A stretch of DNA of 64,000 nt from Eudorina sp. 2006-703-Eu-15 (taxonomy: Eukaryota; Chlorophyta; Chlorophyceae; Chlamydomonadales; Volvocaceae). Both the position numbers and the translations under genes were made by a program. The DNA lies in contig BDSI01000001.1 in the NCBI GenBank assembly GCA_003117195.1, positions 1,426,001-1,490,000 on the forward strand, written 5' to 3'. Within the stretch, counting starts at the first letter, position 1, and every line of letters starts with the position of its first letter. A model generated the notes under the pieces. It saw only the letters and a program-made list of their open reading frames with translations, did not search any database and was not told the DNA's origin. Positions 1-64,000 of this stretch are shown here, in pieces.

Positions 1-2350
1 TGGCCGTCGTCGCCCTGGTTCTCAAGGCAGGCACGGTCACCGGCCAGAAAACAGGTACGTGTGCTCGTACACGACCTCAGCCTCTGCTACATGTACTGCT
101 GCATGTAATAATGCGCGCCACAGCGACGATCAAAGAGAAATCATCGATCCATTTATCACCTCTTCCCCTAATGAACTATATACATACGTACATAAATTGG
201 GCAGGGCAGACTGGGTGCCAGGACGGAAATAAAAACCACCTTGGCAGGCGGGAAAATATTTCTGCGTGTTTCAACAGCTGTGCGACTGCTGCCACAGCTA
301 CGACAGGAATTCTCAGCCTTGAAGAGCTGAAGCACGCTTTCCTGACGTCACGGATGCATGTATATGTGAGCGAGGGTAACCAGGAGTTGGGGACACGGCA
401 TTAGAGTAGTAGTGTTTGTGTTTTGGCGGTAGACAGGTGTACGATGCAAAAAATTGCCCCTACGCCTGCACGCAGATTTGCAGGCCCTTTCGGTAGCCTG
501 GAAAATAACAGTTGACAGGGCAGATTTCCCGCTCTCACCAACAACGTCAATAAATGTAATCTCGCAGCTTTTTTGGCTGGGGGTCCGAGAAATAGAAAAG
601 TTCCAGGTTTTTGCGTAGCCCGTAAATATTCTGCACATACACGGCACCTGACCTGACCGATTGTCGAGCGTCCAGTATTTCCATTATTCAAGGGGGTTTC
701 GTACGTATGCGATTCCTCCTTAGGCCCGAGGCCACATTCGTATGGATGTGCGATGGTATGTACGTAATAGCTACGTAGGCTAACTAGCTAAACTAGCAAG
801 CAAGTACGTAAATAAAAGCTTCCCATAATGATAAAAACGTTCTACTATGCAATAAGAAACACTTATCATGATAGAGGGTATATTAGACTTCCATCCCCGC
901 CATTATGATTTGCTTCCCCTTCGTTCCCATCTACCCCCCCCCCCCTTTCCCATGTACGTAACCCTTACATACATACCGACGACGTGTGTGTGCGCGTTCA
1001 TGCGTGCAGCCTGTCCCCATAAGGATGGCTACAAGGCCTTCCCGGACACGAAATTTGACGTCAGCGGATATCTTATCAAAAACGCGCCCATGGATGACCA
1101 AGTTCGGCTGCGAGCGGCGGAAGTGCTGTGTGGAGGCACCTGCTTCGTATTTGACAGTTCTGGAAGGATCATCCTGGATGATGTAATGTACAGCGATTTG
1201 AGATTGTCTCCTGCAACAGGCATCTGCAGCTACCTCAAAAGTAATGTTCCTTGCGTATTCTTAAGAATACAAGCTTGCTCCGTATGCATACGAAGATACA
1301 TGTACTTAATAATGCATGCATGCGTGCCGTACAGTACAAAGTAAATCTAGCGGTGAAGGGCATTTGAAGTATTTGATTAATTTGATACGTAGCAAATATT
1401 ATTATATAGCACATGTAGAGGTTTGCATAGCCTGACGGAGAGCAGACTGGCCTAACAGCTTAAGGGCATACGTACTGATGTATCATGCTTCCGTTGCAAA
1501 ATTATTCCGGTAGCTGACATACGTGTGTTCATCCTCCCGGGACATCCCATGGTACTAATGGTACAGCCCCGAATGGAAGGATTCGTTTAACGAACCTTAC
1601 ATATACTACGTAGCTAGGTGGACGTAGCGGTACACAACTAGATAGGTCGGTGGTTCCTGGCCGCCGTTCGTCGGTCTCGATGTCCATCACCGTTATTAGT
1701 TGTATAATTTTACAGTGGCCAGCTAGGACAGCATGTACTGCATGTATGTAGTACGCACATGCAGTAACTGCATGCAGTCCTTGTTGCTGCGTGCCCCCCC
1801 TGTACCCCCTGCTGTACCTGCTGTATGTACTGTATGCACCTCATTCCGTCCCGCATGCGTGATTGTACTTCGTGTTTGCCACCAGCAAACACTTACTTAC
1901 AACTAACGCTCCTCCGTCGTCCTGAGCCATCCATGTATGTATCTGAGAATGCATGCATGGATGGATGGGTGACCAGGTTCATTCTCACCTCGCTCTTACT
2001 TGTGATCTCCCGTGCGTGCATGTTACATGTGTGCATACATATACCTTCATGTTTCAGACCCTGCGGACTGCTGGACGTTTCCCGGCTTCTCTACTCTGTT
2101 ACCCAACATGGCGATTCGCGGGGTCGCGTACACCTGTGACCCGGCGGCGGACGACTCCTGCTACGGGTTGGTGTACTTCCCGGAAAGCGGCGGAGTCATG
2201 CAATCCTACAACAATGACGCTATTTCATCAGTCGACCTTTATCCTGGAGCCTGCACTGTAATCGCAGACACAGGTACGTACATACTTCACGGGCAGTTGT
2301 ATTATAGTTACCATCAGCCATCCGTGGGGTGGGGTGGGGTGGGGTGGGGT

Positions 2351-2387
<37 letters not shown>

Positions 2388-3068
2388 GGGGTGGGGTGGG
2401 GTGGGGTGGGGTGGGGTGGGGTGGGGTGGGGGGTGGGGTGGGGTGGGGTGGGGTGGGGTGGGGTGGGGGGGGTGGGGTGGGGTGGGTGGGGTGGGGTGGG
2501 GTGGGGTGGGGTGGGGTGGGGTGGGGTGGGGTGGGGTGGGGTGGGGTGGGGTGGGTGGGGTGGGGTGGGGTGGGGTGGGGTGGGGTGGGGTGGGTGGGGT
2601 GGGTGGGGTGGGGTGGGGGGGGGGGGGTGGGGTGGGGTGGGGTGGGGTGGGGTGGGGTGGGGTGGGGTGGGGTGGGGTGGGTGGGGTGGGGTGGGGTGGG
2701 GTGGGGTGGGTGGGGTGGGGTGGGGTGGGGTGGGGTGGGGTGGGGTGGGGTGGGGTGGGGTGGGGGGTGGGGTGGGGTGGGGTGGGGTGGGGTGGGGTGG
2801 GTGGGGTGGGGTGGGGTGGGTGGGGTGGGGTGGGGTGGGGTGGGGTGGGGTGGGGTGGGGTGGGTGGGGTGGGGTGGGGTGGGGTGGGTGGGGTGGGGTG
2901 GGGTGGGGTGGGTGGGGGGGGTGGGGTGGGTGGGGTGGGGTGGGGTGGGGTGGGGTGGGTGGGGTGGGGTGGGGTGGGGTGGGGTGGGGTGGGGTGGGGT
3001 GGGTGGGGTGGGGTGGGGTGGGGTGGGGTGGGGTGGGGTGGGTGGGGTGGGGTGGGGTGGGGTGGGGT

Positions 3069-3099
<31 letters not shown>

Positions 3100-6000
3100 G
3101 GGGTGGGGTGGGGGGTTGGGGGGGGGGCCGGGGTGGGGGTGAGATTATTTGTATCAAAAATGTTACAGTCACTGGTGTTGCATATGTATTGATGATGCAT
3201 TCGCCTCGCTTTGGTTTGCGGATGGTTGTATGTACGGCTTTGCATATTCAGATGCTGATTGTGTCCCCAAGTACGGCTGGACTACCATTTACAAGTCCTC
3301 CTTGGTGGGAGTCACCGACGCCGCGCATGGTGCCAGCACCGGTGTAATCGGCACCGCGGCCGAGGCGGAGGCGCACTGCAGGGTTAACCCGCGCTGTACG
3401 GCATACGACACGACCGGAACCGTCGCGTTTGGCGGCTTGGTTGCGACAACTGAAAAGATCAGGAGCTGCACCTATACCAAGGACTGTAAGTAGTTAGTTA
3501 TGTTGAAGAACTTGTAATTCGTGGGTTTGTGGCACGGTGTGTTGTTGTTTGCGGCGTTCAGGTGTGGAGGTGTCTGCTGGACGGGGCTTGCCCTGGTATA
3601 CACCGTTGATCCCTTTGCTTGGGGTCCGCTGTTCATTCATTCACTCATTCATTCATCTACTCCGTTATTAGAAGCATACATGATGTATGCCATCTATTGC
3701 AATTACTGCAGGTAACTAGTTACATTCTCAAATACGTAGTGCCCCGCCGCGCTTGGGGGCTGACAGCGGTATGTAACCATGCCCCATACATATATATCTG
3801 ATCATATGTCACAATGATAATTCCGACGACCGCTGTAGTGTGCACCGCCATCACGTCACAACAAGACCGCATTAGCTAGCGAAGCATATACATGCATATT
3901 CATATATTATGGATGCTGGCAGACTTCAGCTCTCATATAGTCTATCTAGTCCCTCGGCTGATGCATTCGATTCCGTGGTATCACGATGGATCGCACAATG
4001 AGGCGGTGTGCGCGTCCTCGTCACACAGCACCACGCAGCAGTCTCCGCTCATGATGATCCAATCAAACCATCATAATTCAATTAAATACAATATTATTAT
4101 ATTATATTATATTATATTATATTGTATTATATTATATTATATTATATTATATTATATTATATTATATTATATTATATTATATTATATTATATTATATTAT
4201 ATTATATTATATTATATTATATTATATTATATTATATTATATTATATTATATTATATTATATTATATTATATTATATTATATTATATTATATTATATTAT
4301 ATTATATTATATTATATTATATTATATTATATTATATTATATTATATTATATTATATTATATTATATTATATTATATTTATGTTATGTTATATTATTATT
4401 ATTATTATTAGGATGTTACAGCGGACCCCGCGGGTCATCGGTGACAGCCCCGGCGACAGCCGAGGCTTCCTCACCATACACTGCCTAAATGAATAAACGC
4501 CACCATGGCGCTCCGGACAGGCTCCCCAAGTGCACCGAAACACTCCCCGGGTCCACACTACCAGGGAACCACCCCGTTCCTGAGAACCAGCCATGGCAAG
4601 GGATAAAGCCCGCTCAGGGGGAGTTAGCCACCAGGGCGCCCCTATTAGCGAACCACCACCCCCACCAAGGCGGGATCACTTCTCCAGCGGTGGCCCGTAG
4701 TCTTGGAGGGCCACGGGGGCTCGCGAGTCACCCTCCGGGGCCTGCCCGTACGGTCCCACCTGGCCGAAAAAACCGCCCACACCTAGCGATAGCTTTACTG
4801 GGCGTCACTGCCCTGTCCACCCGCGGTTTAATATGACAGAATCCCTACTGGGCTTAAGACTCCTAGCCTGACGGAACCGGTCCACGGCATACAAGACGAC
4901 CGTCCTGCACTTTCAGGATGGGGTGTGTAGCCCCCACCGCTGCCCACCCTTTCACTGGGACTCCCAGCTCAGCAAAGTCGTAGAGTCGGCTCCAAAAGTC
5001 TGCCACTGCCCGTCGGGCAGCTAGCCCTTCAGCGTCCCCCAACGGCCGAGGGATCCCGCCCGCGTTCCTAGACCTGTCGGTCTTCAGGGCTCGCCGGCCC
5101 GTTTCCATGGCACTGGTTGCCGCCAAGACGACCACGTCCCAGACACATTGTTGCACACCCACGGGGGGCATTGCGAGCCACACCTGTTGCCTTTGAAGGC
5201 TCACCCCTAGCCGTGCCTCGATCTGCGCGACCACCGCCTGTGCCACCCCACAGCCCCAAAAATGATGTTGCCTGGGTGTTGGCCGTATCGCTCCGGCGCC
5301 GGGGTACGTCCCGCATCCACACGGGGCCACCGCCGCCCCCCTCATGTGCGAGTTACCGAGCATCGGGATGCCATCAACCGCCAGTCGCCAATACGCCTCC
5401 TTATTGGAGTTTTCCCACTTGGCCTCCGTCCACATCCGCTGCATGTTCTCTACTACCTTGGACACCATCCTCGACACTTCTGGCGCATTATCCTCTACCC
5501 CAAGCGCTTCGCAAACAAAGCGTGTGTGCGCCTTACGCCTCGCCTCCTCCAGGCTGTGCGACTGCAATGTTGTGCCATACCGCACGGTGTAGTCGTGGAG
5601 TGCCACCTTGAGGCCGTTTTGCAGCCTCCATCCCATGCGTCTCACCAGCATATCCGTGACTTCCTCCCTCCCTGGGGGGGTCGCCTCGGTGGGCCCCAGG
5701 GTCCCCTCGGCGGCTTCCCACCACGCTTGTGGGATGTCTTGCCGGAGCGCTTCTAGGGCCGCCTCACACTCCCTCCACTGGTTCCACTCCTGCCACCCGT
5801 CGGCTCCTACCCCCAAACACTCCCTAACAAACCGTGCCCATCCCCGACGACGCTGGCGCTGTGCGCGGGCGGTCGGGGGGCTCGCGTCCAAGGTCCTCTC
5901 CCATCCGTCTGTCGTGTCTCGGAGCCGGGATATCGCCCGAATCGCTTGCCCAATGGTCCTCAGCGACAGGCATTTGGCAAGGGCGGCATGCCTCTGCTCG

Positions 6001-9000
6001 AGCCCCGGTCGCTCGCCTTGTTGCAGCCCTTGTGGTAGTAGCGGGTTGCCCCACAGCGGTGTATTCCAGCACCAGCCCCCTGGGGTCAGGGGCTCCTCCT
6101 CCACATCGATCACCGGCGGCAGGGCACTCAGTGCCCTTGCTATCCGATTTCACGCCCTCCGGCAGTCCAGGGCAGTTCAGCCATGGTCCTGTATGGGGCG
6201 CCGTCAAGGCCATGATGGGCTCGAAGCCCGGTATCGCTCCGCGTAAGAACTCAAGCAAAATTCGCCGCCACGGTGCGTCTGCCCTGCCCTTGGGTCCCAG
6301 GACAAGGCGGATCGCCCACCCGGCCCATCTGGCCCGCGCGTGCTCCAGCAGTGGTAGGGCCCCAAACCCTCCTCCCGTCGGGTGCCCTGCCAACAGCGAT
6401 TTTGGAACTCCTGTTGCCCTCCGTTCTGTGTCGTCGGGGCCGAGTCCTCTATCGATTAGGCGGGCCGCCAACTTCTCCCAGGCCACACTCTCTCTCTGGG
6501 GCGGTAGTCCCCCGTGCTCCATGTGCCACGTCACTCGCTGCAGTCCATATGCGGCCGCTGATGATGCCCTTCCGAACACCGACAAGGATAGCCTCGATAG
6601 CGCCTGAAATCGCTCTTTCACCTTGTTCCCGTGCGCCCTCCAGGCCAGTTCAGCGTCCCTTCCCAGGTTCGTGAACGGGAGGTTCAGCGCAGTGGCGCGG
6701 TGAACAATCCTCAACCCCGCGACTTCCTGACCTTCACCCACCGCGCTTGCGCCCGACTCGTCCGCCGCCCCTATAACTAGAAGCTCCACCTTGTCGAGAT
6801 TGAGCTGTTGCCCCGACGCCTTCGCGTACGTGTCCATATATCCCAGGAACGGAGCCACGGCCTGGGTGTTCTCCAGCACCACTTCCGTATCATCCGCAAA
6901 TTGCACCGCCGTGGTGAGTTCGCTATCCTGCGGTCCTAACTTGATCCCTACCCCGCATTTCTGCAGCCAGCATAGCAGCGCCTGCGCTGCAAACAGATAT
7001 AGCAGTGGTGCTAACGGGCACCCCTGCCGGACTCCCGCCGTCATGGGGACTAGCTCCGACTTGTATCCATTCACCACTGCTCTCGCCGCTGTCTCCGACA
7101 GGAGGGTACGGGTCCACTTCATCAGCCCCTCGCCGGCCCCCATCGCGTCCATGCATCCCATGAGGAAGGGCCGGTCTAGCGTGTCGTACGCTTTCGCAAT
7201 GTCCAGGAAGGCTATGCAGCCCGACCGGCCCTGCTGTGCCAGTAGGTGGGGCAGGTACCGCAGAAACAGTACATTTGCGCCTATCAGCCTCCCCGGGAGG
7301 AACGCCGACTGTTCCAGGGTGACCACCTTGCCCAGGGCTGGGCCCAGGCGGTTGGCTAGCACCTTAGCTAGAATGCGATAGTCCGTGCACAACAGTGTAA
7401 TCGGCCGATAGCTACCTGGCAGGTACCGATGTCCCCGATTCTTGTACAGAATGGTGATGATTCCGTCGAGGAACCCGTCCGGCGTTCGTCCTAGGGTTCC
7501 GATGGCCGTGTACAAATTCGCCAACACGTCTGCAAACTTCGCCCGGTATCCCTTATACAGCTCGCCCGGGATACCGTCCCATCCTGGCGATTTTCCCGGG
7601 CGCAGCGTTTTCAAGACACTTTCTACCTCCGTGGCGGACACCTCCATCGAGCCGATATCTGCTGCTTGGTCCTCCGGTATCCTTAGGTTTCGGTGCCGCA
7701 GGGCCTGCAGCACTTGCTCCCTATCCTCCGCTGTCACATTCGCCGGGGATTGGCATATCGTCCCCCAGTAATCCGCGACCACTTGTGGCAGCTTCTTCGC
7801 TGCCGTAACCAAGTTCCCGTGCTTGTCCCGAAGCCCAGCTACCACGTTCTGCGCTTGGGGTGGCTTGACCAGGGCCGTCAGGGCTCGGTTCGGCCGTTCC
7901 CCTTCCCGTAGCCATTGCACCCGCAACCGACGCCGGATGTCGTCCCCTTCCTCTCTAAGAGCGGCCCGTACCTCCGTCTGCGCTTCCACCATTTCTTGAA
8001 GGGATTCGGGGTCGTCGGGTGTCTCGGCGGCCTTTAGTTCGGCTTGCTCCGCTCGCTCGATGGCAATTCGGCTCCGAGCCCCCGGCCGTACACGCGCGTG
8101 TCTGGCCGCATGGCTGAGATCTCGTATCTTCTCGACCATGCGAGTCTTGAAGGGGCCCCACCACAACAGCCATCCCTCTGCGTCCTCCCTGGCGGGTTTG
8201 CTCACCAGCTCCCCCGTGAGCCATTCGTCAAAGTGGTCGCGTAGCGGCCTCATTCTCATGAAGTCGCATCTAACCCTTTTCATGCCTGGGCCCTGCGCGA
8301 GGCCGGTCCTCGGGAGCAAGGTCACGGTAGCCATCCGGTGGTCCGACGGTGTTTGCCCCCTCATGGCCGCCGCCGCAATGAAAGGGTGTATTGTGTTCGA
8401 GACATAGATCCTGTCCAGCCGGGACCCTCCCGGGGCTGGGGCGTGGTACATGTGCGAGTATTCCCGCCCTTGGGGGTGCAGCGCGCGGTAGGTATCTATA
8501 AGGTTTGTGCATGTTTCGGTAAACTCCCGTGCCACCGCCCTGTCCGCCACCCTCCCATTGGGTCCCGCGGAGCTGTCCTTCCCGGGGTCCGTGACAAAAT
8601 TGAAGTCCCCTACCACCATCACCGGGTCCACCTCCGTGCTGCCCTGGCTAATCGGAGCGATGAGCTTAGTAATAAAGGATGTTCGCTCTGCCGTGGGTGC
8701 ACTGCCCGATGTGGGTAAGTAGACGTTTACCAGATGAATCTTGTGTCCTCGCCACGTGAACGAGTACTGGCACATCCGACCCCGATGCGGCATGGTGGGT
8801 CTGAGGTGGTTGGGTGTGGCTACTTGCTTGATGGTTGCGTGGGCCCCTGTGCGGGTGAGGATTGCAACCCCCCCTGTATGGATGGACGGGGCGTACGAAT
8901 GTGCCACTACCTGCCAGCCTCCGATCTGCATGCGAGCGGTAGCCTTCGTCAGCGCCTGCGCGAAGCGCTGGAACTGCGGTTTTGTCGCAATGTGTGTTTC

Positions 9001-12000
9001 TTGGATGCACACAACGTCCATCTTTTCGCGCTCCCACCATTTCAGAGCGGCACATAGCTTGGCTGTGTGCGTCGGTGCCCTAAGCCCATCCGCATTCCAC
9101 GAGCCCACCCTAAGCGGGCGATACCGCAGAGAATGCCCGTCGCCCCTTGCCCTGGGCATTGCTTAGGTCATGACCTCATCCTCCCCCCCGTCCATGTCGC
9201 ACAGGGCATCGTATGCGTTCCGGGACAGGATAATCTGGCGGTCCGGCACTGGAACGATTGCCCGCCCCTTCCCACTCTGCCACTCCCCCTCGTCATCGTC
9301 CTCCACCCTCATCAGGTCCTCCCCCTCGTCTGTTCCCACCCTGTTACTGCGCACCGCGGGTGGCGAGTCACCGTGGTTGCTGGCTGGCCGACTGCGGAGC
9401 GCTCGTGTTGCTCCTGCAGGTGCTGTGCTTGGTGCTGCGCCTGTGAGCGGCACCTCAGGAGACTGAGCCCCTCGGGCTGCTGTTCCCCTCGGCGTGTCGA
9501 GCTCCCTCCCCTGCGGGCCTGGTCCTGCGGCTGGTGCTGTCGTCGTAGTCAGCACCCCTTCGGCTGGCCTCCCGGGTGGCGCCGCCGCCATGCTGCGGGC
9601 TTTCAGCACCGCCTTTTCTGCTGCGGACCTCGCGGCGGCTGCTATCTCCTCCGGGGTTCGCGTGGTGGGCGGCGGTCCCCATGGGCCTACCAGAGCCTCC
9701 ATTCGCTGGATATCCTCGCGTGCCATCTGCAGTTGCGGAACCCCCGGGATGTCGGGGCGCGTCGCGTGCTGCTGCGGCTGTTGTTTCTGCGTCGCCGCCG
9801 CTGCGTTCGGTGTCGCCGCCGCCGTCGCCGCGTGCGGCTGCTGCTGTGGTTGCTGTTGTTGACGCGGCTGCGGCGGGTTTGGCCGCAGCTGCGGCGGTTG
9901 TTGCGGCTGTTGCGGCTGTTGCGGGTGCTGTGTTGCCACCTGTTGTCCTGGCTGGCCTGCCGCTGTTGGTGCCGGCTGCGTGCCGTGTTCCCGTGCCACC
10001 CTTGCAGGGCGGTTGGGCGGGGTTGTCCCAGTCGCGGGATTGGTGGTTGCGCTTCCACTCGGGCCGGCGGCCTCTCCGGCTGATGGCTGGCGTGTTTCCA
10101 GTCCCCGGGTCGCTGCCCGGATCGGCGGCGGCGGTGGCCTTTGCGGGCGGCTGACGGGTGGCCGTTGTTGCTTGGGAGGTGGTGGGAGCGGATAGAAGCT
10201 CAGTCCCATCTGGACTCCTTTGGCCGTAAGCGCCCCCTGGACAAGTATCTTGGGGTCTTGCGCGGCTCTGGGGTCGGCGATCTCGTAACCGCGTTTGCCC
10301 TCGAGGGCCGGCAGGTGGCATTGGAGCCAAACCTGTGCCGTGCTGCCAAGCCCAGGCTCAATCCGAACTCCTTCCGTGGGTAGTGCGAACGCCCTCTTCA
10401 CCACAACGGGCACGTATTGCCGCTTGAGATTGGGGGGGAGGCCCCCAATGGTGTACAGGTGTCCCCTCGCCTCGGGGATGAGCACGACCAGGTCGGGGAA
10501 CCGCTGGTCGTCGACTACTAGCTCGCCTAGGTTTATCCAGCCGTGCGTGTCGGCCAGTTTCCGAACCTGCTGAGCCCATTGTTCCGGGTAGGACAGGTTG
10601 ATCAACACGTGCCGGCGCTCCTGCCCATCTGACCATACGATGGGGTGTGCGCGAGCGGGTTCCGGGCAGCCCGGGAGCTTCTCGGCGATGACGGTTAGGA
10701 AGTGGTTGAGGCCGGGGCCCGCTGCGAAGGCTCTCGCGTCGTTGAAGCTTGTTCCCGGCTCAAAACAGAATCGGAGACTGAGTTTGGTCAATGGTTCGGT
10801 GAATATGCTTTCAGAACTGTCGCCGATGAGATCGGTGACAGATATGCAGACCGACGGCCGGATCTCAGCGTCCGGCTGCTCCTCATGGTTTCCCGACATT
10901 TTTCTTCTCGATCAGGTGCTACTTTTCCTTCTGAGCACCTGTTGGTGATGACCGACCGGGTCAGCCCGGTTCGGTCATTTCTATTCTATTCTGTTTCTAT
11001 TCTATTAGGCAACTGTTTCTATTCAACTGTTTAGGCAACTGACCATGTTTAGGCAACTGACCATGTTGCAGGCAACTGTGCATGTTGCAGGCAACTGACC
11101 ATGTTTAGGCAACTGACCATGTTGCAGGCAACCGCCCAAGCATCATTATATTATATTATATTGCATTGCATTGCATTGTATCATATTATAACATATTATA
11201 TTACAATGCCATATTATATTATGTTATGTTACATCAAAATATTGTAATATCATATTAATACATAAACTCTGCAATAATCAGACTTGTGCGGCCTTCACAT
11301 TAACCCTTTTTAACTAATAGAAGTAGCATCTAGGTATCATTGTGTGTTGTGTAGGACATTACGCGCCTGAGTTCCAAAGCGGTATGTAACATAAATGAGT
11401 ACGTGCGCCAACCTAGGAATACTAGGAATGCGTGGTGGAACCTATAAGCCTACCGTTAGCATGGTGGTTCACAACAGATCAAGTAGTGGGCTTCCCACCG
11501 CCCAGTTATAACAATATAAGCCAGGGAAGCAGGCCTGTTTGCATCTTGCTGATATATGCACAGCTGAGCAGGCGACAGGATGCGGACTGGACCAATCCTG
11601 CTGGTCAGGATCCACTTGCACGCGTTTGCTAGCTTGTGTTTGTGCGTATTGCGACTTAATTTATGTAATGCACGTACATGCTCCCTTCGATTCGTCGCCT
11701 TCACTCTACCTGCTGTGTATAGTGTATATCTACACGACTTCGATAATACTACATAGACAAGTACGTCCCATGAGATGCACGCATGGCGCAGATATATATT
11801 CACTTCGCTCATTATTATTTCCTCCGTCGTTCTTAATACCGCCAGCTGACGGTCGGTATTTACAATTGTCGGACACTCCTCTCTGAGGCTCATTTTTATA
11901 CTGCATTGATCTGCGCGTCCCGTCTTCCCTTGGACTTTGATTGCATGTACATACGGAACAATCGTCACCGCCACGCGCGCATGCTACTCCATCATGCATG

Positions 12001-12277
12001 ATGACCAGTCTGCCTTCCCCGGGCGGGCTTCACCGCCTACACGGGCTATACCACCGCTACGCCGGCGGACGGGCCCCGCAAGGAGGAGCTGTGCCCCGCC
12101 GACCTGTACGACTGGTGCCTCAGCGAGCCGACCTGCATGGGCTTCGACACGCTGAGGAACACCTGGGTCACAAGGCCTGACACTGCAGACCCCGCTAGTT
12201 TCGTTGGCTACGAAAGCATGTGTTTGTACGTGAAGGCTATCGGGTTTTATAAGGAGGCACCGGTTACACCGGTCTAA
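1..12277 (+). CDS. Secreted cysteine-module protein, copy A (5' end outside window)
   Basis: Five exons by homology to copy B at 30,546-36,227: the tail of exon 1 at 1-54, then 1010-1240, 2058-2273, 3252-3485 and 12009-12277 (TAA stop). All internal introns are phase 1 with GT/AG ends (GTACGT, GTAATG and GTAAGT donors), so exons 2-4 are symmetric units that could be shuffled. Each of exons 2-5 encodes one cysteine module. Exons 2 and 4 end in a shared G-x-C-[ST]-Y-[LT]-K-like pattern, and exon 5 has a variant (ESMCLYVK). Exon 1 ends in the hydrophobic tail of a signal peptide. I infer an extracellular or cell-wall protein. The modules faintly recall PAN/Apple repeats, but I cannot assign a family. 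Intron 4 is 8.5 kb long because a LINE sits in it, and intron 3 carries an 0.8-kb G-rich array, so splicing may be impaired. Exon boundaries are well supported by phase and by the second copy. Confidence 0.8.
2324..3140 (+). repeat. (GGGGT)n array in intron 3 of copy A
   Basis: About 815 bp of GGGGT/GGGT pentamers and tetramers with two long G-only runs (around 2350-2386 and 3069-3098). Copy B has only about 140 bp of degenerate related sequence at the same place. Long overlapping ORFs of Gly/Val/Trp or Pro/His/Thr in all frames here are artefacts of the repeat. The G strand is the transcribed RNA sense of the gene and could form quadruplexes. Confidence 0.95.
3561..3658 (+). repeat. Short dispersed repeat with (ATTC)n tail, copy 1
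   Basis: A GC-rich body with the core GGTATACACCGTTGATC ends in GGGGTCCGCTG and an ATTC tetramer tail. Related copies lie at 12455-12534, 34688-34790 and 36556-36648. The tail and repeated body suggest a short non-autonomous retroposon, though no promoter boxes are visible. Confidence 0.55.
4093..4378 (+). repeat. (ATATT)n microsatellite, LINE target in intron 4 of copy A
   Basis: About 285 bp of nearly pure TATTA pentamers. The corresponding array in copy B is at 35,091-35,207. The LINE's 3' end, with its TAA/ATT tail, abuts this array and similar AT-rich sequence resumes beyond the LINE at about 11,145, so the element entered the microsatellite. Confidence 0.95.
4863..6113 (-). CDS. LINE ORF2 C-terminal part (zinc-knuckle-like)
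   Basis: This 416-codon frame continues ORF2 after a frameshift at about 6130-6190: the EN-RT frame loses sense there while this frame reads on. It carries a Cys/His cluster (CGCG, then HHFWGC about 20 residues later), the kind of putative nucleic-acid-binding region found at the C terminus of many L1 ORF2 proteins. The fragment at 17,505-18,640 aligns with it over this cluster (CGCG...HHFWAC) and the last 60 residues (FAELG, HPIL), which shows that this frame was the coding one. The break may be real or a consensus error. Confidence 0.8.
   Translation of the reverse strand: MIDVEEEPLTPGGWCWNTPLWGNPLLPQGLQQGERPGLEQRHAALAKCLSLRTIGQAIRAISRLRDTTDGWERTLDASPPTARAQRQRRRGWARFVRECLGVGADGWQEWNQWRECEAALEALRQDIPQAWWEAAEGTLGPTEATPPGREEVTDMLVRRMGWRLQNGLKVALHDYTVRYGTTLQSHSLEEARRKAHTRFVCEALGVEDNAPEVSRMVSKVVENMQRMWTEAKWENSNKEAYWRLAVDGIPMLGNSHMRGAAVAPCGCGTYPGAGAIRPTPRQHHFWGCGVAQAVVAQIEARLGVSLQRQQVWLAMPPVGVQQCVWDVVVLAATSAMETGRRALKTDRSRNAGGIPRPLGDAEGLAARRAVADFWSRLYDFAELGVPVKGWAAVGATHPILKVQDGRLVCRGPVPSG
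5824..9159 (-). CDS. LINE ORF2: APE-type endonuclease and reverse transcriptase
   Basis: A 1,111-codon frame starting at ATG. Residues 15-285 form an exonuclease-endonuclease-phosphatase domain: SWNADGL near 20, the catalytic QET at 53-55, GDFN at 184-187 and SDH at 272-274. Residues about 515-800 are the reverse transcriptase: KSPGWDGIP, YRPITLL, QSAFLPGR, the aspartate in AFLDIAKAYD, RQGCPLAPLL and the catalytic FADD at 754-757. The product nicks target DNA and reverse-transcribes the element RNA. All key residues are present up to the frameshift near 6,150; the tail of this frame (about 5824-6130) is out of register. The start lies one codon after the ORF1 stop and in the same frame. Confidence 0.92.
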   Translation of the reverse strand: MPRARGDGHSLRYRPLRVGSWNADGLRAPTHTAKLCAALKWWEREKMDVVCIQETHIATKPQFQRFAQALTKATARMQIGGWQVVAHSYAPSIHTGGVAILTRTGAHATIKQVATPNHLRPTMPHRGRMCQYSFTWRGHKIHLVNVYLPTSGSAPTAERTSFITKLIAPISQGSTEVDPVMVVGDFNFVTDPGKDSSAGPNGRVADRAVAREFTETCTNLIDTYRALHPQGREYSHMYHAPAPGGSRLDRIYVSNTIHPFIAAAAMRGQTPSDHRMATVTLLPRTGLAQGPGMKRVRCDFMRMRPLRDHFDEWLTGELVSKPAREDAEGWLLWWGPFKTRMVEKIRDLSHAARHARVRPGARSRIAIERAEQAELKAAETPDDPESLQEMVEAQTEVRAALREEGDDIRRRLRVQWLREGERPNRALTALVKPPQAQNVVAGLRDKHGNLVTAAKKLPQVVADYWGTICQSPANVTAEDREQVLQALRHRNLRIPEDQAADIGSMEVSATEVESVLKTLRPGKSPGWDGIPGELYKGYRAKFADVLANLYTAIGTLGRTPDGFLDGIITILYKNRGHRYLPGSYRPITLLCTDYRILAKVLANRLGPALGKVVTLEQSAFLPGRLIGANVLFLRYLPHLLAQQGRSGCIAFLDIAKAYDTLDRPFLMGCMDAMGAGEGLMKWTRTLLSETAARAVVNGYKSELVPMTAGVRQGCPLAPLLYLFAAQALLCWLQKCGVGIKLGPQDSELTTAVQFADDTEVVLENTQAVAPFLGYMDTYAKASGQQLNLDKVELLVIGAADESGASAVGEGQEVAGLRIVHRATALNLPFTNLGRDAELAWRAHGNKVKERFQALSRLSLSVFGRASSAAAYGLQRVTWHMEHGGLPPQRESVAWEKLAARLIDRGLGPDDTERRATGVPKSLLAGHPTGGGFGALPLLEHARARWAGWAIRLVLGPKGRADAPWRRILLEFLRGAIPGFEPIMALTAPHTGPWLNCPGLPEGVKSDSKGTECPAAGDRCGGGAPDPRGLVLEYTAVGQPATTTRAATRRATGARAEACRPCQMPVAEDHWASDSGDIPAPRHDRRMGEDLGREPPDRPRTAPASSGMGTVC
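9163..10899 (-). CDS. LINE ORF1 protein
   Basis: A 578-codon frame with ATG at 10899. The first 220 residues have a folded, mixed composition with an RRM-like hydrophobic pattern (for example HVLINLSYP and LVVLIPEA). Residues about 230-420 are low-complexity Pro/Gln/Ala, and the tail is acidic. I see no CCHC knuckle. By position and composition this is the ORF1 RNA-binding/chaperone protein of an L1-type element. It ends TAA and is followed by GCA and then the ORF2 ATG in the same frame. The fragment at 12,955-13,660 may be a relative. Confidence 0.75.
   Translation of the reverse strand: MSGNHEEQPDAEIRPSVCISVTDLIGDSSESIFTEPLTKLSLRFCFEPGTSFNDARAFAAGPGLNHFLTVIAEKLPGCPEPARAHPIVWSDGQERRHVLINLSYPEQWAQQVRKLADTHGWINLGELVVDDQRFPDLVVLIPEARGHLYTIGGLPPNLKRQYVPVVVKRAFALPTEGVRIEPGLGSTAQVWLQCHLPALEGKRGYEIADPRAAQDPKILVQGALTAKGVQMGLSFYPLPPPPKQQRPPVSRPQRPPPPPIRAATRGLETRQPSAGEAAGPSGSATTNPATGTTPPNRPARVAREHGTQPAPTAAGQPGQQVATQHPQQPQQPQQPPQLRPNPPQPRQQQQPQQQPHAATAAATPNAAAATQKQQPQQHATRPDIPGVPQLQMAREDIQRMEALVGPWGPPPTTRTPEEIAAAARSAAEKAVLKARSMAAAPPGRPAEGVLTTTTAPAAGPGPQGRELDTPRGTAARGAQSPEVPLTGAAPSTAPAGATRALRSRPASNHGDSPPAVRSNRVGTDEGEDLMRVEDDDEGEWQSGKGRAIVPVPDRQIILSRNAYDALCDMDGGEDEVMT
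11030..11139 (-). repeat. 18-19-bp tandem repeats at the LINE 5' end
   Basis: About six units resembling AGGCAACTGACCATGTT follow one another just upstream of ORF1 relative to the LINE. Tandem 5'-UTR units are a common promoter form in non-LTR elements, so a promoter role is inferred. AT-rich sequence follows at 11,145-11,270. Confidence 0.7.
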
Positions 12278-12454
12278 TTATCATATTTCGTGGCTATCGT
12301 GGCACGCTAGTAGCCCCTACATTGAGCATGCAACCAGCAGATAGGGCGGCCATCCAGCAGTCATACATACGTGCACGCGCATATTGCTTACAGTTCAGTA
12401 GCACAGCTAGTGTTCGAGTATATATGCTCGCCGGCTCGACACTGGCCCAACAAT

Positions 12455-12534
12455 GACGGGCCTACTGGGGCTTGCTCTGGTATACACCGATGATCCCGTT
12501 GGGGTCCGCTGTAACATTCATTCATTCATTCAAT
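12455..12534 (+). repeat. Short dispersed repeat with (ATTC)n tail, copy 3
   Basis: The same GGTATACACCG core, GGGGTCCGCTG and ATTC tail as copy 1. It lies about 180 bp beyond the stop codon of copy A. The rest of 12,278-12,950 shows no gene I can support. Confidence 0.5.
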
Positions 12535-12954
12535 GACGGCCAACAGAAAAAGATATGGAAACCAGCAAGGCGGTGAGAAATCTAGCCGCCGCCCTGCCAG
12601 CCTTGTCGTGACACAGGGAGTGATTGACACAGCGCGTGTTCAGTTTGCCGTTAGGGTTTCAGTGGCCATCTCATTAGGCCGACGGTTAGGTTTCGGCCTA
12701 ATAATAGCCGCATAGTCTCCCCGTGCCGTACGTGCCGTGCCACTCTGGGAACCACACCTCTTTGGGGGCTCTTTGGGAGCTCTTCGCCCGTCTCTTTGCC
12801 TGTCTCTTCGTCCGGCTCTGTCTTCGTCCCGCTCTTCTACTGGCAGTCATCCAAAGCTGATTCCAAAGACCTTCTCTTTGGTTACATCCGAAGAGCGTCC
12901 AAACACCGGCGCGCGCGAAGAAGAATCCAAATGCAGTCGCAAGCAAAGGACCTA

Positions 12955-13660
12955 AAGACGAGTCAAAGACAGCCACAAAGACAAAGTCAAAGACATCCGC
13001 TAAAGAGGTCACTGAAACTGAGTCCAAGCGTCTCAGGCAGCGTTGGGGCGTCTGGGCTCACGCCCACCATCACGTCCGTGGACAAGTCCAGGCACCGGAC
13101 ATCCTTGACGTGGCCCTGGAGGCCTGGGATAGTCCCCTCAAGCATGGACTTGACCATCCAGGGCTTAACATCCTAGGGTCGTCCACCGACGCTATATTGC
13201 TTAACCGTGACCTTGGCAGCGTCGAGGATGCGGACCCGCCCGCTTGCCAGCTCAGGTTGTCCGGAGAGGATTGGAAACGGCGGCAGGTCCAGTCCGTCTC
13301 CCTGTGTGAGCCGGGGTGCGAGCTTGGCCAGAGTCCCCTGCGGTGCTCGCGCCCTGACTATTATCATCGTGGGCCCGTCTGGATTCGGTCGGTAGGCTGT
13401 GGCTTGATCGATAGCCACGTGTCCGGTTCCCGTCGGGTCGATGGCACTATAGATCGCGTGCCCAAGGGTGCCCTGTCGCGCCCAGGTGAGTGTGTCCAGG
13501 TCCGCGCTGCCCGCCAGGGCTTTCAATTCGCAGCGGATTGTCTCCCCAGGAAGAGCAGGTTCATAAATCTCCTCGTACAGATCTCTCATGCGGAACGCGC
13601 CGCGCTCGGGCGTTGCGTCGTAGTCGGTACCGCGTGGAGGCCGTATACGATGCCGCCGCT
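12955..13660 (-). pseudogene. ORF1-like fragment of a LINE, interrupted by TAG
   Basis: An open frame runs from the (CA)n border near 13,660 to a TAG at 13,173-13,175, then stays sensible in the same frame to a TGA near 12,958. The pattern Y-[ST]-[VI]-G-G-x-P and the hydrophobic spacing resemble the N-terminal half of the LINE ORF1 at 9,163-10,899, so an ORF1-type origin is inferred. Its upstream part is cut off by the (CA)n tract. This is a weak assignment; a host gene exon is the alternative. Confidence 0.35.
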
Positions 13661-13765
<105 letters not shown>

Positions 13766-14583
13766 AGAATTGCAACCCGCCCGCCCGCCCGATCCCAGGT
13801 ATCAATACACTTACCATAAAACCTGCGAGGAAAAAACTTACCATATGCAGGCGCGCGGACAAGGCAGCCGCGCCACTACCGCAAGGCAAATCATACCGCA
13901 AATACTAAATACGGAGACGCACGACGCACGCAAACGGATTATTTACCGACCTGTGAAATGTATGACGAATGTATGGTGATGGCCCCCACGGAAGCAGCGT
14001 CGGTCGTCCATCATGCGGGAACGCGGAAGGAAGCAAGTTGTGAGGCAAAGTGGAAGGGAGCAAGAAAGAATACAGTAACTAAACAAGGTGAAAGCAAACA
14101 GGATGAAAGCAAACAGGTTACTATGGTGGTGGCGCGGCTACGGATGAGAAGCGGGGAAGGAGGGATTTGTAGGCAGGGACGCGTACGAACGCGGCATGGA
14201 TGCCGTACGGTAGTGTACGGAAGGGACGCCAGTGTACCAGCGGCCGGTGGGGTAATGACATATCTGCGGACAATGCGGGTGTGATCCGGGTAGCGGGCCA
14301 GAGGAAAGGTTGGCTCCCCACCGATCCCGGTCACGGACGGGATGCCCGTATGCATGCGGGGCACCGGTCCAAGCGTTGTGGGTGGGGTTGGGAAGGCCGG
14401 CAGAGTGGGAGAGGTGGGGGAGGCGATGGAGTGCGTTGCGGGGTTCAGCCGGTGGGTGGGCGAATGTAGATATGGCCGTGGGAAATGGCCGAGGTGACTG
14501 CCCGGCATCATGTGATACCCCGCGGAACGCGTGGAGGTTGTGACGTAGTGGTTACACGTGGGATGTGGGTCGCTCAGTGGATA

Positions 14584-15948
14584 TCAGTGGTGAGCGGTGG
14601 AGGGGGCGGGGCCGGCAAGGTGGCGGCGCACGACTGCGACGATGTCAGGATGGGTAGTCCGCCGGGCGAAGTAGAATGCGTGGGGAGCGGCATTGAGCAG
14701 GGAATGGAGGCGCGCCAGCATTTGCTGCCGGGCATATCCTTGGGCTTCGAGGGCGCGGATGAGGTGGGCAATCTCGATGCAGAAGTTGTCGACGGAGGTG
14801 ATGACGCGCAAAAGGCGATGGAACTGGCCGGTGAAGATGTTGCGTTTGCTGGCTTCGTTGACGTTTGAATCTCGAGCCACAAAGCGGGAGAGGCGGACGC
14901 GTTGGAAGGCCGGTTGTTCACGTTTGTCGTACAAGTGCGTCTGATACCGGCTGTTGTCGCCGATGGGGTCGGGCACGAGGAGAACGTCGAGGAACGGCAT
15001 GTGGCCTGCGGGCAGATGGTTGTGCTTCTGGGGGGAGACGCCGAGCTCAGCGGGGTAGATGCCGTGGAGGTTACGTAGGGTGTCGTTGACGGAGAGAAGG
15101 TCTCGGAGGTATGGGTTATTGAGGGAAAGGAGGTCGTCGAGGTAGCGTTGGGAGTACCGAAAGCGGCTGAGGATGCGTTTGTCAGTGGCGTCGACAGTCG
15201 GCAGGAAGCGTTGGCGTAGGAAACGAAACTCGTACCAGGCGAGGAACAGGTTTGCGATGAACGGGGAGGCGGAGATGCCCATGGGGATACCAATAACTTG
15301 GCGGACCAGCGCTGGGCCAAAGGCGATGAAGGTAGAGGTGAGGAGGGAGTCCAAAAGAACGTCAAAGTCGTCCAAATGGAAGATACGGGTGGTAGTACGG
15401 TTGTGGGTTCGGACTTGCGGTCCCGCCGGGCGGTTGGCGTGGAAGGACACGGAGTGGGTGGGCTTGGCATGGGGTCGGTGCTGCGGCGGGTCCGTGGTAG
15501 CGACTCGAATAAAGGGGGTGGTGGCGAGGGCGGCAGCGACAAGGTTCCGAAGCGCATTGCGCAGGAGGGCATGGGGAAGATTGGTGTAGAGCCGTTCGAA
15601 GTCGTAGGCTTGCGCTGGAGTGGCGCGGGCGTGGGAGTAACCGTGGGCGTTGTAGGCGGCGATGAGGTGCATGACGGCTTTGGAGGAGAAACACAGCCAG
15701 GGTTCGGTGCCAGGCAGCTGGGTACGCCAATAAGCCTCGAATTGCGGCGTGACGGCGCGTAGAATGGCAGTAACGAGGTCGCTGAGGCGGGTAGATGGGC
15801 AGGCATGAGAGCACGCCAGGTACCGCATGGACGGGGGATTTTTGTGCATCTTGAGGGTACCAGCGTAGTAGGCGGGGGGAAGGTGGGTATCGAAGGCCAG
15901 GTTCCAGGGGGCGAGTCGGGCGTTTTGCTCAGCGTAGTGGGCTTGCAT
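14584..15948 (-). CDS. Penelope-like reverse transcriptase (core and C-terminal part)
   Basis: 454 codons. The visible motifs in order are KMHKNPPSMRYL (equivalent to the KIHK...R-P-I motif), YDFERLYTNLPH (motif A), GIPMGISASPFIANLF (the G-x-x-M-G-x-x-x-S-P motif), RYLDDLLSLNN (catalytic YLDD), MPFLDVLL, and YDKREQPAFQRVRLSRF. This set is typical of Penelope-like and related RTs and unlike LINE or LTR RTs. The N-terminal fingers of the RT lie upstream in another frame (see 15,980-16,616). The ORF ends soon after the thumb without GIY-YIG. The coding strand is minus; long Pro/Ser-rich readings in the other frame of the same strand are shadows. Confidence 0.8.
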   Translation of the reverse strand: MQAHYAEQNARLAPWNLAFDTHLPPAYYAGTLKMHKNPPSMRYLACSHACPSTRLSDLVTAILRAVTPQFEAYWRTQLPGTEPWLCFSSKAVMHLIAAYNAHGYSHARATPAQAYDFERLYTNLPHALLRNALRNLVAAALATTPFIRVATTDPPQHRPHAKPTHSVSFHANRPAGPQVRTHNRTTTRIFHLDDFDVLLDSLLTSTFIAFGPALVRQVIGIPMGISASPFIANLFLAWYEFRFLRQRFLPTVDATDKRILSRFRYSQRYLDDLLSLNNPYLRDLLSVNDTLRNLHGIYPAELGVSPQKHNHLPAGHMPFLDVLLVPDPIGDNSRYQTHLYDKREQPAFQRVRLSRFVARDSNVNEASKRNIFTGQFHRLLRVITSVDNFCIEIAHLIRALEAQGYARQQMLARLHSLLNAAPHAFYFARRTTHPDIVAVVRRHLAGPAPSTAHH

Positions 15949-15979
15949 GGCGTTGGGGGTAGTCGTCTCATAGAATGCG

Positions 15980-16957
<978 letters not shown>

Positions 16958-17504
16958 CGTTACATATCTGCCGGGCCGACACTGGCCGGTGGCGCTAACC
17001 CGCCCCATACGGGAGACCGCCGAAGCTATGGGTTCCCGGGCGGTCTGCGCCTCGCAGTCCGCTGTTCAACCTCCTCCAGTCCTTGCAGCACCCACGCAGG
17101 GCGCGTTTCAGAGGCGCGCCCCGCTTGGTGCGCTAAAACTAGCCTGGTCCCGCGCCCCAACCTAATCGTACTAGCTAGGGTTTCACCCTCCGGCAGACCT
17201 GCCTGCCCAGCTGAGCCAGAGCGAGGCGTCTCGCACGCGTCAGGCCTTGCTGGGTCCGGGTATGCAGTCGGGCGCTCCATGATGGGGCTATGGTTTGCAC
17301 AAGGCAGCACATCACCACGCAAGCTTCCCTGTCGTACAGCCCTTCCCGTCGCAAGCGGCCCTCGCCTACACGTCCTGCTCGCTGCCAACTGCCACTGGTC
17401 TGGCCCGACCCTCCTCGGGCACCCACGGATCCCCATCGTGCCCGGAAGTGGGCTTCCCTAGTCCCGATCCCTAAACCCTAGCGTCTCGCGCTGCTATCTA
17501 TTCA

Positions 17505-18640
17505 TCACGAGTCTACGTCTACTGGCTGCACGCAGCGGATCCGGCCGTCCACCACCGATAGGATTGGGTGGTCCGGTCCCACCCCCTCCCATCCCCGTCG
17601 CGGTCGGCCCAGCTCTGCGAAACTGGCCACCCGAAGCCAGAACTCCATGATTGCACGCGCCTTAGCTACATCTACCGGCGACGGGGAAGCCGGCGCCCCC
17701 GGCACGGGCTGTGCGCCGCCGTGGAGGGTCGCTGCACGTAACCCCACCCTCGCCCGCTCCATGGCTGTCAGCGCCGCCAGGGCAACGATGTCCCAAGCCC
17801 CTTGCTGTACCCCCTGTGGCGGCTCAGAGGTTCACTGCCTGAGCGACCGGGCAGGCCCAGAAATGGTGTGCCCGTGGTGAACACGGGTGCGGCCCCGCAC
17901 CGCCGTACTCGCCACACCCGCACGCCTCGGGGTGGGTGTTGTGGAGGTGGCTGTTGCCCGGCAGCGGGACCCCGTCAAGCAACCGCCAGGCGCCACAGTG
18001 TTTCTTTGTGCTCTCGTTCTCTCTTGATGGCCCAAAGCCGCTGTAGAGTGGCAGGCATGCTGAATGCCGGGGGCCTAGCCACGCCTTCTGTCTCAAGCTG
18101 TCCCCTGGCTTCCTGCTCGTATTCAGCATGCCGTCGTGCCCGTGCTGCCGCCACCTCCTGCATCTCCAGCTGTGTCGCCAGCCGGACCGTCAGGCCACTA
18201 AGCTTGACCGTCAGCGAGTTGGATAGCCTCCACCCCACCCGGTCCACAATCCGCCGACGGGTCTCTTCCTCGGACTCCAGGTCCCCCGCCCGCTCGGGAT
18301 GGTCCAGCACCGCTGCCGCAGCTCCCCGCCACTCGTCGCTGATGTCGGCGAGTAGACAGTGGATGGCCGTCAGGGTCGGCCCCCGCCTTAAGGTCATGGA
18401 CCCCTGTGGACCCAGGTGGTCGCGGACCCACGCGTCCCATCTTGCACCGGCTGTGGGTGCCTCGCCGGCTGCACGCGCGACCCGCACTGCGTCCCCAACT
18501 GTGCGAAGCTTCCCGCAGGCTGCCAGTCGTGTGTGCCGCCTCTCCAGGCCGGGCCACGCTGGCGGTTCCGCGGTGTCCCGCGACTCCGCCGGCGTGAAGT
18601 CCAGGTCCGTCAGACCCCCTATGAGTTGGTAGGGACAACA
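17505..18640 (-). pseudogene. 5'-truncated LINE fragment: ORF2 C terminus
   Basis: Three successive minus-strand frames (about 18487-17975, 17990-17830 and 17762-17505) together align with the C-terminal ORF of the full LINE. The shared features are a VGWRLSN stretch, ETLWRLA, the CGCG...HHFWAC cluster, AVA-type linkers and the final FAELG...HPILSVVDGRI. At least two frameshifts separate them. The segment 16,960-17,500 would be its 3' UTR. This is a separate, older insertion of a related but not identical LINE, with no EN or RT left. Confidence 0.75.
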
Positions 18641-18783
18641 AGGCTGCTGAAGCTCACTTATTGCGAGTCGCTCCGATCAGTCCGGACTTGATTATTTGTC
18701 CAGGCTAATAAATCACAAGCGAGCACTACTCACACCGCTGTGAGTGTCTACATACTTTTCTCCGTACCCATCCTTCGCACGAG

Positions 18784-18854
18784 AGGGCACGAGCCGCCCG
18801 GCTCGCGCCCTCCCTGCAGGGACTACTGACTGCAGCTGCAGTCAGTAGTCCCTG
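18784..18854. repeat. Two adjacent inverted repeats
   Basis: At 18817-18854 there is a perfect 38-bp palindrome with arms CAGGGACTACTGACTGCAG and no loop. Just upstream, 18784-18811 is a second inverted repeat with 13-bp arms (one mismatch) and a 2-bp loop. Together they give a double hairpin between the LINE fragment and a GC-rich block. The function is unknown; the end of a DNA transposon or Helitron-like element is one possibility. Confidence 0.85.
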
Positions 18855-18859
18855 TCAGG

Positions 18860-20756
18860 CCTCAATGAGGGTTAGGCACGGCGATGTCGGAAAGGATGCC
18901 TTCACCACTGAGACCGAGCTCGACAAGTTGAAGCGCCAAGGTTGTTCTCTTTCTGGGTTGCTCGCTCAGCCCTAGGGCTGTTTGTCCGCTGCCCCAGCTG
19001 AGGAGTCACCGAGCATAGGCTCGCGAACGCCTACCATCGGATTCCCTACCTGCAACGGATCCTGCCCGCGCAAGCGAGACACACCGCGGCCATTGCTGAC
19101 ATTGCTGACATTAACTGTGCTGAATGCAAGGCATCGCCGCGCCGTTCAGCAGGGACGGCGACTGATCCCTCCTCTTATCCTGTCACGTTACATGACCCTT
19201 GGCTGTCTCTATCGCTCAGAAGCAAGGCAATGAGCTCACGCTTCGGTCTTGGAGAGAAAGAGAACAACGTCGAGTTTCGCTCGCATTGCCATACGAATAG
19301 CAGCCCAAACGACCGTACGACCGCCTGTCGTACAACCACCAGTACGTCATAACCAACCACCCTGCTCGGGAACCGCAACGGGACGAAGCACCAACGGTGC
19401 CTGACATCCCGCCGCCGCACTCAGTGCGGCTGGTGAGGCCGACGCAGGGCGCTTGTTACTTGTGGCTCGCCAATCAACTCGCTCCGTCCGCCGACGCCAG
19501 GCCACCGCTAGCTGGCGCAGGCCGGCAGCCCAAGGACAGACGCACGCCGAGCGACAAGGACCAAGTACATACTACTGCATGCGAGGACGCGGCGGTGTTT
19601 CAGCCTCGGGGGGGTGGGGGGTGGGAATTATTGGAAGCGTGGTGCCCGAGGGCGTCCCATGTATTAGGGACGGAGTGGGCGCGGCGGGCTCTGGGGTACG
19701 TGCGTGTGCGGGGAGCGAGGCAGGTGAGGGCGGGCCGCCGGGGGCCTTGCTTGTGCCCCCGCCGAACGAACCCGCCCGCGCGCCGGAGCCGTGGCGGTGC
19801 GCTTTTTTCTTGCTTTGCGCCGCGTTCAATTTTTCACGCCGCGCTCGCCACGGGTGGGTTTCGCTCCGCCGTGAACGGGGTGCGTACGCGCCTCTATCTA
19901 CTTGCTTGCTTGGGTTGGGTGCTGGAATGGCGAGTGAGGACCGGCATCGCACGGCCTTGATTGGGTTTATTTTTCCGCCGAGGAGCGCGCCAGTGCGGCC
20001 GTCCGTTGCCAGCAGCCCCGTGCGTGGCTGGGCTGATTTGCCGAGCGACATCCGTGCCGCTCTCGGGGCTCCCGCGCACGGCGCGCGGGGCGGCGTTCGT
20101 CACCGTGCGCCGCGAAGCGGCGTGTGCGTGTGCGCGTTTTGCTCTATCTATATATCTCCTGTGGTGTGAGGTAGGTTGGAACGTCTTACTTGGGCCGGTT
20201 GCCTAGTACGTAGCTAGTCTCGGTCGGTTTCATTCAAATGTATGGGATTAATGGGATCCAGCCAGCAGCAAGCCTCTTTGGGATTTACAGCGGAAGGAGC
20301 CGGTAATCCGGTATAGATAGATAGCAGCTTCAAACTAGGCACTCTTGCAGCAACTACCATCAGGTGGTCCGAACAACCAGAACACACATACACAAGCTAC
20401 TTGGGTCTGCCTCAGCTACCTCAGCGAACGCAACTGGCATGACGTACGACTACCGTACGTATAACGTACGACGCATCGAGCGCGAGAAACGCCCAGACTA
20501 TCCAGACACGCACTTTGAAGCTAATAAAACGTCATTATTAGGTCGAAAATCAACATCATCTACAATACATCGCCGGCGATACCAAAGGCCAGCCTTCAAG
20601 CGATTTTCATCAGCAGCCAGATCCATATCCACGGCTGAATAAGTGCATGCGCCTCGAGCTATATATATCTGGGCCCGTTGGAACACCCGGTCGCGACTCG
20701 GGTTACTCGGGTCCACCTTGTAACGGTTACTACTACTTGCTCGCTTTATCATCAAG
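18860..20756. other. GC-rich repeat-like block without a recognisable gene
   Basis: The segment 19,400-20,170 is strongly GC-rich and open in several frames on both strands, with Arg/Pro/Ala-rich readings, but no domain, signal peptide or splice pattern stands out. 20,200-20,750 holds no supported gene. I regard the block as dispersed-repeat material. Confidence 0.4.
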
Positions 20757-20805
20757 GATGTTACAGAGGACGACCCCGCTGGTCATCGGCGGTGACAGCC
20801 ATCGC
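20757..20805 (-). repeat. Dispersed LINE 3'-terminal motif, copy 2
   Basis: On the minus strand this reads GGCTGTCACC, then a GACC...GGGGTC hairpin, then TGTAACATCC, as at the 3' end of the full LINE (4,410-4,450). Two differences inside the hairpin mark it as diverged. No LINE coding sequence is attached. Confidence 0.6.
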
Positions 20806-20849
20806 CTCGTGCTTGATTGGCTAGTTTGGCTCGTAAGCTCGTAAGCTCG

Positions 20850-22264
20850 TTAGATGGTGCACTGCACCACGAAACTGCCGTCCGGTCTCAGGACCTGGTA
20901 GAAATTCTTTAACTTATCGGGGCAAAGTCCACCATTGGGAGGGGCGTACAGCTGTTGGCTGATGGGGGCCAGCCGGTAGGGGGACGGGTTTGGAAACGGG
21001 AACCTGCACATACGTACAACACACACGACCAGCAGCATGCACGTACGCACGGTGGCGCGGTTTCCTTTATTATGCATTGTGTAGTGCGTGATGAGGAAGC
21101 TTTAATAATGTTAGTCCTAATAGTACGCCGGCCGAAGCCTACCGGGCGTGTGTTAACGAAGGGGGCGGGTGGGAACTGAGGGATGGCGGAGGAAGCTTTA
21201 TTATCTATCTATCTAACTGTCACAGCTGACCCGCGGGGTCCACTGTATGTAACATCATGAATAATAATCGAAGAAGATAGTGCGGCCATCTACGTACATC
21301 ACGTACATTCTATCTATTATTACTCATGATGTAGCTAGACACCGTGCGTGATCGATCTGCGCGCGCGCATGTCGGTGGGCCCCCATCTGTGGGCGTCCGC
21401 TCGCCCGTGCGTGGGCCCGAGAGATGATAGGCGAAGGACATACATACGTACATTGATAGATGCATGATCGATGCTGTAGCAGTGCGAAAATAAGGCATAC
21501 TCGAGATGTCAGATAGATGAGATGCGCGCGTGGACGCACAAACACACACACTACACACACATGCGCACATACACACACGTACCTTCCCATGCACTGGGCA
21601 CTCTGTCCGGGAAACAAAATCATTTTACTGATGACCGTGCCGGCGGGGAAGCGCTGGGCTCCCGGGACCTGCTGGGGCCAAAATAAAAATAAATTTGTTA
21701 AAAACGTGGCTTTCTGGTTAATAATAATACAGGGTTATAATTTATTTAATTTATTACGCAATTTATTTTACGTATGCGCTCATATTATACGTAAGGCATT
21801 CACACACACGCGGGCGCATATGCGTGTATGATGATGACTCATGTAAGTCATGTTACATGTCATCATCATGCGTCCGTCCGCGCGCCCGATCGGTCGAGCG
21901 CACGCGCGCTGCGGCGGTCACCTGTCGCTCGGCGCCAACAATAAGAGCGCATCGCTCGCCTATTGCAATAAGCGCATCTACCTAAAAATTAATTAGGTGT
22001 ACGCAAGCAAATAGCTGGCTAACCGTCTAAACCGTTAAATGTAGCAAAAAAATGAACGCCGGCGTGCGCATGCACCAACAAACGTACATTGGTGGGGTTG
22101 TTGCAGACAAGTTGCCAGGCGTTTGACGAGTTTAGAATGTAGGCGCAGCACACATTGCTTTGGCCAGTGGGGATCTGCTGGGCTGCAGCACGAGGCACGA
22201 GGACGGAGCCGCACAGCAGCGCTGCCAGCAGCGCCACCACCGGCGCCTTATTCCTGATGAGCAT
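20850..22264 (-). CDS. Small secreted cysteine-containing protein (three exons)
   Basis: Exons at 22264-22088, 21668-21583 and 21003-20850 join with matching phases (0, then 2) and good GTACGT donors and CAG acceptors. They give 138 residues ending TAA. The first exon encodes a clear signal peptide: MLIRNK followed by a hydrophobic Ala/Leu/Val core and AAAQ near residue 29. The mature part has six cysteines (a CC pair, then four single ones), so three disulfides are possible. A segment NPSPYRLAP recalls the SPYRL motif near the start of pherophorin domains, but the rest does not clearly fit and I do not assign the family. I infer an extracellular-matrix or secreted protein. An in-frame ATG at 22300 is a less likely start because it would precede the signal peptide with charged residues. 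Confidence 0.6.
21216..21257 (+). repeat. Dispersed LINE 3'-terminal motif, copy 3
   Basis: CTGTCACAGC, the GACCCGCGGGGTC hairpin, GTAACATCA and an ATAATAAT tail. This repeats the LINE 3' end in plus orientation without coding sequence. It lies in intron 2 of the small secreted gene. Confidence 0.6.
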
Positions 22265-22445
22265 CCTTGGTAATCTGAAGGGAAGCAAGTCAGCAAGCAA
22301 GCAAGCAAGTCTATCGAGGTAGGCAGGCTTCGTTCGTTGCGTGTATGTTTGGCGAAACAGTACAGTTAAGCCGTGCGTCCTGAATTAACAACAAATACAA
22401 TAAACTCACTTGCTTGCGTGTGGATGGCTGGTACGCGTATGAGAT

Positions 22446-22560
22446 GTGCTAAAGCTAGTATTATATGCACCCAAGCAAAATATGGCTCCTGCAGGTTATG
22501 CTGATGAGGAAACTGAGGCTTTTTATGCAGAAGTGAAATGTGTATGTACGGACGCAATAA
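22446..22560 (+). pseudogene. Possible LINE endonuclease remnant
   Basis: The plus strand reads LVLYAPK, then 11 residues later EETEAFYAEV. This resembles the V-Y-A-P-T...E...FY..L stretch of APE-type endonucleases from LINEs. Only about 35 residues are recognisable, with no flanking catalytic motif, so it is a tentative fossil. Confidence 0.25.
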
Positions 22561-22639
22561 AGGTAGGTATGTGCATGGAGGATGACTGGAGGTGCGTGGT
22601 TAGTCCTCCGCGGAGTTCTACAAAGGTCTGACTCAACGA

Positions 22640-22995
22640 ACGTATCACGTCATAGATAAGCGCCTAAAGAGGCTAATGAATTCGTTTGAGAAACGAAATG
22701 GTCCGCCGGGCACCGTACCTTGCGGCGCGGGAAGTACTGTATGATAGATAACCGTGCTGCTGGCCCGAAATCAACAGCATCTCACAAAAACACAGCTTGC
22801 AAAAGGACATCGTGATAACGTTTTAACGTACGCACCCACGCACATATGTACCAAGCAACGAACATAACGAGTCATTGAAGTCATAAACAAGGGCCTAAAG
22901 AGGCCAACAAGTTCGTTTGATAAAGTGAAATGGTTGACAGAACACGCACCGTTGCGGGAAGTACGATGACTGTGTTGGTTGCCGGAAATCAATGT
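22640..22995 (+). repeat. Pair of diverged direct repeats
   Basis: A block starting near 22,646 (GCGCCTAAAGAGG, GTTTGA, CGGGAAGTAC, GAAATCAA) recurs near 22,874 with about 75-80% similarity. There is no coding content; 22,570-23,740 otherwise holds no supported gene. Confidence 0.5.
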
Positions 22996-23744
22996 ATGGC
23001 TGTATACACGGTGACAAAATTACTTAACTAACACCTATCAGCTCAGGGGGCCTACGTAGGGGTACGCCGACCCAGGACGCCGACCCCGGACGCCGAGCGA
23101 TCCTTGTACAAAGGGCGACCGACGCACGCCAAGAACCAATGCGACTCCAGGCTCGGAAATAATTGAACTCAAGGAAAAAACAATAATGCGTCCGTCTAGC
23201 AGGTGCGTCCGTAACAAATGGGGGTTATGGATTGGGGACCGATACGTGGCACAAGCGGCGAGACGCGACCCAAGTTACTTACCAAACATACCTGAATATT
23301 GAGCTCACCGTTATGGAGCGCGACCGCTTCGCCGCCGGACCCATCCCGGACCAACCAAACGCGCGACAGCACAAGGACGGACCACACCCCAAACAGTACA
23401 AATTACCGAAAGCGTAGTACTCACCTGCGACAAATGGGGGTTGCGTACGTGCTTGTCCTCCAACCTAGTCCTCCGTCCTACGTGCCTACGTCACGGCCCT
23501 GCCTTGAAAGTAAGGCAGCGTACGGGTGACAGCTAGCATGCCGAGGTCAGCGGGGCCTGCTGCCACTCCACCAGGAAAATCCGGCGGGCGCATCGTTTGC
23601 TCTATCTCCGTTCATGGGCCGCGTGGGCTGCAAGGTAGGGCGAGAACAAATTGAAGCAACGTCTGTATGTACGTTCATTTGTAGGCCGAGTATACACTGC
23701 AAGTCCGTGTATTATACGGTCTTGTGTCTGACACTGGGTATACA

Positions 23745-23895
23745 CGAGAGGTGTTAATAACACGGCTAACACGGCAGGTGTTAACACGGCTAACACGGCA
23801 GGTGTAAACACGGCACCGGCTTGACACGCGCACGGCTGTATCAACACTGCACCGGCTTGACACGGCTGTATCAGCACTGCGCCGGATGTACATGG
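23745..23895 (+). repeat. Minisatellite based on GGTGTTAACACGGCTAACACG
   Basis: Imperfect tandem units of GTGTTAACACGGC followed by CACCGGCTTGACACG-type units. Non-coding. Confidence 0.6.
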
Positions 23896-24005
23896 TTGGC
23901 ATACACATGGTTCTAGGAACGGTTTAAACCTTATCTATTGGTCGTCTTTGCGTTCCATATTGACCCTGAAGGACATGTAACGCTCGGACATGGAACGCGG
24001 ATGTC

Positions 24006-24768
24006 ATGGTCTTCACGGAAACAGAAACTGGCAACCACACCGAATGGATGAAGGATGCATTACACGAAGAACCGCAGGGATACCGGCTCTACTATAGCTC
24101 CAAACCCCGTACTGCTGGTAGGGACCGCTACTCCGCCGGGGTTGCCATTGCCATTAGCGGCCGATACCACCGGTCAGGTCACGTTACGCACATACCACCG
24201 CCCGCCAACCTACAAGGGCACCTGTGCCACTGCAAGATCTCCACTCCCGCAAGCATACCTCTGAACGTACTCGGGGCCTATTGCCCAGAAGACACGGGGA
24301 CCCGTCACGCCATATACAAACACTGTCAGGGAGTGCTGAAAGATGCAAAGGAAAATGGGGAACACGTAGTGCTGGCCGGCGACTTCAATAATGCCGTCCA
24401 GGCCGCAGAAGAACGTAGCACCGGCCGCCTAGATGCTGCGGACCAGCTGCACATACATCACGTTCACAACGGATAACAAGCTTAAACCGGTGCCCGAAAC
24501 CCACACGCCCCATCCTTCGAGCTGTGGACCTATGGACGTCGCACGCACTGCAGCCGAATTGATGATATCCTGATGTCCCAAAGCGCGACGTCGAAGCGAC
24601 CCGGCAGTGATGAGGGTGAGGCCTCTGCGTACTGCAATGTGTCCGCCGCTGGAGGCAATTTCGACCACAAACCCGTCCACGCCCGTTTGCCCGTTGAGGC
24701 CATTCGCCTGTGGGACGCCAGGAAACACGCACGGCCCCCCGAAAGGCCCCTCGAAAAGCCATACTGAG
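24006..24768 (+). pseudogene. Degenerate APE-type endonuclease of a second LINE family
   Basis: Frame 24006-24476 contains AGVAIAISGRY, LNVLGAYCP and VVLAGDFNNAV, the motifs of the middle of a LINE endonuclease. After two in-frame TAA codons near 24,474 and 24,483 the same frame continues with FELWTYGRRTHCSRIDDIL and NFDHKPVHARL, the expected C-terminal motifs (R-I-D and D-H). The N-terminal N and E catalytic motifs are missing. It is a 5'-truncated relic with two stops, clearly different from the LINE at 4.4-11.1 kb. Downstream to about 26,800 I find only weak linker-like sequence and no RT. Confidence 0.6.
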
Positions 24769-24785
24769 GACAGCAACACAGCAAA

Positions 24786-26800
24786 ATGGCGGAATGTTAC
24801 CCTACCAGTCCCGAACGCTGTAACACGTGCGGCGCAAGCGCGCATGGCCGCCACACTCACATCAGAGGTGGCGAGTTGCAATCATGGATCGAGGCAATCG
24901 CAGGCAAGGACGACAGGAAAGTGTTACCAGTGTGGTGTAATGGATGCAGGCTATATGAATGTCCCGCTTTTAGTGGCCCAAAACCAAGTGGCACAGTTAG
25001 AATGCTTGTTGGACCCCACGAGGGCCACACCTGCTCATTCAGGCTTAAGTCGAATGGTGCTACTGTCGAATGAATCAGCTAGGTTGGCTGCAGCCACTCA
25101 CGCCTCATCAGCGGGAACAGCGTCAAGCAGCATTCATCCAGCAGGGCCAGGAGATGCAGCGAGGGTACAGGTAAGGAAATAAAGTGGCTGTAGATGGCGC
25201 GGCGGATGAATGTCCCTCAAGCAGGCATCAATTGACAGCGCACGTGTGCAGGGCGGCAGAGGCTTGCCGTGCTGGAGATATTGCGACCACCAATGCGTAT
25301 CATTTTTGGACGTGATCCGACCCTGCCCACATCTACTAGTCCCAACCTGGCAAGGCTGTTGTCCATGGCTGAGGCAGGCGCAGGCGTGACGAATGGAAAT
25401 ATTCTCGTGCATGAGAAAGGTGGTCACACCTGGTGTGTGCATTTGCACAGGTCAGTCTAGAGTTGGTAGTAACCAGCAGGCAGAGGAGCGCCCTGGGGCA
25501 TGGTCTTCCCCATGGCCCGCTTGGACGGGGAGGTCCTTGTCATGGGCAAGCACGGGGCAGCGGGAGGGTACCAAAACTCGCACGTGCTAGCCAAAGTCTT
25601 CTGTGTGTCTGTGAGTGTCCTGGCGCAGTTGCGCCTGCTTACACACCGCGTGATGGTCATGAACTGTAACACTGGGTTACAGTATAAGTCCCTACAAATG
25701 ACCCTGCACAGCATCTCGAGAAGCCTTTGGCCGCGCCGTGTTACAAGTGGTATCGAGTATCAGTACTCTTTCCGTACGACCTCGTCAGGGTGTGAGTACG
25801 ATTCTGGATGGGCGCGCAGAGGTTTCCACTCCAAAAACCCTGCTAGGGACGCATGTGCCCGAGTTGGTCCGGGGCGCGCCGCATGACGTGACGCGAGAAC
25901 GGGTTGGGGCCGCTCGTGGTAGGGGAAGCATGGCGGAGTGGACTGTGCACTGCGAGGACGCAGTGAGGATTACCACAGCAGGAGAATGGCATTACCACAG
26001 CAGGAGAATGGCTCACGGGCAGCGACATAAAGCTGCGCCGCCGGGGATGACTTCATCCAAGCATCTGGACGGCACATACATCCTTCATCACGATCATAAG
26101 GGTACAGCACCGTGACCATGGCTGCATGATGGCCACTGAGGGAACACACAGGGCCACTGCTCCAAGAAGGACTCTAACACTTACCGATACCCGCACGGAT
26201 AACATTCGGGAGGTAGAGTACTGACGCTTCGTGCCTGGGCACGACGGAGCGGGGCGAGGTGGCGCGCGCGGGGCAGGGCGGGGCAGGGCGCGGCGAGGCG
26301 GGGCGGGGTTGACATGACATGTGCAATCAGATTGGTACCACGCAGTCGGGGGGGCAAAGGCTGCCAGTTCAAATTCCGCGAGAAACTGACTCACTGTCAT
26401 GTGTACGGCAGCCAACTTCACTATGGGGGCGCGCTTAACGCTGCTGCTAACCTGCCTGCGTGGACACCCACGACCGCACTAGCAAATTGCCTGCGATGCC
26501 TGCGATGCAAGAGCAAGCCTGTTGTGCTTGCATTTATCGTGGCCAGCCATGGGTACCTCAATGATAGGCATTGGCTTCGAGAGCAGTCACGACGGGGGCG
26601 GGCGCCACTCCTGCGCCTCCGATGTCGTTAGGTTAAACGAAGGTTCCATTGCAGGATGGGGGGGGGCATCCTCATCGCTTCCTCGGCGTCAGGGGATTGA
26701 CGCCCCAACTGTAATCTGGCGGAATCTGCTACCCTGTGCTTCGTTCATACCGTCCCCACCTTACACCAAATACACATACTATCACGACAACACAAATTCC
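24786..26800. other. Low-information interval after the endonuclease relic
   Basis: Several ORFs of 60-190 codons overlap on both strands, none with a recognisable domain. A Cys-rich frame at 24,786-25,073 (C-x2-C and H-x2-C spacings) could be a relic of the LINE linker. A G-rich run of GGGGCAGGGCGGGG type lies near 26,250-26,310. Confidence 0.3.
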
Positions 26801-26823
26801 GGGATTGCCGCAGTCCCTTCTTG

Positions 26824-27132
26824 TTTGATTTCCATTTCGGTTTCGTGTAGCGATGAGTCACGACAACATACCCGGCTCTCCCGGGCTCTCCCTTTCACCA
26901 GCTTCGTTTACGAACCACATTCTGGTATACACTGCAATATTATAGTCGCATTTCACCAGGTAAACTCTGTTTGGTTTCCAATTCGGTTTCGTGTACAGCG
27001 TAACCCCTGCTTGTATTGCTCGTGCGGTGCATGCTGCGCGTCACGCACTCACTCACTCACTCACTCACTCACTCACAAGGTCCGAAGATGACTTCCCTCC
27101 GCTTAACCAAAGGTTAATAAAGCTACGGTGAC
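26824..27132 (+). repeat. Direct repeat (left) of a TRIM-like unit
   Basis: About 309 bp that recurs at 28,573-28,882 with roughly 90% identity. Both contain an (ACTC)n run and end GGTTAATAAAGCTACGGTGAC, which includes an AATAAA-like signal. They enclose 1.44 kb without a gene. Confidence 0.6.
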
Positions 27133-27369
27133 CGCCGGTTGAGCGATGGGGACCGTAGCTTGGTAGCCACGTTGGGAGGCGCAAGCAGTAGTGAGTAAGA
27201 GCTGAAGCGCAGATATGCGCACAAACCATCATGGGCCTCTACCGCCGATAACTGTATATGTGCGTAAAATGTCCGCAGTGCGTCGCATGATATCTATGAC
27301 TATCATTACCCAGTTGGGCGAGGGTGAATATATAGTATCAGGGTGTGGTTCGTATCTACCTTGTCTATG

Positions 27370-27910
27370 TACGTACACTGTCGACCCGGGAGTCGACCTG
27401 GGTATTGAGCTGGGTCGGTATTGACACAGGTAGCGAGCCGGCGATGGTTTCGGTTGTCGAGAAAGTTATGGAACTGGTTATCAAGCCGGATAGTGAGGCA
27501 GTTCCGACCAGGGTATCGTCCCCGTTATCGTCCCTGTTATCGTCCTGTTCACCCAGCAGGCATTGACCCCGGATATGGATGGAATCGATCAAGTTGTCGA
27601 GCTGGGAATTGAGACGGGTGTGGAGCCATAGAAATAAACACCGATATTGAGCATGCTGTCACACCGTGATCAATCCAGATGTCTAGCTGGATATTGACCA
27701 GCTGAGTGAGCCGGTTATTGAGTCAGTTACAAGCAGGGTATCCATCTGCCTGGTTATCAACCCGGGTATAGTTCCGGCCGAGGTATCGACCCCGGTGTGC
27801 ACCAGGGAGTTGACCCGAGTATCAATGAACCCGGGTCAGAATTGACACATACAGGTATCGAGCCTCATTATCAATCTGGTTGTCAAGGCGGTTATCAACC
27901 TGGTTTGCAT
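27370..27910 (+). repeat. Degenerate short-period minisatellite between the direct repeats
   Basis: Repeated variants of GGTTATCAACC, GGGTATTGA and GGTATCGAC with a period near 15-18 bp. No ORF is consistently open through it. Confidence 0.5.
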
Positions 27911-28572
27911 CGCTCACCCACGGTCCATCACTCCCGATTGGTGAACAGTCAAGTGGCTGTTGTGTGGAGGCGATATCCAGAACAACCTGACGGTTATGAT
28001 GTAATGCTGCGATGCAGTGTTCCGTCCCCCAGAGCACTCCCTCGGGTAGGCGAGCTAAGCGACGACCGACCCTCGGTCGTGCCAGGCGGTTGCGTGCCCG
28101 AATCGCTTTGCTCACCCACCCTCGGTCGCGCCGGACATCTCACTGCTGCACCCGCACCAAGCCGCGCTTCAATACCGTCGAAGTCGCCGCTGTTATTCAG
28201 CGGCAGAGAGATGATCCGGTATTGTCGTTCACGCGCGCTTGCTCTTTGTTTGCCTTTGAAACCGGCCCTTTCTTGACATGAACAAATCATCTTTCCAGAA
28301 GACGCGAACCAGCCTGAATTCCGTTCTTGCGCTTCAAGTCGGTCCCCGCTCGGCCCAACAATACAGTGACTGTCACGCTGGTCTTGCTCATTGCTCGCCA
28401 TAAGAATCATTTGCGAATCATGTTTCATCTTCCTCTCTATACTATATTTTGAAAGTCATTTCCGGTCCTTTAACAGTCGCGATTTACAGTCGCGATTCTG
28501 TTTCTCCACTTTCGCAACCCCTCTTTTCATTTTCGCTCAGTTTACATTTCCTTTTATTTGCATTTCATCTCT

Positions 28573-28882
28573 ATTTGGTTTCCATTTCGGTTTCGTGTAG
28601 CGATGAGTCACGACAACATACCCGGCTCTCCCTTTCACCAGCTTCGTTTACGACCACATTCTGGTATACGCTGCAATGTTCTTCATCGTTGTAGTCGCTC
28701 TTTTCCCAAGTATACTCTGTTTAGCTTCCAATTCGGTTTCGTGTACAGCGTAACCCCTGCTTGTAGTGCTCGTGCGGTGCATGCTGCGCGTCACGCACTC
28801 ACTCACTCACTCCCTCACTCACTCACAAGGTCCGAAGATGACTTCCCTCCGCTAAACCAAAGGTTAATAAAGCTACGGTGAC
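28573..28882 (+). repeat. Direct repeat (right) of a TRIM-like unit
   Basis: The partner of 26,824-27,132, in the same orientation. The pair with non-coding centre resembles a terminal-repeat retrotransposon in miniature, but the repeats lack TG...CA ends and I see no target duplication. Confidence 0.5.
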
Positions 28883-29256
28883 AGACGCGTCTACGTAGTA
28901 AGGTGCCAAACGTTTTGCATGGACTTTCGTTTGTAAACACACGATCACAACACTCAACGTACCTCAACTCGACCATCAGCAAAAATGCGTATGACCAGCT
29001 TTATGTCGATTGCGTTATCAGTTTCGACAATGGGAGGTACATACGATCGTCCACTTGAGGTTCGATTCGGCGGGCGCGTGTCTTTGTATGTAGCACAAAT
29101 TGAATTACATTTATACATATGTTTGTAGTAATGATATCTTCACAATGTTAGAGCTACATGGCACTTATGAATAACGCTTATGTCCAAGTAGGGCAAACTT
29201 CGTCAAGACAGCGCGGTTCCGGGTTTGGCGCAGTCTGCTGTGTGACGAAAAATGTT

Positions 29257-29660
29257 GGTCGAAAGTACGTACTATGCCAGCCATCCCTTGGTGAGAGGTT
29301 AAAATGTAAAACATAGTAAGGGTAAAACATGTTCAATTTATTTTGACGAAAGTACAGAAATGCGATACTGTCTCCACTGCGGCGTTCGACTGCTCTTTAA
29401 TGGATACGACCTTGACTGCTACCCTTGATAATCCTTGACTGCTGGTCGAAAGTACGTATGTACTATGCCAGCCAGCCCTTGGTTAGAGGTTAAAAATGTA
29501 AAACATAATAAGGGTAAAAGATGTTCAATTATTTAGACGAAAGTACAGAAATGCGATGGCCATACTCAGTACTGCTGTCAACAGTACTGAGACGTCTCCA
29601 CTGCCGGCGGCGTTCGACTGCGTGCTGTTAATAGTTCACAGCACGCAGTCGAACGAACTC
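29257..29660 (+). repeat. Tandem pair of about 185-bp repeats, second copy with two hairpins
   Basis: The block starting TGGTCGAAAGTACGTA at 29,257 recurs at 29,441. The second copy alone holds inverted repeats at 29565-29591 (10-bp arms, 7-nt loop) and 29611-29655 (18-bp perfect arms, 9-nt loop). The remainder of 28,890-30,100 has no supported gene. Confidence 0.7.
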
Positions 29661-30545
29661 ATCCAACATCTCATATTATACATCAGACATGACGTCCCGC
29701 AGTTATCCGAAAAACCTTCTGTACTGCTCATTGCACGCACGTACGTGGCACGAGCTCGGGCATTCCGGATAACTAATGTTAATAAGCCTCTTTACCCATG
29801 GTAAATCACCTTCTGATTACAATGTGAATAAACAATATACTTACATGCGCTCAGCTAATAACGTCCATTGCCTTCCACAAAAGGAAAGATGTCGCTACAT
29901 GCGCCCGCCAGGCGAACAAGCCCACTGACTAGCTTCCCTACGGCGCCGTACTGTACGTCTATTATTCGACTTAGATACGTTTTTTACATATACTATGTAC
30001 TCAAGGATGCATACAGCAACTTCAAGTTTTGCAGAAATATTGATTCGGCGTCAGCTAGCCCAGCTACATAGCGGTCGTTCGCTCCTTGGTGAGACCTGAT
30101 TGTGGCTGGGAGTTTGGCCGAAATAATTAACCAAGCTGTGGTCTATTATGAGCAGTGAATTGTTGAAGACGCCATGTGTATGTGTGTGTGTGTGGAGATG
30201 AAGGGCTTGCCGTTGTGGCAGCGAGAGCCAAACTCTGTTCCATACTTTCGTCGTAGGTTTTCATAAACTGGATACATATCTTCACTTTTTTCTTAGTACC
30301 AGAAATTTCTGGATGGGTTGAACTTACATGTTACAATCGCGCGACCTACGCGACCACGCAACAACACCGCCGCTATCTGCCATACACTATTTACATGCAC
30401 CGGCGAACACTACTGTCAACTACAAACAACCATCTCAGCAGTGCTCACGACAAACTCCTTTCTTTCTGCGTGACAGTCCCGCTCCATCGATCGGCGGCAG
30501 GTCTTCATACAGCACCCAGAAACGGGCGGGAGCCAGTTGCTTGCC

Positions 30546-36227
<5,682 letters not shown>

Positions 36228-36555
36228 TTATCATATTTCGTGGCTATCGTGGCACGCTAGTAGCCCCCACCAATTCGTGGGGGGCTGACAGTCCCTAACA
36301 TGTATGGCGGGCCTGTCAACAGGCATGGCCAGTTATTACCGGCTCTCTGACGACGGCTGTGACACTGGCCTAATATGCTGTCAGAAACCTGTTAGAGCCT
36401 GTCTGGAGCCTGTATGTCACGGTTCGGATGCAGGGGCTCCGTGGTTTATGTGACAAGCTGTCTTGGTGGGGTTGTATATGTTATCCGGGGCTGTGTATAT
36501 TATCCTAGTTATCCGCGCCGCGGCGTTGAGTTGTGGAGGTGTCTTACCGCCTTGA

Positions 36556-36648
36556 CGGCGGGGCCTGCTGGATGGGGCCTGCCCCGGTATACACCGTTGA
36601 TCGATTTCGGGGTCTATCTGTTCGCTGTAATAACGTCCAATCATTCAG
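36556..36648 (+). repeat. Short dispersed repeat, copy 4
   Basis: A diverged body with GGTATACACCGTTGATC and a CATTCA end. It lies in about 470 bp present after copy B (36,275-36,748) and largely absent after copy A. Confidence 0.4.
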
Positions 36649-37117
36649 GAGCGAGCGAATGCATGCATGCGAGGGCCAGCAATACTCCCCTGCGTGCGTG
36701 GACCTACTGCTGTATGTCCAGCTGCGGGTCCTACATGTTACGTACTACATTGAGCAACCAACTAGCAGATAGATAGGCCGGCCAGCAGTCATACGTGCAC
36801 GTACATAATCCGCCCTCGCTCAACCCTACTGCACAATCGCACAACCTTGTACCTTGCGTACCAACCCTAACTAGCGACTCTAGAGGCACCGGCACGCAGA
36901 GACGGAGGTCGACGACTGCCTCGGCATGCCCGCAAATACACAAGAATAATCATGAATCGGCCACTCATTTGCTGCCGGGCAGGCCAAGCTACGTACGCGG
37001 CTAGAAACTAATAACACGGCAGTTGATTGGCACACGCACCATCCACTGCATTTACACACACACACGCACCGGGGCTCGTCACGGCGGAAGCCGCCGCCGG
37101 CTCTAGAAAGAAGGCCC

Positions 37118-37400
37118 TGTGTAGCTCAATTGGTAGAGCCCGGATGATCCAACTTTGAGGCCTGGGAGATTCCAGGATCGATACCCTCAGGGTGCGACAC
37201 AGGAGATGCAGGTTGGAATCCTGCCACCGGTCCCGATAGTGCGGGCAGTTAGTTGGTGGAGGTTGTAACTGCCTTAGAGCTTTCGGTGGAGTGGGATGGG
37301 CTAAGTGGAACGGGTGGTGTGTATCAGGCTTGAGCCAGAGATGGAATCTGGGAATAACCCAGTGGCTGGAGGCTGGCGGCTTGCCAAGTTCGTGCGGCGG
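37118..37400 (+). repeat. tRNA-like SINE candidate
   Basis: TAGCTCAATTGG at 37122-37133 is a perfect RNA polymerase III A box with its GCTC/GAGC D-arm stem. GGATCGATACC at 37175-37185 is a near-consensus B box, 53 bp downstream. The anticodon arm and acceptor stem do not fold properly, so a functional tRNA is unlikely and a tRNA-derived SINE is inferred. Its 3' limit is uncertain; no tail was identified. Confidence 0.45.
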
Positions 37401-37727
37401 CTGGGAGCGGTGAGCTAGACTGAGGGAGTGCTGGCACAGCTGTGGAGCTGGCGGATGACCAAGTTCCAGAGAGCGCTTGAATCTGAGAATGCTAACTCTA
37501 GTAGTAGGCCTAGAATGGAGGTCAGGAGCGCCCGACTCTGGCAGGTTGCAATAACGGGTCGTGTCCCACAGCGACAGTGTGGCGTTCGCCCGACGATATG
37601 GGGCATCTAGTGGCGTTGAGGGGCTGCTAGAGAGGACGCGGTGGACGACAGCGTATAGGAGACGGACATCTCCTCAGGGCGCGTCCCCCTTAACACACGC
37701 CAGGCGCGAAGGATTTCGGCGTAAAAA

Positions 37728-38736
37728 AACAAGTAGGGGGTCGGCTTCCTTGAAGCCGGAAAAAGGGCGGGGCCCCCTACAATCCGTACAGGCCGCTTGA
37801 TTTACATCGGAAACTCTGTTACCGCGCGCGCACAAGAATGTGAGAGAGTGAAAGGGTGCCATTGAGGGGTTCGTTGATGTTGAAGGTAGATCGGCGTGCA
37901 TATATTGAGCAAGCTGAAGCAGGTAGGGTAGACCCGAAACCAACTTGCGGTACGCGCCGCCAACGGCGGTCACAGCGTCTGCATTATTATCATAACGCTA
38001 GATGCTTCTGCACTACCACATCCGTCTGTCAAGCAGATACCAAAAAAGCAAGCCTGAAGCATTCTTGTTTTGCCGTGAAACTGTAGTTGTGTGGTCCGTC
38101 GGCAAGCATGCAGCCCTTCAGTTGCACGCCCGCAGCAGACGTGAACCTCGCTCTAACGTTTGCCATCAAAAGTTACATAGCAAATATAAGGCAAAACAGG
38201 GTGCGAAAAAGCCGCGGTGAGACCCGGACTTCGGCCATCGAGAACTCGTCGGTACTCGTTATGCTATCCTTTTGCATCTTAAAACTCTGATTCAGTACAT
38301 ATTGTTGACCTGCATTTATCTGGCAAGGCAGAAAGGCAAATCTTGATGTTGGTGGCATTTTGATGTTCAAACATCAGAACACTATGAAAGTTCAATTTAG
38401 CACGCGCTGCCCATTCATAAGTTCATTATTCATCACGCGGCACCTGTTGCAACAAATATGAGCGCGAGAGGCGCTGGGTGGATGTTGACTCGGGTCCATG
38501 GAGACCGCAGAGCTTTACTTTGACCGTTTGTACGCAAGGATTTTTTTTCAGCCAAACCAAGGATACCTTGCAATAGAGGACAATTAATATGACAAACTTT
38601 GTGAATTAGTTTAGCGGATAATGAACGTTTTGCCGTTACCCACGGCGCACGGCGCACGCACGGCGCACGGCGCACGGACATGGGCAATCCTACGGGGCGG
38701 GGCCCCCCGAATGCGCTTCGCGCTGGGGCCCCGCCC
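37728..38736 (+). repeat. 1,009-bp tandem unit, first copy
   Basis: Starts AACAAGTAGGG and ends in GCGCACGG minisatellite repeats plus a GC-rich hairpin with arms GGGCGGGGCCCC at 38695-38706 and 38725-38736. No ORF of note. It is followed immediately by the second copy. Confidence 0.85.
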
Positions 38737-39745
38737 AACAAGTAGGGGTCGGCTTCCTTGAAGCCGGAAAAAGGGCGGGGCCCCCTACAATCCGTACAGG
38801 CCGCTTGCTTTACAACGGGGAAACTCTGTTACCGCGCAAGAGTGTGAGAGAGTGAAAGGGTGCCATTGAGGGTGTTGTTGATGTTGAAGGTGGATCGGCA
38901 TGCATATTTTGAGCAAGCTCAAGCAGGTAGGGTAGCCCCGAAACCAATCTGCAGTACGCGCCGCCAACGGCGGTCACCGCATCTGCATAATGTCAGACGT
39001 TTCTGCACTACCACATCCGTCTGTCAAGCAGATAGCAAAAAGCAAGCCGTGTTTTGCCGTGAAACTGTAGTTGTTTGGTCCGTCGGCAAGCATGCAGCCC
39101 TTCAGTTGCACGCCCGCAGCAAACACGAACCTCTAAAGTTTGCCATCAATAGTTACATAGCAAATGTAAGGCAAAAACAGGGTGCGAAAAAGCCGCGGTG
39201 AGACGCGGACTTCGGCCATCGGAACTGGAGAACTCTTTGATACTTGGTATGCTATCCCTTTGCATCTTGAAAATTTGATTCAATACATATTGTTGAATTA
39301 TATTCATCTGGCAAGACAGAAAGGCAAATCTTGATGTTGGTAGCATCTCGTTGTTTAAACATCAGAACAGTATGGAAGTTCAATTTAGCACGCGCCGCCC
39401 ATTCATAAGTTCATTATTCATCACGCGGCACCCGTTGAAACAAATATGAGCGCGAGAGGCGTTGGGTGGATGTTGACTCGGTCCATGGAGACCGCGGAGC
39501 TTTACTTTGACCGTTTGTGCGCAAAGAATTTTTTTCAGCCAAACCAAGGATACCTTGCAATAGAGGACAATTAATTTGACAAACATTGCGAATTAGTTTA
39601 GCGGATAATGAACGTTTTGCCGTTACCCACGGCGGCGCACGGCGCACGGCGCATGGCGCACGGCGCACGGCGCACGGCGCACGGACATGGGCAATCCTAC
39701 GGGGCAGGGCCCCCCGAACGCGCTTCGCGCTGGGGCCCCGCCCAA
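38737..39745 (+). repeat. 1,009-bp tandem unit, second copy
   Basis: The same order of sequence blocks as 37,728-38,736, with small indels and substitutions and the same terminal hairpin. The junction falls exactly after the hairpin. 39,746-40,370 shows no gene. Confidence 0.85.
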
Positions 39746-40371
39746 AAAAAGAGGCCCTGCATGCGTTCCCCACTCACGACCGCGCGCGCACCTTAGACGG
39801 ACGGACGGAGGGAGTCGTCCGCTCGCTCTCGCCCCAATTACCCCAATCCCCAAGCAACGAAAGCAAGTCCGAACTGACTGCAGTGTGCAGCCCGACTACT
39901 GCTGCTCGCCGCGCGACAAACGGAATGTATGTCTAAATTAAGTGACCACGCACATACGTAGATAGATAGGTCAGTGCTGGCGGGGACGCACGTACCCCGC
40001 CGCCGGGACCCGGGCACGCACGCGTGCACCGATCAAGATCACGTGTTACGGCGTTGACCGCATGTATGCACTGCATGAATGCCGTCCTCTTTTTACGACT
40101 GCACTTACGTGCGTACTGAAGTGGCGGAATCTATCGATCGATTCAATGAAGCCCCATTTGCACCGGACCGGCAAGCAAGGTACGTACAGCGATGCGCCCT
40201 ACCTAGTCCTGCTGCATGCAACTACCGACACCTACTCTATTTAGAGTGTCGCGCACCTAGCCGTAGGTCCCCCGTACGGTCTCTCCGCCCTGCAGCCCAC
40301 GCCGGACGTCCGATGCACGGCTTCCCGTACATACCCGATGACCCGCGGGGCCACTGATGTCACCGACCGAT

Positions 40372-40415
40372 CACGATGACCCGCGGGGTCCGCAGTAACA
40401 TCCAAATAATAATAC
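40372..40415 (+). repeat. Dispersed LINE 3'-terminal motif, copy 4
   Basis: GATGACCCGCGGGGTCCGC, GTAACATCC and an AATAATAAT tail match the LINE 3' end closely. No LINE coding sequence adjoins it; 40,416-41,170 otherwise has no gene I can support. Confidence 0.6.
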
Positions 40416-41173
40416 CTGAAAGTAAGAATCGCTTCCCATATCCGAAACAATCGCTAAGTGATCCTGCTTCTGCCACTTAAGATGAATAAGTCGCGCATAG
40501 AGATGGCGCTGGATGTCCCTGTTGACACATACAGGAACATCACGCTGTGCCTCGCTGCTGGCAAACCGGCGGGAGCCCTGCCATGGATGGCAAGCGTTTG
40601 CCACAATACCAAACATGGCATATAGATAGAGCTGTGCATGCTTGATTTATTGTTGTTTTCTCGACACTTGGCTGAGACCAAGACGTTCGCAACAGGCTGA
40701 ATTGCAACTATTGCAACATACAGACAAGGCGGCGGCTTACGCGTATTCTGTGCGTGTATGTACTGCAATCAGCACCGATCGCCCGGGGGTCCACTGTCAC
40801 GTGATTATTCAACTTGAACATAATGACCATGCATGCACCCATCCAATCTCTTTGCTCTGCCGAACCTCACTTTTTCCGCCCATCCAACCAAACCGCGCCC
40901 AACCACGCCGCCGCCGATACGGCACGCACGCACCAGCCAGCACATGGCTTTATGTATGGAACTGCGCTGCTGACGCCGTCGCCCTAACCTTCAACCTATC
41001 TATTTCTATTGTCGTGTGCCAATCCATCTAGGTCTACTGTAAAAATAATACCTAATGATTCCAACCGTACAGCTTTCGTTCCAGGCGATGCGGCAGCACA
41101 GCTGCATATGCCGTGCCGCTTTCGGTTGGCCTCAGTACAGCGTGCCTCGTACTACATACGTACTGGTGCCGCA

Positions 41174-41621
41174 CTAAGGACTGTACGGCTGCACCACCTC
41201 GTCGACCACAACCCAAGAGATGCACGGAACCTTGTCGACGCTGCAGGCGGCGTTGCCGTACGCATTCTTCAGCGCACTGACGCTGACGTCGATGCCGCCC
41301 GGCGGCGCGTTGCAGGCGGTGCAGCTGTCCCAGACGAAGAAGTCGCCGCCGTCGGGCGCCGCTACCTGCGTGCCGTTGTAGAAGACGAGCACCTTCTTGC
41401 CGCAGAGCTGCGTCTTGAAGCGCGCCAGGAGGCTGGGGTTGATCGCCACAACGTTGTTGGAGCCCAGCTTGCGCAGCGACTGCTTGGCGGGCCCCTTCTG
41501 CTTCGAGCACGCCGGGGTGTTGTCCAGGACCTTGTACCCGTTCTTGGCGTCCTGGGGGCAGACCAGCTTCTGGTCGTAGTAGTACGTGCCGACGCCCGTA
41601 CCGCTGTGAAGCACCTTGGGA
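41174..41621 (-). CDS. Double-psi beta-barrel (expansin/RlpA-like) protein, last exon
   Basis: The exon begins after a pyrimidine-rich CCGCAG acceptor (phase 2) and encodes 148 residues to TAG. The motifs fit a DPBB fold: HSGTGVGTYYYDQ at the start, NNVVAINPSLLARF, LCGKKVLVFYNG, and the closing FFVWDSCTAC with GGIDVSVSAL, where the aspartate of WDSC corresponds to the conserved barrel aspartate. Expansin- and RlpA-type domains act on cell-wall polysaccharide, and related secreted proteins occur in algae, so a wall or matrix role is inferred. Six cysteines suggest disulfides. The upstream exon or exons, with the expected signal peptide, could not be found in the 280 bp before the satellite. 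Without splicing the frame also stays open upstream to 41,800. Confidence 0.65.
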
Positions 41622-41903
41622 CTGCGGTAGAAGAGGATACACATCGAGGCGGGAGGCAGGAGGGGGGACGGAGACAGAGAAGCGTCAGGAAGGGGTTCAA
41701 CTCTATGACCGGCTTGACCAGCATCTGTGACGCCGCCAACGCAGCTGCAGTGGGGGCAGTCTGATAACACGTATTTCTTTCCTCTCTTGAATGACAACAC
41801 ATACAGCAGGAAAACCTACCGAAGGCGTCATGAGGAGGACACACACACATGCATACATATGAAACGACGGTTCGCAGGGTCGTTGAGCCGCCCGGTCCGA
41901 ACC

Positions 41904-44900
41904 CTGCCCTGCCCTGCCCTGCCCTGCCCTGCCCTGCCCCCCTGCCCTGCCCTGCCCTGCCCTGCCCTGCCCCTGCCCTGCCCTGCCCCTGCCCTGCCCT
42001 GCCCTGCCCTGCCCTGCCCTGCCCTGCCCTGCCCTGCCCTGCCCTGCCCTGCCCTGCCCTGCCTGCCCTGCCCTGCCCTGCCCTGCCCTGCCCTGCCCTG
42101 CCCCCCCCCTGCCCTGCCCCTGCCCTGCCGCCTGCCCTGCCCTGCCCTGCCCTGCCCTGCCCTGCCCTGCCCTGCCCTGCCTGCCTGCCCTGCCCCCCTG
42201 CCCTGCCCTGCCCTGCCCTGCCTGCCCTGCCCTGCCCCCCTCCCTGCCTGCCCTGCCCTGCCCTGCCCTGCCCTGCCCTGCCCTCTGCCCTGCCCTGCCC
42301 CCTGCCCTGCCCTGCCTTGCCCTGCCCTCTGCCCTGCCCTGCCCTGCCCCTGCCCTTGCCCTGCCCTGCCCTGCCCTGCCCCCCCCCCCCTGCCCCTGCC
42401 CCCTGCCCTTGCCCTGCCCTGCCCTGCCCTGCCCTGCCCTGCCCTGCCCTGCCCTGCCCTGCCCTGCCCTGCCCTGCCCTGCCCTGCCCTGCCCTGCCCT
42501 GCCCTGCCCTGCCCTGCCCTGCCCTGCCCTGCCCTGCCCTGCCCTGCCCTGCCCTGCCCTGCCCTGCCCTGCCCTGCCCTGCCCTGCCCTGCCCTGCCCT
42601 GCCCTGCCCTGCCCTGCCCTGCCCCCTGCCCTGCCCTGCCCTGCCCTGCCCTGCCCTGCCCTGCCCTGCCCTGCCCTGCCCTGCCCTGCCCTGCCCTGCC
42701 CTGCCCCCTGCCCTGCCCTGCCCTGCCCTGCCCTGCCCTGCCCTGCCCTGCCCTGCCCTGCCTGCCCTGCCCTGCCCTGCCCTGCCCTGCCCTGCCCTGC
42801 CCTGCCCTGCCCTGCCCTGCCCTGCCCTGCCCTGCCCTGCCCTGCCCTGCCCTGCCCTGCCCTGCCCTGCCCTGCCCTGCCCTGCCCTGCCCTGCCCTGC
42901 CCTGCCCTGCCTGCCCTGCCCTGCCCTGCCCTGCCCTGCCCTGCCCTGCCCTGCCCTGCCCTGCCCTGCCCTGCCCTGCCCTGCCCTGCCCTGCCCTGCC
43001 CTGCCCTGCCCTGCCCTGCCCTGCCCTGCCCTGCCCTGCCCTGCCCTGCCCTGCCCTGCCCTGCCCTGCCCTGCCCTGCCCTGCCCTGCCCTGCCCTGCC
43101 CTGCCCTGCCCTGCCCTGCCCTGCCTGCCCTGCCCTGCCCTGCCTGCCCTGCCCTGCCCTGCCCTGCCCTGCCCTGCCCTGCCCTGCCCTGCCCTGCCCT
43201 GCCCTGCCCTGCCCTGCCCTGCCCTGCCCTGCCCTGCCCTGCCCTGCCCTGCCCTGCCCTGCCCTGCCCTGCCCTGCCCTGCCCTGCCCTGCCCTGCCCT
43301 GCCCTGCCCTGCCCTGCCCTGCCCTGCCTGCCCTGCCCCCTGCCTGCCCTGCCCTGCCCTGCCCTGCCCTGCCCCCTGCCCTGCCCTGCCCTGCCCTGCC
43401 CTGCCCTGCCCTGCCCTGCCCTGCCCTGCCCTGCCCTGCCCTGCCCTGCCCTGCCCTGCCCTGCCCTGCCCTGCCCTGCCCTGCCCTGCCCTGCCCTGCC
43501 CTGCCCTGCCCTGCCCTGCCCTGCCCTGCCCTGCCCTGCCCTGCCCTGCCCTGCCCTGCCCTGCCCTGCCCTGCCCTGCCCTGCCCTGCCCTGCCTGCCC
43601 TGCCCTGCCCTGCCCTGCCCTGCCCTGCCCTGCCCTGCCCTGCCCTGCCCTGCCCTGCCCTGCCCTGCCCTGCCCTGCCCTGCCCTGCCCTGCCCTGCCC
43701 TGCCCTGCCCTGCCCTGCCCTGCCCTGCCCTGCCCTGCCCTGCCTGCCCTGCCCTGCCCTGCCCTGCCCTGCCCTGCCCTGCCCTGCCCTGCCCTGCCCT
43801 GCCCTGCCCTGCCCTGCCCTGCCCTGCCCTGCCCTGCCCTGCCCTGCCCTGCCCTGCCCTGCCCTGCCCTGCCCTGCCCTGCCCTGCCCTGCCCTGCTGC
43901 CCTGCCCTGCCCTGCCCTGCCCTGCCCTGCCTGCCCTGCCCTGCCCTGCCCTGCCCTGCCCTGCCCTGCCCTGCCCTGCCCTGCCCTGCCCTGCCCTGCC
44001 CTGCCCTGCCCTGCCCTGCCCTGCCCTGCCCTGCCCTGCCCTGCCCTGCCCTGCCCTGCCCTGCCCTGCCCTGCCCTGCCCTGCCCTGCCCTGCCCTGCC
44101 CTGCCCTGCCCTGCCCTGCCCTGCCCTGCCCTGCCCTGCCCTGCCCTGCCCTGCCCTGCCCTGCCCTGCCCTGCCCTGCCCTGCCCTGCCCTGCCCTGCC
44201 CTGCCTGCCTGCCCCCTGCCCTGCCCTGCCCTGCCCTGCCCTGCCCTGCCCTGCCCTGCCCTGCCCTGCCCTGCCCTGCCCTGCCCTGCCCTGCCCTGCC
44301 CTGCCCTGCCCTGCCCTGCCCTGCCCTGCCCTGCCCTGCCCTGCCCTGCCCTGCCCTGCCCTGCCCTGCCCTGCCCTGCCCTGCCCTGCCCTGCCCTGCC
44401 CTGCCCTGCCCTGCCCTGCCCTGCCCTGCCCTGCCCTGCCCTGCCCTGCCCTGCCCTGCCCTGCCCTGCCCTGCCCTGCCCTGCCCTGCCCTGCCCTGCC
44501 CTGCCCTGCCCTGCCCTGCCCTGCCCTGCCCTGCCCTGCCCTGCCCTGCCCTGCCCTGCCCTGCCCTGCCCTGCCCTGCCCTGCCCTGCCCTGCCCTGCC
44601 CTGCCCTGCCCTGCCCTGCCCTGCCCTGCCCTGCCCTGCCCTGCCCTGCCCTGCCCTGCCCTGCCCTGCCCTGCCCTGCCCTGCCCTGCCCTGCCCTGCC
44701 CTGCCCTGCCCTGCCCTGCCCTGCCCTGCCCTGCCCTGCCCTGCCCTGCCCTGCCCTGCCCTGCCCTGCCCTGCCCTGCCCTGCCTGCCCTGCCCTGCCC
44801 TGCCCTGCCCTGCCCTGCCCTGCCTGCTGCCCTGCCCTGCCCTGCCCTGCCCTGCCCTGCCCTGCCCTGCCCTGCCCTGCCCTGCCCTGCCCTGCCCTGC

Positions 44901-47730
44901 CCTGCCCTGCCCTGCCCTGCCCTGCCCTGCCCTGCCCTGCCCTGCCCTGCCCTGCCCTGCCCTGCCCTGCCCTGCCCTGCCCTGCCCTGCCCTGCCCTGC
45001 CCTGCCCTGCCCTGCCCTGCCCTGCCCTGCCCTGCCCTGCCCTGCCCTGCCCTGCCCTGCCCTGCCCTGCCCTGCCCTGCCCTGCCCTGCCCTGCCCTGC
45101 CCTGCCCTGCCCTGCCCTGCCCTGCCCTGCCCTGCCCTGCCCTGCCCTGCCCTGCCCTGCCCTGCCCTGCCCTGCCCCCTGCCCTGCCCTGCCCTGCCCT
45201 GCCCTGCCCTGCCCTGCCCTGCCCTGCCCTGCCCTGCCCTGCCCCCTGCCCTGCCCTGCCCTGCCCTGCCCTGCCCTGCCCTGCCCTGCCCTGCCCTGCC
45301 CTGCCCTGCCCTGCCCTGCCCTGCCCTGCCCTGCCCTGCCCTGCCCTGCCCTGCCCTGCCCTGCCCTGCCCTGCCCTGCCCTGCCCTGCCCTGCCCTGCC
45401 CTGCCCTGCCCTGCCCTGCCCTGCCCTGCCCTGCCCTGCCCTGCCCTGCCCTGCCCTGCCCTGCCCTGCCCTGCCCTGCCCTGCCCTGCCCTGCCCTGCC
45501 TGCCCTGCCCTGCCCTGCCCTGCCCTGCCCTGCCCTGCCTGCCCTGCCCTGCCCTGCCCTGCCCTGCCCTGCCCTGCCCCCTGCCCTGCCCTGCCCTGCC
45601 CCCTGCCCTGCCCTGCCCTGCCCTGCCCTGCCCTGCCCTGCCCTGCCCTGCCCTGCCTGCCCTGCCCTGCCCTGCCCTGCCCTGCCCTGCCCTGCCCTGC
45701 CCTGCCTGCCCTGCCCTGCCCTGCCCTGCCCTGCCCTGCCCTGCCCTGCCCTGCCCTGCCCTGCCCTGCCCTGCCCTGCCCTGCCCTGCCCTGCCCTGCC
45801 CTGCCCTGCCCTGCCCTGCCCTGCCCTGCCCTGCCCTGCCCTGCCCTGCCCTGCCCTGCCCTGCCCTGCCCTGCCCTGCCCTGCCCTGCCCTGCCCTGCC
45901 CTGCCCTGCCCTGCCCTGCCCTGCCCTGCCCTGCCCTGCCCTGCCCTGCCCTGCCCTGCCCTGCCCTGCCCTGCCCTGCCCTGCCCTGCCCTGCCCTGCC
46001 CTGCCCTGCCCTGCCCTGCCCTGCCCTGCCCTGCCCTGCCCTGCCCTGCCCTGCCCTGCCCTGCCCTGCCCTGCCCTGCCCTGCCCTGCCCTGCCCTGCC
46101 CTGCCCTGCCCTGCCCTGCCCTGCCCTGCCCTGCCCTGCCCTGCCCTGCCCTGCCCTGCCCTGCCCTGCCCTGCCCTGCCCTGCCCTGCCCTGCCCTGCC
46201 CTGCCCTGCCCTGCCCTGCCCTGCCCTGCCCTGCCCTGCCCTGCCCTGCCCTGCCCTGCCCTGCCCTGCCCTGCCCTGCCCTGCCCTGCCCTGCCCTGCC
46301 CTGCCCTGCCCTGCCCTGCCCCCTGCCCTGCCCTGCCCTGCCCTGCCCTGCCCTGCCCTGCCCTGCCCTGCCCTGCTGCCCTGCCCTGCCCTGCCCTGCC
46401 CTGCCCTGCCCTGCCCTGCCCTGCCCTGCCCTGCCCTGCCCTGCCCTGCCCCCTGCCCTGCCCTGCCCTGCCCTGCCCTGCCCTGCCCTGCCCTGCCCTG
46501 CCCTGCCCTGCCCTGCCCTGCCCTGCCCTGCCCTGCCCTGCCCTGCCCTGCCCTGCCCTGCCCTGCCCTGCCCTGCCCTGCCCTGCCCTGCCCTGCCCTG
46601 CCCTGCCCTGCCCTGCCCTGCCCTGCCTGCCCTGCCCTGCCCTGCCCTGCCCTGCCCTGCCCTGCCCTGCCCTGCCCTGCCCTGCCCTGCCCTGCCCTGC
46701 CCTGCCCTGCCCTGCCCCTGCCCCTGCCCTGCCCTTGCCCCTGCCCTGCCCTGCCCTGCCCTGCCCTGCCCTGCCCTGCCCTGCCCTGCCCTGCCCTGCC
46801 CTGCCCTGCCCTGCCCTGCCCTGCCCTGCCCTGCCCTGCCCTGCCCCTGCCCTGCCCTGCTGCCCTGCCCTGCCCCTCCCCTGCCCTGCCCTGCCCTGCC
46901 CTGCCTCTGCCCTGCCCTGCCCTGCCCTGCCCCGCCCTGGCCCTGCCCTGCCCTGCCCTGCCCTGCCCTTGCCTGCCCTGCCCTGCCCTGCCCTGCCCTG
47001 CCCTTGCCCTGCCCTGCCCTGCCCTGCCCTGCCCTGCCCTGCCCTGCCCTGCCTGCCCTGCCCTGCCCTGCCCTGCCCTGCCCTGCCCTGCCCTGCCCTG
47101 CCCTGCCCTTGCCCTGCCCTGCCCTGCCCTGCCCTGCCCCCCCCTGCCCTGCCCTGCCCTGCCCTGCCCTGCCCTGCCCTGCCCTGCCCTGCCCTGGCCC
47201 TGCCCTGCCCTGCCCTGCCCTGCCCCCTGCCCCTGCCCTGCCCTGCCCTGCCCTGCCCTGCCCTGCCCTGCCCTGCCCTGCCCTGCCCTGCCCTGCCCTG
47301 CCCTGCCCTTGCCCTGCCCTGCCCTGCCCTGCTGCCCTGCCCTGCCTGCTCTGCCCTGCCCTGCCTGCCCTGCCCTGCCTGTGCCCTGCCCTGCCCTGCC
47401 CTGCCCTGCCCTGCCCTGCCCTGCCCTGCCCTGCCCTGCCCTGCCCTGCCCTGCCCCCTGCCCTGCCCTGCCCTGCCCTGCCCTGCCCTGCCCTGCCCTG
47501 CCTGCCCTGCCCTGCCCTGCCCTGCCCTGCCCTGCCTGCCCTGCCCTGCCCCCTGCCCTGCCCTGCCCTGCCCTGCCCTGCCCTGCCCTGCCCTGCCCTG
47601 CCCTGCCCTGCCCTGCCCTGCCCTGCCCTGCCCTGCCCTGCCCCCTGCCCTGCCCTGCCCTGCCTGCCCTGCCCTGCCCTGCCCTGCCCTGCCCTGCCCT
47701 GCCCTGCCCTGCCCTGCCCTGCCCTGCCCT
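41904..47730 (+). repeat. 5.8-kb (CCCTG)n satellite
   Basis: More than 1,100 pentamers. The central 4 kb is almost pure, and both edges (41,930-42,420 and 46,710-47,380) are degenerate. The pentamer has no stop codon in any of six frames, so Pro-Ala-Leu-Pro-Cys ORFs of about 1,800-2,100 codons here are artefacts. The array lies between two minus-strand genes and starts 8 bp from the stop codon of the upstream one. Confidence 0.98.
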
Positions 47731-47738
47731 TCGATCGC

Positions 47739-49891
47739 CTACCTAGCGGCTGCCAGCGCGCGCCTTGCGGAGAGAGCCGGAGCCACGTTGTAGGGCGCAG
47801 GGATGGTTGCGGCGCAGGTAGGGGCCGGGGGCGGGTACGTGCCGACGGCGGCAGACTTGGCCATGAAACGGCGAATCATGTCGCCGTGCGAGTCGCCCAT
47901 CTCGGAGACGTCCTCCAGGAGGGACTCCAGGGGGCCATCCACCCCGGACGCGTCGAACTCTTCGTCCTCCGCGCCCTCGGCGGCAGCGGCGGCTTCACCG
48001 AGGGGCGAGACGGTCCCTGCGCGCGAAGGAAGGACGCAGGCCGACGGCATCAATTGTAGTCGGTGTGATCTGCGTTAGTGGCTGGCGCTATTAGCTAGAT
48101 GCGAAGGGGCCCACAGTTACTCATAAGCAGCGCGGTGCGGCACCGCTGTACATACGGCCGTACACACCATCCCCGCCGTTCCGCTGTCGCATCCCACTGT
48201 GACATTCATAACATCAATCGCTCATGAATATAAGCAGCTAGTAGCAGCGGTTTTGTACTTCACAGCACAGATACGTATTCCGTCGTACACTTACTGAGTG
48301 CGAACTCCTGGATGACGGCCGCCAGCAGTGAGCCCCAGGCGGACTGGGGGCCGCTGCGCCAGGTGTAGCCCAGCCACAGCAGCGCACCGGGCATGCCAGC
48401 CTTCCCGAAAGCCTGCGACGGGCAACGCACACAAGCCAGTGAATGACCAGCCGGAACGCAGCAGCTGCTCGGACACAGACCAAACAAACGAGTCGGATGC
48501 CCCACATAATGTTGGCATCTGCCTCTACCAAGGGGTGGCTTCAGCATCAGGGTTCAGCATAGGCGCCCGAGTGTAGTGGAAAGAATCTGCGGGCCGCACC
48601 CACCTGCGCCACGACCTTGGACCTGTCGGGCTGGGCGGTGTAGAGCGGCCAGGAGGTGAAGCTGGGGTCCTCGTGCATACACCTGCCGAGTGTATACGAA
48701 CGCACGGCGGATGGATCCGTCAGTAACGGCATCTCCATGTACTCCATGTACAGTGCATCGGGTTTCATTCAAACATATTTTTTTCCCGCAGGCGCTCACC
48801 CACGATGAACCCGTCAGTACGGCATCTACCTGCACGCATTTCACGTACAATACATCGGGTTTCGTTCAAACTCACCAGCTGTGCGCCACCACCGTGTCCA
48901 CGTCCTCCAGCTCCGGAACCCAGATGGACTTGGGGGAGTACGGCAGGAACTGGGACGTGAAGCGGGTGGAGCGCTCCAGGGACCCCATGGAGCCGTCGCG
49001 GTTGGAGCCCAGTTCGCGGCAGGTCATCCAGTTGCCTGATTAGGGTTAATGAATAAGCACCGACAAGGTTTTCACAGACGTGCATAAGGTCATTGGAGAT
49101 TCAGCAACCCTCCTCCCAGGTGCGGGCCGCTGCGCCAGGTGTAGCCCAGCTACACCACATTCTTTCGCACACCTAGTATTGGTAGCTGTTTGCAGTCAAA
49201 TCGTTACCGGCTTTTCACCTGTTCCGCGTCTCAGCAGGTTCCTAGATCAAAAGGTGTGTTACTATTCAGGATGAATGTGCACCTGCGAGCTCCATCCAAC
49301 CCGGCAGATTGAACAAAGTTTGCTACGCAACCCAGCCGCCCCCGCCACAACACCTAGCCATCCCCCCACCCAGCCACCCACCCAGAGCCCCTTCTCACCG
49401 TTGTAGCCCATGGCCTGGGTGATGAACGCCTTGGAGGCCTCCACTCCCTGGTTGCCCTCCACCAGCACCACCAGGCCGCCAGCCGAGATGAAGGAGGACA
49501 CCGCCGACATGTCCTCAACGGCCGCGTACAGGGCGGGGCCGTTGGCGGGGGGCACCACGTAGACGTGGATGCCGTCCTTCTCACTGCCCGGCTGCGGCAT
49601 CAGTTGCGCAGCGCCTGGCGAAGTGATGAGCGCAACATCGAATCCGGAATCCTCCAGCTGCTTGCGCAGCCCCTGGGGCCTCTGGTCCCACTTGAAGTCC
49701 ATGACGGCCTGGTCCGCGGGGGCGTCCTCGCGGTAGTACAGCCCCACGCGGCCGAAGGCAAACGTAGGAGCGGTTGTCTGCTGCTCGCCGTGCTTGGAAT
49801 CAGCCGCGGCGGTGGCAGCGAGGGCGATGGGGCCCGCCAGCAGTGCCGCCAGGAACAGAATCGGAAGCAGCATCGTAGTGCGCCTCGACAT
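47739..49891 (-). CDS. Secretory-pathway protein with GATase/ThuA-like fold (five exons)
   Basis: Exons at 49891-49399, 49035-48876, 48682-48604, 48412-48295 and 48016-47739 join in phases 1, 2, 0 and 1 with GT/AG borders. They give 375 residues ending TAG. The N terminus MSRRTTM plus a long hydrophobic stretch and AAADSK is a signal peptide. The mature part alternates hydrophobic strands with Gly turns (FGRVGLYY, FDVALITSPG, GIHVYVVPP, AGGLVVLVEGNQG) like a class I glutamine-amidotransferase or ThuA Rossmann fold. I see no Cys-His-Glu triad, so an enzyme function is not claimed. Exon 2-4 products (WMTCRELGSN, HEDPSFTSWPLYTAQP, ALLWLGYTWRSG) look well conserved. The last exon is acidic and then Ala/Pro-rich. 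The start at 49891 is chosen for the signal peptide; the frame is open upstream. The 3' UTR runs into the satellite. Confidence 0.75.
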
Positions 49892-50184
49892 GGCTCCGAT
49901 GACAGCAAGCGCTACTTTGAAAATATACTGTAGAATAGACTTAACAAAGGTGTATAATTGTCCTCTGAAAGAGGGGCTGGGCAACAGCCGAGCGGTGCGA
50001 TGGGGGTACCTGCAGAAGTGATGAGCGACAGGTGACCACGGCAGGACCACAACAAACGGGAAGTTAAGAATATTTACGGCAAATATGTTATGTTCATGTT
50101 GGATGTTGTATGCATTCCGCTGTGACTACCGATCACTCGGTGGCATAATTGCGGTCGGGAACGGCAAAATCACACCCCGCCCGG
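49892..50184. other. Intergenic: upstream of the GATase-like gene and left flank of the retrotransposon
   Basis: No coding sequence supported. It must contain the gene's promoter; no TATA box is evident. The flank CCCGCCCGG directly precedes repeat A1. Confidence 0.4.
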
Positions 50185-50872
50185 CTGTCGGGCCGTCCTG
50201 TCGTCATCGTCAATTTAGCGTCTAACTACTTTCTGGTAGTATATTATTGTGCGGAGACAACCGTTATTTTGGTTAAACGTTTGCCTTTGAGGCGGCCCAC
50301 CGTTGGCCGCAAGTGTCGGGTTGCGATCCGGTGCAAAGTAGTGTGACCATAAGTTGGCTTCAGTAAATCTTCGTTGGCATATTCATAGTTATCCGGCAAT
50401 GCTGATGAAGTTTAGTTTTGCCGTTTTTGCAGTTGGTGAGGTTGGGCAACTGCCCACCTTCGATTAGGTAACTCGAGTTGGTTTCGTAGCGAGGACGCAC
50501 TCGCTACGGCAGTCACGTTTGGCTTCTCGGAACTATAACCAGCCGAATGCGGACCGGAAAGGTCGCTTTTCGGCTCTCTTTGGTGTGTTGTAACACTGTG
50601 AGCTAGGAAAGAAGCCCTGTGTGGTTCACGACCGCATAAGATCCAGCTGCATCAAGACTACGAGAGGACCTTCAGCACAAGCCCAATCATCTGGCACGCT
50701 CAGCAGGGTAAGGAATCGCGACCTTGTCTTGCTGCTGTAACTGCCGGGACGGAAGGAGGCGCTTGAGATCTGCGCAGGGAAAAGGCTCGAGCACACGTGG
50801 AGTGTCTTCGAGTCCCATTCCGATTCTGCTGCAGGTTATTCAGAAGCCTTACGTCAAGCCGTCACATCCCAG
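50185..50872 (+). repeat. Terminal repeat A1
   Basis: 688 bp from CTGTCGGGCC to ATCCCAG, matching A2 at 60,991-61,671. It contains TGTAA motifs usable as algal poly(A) signals (near 50,590). Unlike the 3' end, it is not preceded or followed by B. Confidence 0.9.
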
Positions 50873-51198
50873 CCGAAAAGCGGTGAAGTGCGTTGTTCTC
50901 GGGGTCGGGGGCCTGCGGACGCGCGGGCAACTCAATAGGTGCAAGAGCGGGCGCCAAGCGTGCTTAGTACGCGCGTGCCACGCAACAAAATCTGTATTTT
51001 CTCTGTTTGAACGTTCGTCTCGGTTGGTTACGCCGGCCGCTTTCCGTGCAGCGCACGAAGTACCATTGGGTAACATTTCGCACACTTAGGCAGCTACCTA
51101 GGATGCGCTCCTGTGGCTAACAAGTCACAAGGATATTTGCTGTTTTGTCTGTTTGTTTGTCTGCTTTTGCTTTGTCTTCGCTGGTGGCGTACCGTTAG

Positions 51199-51771
51199 GA
51201 CGCCGCACAGATCCTGAGTCTTGCTTGTTCTTTTTGCCCAGTGAGCCGTCACGGTAGGTACCGTGATTATCCGGAGCTCGTTAGGGTCTCCTCGTCACCG
51301 TACCGAAGGGACCGTGACGACCATCGGCGTGACGACCATCGGCGTGACGACCATCGGCGACGTGAAAACCGGAGCCGCGACCGGAGTCGCAGCCCGCACG
51401 GTCGTTTTGACAACGAGCGGGAAGGCCGGAGACGTCACGACGACGCCTTAACTTCCACGCTCCTGCGGCTGTCCGAGGCTACGGAGCGTATACTTCAAGT
51501 CGTCGCTCCGCCGCCACCGGCTCCGATCCGTCCTCTCTTGCCAACGGTGGACCCGTCCATCCCCGGAGTTCCTCTGGCAGAGGCCCTCCACGGCATCACG
51601 TTGCTGCCAGAGCGACAGGGGGATCCGCTACGCATCTTGCGACTCGCTCTGGTGCTGGTCAACGCCGACGCTGTGCCGCCAACGATAGATCGCCGCGCCG
51701 TCACCAGTGACAACGGCCAGTTCATCGTGGTGCCAACGTTTGACTTGAGTGGGGCGCCCATGCAGGGCTGA
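51199..51771 (+). CDS. Arg/Ser-rich N-terminal gag region
   Basis: The frame is open from 51,199 to a TGA at 51,769 and has no ATG near its start; GTG at 51,241 is the first alternative start. A strong acceptor-like tract (TTGTTCTTTTTGCCCAG) ends at 51,241, so a 5' leader intron is possible. The product has four HRRDD-type repeats and an RS/RD-rich basic region, then a folded-looking segment. A role in RNA binding as part of gag is inferred from composition and position. Confidence 0.5.
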   Translation, partial: DAAQILSLACSFCPVSRHGRYRDYPELVRVSSSPYRRDRDDHRRDDHRRDDHRRRENRSRDRSRSPHGRFDNEREGRRRHDDALTSTLLRLSEATERILQVVAPPPPAPIRPLLPTVDPSIPGVPLAEALHGITLLPERQGDPLRILRLALVLVNADAVPPTIDRRAVTSDNGQFIVVPTFDLSGAPMQG

Positions 51772-51811
51772 CTACGGGGTTGGAAGTGTGCGGTGCGACG
51801 TCTCTTCCTTG

Positions 51812-53233
51812 TAACGCAAGGTGGAGCCCGCCCCGTCCTCCTCTCAACTTCGTAGACAGCCTGCTAGATCAGCGACTTCGGCGCAACTCAGGTCCAACCA
51901 GGCCCGGGACGTAGCTGAAGTAAGTAGGGCAGCTGAGAGGGTTTCTAGACGGGCAACGGTTAGCTCATCTGGGCAGGGCAGTGCGCAGGGTCACGAGCCT
52001 TCCCCGGAGTCTGAAGGGGTCGGGAACGGGTTACCCCCAGCGGGCAATCCGGTCCCAACTCTTGAGCGATTTGCCGACCCGTCCGGCTCCGTAGGCACTG
52101 CGACGGTATCACCCGTACGGTCTTACAGAGCTGTCTGGACTCGCTTGGTTTCGCACCTTAACTTGCCTAGATCTCGTCCGGTCCTAACCGATTACTATCA
52201 GCACTTCGACTCCATGAGCAGCTCATATCCGACCTTCGATTTCCGGGTCGGCACATTGAAGAAGTTCATCAGGGACTTCCGCAATGTGGCCTTGCTAGAC
52301 ATAGAGCAAAAGAGAGGCGCAGGCCAGGTGTCAGTGGCCACGCTGTACGGGGTTATCAAGAACGCCCCAGAGTCTGACACCGAGTTCTCTCGGTGGTGGC
52401 TCACCAAGGAGCCCACCTTCCTCGCGGATGCAGCCGCGTGGAAAGGGGCCGTACTGCCACAGGGAGTGGGAGGGGCAGGGGCGCCGCCGCCGGGATCGAC
52501 GGTGCTCACCGCTGACGACCTGTTGGATTACTACGAGCACTGCCTGAAGGAGCACTTCAAGCTGGAGCAGGAGGAGCTCGACTATCAGGCGTTCAAGGCG
52601 GCCAAGCAGGGCACCCGCAAGCCTTCAGACTTCTACCAAGAGCTGTTGGGTTTGCACGGGCGCCTCGCCGCCAGGGTCAGCCAGCAGCAGCTGGCTGAGA
52701 AGTTCGTGGATGGGTTGGATCCGGGATTGCATGCGCTGATTCGCGGGGAGGTCTTCAAGATAGGGCGTTCCCAGTGGTATGCGCACATGGCTAACTTCGC
52801 GGATCTCGCCCAGAGGGTCTGGAACAACATGCTCTCCGAGACTGGTCCGTCCACGAGCACCACCAGCGCCAAGGCGCCCGACAAGCCCAAGAAGGCGGCC
52901 GCTCCCGCTGACAGCTCGCCGGCGCTCAAGCCCAAGACGCTGTACTTGTGCAAGAACCACGGGTACAACATGTCCCATACGACCGAGAACTGCAGGCTCA
53001 ACGCGCCCAAGACCGCCATGATGACGGCAGACCCCACTGCAAGCCTCGTTCAGCAGCTGGTGGCCGCCCTGTCGTCAAGTGCGCAGGGATCCGGTGGGGC
53101 AGGATCAGGCGGCGCGAGCAAGCCCAAGAAAGGCGGTGAGCCGGGGGGATGGACGAGCGTCGGGAGGTGGCTCCAGCTCGGGAGCGGGGCCCAGTGCTGG
53201 CGCAGCACGGGGTGGCAGGGCATCGCAGAATGA
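51812..53233 (+). CDS. Gag capsid-like region
   Basis: After the stop at 51,812 this frame is open to 53,233. The segment around YYQHFDSMSSSYPTFDF to WNNMLSE has the helical pattern of retrotransposon gag proteins (DLLDYYEHCLKEHFKL, KPSDFYQELLGLHGRL, KFVDGLDP). A knuckle-like CKNHGYNMSHTTENC follows near 52,950. The frame loses sense near 53,145 at a GGGGGG run, and the CCHC-containing frame takes over. No ATG starts the frame. Confidence 0.75.
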
Positions 53234-53927
53234 CAGGGAGCAGAGGGAGGATCGGGATACCACGTCTTGCAACTACTGCCGCCGGAGAGGGCACGCCGAG
53301 GACAGGTGCTTTATCAAGCACCCCCACCTTGCCCCGCCAGGCTTCCGCCCCATGAGCCCAGTCCTGCAGATCGCCTTCGAGCAGAACCGGGCCGCCCGGC
53401 CCGCCCGGATGGCGGCGGCCGTCGTGGAGGATGACTTCGGTGAGGAGGACGATGACAAGCCCGTCTGCTTCAGCCTTGCAGTGAGCGGGTACAATGGGAT
53501 GGAGGATGGGGACGACAGGGACAACGGGATGGCAGCCGGGCTTCTGGGTGCAGCTCCGTGCACTACGGCCACGCACAAGGCGTTGGCCACCACGTCCCCG
53601 CAGAGCGTGCCACTGTCTTTCCAACCCAAGCCGCTGAACGTCTCTGCCTATCCACCGCCGCCAGTAACGCGTGAGCAGAGCGCCAAGCCCGCTGCCACAC
53701 GCATCTATCGGAAGGCCACCGTCCATGGAGCTTTCTCGCGCGGACGACCTCTTCTTTGGCCAGCTTCTGGACATGCCGATTCACCGCGTGTTCCAGGGGC
53801 TAGCCAGCCGCGCGAGCGCCCCTCCGGAGCAGGTTGCTGGGCCGAGTTCGCAGCCGCCGCAAGTGGAGGCGCCTGTCACGCAGGAGCCAAGTTCACGCGC
53901 GGAACCGGTCGCCGCGGTGGCAACTAG
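53145..53927 (+). CDS. Gag nucleocapsid region with CCHC zinc knuckle
   Basis: The frame change at about 53,140 leads into GGRASQNDREQRED and then CNYCRRRGHAEDRC, a canonical C-x2-C-x4-H-x4-C knuckle (53,270-53,310). An acidic EEDDD segment follows. This would bind the element RNA during packaging. From about 53,700 the frame at 53,671 becomes the sensible one. Confidence 0.75.
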   Translation, partial: GDGRASGGGSSSGAGPSAGAARGGRASQNDREQREDRDTTSCNYCRRRGHAEDRCFIKHPHLAPPGFRPMSPVLQIAFEQNRAARPARMAAAVVEDDFGEEDDDKPVCFSLAVSGYNGMEDGDDRDNGMAAGLLGAAPCTTATHKALATTSPQSVPLSFQPKPLNVSAYPPPPVTREQSAKPAATRIYRKATVHGAFSRGRPLLWPASGHADSPRVPGASQPRERPSGAGCWAEFAAAASGGACHAGAKFTRGTGRRGGN

Positions 53928-54651
53928 CCGCGGCCTGCTCGCCAACCACGGCCCGCCGCAGCAACACGAGGGCCACGGGTTCAGTTACGCCGTGTACGGT
54001 GCAAAAGGTGAGCCGCCGCGTACGCTGTGCAGCATGACGCCGTCTGAGCGGGAGCGCGCACTCAGCACCAACCCCCAGGCAGCCAGCTACTTGCGCCGTC
54101 CCAAAGGGCTGTATTATTACCCGGCAGGGGCCTGCGCTGTAGCTCTCGACGGACGCAGCGTCTCTGTGATTACCCTGCGGGATAAGGCAGCCACGCCGAA
54201 CATCATGCCAACCAGTGTTGCCAAGCAGCACGGGCTGAGTATTCGGCCAACCAGAACTCGCCTCTCCACCTCGCTAGAGCAGGGGTGCACCGTGCGGGGC
54301 GAGCTCGACCTAGATGGGGTATCATTTGTCTTGCTGCCCGGCACACCACACGAGACCCAAGTGCCGCTGACTCAGACGCTGGTGGCCGATGTTGCGCCTG
54401 ACTTGTTTCAGCTGCTTGTGGGCAACGAGCAGTGCAAACTGCTGGGGGATGCGCTCGAGTCATACCCAACCCCGCAACTCTCCTTCCTGCCAAACTTCAT
54501 TGAGCGCCCGGATTACCGTGTCACTCTCCCAATGAAGCCCTTCCCAGCCGGGCCCCCACGGACCAAGGGCTCATTCGCGGTAGCTTGCGTCAGCGCCGTA
54601 CTTCCCATCTCTCCAACCCCGTCGGAGGAGCTGGGGGGGAGCGTCCGCTGA
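53671..54651 (+). CDS. Protease-like region with altered active site
   Basis: A 326-codon frame. The segment VSVITLRDKAATPNIM, followed by SVAKQHGLSI, lines up with the D-[ST]-G-A...N-x-I...A...GL pattern of retroviral-type aspartic proteases, and DLFQLLVGNEQCKLL with the later hydrophobic I-L-G motif. The catalytic Asp seems kept, but the following residues are KAA instead of TGA or SGA, so activity is doubtful. The frame ends at a run of eight G near 54,640, where the polyprotein shifts frame. Confidence 0.55.
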   Translation: MSRAPSPLPHASIGRPPSMELSRADDLFFGQLLDMPIHRVFQGLASRASAPPEQVAGPSSQPPQVEAPVTQEPSSRAEPVAAVATSRGLLANHGPPQQHEGHGFSYAVYGAKGEPPRTLCSMTPSERERALSTNPQAASYLRRPKGLYYYPAGACAVALDGRSVSVITLRDKAATPNIMPTSVAKQHGLSIRPTRTRLSTSLEQGCTVRGELDLDGVSFVLLPGTPHETQVPLTQTLVADVAPDLFQLLVGNEQCKLLGDALESYPTPQLSFLPNFIERPDYRVTLPMKPFPAGPPRTKGSFAVACVSAVLPISPTPSEELGGSVR

Positions 54652-55498
54652 CGACAACAGGCCTGCCCAGCCCATGCAAGAGCCGCAGGCCCAGCCCATG
54701 CAAGAGCCGCAGGTCAGGGTGGGGCCGCACGCTGAGGTGGAGCCGCAATTCAAGGCGGAGCCGCAAGCCCAGCCTATGCAAGGGTCGCAGGTCAGGTTGG
54801 AGCCTCAAGACAAGTCGGAGCCGCAGGCCAACGCGGAGCCGCAGGGCGGGCGTACGCAGACGCCAAGAAGTCAAGGGCCCGCTCGGAGCTGGACGGCACT
54901 CGTCATGATGCTGTACTCGGCTCTCATGTCTATCGTCACGATGGTACCGCAAATGTGTCACGCCCGTGTATGTCGGCCGGCTTTGCAGGTGGTGGATTCC
55001 GTTGTCGCCCTTGCTTGTGTCGCTTCAGCTCCCCGTCACGGGCAGCGGGTGCAGTATGCCCGCAGGAATCGGGCAGGCAAACGAAAGCGCCCACAAGTGT
55101 CAGTGGGTGGCCGCGTGATCTACCCTGCTTCGCCGCCAAGGACCTGGCTTCATTGTGCGTCTTTCATGCTCGTGGTGTCCCTCCTGTTCACGCTTGCGGC
55201 AGGGGTGGGTGCCATGCAGGGCGCAGTGCTGGATGGAGACCTCGTTCGCCTGACGACTGGGTTGCAGGCAAGCTGTGTGGCATCGGGTCAGCCCGGTGCC
55301 CTTGGACCGTCTCCCTCCTACGTCGAATTTGGCTTTGATCCGCTGGCCATGACGGACATGGAGGACTACAATCAGTGGGTCACGCGGGGTCACGCCTCGT
55401 CGTTTGCCAGCGTGGGATCCTTCACACCGGAGGGGCACTCATCGGCGGCGTCCTACAGTCGCTACGAGAAGGACCAGTTGGATATGGGGAAACAGTAG
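54652..55498 (+). CDS. Linker with QEPQ repeats and two hydrophobic segments
   Basis: After the G8 run the frame reads GGASADDNRPAQPMQEPQ, with further EPQ repeats (54,674-54,850). It then has a hydrophobic stretch of about 20 residues at 54,890-54,950 and another at 55,150-55,213, and ends FGFDPLAMTDMEDY...MGK near 55,495. The two stretches could span a membrane. Such segments between protease and RT are not usual for Ty3 elements. The frame shifts again at about 55,490. Confidence 0.5.
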
Positions 55499-57578
55499 TG
55501 CATTTGATGATAAAGCCAAGTCCGAACTCCGGGAAGTTGTGAGCTCCCGCAAGGACAAGGCCTTTGCATACAGCATGGAGGAATTACCTGGGTATCAGGG
55601 GAGCCAGGGGCCTTTCACGCTAGATCTTGACACTGAGCGACCAATAGTTCAGCCCCCACGCCGCTACTCGCCGAAGGAAAAGGTGGTCGTGGTGCAGAAA
55701 ACGGCGGAGTTGGTCAAGGCGGGGATAGTGGTAGAGCATAACGGTCCAACCATTTGCGCGGTGAACCCAGTCATAGCGGCAAAGAAGGATCCAGACACGG
55801 GCATGTGGACGGATCATCGCATGGCTCAGGATTACCGACCAGTCAATAAACACACCAAGGCCGATCGCTACGGCCTCCATCGTCCAGAGGACATCTTCCA
55901 TCAGTGTGCGCGTGCGCAAGTGTTTTCTAAGCTTGACTTACGTCAGGGGTTCCTGCAAATCCCTATCTCGGCAGGAGATCAGCCCAAAACGGCGTATTGG
56001 GTTGGCAACAAGCTAATGATGTACACTCGTATGCCGTACGGTCTGAAGAACGCGTCAGCTAAGTTCCAGCGCGTGATGGATTACGAACTCGCCAAGGCGG
56101 ACCTGGACCACTGCGCTAGAGCATACATTGATGACGTTCTCATCTTCAGTGCCACACCAGAGGAGCACGTTAAGCATGTGGCGGCTGTCCTTGATATGCT
56201 GCACTCGTGTGGGTTACGTGCGCACCCTGACAAGTCCATCTTTGGCGCGGATGTTATCGAGTATTTGGGTCATAACCTCAGTGCGCAAGGGATTAGCCCT
56301 CACCACGCCAAGGTGGCGGCGATCTTGTCCATGCCCGCGCCCAAGAACGTTTCCGAACTGCGTGCACACTTGGGTTTTATCAACTACTACCGGTGCTATA
56401 TTCCAAACATGAGTCAGCTCACTGTTGATCTGACTGTTCTGCTCAAGAAGGACCAGCCCTGGGTTTGGGGGCCTGCGCAGGAAGCCGCGTTTGCAGCTAT
56501 CAAGGCTGTCTTTCAGAATGACGGGCTGATCTTGCGACAGGTTGATTACTCAAAGCCGCTCGTGTTACACACGGATTTCTCTAACCGTGGTATAGGTGCC
56601 GTACTCGGACAGTTGGATGAGGAGGGGAACGAGTACATGTGCGCTTGCATCAGCCGGTCCTTGAACAAGCATGAACGCAACTACAGCAGTTACAAGGGGG
56701 AGATGCTAGCAGCAGTGTGGGCTGTGAAAATGTTTCGTCATCACTTGTTGGGTGGTCCTAAGTTTCGGCTAGTGACTGATCACCAACCTCTGACGTACTT
56801 GATGAGTTCGGATGGGCTCACGGGGCAGTACGCGCGGTTCGCCCTGGTCATGCAGGAATATGACTTTGAGGTAGTGCATCGCCCTGGTGTCAAACATCAG
56901 AATGCTGACATGTTGTCCCGTCATCCTCAGGCGTCAAGTGCGGACAATACAGGTGCCCGGATGGACGAGGACGCGCCTGCCCGTGTTCTCCAAGTGACAG
57001 CTGCGCTGTCCTATGCCCGGCAGGACTGCGCCCTGACCTCCCTTGCGTTGGCATCTAACATCCCTCTTGCCCCGTTCTCTGATGATTTCTGTTTTTCACA
57101 AGATTTACTTTTGCCTGGCAATTTGGGCCTGCCGTCTGACTTTGTGGACCACCCGCCCAGCGAGGGGCCTGAGCCTGAGAGAAGGGGGTGGGAAAGGGCT
57201 CGCGAACGGGCCGTTCATGCAGTACGGCAAGCGTCCCAGAAGAATCCAGAGCTTTTCGCATCTTCTCACGTTGCACCCTCAACTCGTGCGTTTTTCACTC
57301 GTGCGTTGGGTCACGGGATCACTGTTTTCGAGCCCTTGGGTGGCATGTGCGCCGGTCTTGAGTCCTGCTTGCGTGCGGGTTTCAAGGTTGACCGGTATAT
57401 TTGTTCAGAGTCTAATCCTTCCGCTGTCAGTGTTGTGTCGGCGCGCTTGGACAAGTTAAGTGCCGAATTTCCCAAGTTGCTGTCCCCTGAGGCATATAAA
57501 AGAGTCTGGATCGACTTGCCCTCAGATCTTTGCACGATCGATGAGCAGGCCTTGCTTTCCGCAGGAGCTAGCCTGTGA
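55490..57578 (+). CDS. Pol: Ty3/gypsy reverse transcriptase, RNase H and methyltransferase N half
   Basis: The frame is open from 55,404 but sensible from about 55,490; residue numbers count from 55,404. RT: FSKLDLRQGFLQIPI with the first catalytic Asp near 178, RMPYGLKNA, and YIDD at 241-244. RNase H: VLHTDFSNRG (Asp 391), YKGEMLAAV (Glu 433), RLVTDHQPL (Asp 459). A tether ends near residue 625. A C5-methyltransferase start follows: VFEPLGGMCAGL at 640-651 (SAM-binding motif I) and VDRYICSESNP with Glu 669 (motif II). Reverse transcription and RNA degradation functions look intact. The frame ends TGA at 57,576, and the methyltransferase continues in the next frame. Confidence 0.9.
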
Positions 57579-58250
57579 CGGTTCTCAGTGGTTTGTCTTT
57601 GCGAGCTGGTGCTGGCACGATGTGGGAAAGGAGCCGGGTTCCCTGGCTCCAGGTCAGAGCGTCACTGATGAATTACTACGGGTTGTGCAGACCATGCAGC
57701 GCATACAGCGGCGTGCGCCGGCGCACATGCTGGTGTGCGAACAGCCTAGGGAAACTTGGCAGAACGCAACCGCCGCGCAGCAACGCATCACTTCAGTTTT
57801 GGGTCAGCCCGTGTAGCCCGTGGTGGTGGACGCCGTACAATGTGGGTCACTGGCTCATCGTCTCTCGGCCCATTGGACCAACCTGGCCCCAGCGGCCCAG
57901 CTGGAGGCTGTGCTGTCTTGCGTCAAGCCTGATCCAACAGTCGTGTTGCAGAATGTGCTCTCACCAGGTCGGGTTACCTCCGTTTCAACCGCGGTGGAGC
58001 AGGCAGGTCTGTACTCACGCAATCAAGTCGGTAAGCCCATCGTTGTCGCACCGAGTCTCAGTCGGTCATCATTGCGTGCATTAGCCGAGGTGGTTGAGGA
58101 TGAGTCTAGTCCTTACGAGGGATCTTTGTCTATTGTGGAATGTGAGAAAATCATGGGGTATCTGCCAGGTGTGACTGAGGCACCAGATGTTTCTGAAGCA
58201 GATCGACGGGTCATCTTAGGTCTGGCACCGGATGCCACCCTGACGCTGTC
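57556..58250 (+). CDS. C5-cytosine-methyltransferase-like domain, C half
   Basis: In the +1 frame, WFVFASWCWHDVG corresponds to motif IV, with a cysteine (codon 57,610) at the catalytic position but Trp in place of the preceding Pro. LVCEQPRE keeps the Glu of motif VI (normally ENV). VDAVQCGSLAHRLSAHWTNL matches the A-H-R...W-x-N-L stretch around motif VIII of DNMT3-type enzymes. VECEKIMGYLPGVTEA and RRVILGLAP match motifs IX-X. One TAG (57,814) interrupts the frame. A real relationship to DNMTs is strongly suggested, but activity is uncertain because of WC and the missing second Arg of motif VIII. Confidence 0.7.
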
Positions 58251-58399
58251 CGTGCTGAGCATCTGCCGTGTCCTATCAAACACCTCGTCACACGATGTTG
58301 CAGCTGCATGCACCGGAATTTCTTCTGCTCTCCAGCCTGTTCATGGGCTGGCTTACTCCCTGTGTTCCGTCGAGTCCTTTTTCCCTTGGTCTGAAGTTT

Positions 58400-59643
58400 T
58401 TGCCGCCGCGTCTCACGCGGAAGCGGAGGAGTCCTCTGGTGCAGCTGGTCGCTGCCCGGACATCTGGGAGGACGAACCGTCCATCTTCTTTATCGGTAAC
58501 GGTGCTCATATGCCAGGATTGCCGCCTGAGGAGCAGCGGCGGGTTAGCCGTCGTGCACGCTCATACCGCATGCAAGGAGGCATTCTCTATCGGGTGTTCA
58601 ATGACTCTCGTGCTCGGGTTGTTCCTAAGCCTCCGGATCGTGTTGAGCTAGTGAAGCGCACACATGAAGAGACGGGCCATTTTGGCGTACGTCGCACTAT
58701 GGCGCTGCTGCTCACGCAACATTGGTGGCATGGCATGCACCGAGATGTTTCCAGTATTGTACGACACTGTTCGCATTGTGACCGTGTCAACTCGTCGTTT
58801 GCATCTGGCCCTCCAACCTTGCATCCTTTGCCTGTTCAGGGGTTGTTTTATCGTTGGGGTGTTGACCTATGTGGGCCGTTGCCTCGTACTACTCAGGGTA
58901 ATACGTACGTCATGATCTGTGTAGAGCATTTTTCCAAATACGCTGTGTTTATCCCCTTGCCTGACAAGGAGGCCGTGCACACCTCCAGTGCTTTCTTGAG
59001 TCAGATTCTTGCCCGATATGGGGCCTGTGCAGAGGTATGCACAGATGGCGGTGGTGAATGGAAGGGGCAGTTTGCGCAACTCATGCTTGACAGTCTGATT
59101 GACCACCGCCAGACTTCACCCAATCACCCTCAGGCCAACGGTCTGGCTGAACGGGTCGTGCAGACATGCAAGCGCGCGCTGCGTCGCATGGCGCGGCAGC
59201 GGGCTGATGGGCAGCAGTGGGATGAGTTGCTTCCGTACGTCATGCTGGGCTACAACTGCTCCAAGCACAAGGCGACGGGGTTCAGCCCGTACTTGCTACT
59301 CCACGGGGTCGAGCCGACTATCCCTCCTGCCATCAAGCCACGGTTTGACGGGAATATCTCGTTTGATGATGTTGAAACCGCTGCAGCCTCCCTTGTGTCG
59401 CGTGGCCAAGCCATGCGCCAGCGTATTTCTATCGCGGGGGATAATTTGTTAATAGCGCAGCACCGGGATTCGCTTCGCTACGCTTCCCTCAGGGGGGGCG
59501 GGTATCACCCAAAAATACGTCAGTTTGACGTCGGGGACTATGTATATTTCCGTAATACTACGAGCCGTACTACCCTTGATCCGCGGCTCAGCCAACCATA
59601 TTGCGAGTTGCTGAGGTTCGCCCTAGCGGGGTCATTATATTAG
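58400..59643 (+). CDS. Pol: integrase (HHCC zinc finger and DDE core)
   Basis: Same frame as the methyltransferase C half, open from 57,817. The zinc-binding region is HEETGHFGVRRTM...HCSHC. The catalytic triad is visible as WGVDLCGPLP (Asp), CTDGGGEWKGQF (Asp) and HPQANGLAERVVQ (Glu). The fold continues through LPYVMLGYNCSKHKATGFSP, a typical GKEx-like box. This frame ends TAG at 59,641, but sense passes to another frame near 59,600 (VAEVRPSGVIILEGYDG), the integrase C-terminal domain. It inserts the cDNA into the host chromosome. Confidence 0.9.
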
Positions 59644-59923
59644 AGGGGTACGATGGCAAGTTCCTGAAAGGTCATGTCAAGGATTGCGCTCCATGCCACC
59701 TGCCCATCAGGGATGAGGTGGTCGACCCTCGTTTAGCGCGTCCTGACGCTACGTTGTCTTGCCAAGTGTGTCACCTACCTACTGGGAAGAATGGATGCTA
59801 TTGTGCGATGGTTGTGGAAAGGGGTGGCATACTTACTGCCTGAAACCGCCTCTCACGGTCATTCTACCGGGAACTTGGGTGTGTCCTGACTGCGTTGACA
59901 GGGTATTACGCCCGAACAGATAG
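59601..59923 (+). CDS. Integrase C-terminal barrel and PHD finger
   Basis: Frame 59,601 onwards gives EVRPSGVIILEGYDGKFLK...CAPCHLP and then CQVCHLPTGKN. A one-base slip at about 59,788 leads to WMLLCDGCGKGWHTYC, LKPPL and WVCPDC, ending TAG at 59,921. Together these form a complete C4HC3 PHD finger (C-x2-C, C-x2-C, H-x2-C, C-x2-C) with the Trp and LKPPL of canonical members. PHD fingers read histone tails, so a role in choosing integration sites is inferred, by analogy with chromodomains of chromoviruses. Confidence 0.75.
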
Positions 59924-60313
59924 ATGCCAACCCTGTTCATCCGCAAACTAAGCAAGGGTACCGCATCAACCTCTCTCCCTCTCAGGCCAAAAACACCACA
60001 GGTGCTGGCCAGCCTTCAAGGAGCAAGGGTCGTGCGTGTCAGCACCAGCCCGGAGTCGAACTCTACAAGGGCGGTGTTGCTACGTATGTGGGAGACAAGG
60101 CGGCAGCACGTGTTCGAAGTGCTGTACGACGATGGAGAGCTGGAGCAGGTGGACACAAATCGCCTTAGGGCGATGCTGGCGCCGAAGGCCGCTCGTCCAA
60201 GACGAGCGGTGCAGGCTGCCGCGGTTACCGCGGCGAGCCCTGACGAGTGGAGCATTCAAGCGTGTGCTGATGTTGCTGTTGCGTTGGCGACTGCCATGCC
60301 GGGGGATCATCCA
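59924..60313 (+). CDS. Tudor-like segment
   Basis: A new ATG at 59,924 lies next to the PHD frame's stop, in the same frame. ARVVRVST and then VFEVLYDDGELEQVDTNRLR resemble a Tudor/Agenet-type small barrel (V-x-Y-x-D-G-[ED]...L). The assignment rests on a short motif. The frame then drifts (about 60,310) into one reading EKVALLARAWETSAIE and CPWQ. Confidence 0.45.
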
Positions 60314-60872
60314 ATGAGAAGGTGGCCTTGCTGGCCCGCGCCTGGGAAACCAGCGCCATCGAACAACCGCTCATTCCTCCGGATCATGTGGCGTCATTGA
60401 CCGGTTCAATCAATCTCCAGCTTGTTGGGGAGGTGGTCTGTCCTTGGCAGTCCAGCCGGCCGTACAAGTCGCTTTGGTCAGTCATGGTGTTCGTGTGTTG
60501 AAGGGAAAGCTGGGTGACGTACGGGATCCTCTTTCGCCGGCATTTTACAAGTCCGTCGAAGAGCAGGTGTCGTCCATCGAGTCAGTGTTTTTGTCAGTCG
60601 CTGGGGCACCTCTGGATTTACCAATTCCAGCGGCGCTCAAGTATGCCAAGAGCTTTGTGATCGCTCGCGTACCGCTGCATTATGTGTCGGCAGCTGACGA
60701 GTTGCGAATGCGCTGGCTCAAGTCGCTGCAGCGCCAGGGTCGTTTGTTGATGTTGCGGTGTCCATTGAAGGATGCCACGGATCAGTTCTTCATGTGGCTG
60801 ATTGTCTTCGCCACTCCAGTCATCAAGCAGTTGATAGTCAAGGATTCGGGCCTAGTAGAGGACCTGTTGTGA
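60313..60872 (+). CDS. C-terminal region of the retrotransposon polyprotein, unassigned
   Basis: Two frames cover a compact region: VALLARAWETSAIEQPLIP to VVCPWQSS, then from 60,444 VRVLKGKLGDVRDPLSPAFY, IPAALKYAKSFVIARVPLHY and FFMWLIVFATPVIKQLIV, ending TGA at 60,870. The alternation of strands and helices would suit a Rossmann-type (possibly methyltransferase-like) fold, but no motif proves it. No gene start of its own is evident. Confidence 0.45.
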
Positions 60873-60930
60873 GTTTGGTGCGCTCAGTCACGTGTGCACC
60901 GCGCCCACGGCTTAATAATGCGGTGCCGCT

Positions 60931-60940
60931 GGGGGGGGAG
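60931..60940 (+). promoter_or_regulatory. Polypurine tract
   Basis: GGGGGGGGAG lies directly before TGTTCC at 60,941. This is the expected plus-strand primer site just upstream of a 3' LTR, so reverse transcription would define the repeat start at B1, not at A2. Confidence 0.65.
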
Positions 60941-60990
60941 TGTTCCCTCGGCACATGCTTTGTTCGTACGACAGTCATCTGACCTGACAG
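60941..60990 (+). repeat. Terminal repeat B1
   Basis: 50 bp, TGTTCCCTCGGCACATGC to CTGACAG, nearly identical to B2 at 61,672-61,720 and absent beside A1. Confidence 0.9.
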
Positions 60991-61671
60991 CTGTCGGGCC
61001 GTCCTGTCGTCATCGTCAATTTAGCGTCTAACTACTTTCTGGTAGTATATTATTGTGCGGAGACAACCGTTATTTTGGTTAAACGTTTGCCTTTGAGGCG
61101 GCCCACCGTTGGCCGCAAGTGTCGGGTTGCGATCCGGTGCAAAGTAGTGTGACCATAAGTTGCTTCAGTAATCTTCGTTGGCATATTCATAGTTATCCGG
61201 TAATGCTGATGAAGTTTAGTTTTGCCGTTTTTGCAGTTGGTGAGGTTGGGCAACTGCCCACCTTCGATTAGGTAACTCGAGTTGGTTTCGTAGCGAGGAC
61301 GCACTCGCTACGGCAGTCACGTTTGGCTTCTCGGAACTATAACCAGCCGAATGCGGACCGGAAAGTCGCTTTTCGGTCTCTTTGGTGTGTTGTAACACTG
61401 TGAGCTAGGAAAGAAGCCCTGTGTGGTTCACGACCGCATAAGATCCAGCTGCATCAAGACTACGAGAGACCTTCAGCACAAGCCAATCATCTGGCACGCT
61501 CAGCAGGGTAAGGAATCGCGACCTTGTCTTGCTGCTGTAACTGCGGGACGGAAGGAGGCGCTTGAGATCTGCGCAGGGAAAAGGCTCGAGCACACGTGGA
61601 GTGTCTTCGAGTCCCATTCCGATTCTGCTGCAGGTTATTCAGAAGCCTTACGTCAAGCCGTCACATCCCAG
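60991..61671 (+). repeat. Terminal repeat A2
   Basis: 681 bp matching A1 with one substitution and seven single-base deletions. Confidence 0.95.
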
Positions 61672-61720
61672 TGTTCCTCGGCACATGCTTTGTTCGTACG
61701 ACAGTCATCTGACCTGACAC
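61672..61720 (+). repeat. Terminal repeat B2
   Basis: 49 bp; differs from B1 by one missing C and the last base. Host-like sequence (CGTTTCTTTGC) follows. Confidence 0.9.
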
Positions 61721-61792
61721 GTTTCTTTGCAGCGCTTGAACTTTAGGAACCGTGAGGACCCGCGCTTCCTTTTGCAATTTATCCTGTACATA

Positions 61793-61938
61793 TCAAGCTT
61801 TATTTTTCATGAAATAAGATTGCAACAGCATCCGGCAATCGATCCCGGACGCGACAAACTGACCAAGACGGGCCACCCGGAAGCCCAGAAACAGCCCCAC
61901 AATGCCGAACGCCCGGGTCGCCCACGCGCTTCGCCGCA
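61793..61938 (-). CDS. Possible last exon of a host gene
   Basis: After a GGACAG acceptor at 61,939 the minus strand reads RRSAWATRAFGIVGLFLGF and continues to MLLQSYFMKNKA, then TGA at 61,795-61,793. This has a hydrophobic Gly-rich segment like a membrane helix and a charged tail. Upstream exons would lie toward or beyond the assembly gap. The support is composition and a plausible acceptor only. Confidence 0.35.
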
Positions 61939-62127
61939 CTGTCCCCAAAACTTAAATCCACATACCTGAATATAATATAATGATATTTTCGCACTCAACA
62001 TAACTAGTTGCGTCGCAAATTTTGACACACACGCATACGGAAAGCCGACAGTCCAAAACACAGCCCCCACTCCGTGCTGTGCGCACCATGCACCCGTATT
62101 ATCGAAATTTACGCCTCCGCACCAACA

Positions 62128-62264
62128 NNNNNNNNNNNNNNNNNNNNNNNNNNNNNNNNNNNNNNNNNNNNNNNNNNNNNNNNNNNNNNNNNNNNNNNNN
62201 NNNNNNNNNNNNNNNNNNNNNNNNNNNNNNNNNNNNNNNNNNNNNNNNNNNNNNNNNNNNNNNN
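62128..62264. other. Assembly gap (137 N)
   Basis: Unknown sequence; apparent ORFs across it are meaningless. Confidence 1.
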
Positions 62265-62516
62265 GTCTCTTGTTCGTTAAGACGGTTGATTCCCAAAGCG
62301 TGAGTGTGACCGCCCGTACTCGTGCCGAGTTGATTGGGGCTTTCCGCGGGCCGACCGAACCACAAGCCAATATTCTCCTCTTCCGATTGGCCCTTCTGTA
62401 GTCCTAGTTCGGCCCCCAGAATTCGGGCCTCGAGTACGAGCGGTCGTTGAACTACGATCAGATGGAGATGATTGAAATGCCACTGACTATAAGGAAATAA
62501 ATAAATAACCTATAAA

Positions 62517-63879
62517 TTGATTGCTTCCGGAGGCTCTGGCGGCGCTTATTACGGAGCGTCGCGGCGCCGTGGGTTCTTCGCTCCGTGCGACGTGTCTCAG
62601 CCCCGTCCGCTGGTGAGGTTCTGGCTTCTCGGCTCCCGCACCCTCTGCGTTCATAACCCTGGTGCGTCCGTGGCGCAGGTGCCTCCAGTGCCTACCTTAC
62701 GTGCGTTGCGCGAAGAGCGGGTGGCCGCTGTTGTTGCGGCCACCTCCGGAGCCCAGGCGTCCAGTCCCGATCCTCCCGAGTCGCTGCGCGATACGCTCCA
62801 GCAAGTTTTGGGCGTACAGCAGCGTGCCTGGGCCTCTGATACCAACCGCCGGCGTGACGCTGCGCTGGAGGAGTTCAGCGCCTGGCTCCAGTGGAACGGG
62901 GACGGCGCCACGCTGCTCACCTGCTCCCCGGAGCATGTCCTGGCGTACGTGCATGGCTACTGGATTCCGCGTCACCCGCATCCCGGGTCGGGTTCTAGCG
63001 CCCCAGACCGTGCTGGGCAGCTGTCTCATCTGTCCACTGCAATTCCGCTTGTTGGGCCGCGGTGGCCACATACGATGAATTGGCGTGCGTGGGTAATCCC
63101 TGTGTCTCGTTGGATGTAAGCTGTACCGTAAGGGGTATGGCCGCCTGGCTGTCGAGGAGGGGTTCGAGGAACGGTCTGGCTGTCCCCTTGAGCTATACCA
63201 AGTATCGGGGCTTGCTGAGGTTCATGCGTGCTGCGCCGCCGTTGCCCCCGTCCTCGACCGGCTTCTGTTGCTGCGAGATCTGTCGTGTTTTGTGTTCATG
63301 TGGCGCACCACCACCCGCGGCCATGATTGCGGGAAACTGTGTGTCACCGACTTCCGGGATCCAGCCAATCCTCGGCGGCCGTACGGCGGGTTCCCGCTAT
63401 CGGTACTCCCAGTGTACCCGCCGGGTTTCCATTTGTTGTTGTCTCAGTTGGTACCAAAACGTATCAAGGTGTCCGTGCGCCTCCCGTGAAGGTCGAGCCA
63501 GCCGCGGATCCGCAGGATTGCTTCGTGCGGGCGCTGGCTGGGTACATGCAGGCCTGCGTCGCGGCTGGAGCCCGCCTGGTAGCCCGACCTCGGGTACTTC
63601 TTCCGGCCTCTGCGCCGGGACCACCAGGGTTTTGCGGAGGCCCCGATGAGTAGCTCTGGTTTGACTTACCGGTTGCGCCATCACTTGCAGGGTGCGGGTC
63701 TGTACGATGGTGAAACGTGTCATAGTTTCCGCCGGGGTGCTTTGCAGCATGCTGCTCAGCAGGGCTCGGACGCCGCCTCGTTGCTAACCCTGAGCCAGCT
63801 GCGCAGCACCGGTACTCTAAAGCGGTATCTGGATCCTCACCGGCACGATGCGCCTGGCGGTACCCGTCGCCGGGTGTGA
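62517..63879 (+). pseudogene. Tyrosine-recombinase element ORF (DIRS- or Crypton-like), frameshifted
   Basis: The frame from about 62,517 (no ATG) gives a SAM-like core-binding region: QQRAWASDTNRRRDAALEEF, WLQWNG and SPEHVLAYVHGYW. Three or four frame changes follow (about 63,050, 63,230, 63,450 and 63,640) through LLRDLSCFVFMWRTTTRG (likely first catalytic Arg region). The final frame has CHSFRRGALQHAAQQG, the H-x-x-R box, and GTLKRYLDPHRH with the nucleophilic Tyr. These are the C-terminal motifs of tyrosine recombinases. Two TGTAA words follow at 63,932 and 63,957. No RT is in the window, so DIRS and Crypton cannot be told apart. The upstream 62,265-62,516 has no gene. Confidence 0.65.
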
Positions 63880-64000
63880 GGCTCTGGTGTGTGGTCTGGC
63901 GAGCGCGCAGGGGGGGCGGGTGGGGCGCGCATGTAACGGCCTTCCACAATTACACATGTAACATTACGCTTTCTACCAAAGGGCAGATCTCGTGGAGGTC

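What the first reader, a model, noticed from the sequence alone, without database searches (positions are those of the whole stretch)
57300..60320. A Ty3/gypsy element carrying a DNMT3-like writer and PHD/Tudor-like readers
Between RNase H and integrase the polyprotein shows C5-methyltransferase motifs I, II, IV, VI, VIII and IX-X in the right order and spacing (VFEPLGG, ICSESNP, ASWC, CEQP, AHR...HWTNL, CEKIMGYLPG). After the integrase come a full C4HC3 PHD finger and a Tudor-like motif. An element combining cytosine methylation with histone reading could mark its own copies or choose sites by chromatin state. Retrotransposon-borne DNMTs have been reported in other algal and protist lineages, as far as I recall, but I know of no volvocine case combined with a PHD finger. 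The altered motif IV (WC for PC) may mean loss of catalysis or a changed role.
Basis: partly seen in the sequence, partly recalled or inferred. Interest (0 to 1): 0.88.

Follow-up and report, generated by a model that had tools for sequence, protein, structure and literature searches.

The report
Algal retrotransposon with a dead methyltransferase
A jumping gene of a green alga, probably a volvocine, carries inside its own polyprotein a relative of the DNA-methylating enzyme DNMT3 that has lost its active-site residues yet is still conserved, next to a histone-reading finger; most related jumping genes examined from other green algae and metagenomes keep those residues.

Summary

Catalytic Cys, motif VI Glu-Asn and second motif VIII Arg are all kept in 121 of 123 proteins. 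The exceptions are the window family and Pleodorina starrii; metagenomic P0124 matches them. In the 181 Mb genome the altered motif WCWHDVGK stands in 37 of 39 places that fit within two bases; two DNA patterns for the canonical motif find none. So these elements appear to keep a dead, DNMT3L-like domain. Repeats are split A1-coding-B1-A2-B2, as reported for a Klebsormidium Gypsy-Dnmt3 element, with 4-bp target duplications in 3 of 6 copies. DNMT-bearing retrotransposons are known (de Mendoza 2018). New, as far as my searches reach, are the chlorophyte PHD architecture and the conserved loss of catalysis. Function is inferred.

The parts
50184..50872 (+). terminal repeat A1 (5' end of the element)
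   Evidence: 98.8% identical to 60990-61671; GC then TGTCGGG
53268..53309 (+). CCHC zinc knuckle of gag
   Evidence: CNYCRRRGHAEDRC read directly
55353..57578 (+). open stretch with reverse transcriptase, RNase H and the first part of the methyltransferase fold
   Evidence: Pfam RVT_1 1.5e-24, RT_RNaseH 1e-31; YIDD at 56124
57285..58320 (+). DNMT3-like domain, catalytic residues lost; broken here by a frame change (about 57566-57579) and TAG 57814-57816
   Evidence: tblastn with the L003 domain; motifs; profile and fold of relatives
57583..57624 (+). altered motif IV, SQWFVFASWCWHDV
58636..59256 (+). integrase: H2C2 zinc domain and DDE core
   Evidence: Pfam Integrase_H2C2 4e-15; rve 1.3e-6 (29 bits, cut-off 32.6) and rve_3 0.0016, both under their cut-offs here; rve over the cut-off in P0003, P0004 and P0005
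59757..59893 (+). PHD finger (C4HC3), split over two frames in this copy
   Evidence: PF00628 5.4e-10 for 59768-59923; 1e-10 in L003; nearest solved: Lid, BAZ2B
60104..60178 (+). Tudor-like stretch (weak)
   Evidence: PF21743 E 0.033, below cut-off
60318..60872 (+). C-terminal domain: second methyltransferase-like (Rossmann) fold, motifs I and IV lost
   Evidence: alignment of relatives with DPWAG/TSPWF; fold of the Pleodorina relative
60931..60940 (+). purine-rich tract GGGGGGGGAG, polypurine-tract-like
   Evidence: read directly
60939..60989 (+). terminal repeat B1
   Evidence: 98% identical to 61670-61719
60985..60995 (+). B1/A2 junction TGACAGCTGTC, holding the 10-bp palindrome GACAGCTGTC
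   Evidence: same palindrome in the 3' pieces of 8 of 10 other copies (not C73, C32)
60990..61671 (+). terminal repeat A2
61670..61719 (+). terminal repeat B2, ending CTGACA (3' end of the element)

Best explanation
The window holds a broken copy of a Ty3/gypsy-type retroelement family of green algae. Its ancestor had captured a DNMT3 catalytic domain between RNase H and integrase, and a PHD finger (with a Tudor-like stretch and, in many members, a second methyltransferase-like domain) after the integrase. Shown: domain order, DNMT3 kinship, PHD, loss of the catalytic residues in the window family, and conservation of the altered domain. Inferred: in these elements the DNMT3-like fold no longer methylates; it has become a non-catalytic DNA- or partner-binding module, comparable to DNMT3L beside DNMT3A, and works with the PHD (which resembles readers of unmodified histone H3) to hold the cDNA-integrase complex on chromatin and steer where it inserts. 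Also inferred: relatives with the residues intact methylate their own cDNA, as de Mendoza 2018 proposed for other DNMT-bearing retrotransposons.
Against: No biochemistry. The domain is little or no more constrained than the linkers beside it (pN/pS 0.14 vs 0.175 and 0.137; RNase H 0.047, integrase 0.036), and synonymous sites are near saturation, so a specific binding role is not shown. The 37 places are few lineages copied many times. Lineages IV-VI are much more degenerate, which looks like decay. The 123 are P0001 plus hits of two searches, mostly the best 120 of 234 from an active-type query, so degenerate relatives elsewhere may be under-sampled. The patterns cover only close variants of the motif and had no positive control. 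The PHD ligand is guessed from similarity.
Confidence: 0.6

Rival explanations
1. Passenger in decay: once captured, the methyltransferase lost its use in these hosts, and the fold persists only because it sits in mid-polyprotein, where deletion would harm cleavage or spacing.
For: Linkers are about as conserved as the domain; lineages IV-VI show deep and varied decay; the C-terminal second methyltransferase fold has lost both motifs in 33 of 66 relatives.
Against: WCWHDVGK is kept at protein level across three subfamilies that differ silently, in P. starrii and in P0124; motifs I and II remain near-normal in lineages I-III.
Confidence: 0.3
2. Working cytosine writer with a shifted active-site Cys: the Cys of WCW acts in place of the usual one and the element marks its own copies.
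For: A Cys stands one residue before the catalytic place, and a Glu two residues after the motif VI place, so another gap placement is conceivable; motif I is intact.
Against: W and D on both sides align without a gap between them, so the Cys position itself is Trp; three residues are missing just after; the second motif VIII Arg is lost; the loop after the motif is poorly modelled (pLDDT below 50, residues 116-128); the element is not CpG-depleted (observed/expected 0.915; rest of the window 0.760, pieces of it 0.382-1.051), which is weak evidence.
Confidence: 0.06
3. The motifs are chance matches and the region is an ordinary spacer.
For: Pfam finds no DNA_methylase in single members of this family.
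Confidence: 0.01

Closest known systems
KnitGypsy-Dnmt3 of Klebsormidium nitens (de Mendoza et al. 2018, PMC5890265)
   Same: LTR-Gypsy pol with a Dnmt3 domain inside the pol polyprotein; repeats arranged as in DIRS elements (their Fig. 4 legend); several copies.
   Different: Charophyte, not chlorophyte; key residues reported conserved there, lost here; the main text has 0 occurrences of PHD, and I saw no second methyltransferase-like domain in the parts read. Its sequence was not in hand, so homology is untested.
SymbioDIRS-Dnmt3 and SymbioLINE-Dnmt of Symbiodinium (same paper)
   Same: Retrotransposon-encoded cytosine methyltransferases reported under purifying selection; SymbioDIRS domains methylate CG in yeast.
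   Different: DIRS or LINE elements, with tyrosine recombinase or endonuclease; key residues reported conserved.
DNMT3L (mammals; recalled)
   Same: Catalytically dead DNMT3 relative acting with a zinc-finger reader of unmodified H3K4.
   Different: Host gene and partner of DNMT3A; its ADD domain is not a simple PHD; no retroelement.
Chromoviruses (recalled)
   Same: Ty3/gypsy elements with a histone-reading domain after the integrase.
   Different: Chromodomain, not PHD; no methyltransferase fold.

Membership tests
Ty3/gypsy retroelements | pol order RT - RNase H - integrase with a DDE integrase | tested here: met
   Pfam hits in the window, rve itself under its cut-off there and over it in three relatives; order in 89 of 89 relatives
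Ty3/gypsy retroelements | two like, complete LTRs, one at each end | tested here: not met
   split repeats A1 / B1-A2-B2 in the window and other copies; so filed as Ty3/gypsy-type pol, not as a canonical LTR element
DIRS/PAT elements | split direct repeats | tested here: met
DIRS/PAT elements | tyrosine recombinase instead of DDE integrase; no target-site duplication | tested here: not met
   H2C2 and rve integrase, no Phage_integrase in the pieces scanned; 4-bp duplications in 3 of 6 copies
DNMT3 methyltransferases | DNMT3-type fold and sequence profile | tested here: met
DNMT3 methyltransferases | catalytic Cys of motif IV, Glu-Asn of motif VI, Arg-x-Arg of motif VIII | tested here: not met
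   window residues; so a DNMT3 relative, not a DNA methyltransferase by these residues
KnitGypsy-Dnmt3 | Gypsy pol with Dnmt3 inside, DIRS-like repeats | tested here: met
   against the paper's text
KnitGypsy-Dnmt3 | sequence kinship with the Klebsormidium element | not tested
   no Klebsormidium sequence was in hand
PHD fingers | C4HC3 pattern and Pfam profile | tested here: met
   PF00628 5.4e-10, 1e-10 in L003; broken over two frames in the window copy
Tudor domains | profile match over the curated cut-off | tested here: inconclusive
   PF21743 14.4 bits, cut-off 27.2
Class I / D12-type methyltransferases (C-terminal domain) | fold, plus motifs I and IV | tested here: inconclusive
Chromatin-targeted integration | insertion sites biased by a histone mark | not testable with these tools
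   no chromatin data

The most novel reading that the evidence does not exclude
These retroelements turned a captured DNMT3 writer into a DNMT3L-like decoy: the dead domain binds the element's DNA or a host methyltransferase and, guided by its PHD finger, keeps new copies unmethylated or aims them at unmodified-H3 chromatin. Because degenerate motifs occur in three element groups that do not join on the best integrase tree, the switch from writer to decoy may have happened more than once in one host lineage.
Probability: 0.15. Interest if true: 0.85.

Novelty: new variant of a known kind. Interest (0 to 1): 0.66.

Why it matters
Why transposons should carry the very enzyme type that silences them is an open question. 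Here is a large green-algal family with a DNMT3 domain and a histone reader in one polyprotein, with members that keep the catalytic residues and members that have lost them yet conserve the domain. That natural contrast makes the question testable: compare methylation and insertion sites of copies with live and dead domains. It also shows that a methyltransferase fold in a retrotransposon cannot be taken as evidence of methylation, and it links split-repeat Gypsy-type elements of chlorophytes, by architecture, to the one described from a charophyte.

Tried and rejected
Rejected: an active writer in the window family (motif register); chance motifs; the idea that the frame breaks in the methyltransferase part are mere base-calling errors (same break and a TAG at the same place in copy C405). 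CpG depletion as a trace of self-methylation: none seen, weak evidence either way.

One loss or several: the IQ-TREE integrase tree (61 rows: 9 of this group and 52 of the other 108 available, picked for diversity; bootstrap not settled) puts I, II, P. starrii and III together (99/91), IV, VI and VII together (98/94), and V inside a 7-row set (97/95) with six relatives that keep the Cys; this needs 3 changes. But the AU test does not reject one clade of all nine (p 0.16) nor the first two groups joined (p 0.495). A FastTree of 117 integrases gave the same first two groups (0.992, 0.981) with weak deep branches. FastTree of the domain itself (130 tips) supports I + II + P0002 + P0124 (0.996); III to VI are unresolved long branches.

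Led nowhere or little: single members against NCBIfam (dcm E 0.28); PHROG hits only around motif IX; search with alignment A1 found one protein, P0124; profile A4 against PDB found nothing up to E 0.1, so the second methyltransferase rests on PHROG, sub-cut-off Pfam and fold evidence. Paper searches showed no title that reports a chlorophyte Gypsy element with DNMT and PHD, but I opened only three papers; most subscription journals, bioRxiv and Repbase were not searched. The organism was not identified: identity to a Pleodorina starrii protein (59-64% in the methyltransferase domain; up to 85% in the integrase) suggests a volvocine alga other than P. starrii.
Full report
What is there. The finding's region lies in an 11.5-kb retroelement, window 50184-61719. 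It has gag with a CCHC knuckle (53268-53309), RT and RNase H (Pfam 1.5e-24 and 1e-31), then the methyltransferase-like stretch, an H2C2/DDE integrase (4e-15 and 1.3e-6, the latter under its cut-off), a PHD finger (5.4e-10), a weak Tudor-like stretch and a C-terminal domain. This copy is broken. The first break and the TAG in the methyltransferase part recur in copy C405.

Copies in the genome. The window lies in a 181-Mb, 3033-contig assembly. The integrase-side protein has 76 matches there and the methyltransferase region has 107 (both are lower bounds of matches, and one copy can give several). Several near copies read without a stop through this region. I used one such natural frame (L003, protein P0001) as the query for the family.

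Architecture. With profiles made from P0002-P0005, 89 of 123 proteins have RT, methyltransferase and integrase; the order is RT, RNase H, methyltransferase, integrase in 89 of 89, and 85 of 89 have the PHD. Of 93 with integrase and more than 350 residues after it, 93 have the PHD and 66 the C-terminal domain. The 123 are P0001 plus 122 database proteins, most without a species name; the lower 114 hits were not seen.

Catalysis. In an alignment of all 123 the motif IV Cys, the motif VI Glu and Asn, and the second Arg of motif VIII are each kept in 121, and the same two proteins lack all four: P0001 and the P. starrii protein. The residue before the Cys is Glu in 73 and Pro in 35, so the textbook PC is not needed for membership. 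The two exceptions read W-C-W-H-D with three residues missing after it, and H-R-L-S in motif VIII. A further fragment, P0124, is the same. Of 16 copies aligned, 15 read WCWHDVGK and one WCWQDVGK. A DNA pattern that admits only WCWHDVGK has 37 matches in the genome and no backward-control match; with up to two mismatches there are 39 (control 5), so 37 of 39 encode it, in three spellings, one each for subfamilies I, IIa and IIb. Two patterns for canonical motif IV have no match, nor do their controls; they cover only close variants. With the P0004 domain as query the best genome matches are again the degenerate families, at 29-33% identity (87 matches, best 3.1e-37).

Other lineages of the same genome. 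I read the region in lineages III (L051, L054), IV (L052), V (L053, L055), VI (L056) and VII (L061), all in open frames. All five lack the motif VI Asn and the second motif VIII Arg (lineage V judged from L055). III, IV, VI and VII also lack the Cys; V keeps a Cys in register. IV, VI and VII keep the motif VI Glu. Motif I is near normal in I-III and VII and worn in IV-VI (VII by eye). Whether this is one loss or several is open (see Tried and rejected).

Selection. Between subfamilies IIa and IIb, pN/pS is 0.13-0.14 for the domain, 0.05 for RNase H, 0.036-0.055 for integrase, 0.16-0.18 and 0.14-0.15 for the flanking linkers and 0.208 for the PHD; between I and II it is 0.33-0.36 for the domain and 0.16-0.17 for integrase. 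Silent sites are near saturation. So the domain is under purifying selection after the loss, but not clearly more than its neighbours.

PHD. The nearest solved PHDs are those of Lid, BAZ2B, KMT2D, KAT6A, PHF12, PHF21A and KDM5A/B. From memory, several of these read unmodified H3K4; the mark is therefore a guess.

Ends. Repeats are A1 (50184-50872), B1 (60939-60989), A2 (60990-61671), B2 (61670-61719). The same B1-A2-B2 order is in C55, C14 and C6, and B1/B2 pairs are in C24 and C10; of the ten other copies looked at, the rest are nested, rearranged or cut. A1 and A2 are 100% identical in C55, C14 and C111, 99.1% in C6 and 98.8% in the window. Elements run from TGTC to CTGACA. Of six copies with both ends found, C55 (ATGC), C14 (TTGG) and a nested element at C150 (GGCG) have matching 4-bp flanks; window, C6 and C32 do not (read by eye). 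The B1/A2 junction holds the palindrome GACAGCTGTC, while the A2/B2 junction varies. De Mendoza et al. describe the repeats of the Klebsormidium Gypsy-Dnmt3 element as DIRS-like too. My inference: cDNA ends join into a circle at A/B and the DDE integrase opens it at B/A.

Known work. I read parts 1-4 of 7 of PMC5890265 and searched its text for PHD, Volvox, Chlamydomonas and chlorophyte (0 each). Of PMC12344493 I saw passages only; it cites retrotransposon DNMT3 from streptophytes and dinoflagellates. Of PMC6338049 I saw passages only. Other papers were seen as search listings. 'KnitGypsy' occurs in one paper of the library.

Verdict. Observation partly confirmed, interpretation partly supported: a DNMT3-type fold and a PHD are there, but by its residues the element is no writer. 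New variant of a known kind.

Noticed in passing
window 62505-63880: Just downstream of the element, beyond a run of N (about 62130-62264), lie broken frames with HSFRRG and a later Tyr like a tyrosine recombinase (PF00589 E 0.068, below cut-off): perhaps a remnant of another element.
   Followed up: partly
window 54887-54913 and 55154-55189: Two hydrophobic, membrane-like stretches upstream of RT; relatives P0003 and P0005 also begin with hydrophobic stretches.
   Followed up: no
L034, L032, window 61640-61730: A2/B2 junctions differ from copy to copy (one extra base in C14; loss of the start of B2 with filler in C55), while B1/A2 keeps its palindrome: looks like end-joined circle junctions.
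   Followed up: partly
L037/L038 (C150), L044 (C111): Nested insertions of related elements with another repeat type; the outer C150 element has the 4-bp duplication GGCG.
   Followed up: partly
G000 C76:452086-452244 and C118:371977-372279: The only two PF00145 matches that one search reports in the genome, probably exons of host methyltransferases.
   Followed up: no
database proteins P0021, P0043, P0066, P0073, P0084, P0105: Six of the listed relatives carry a G-patch domain (PF01585) in their precomputed Pfam list, another captured accessory domain.
   Followed up: no
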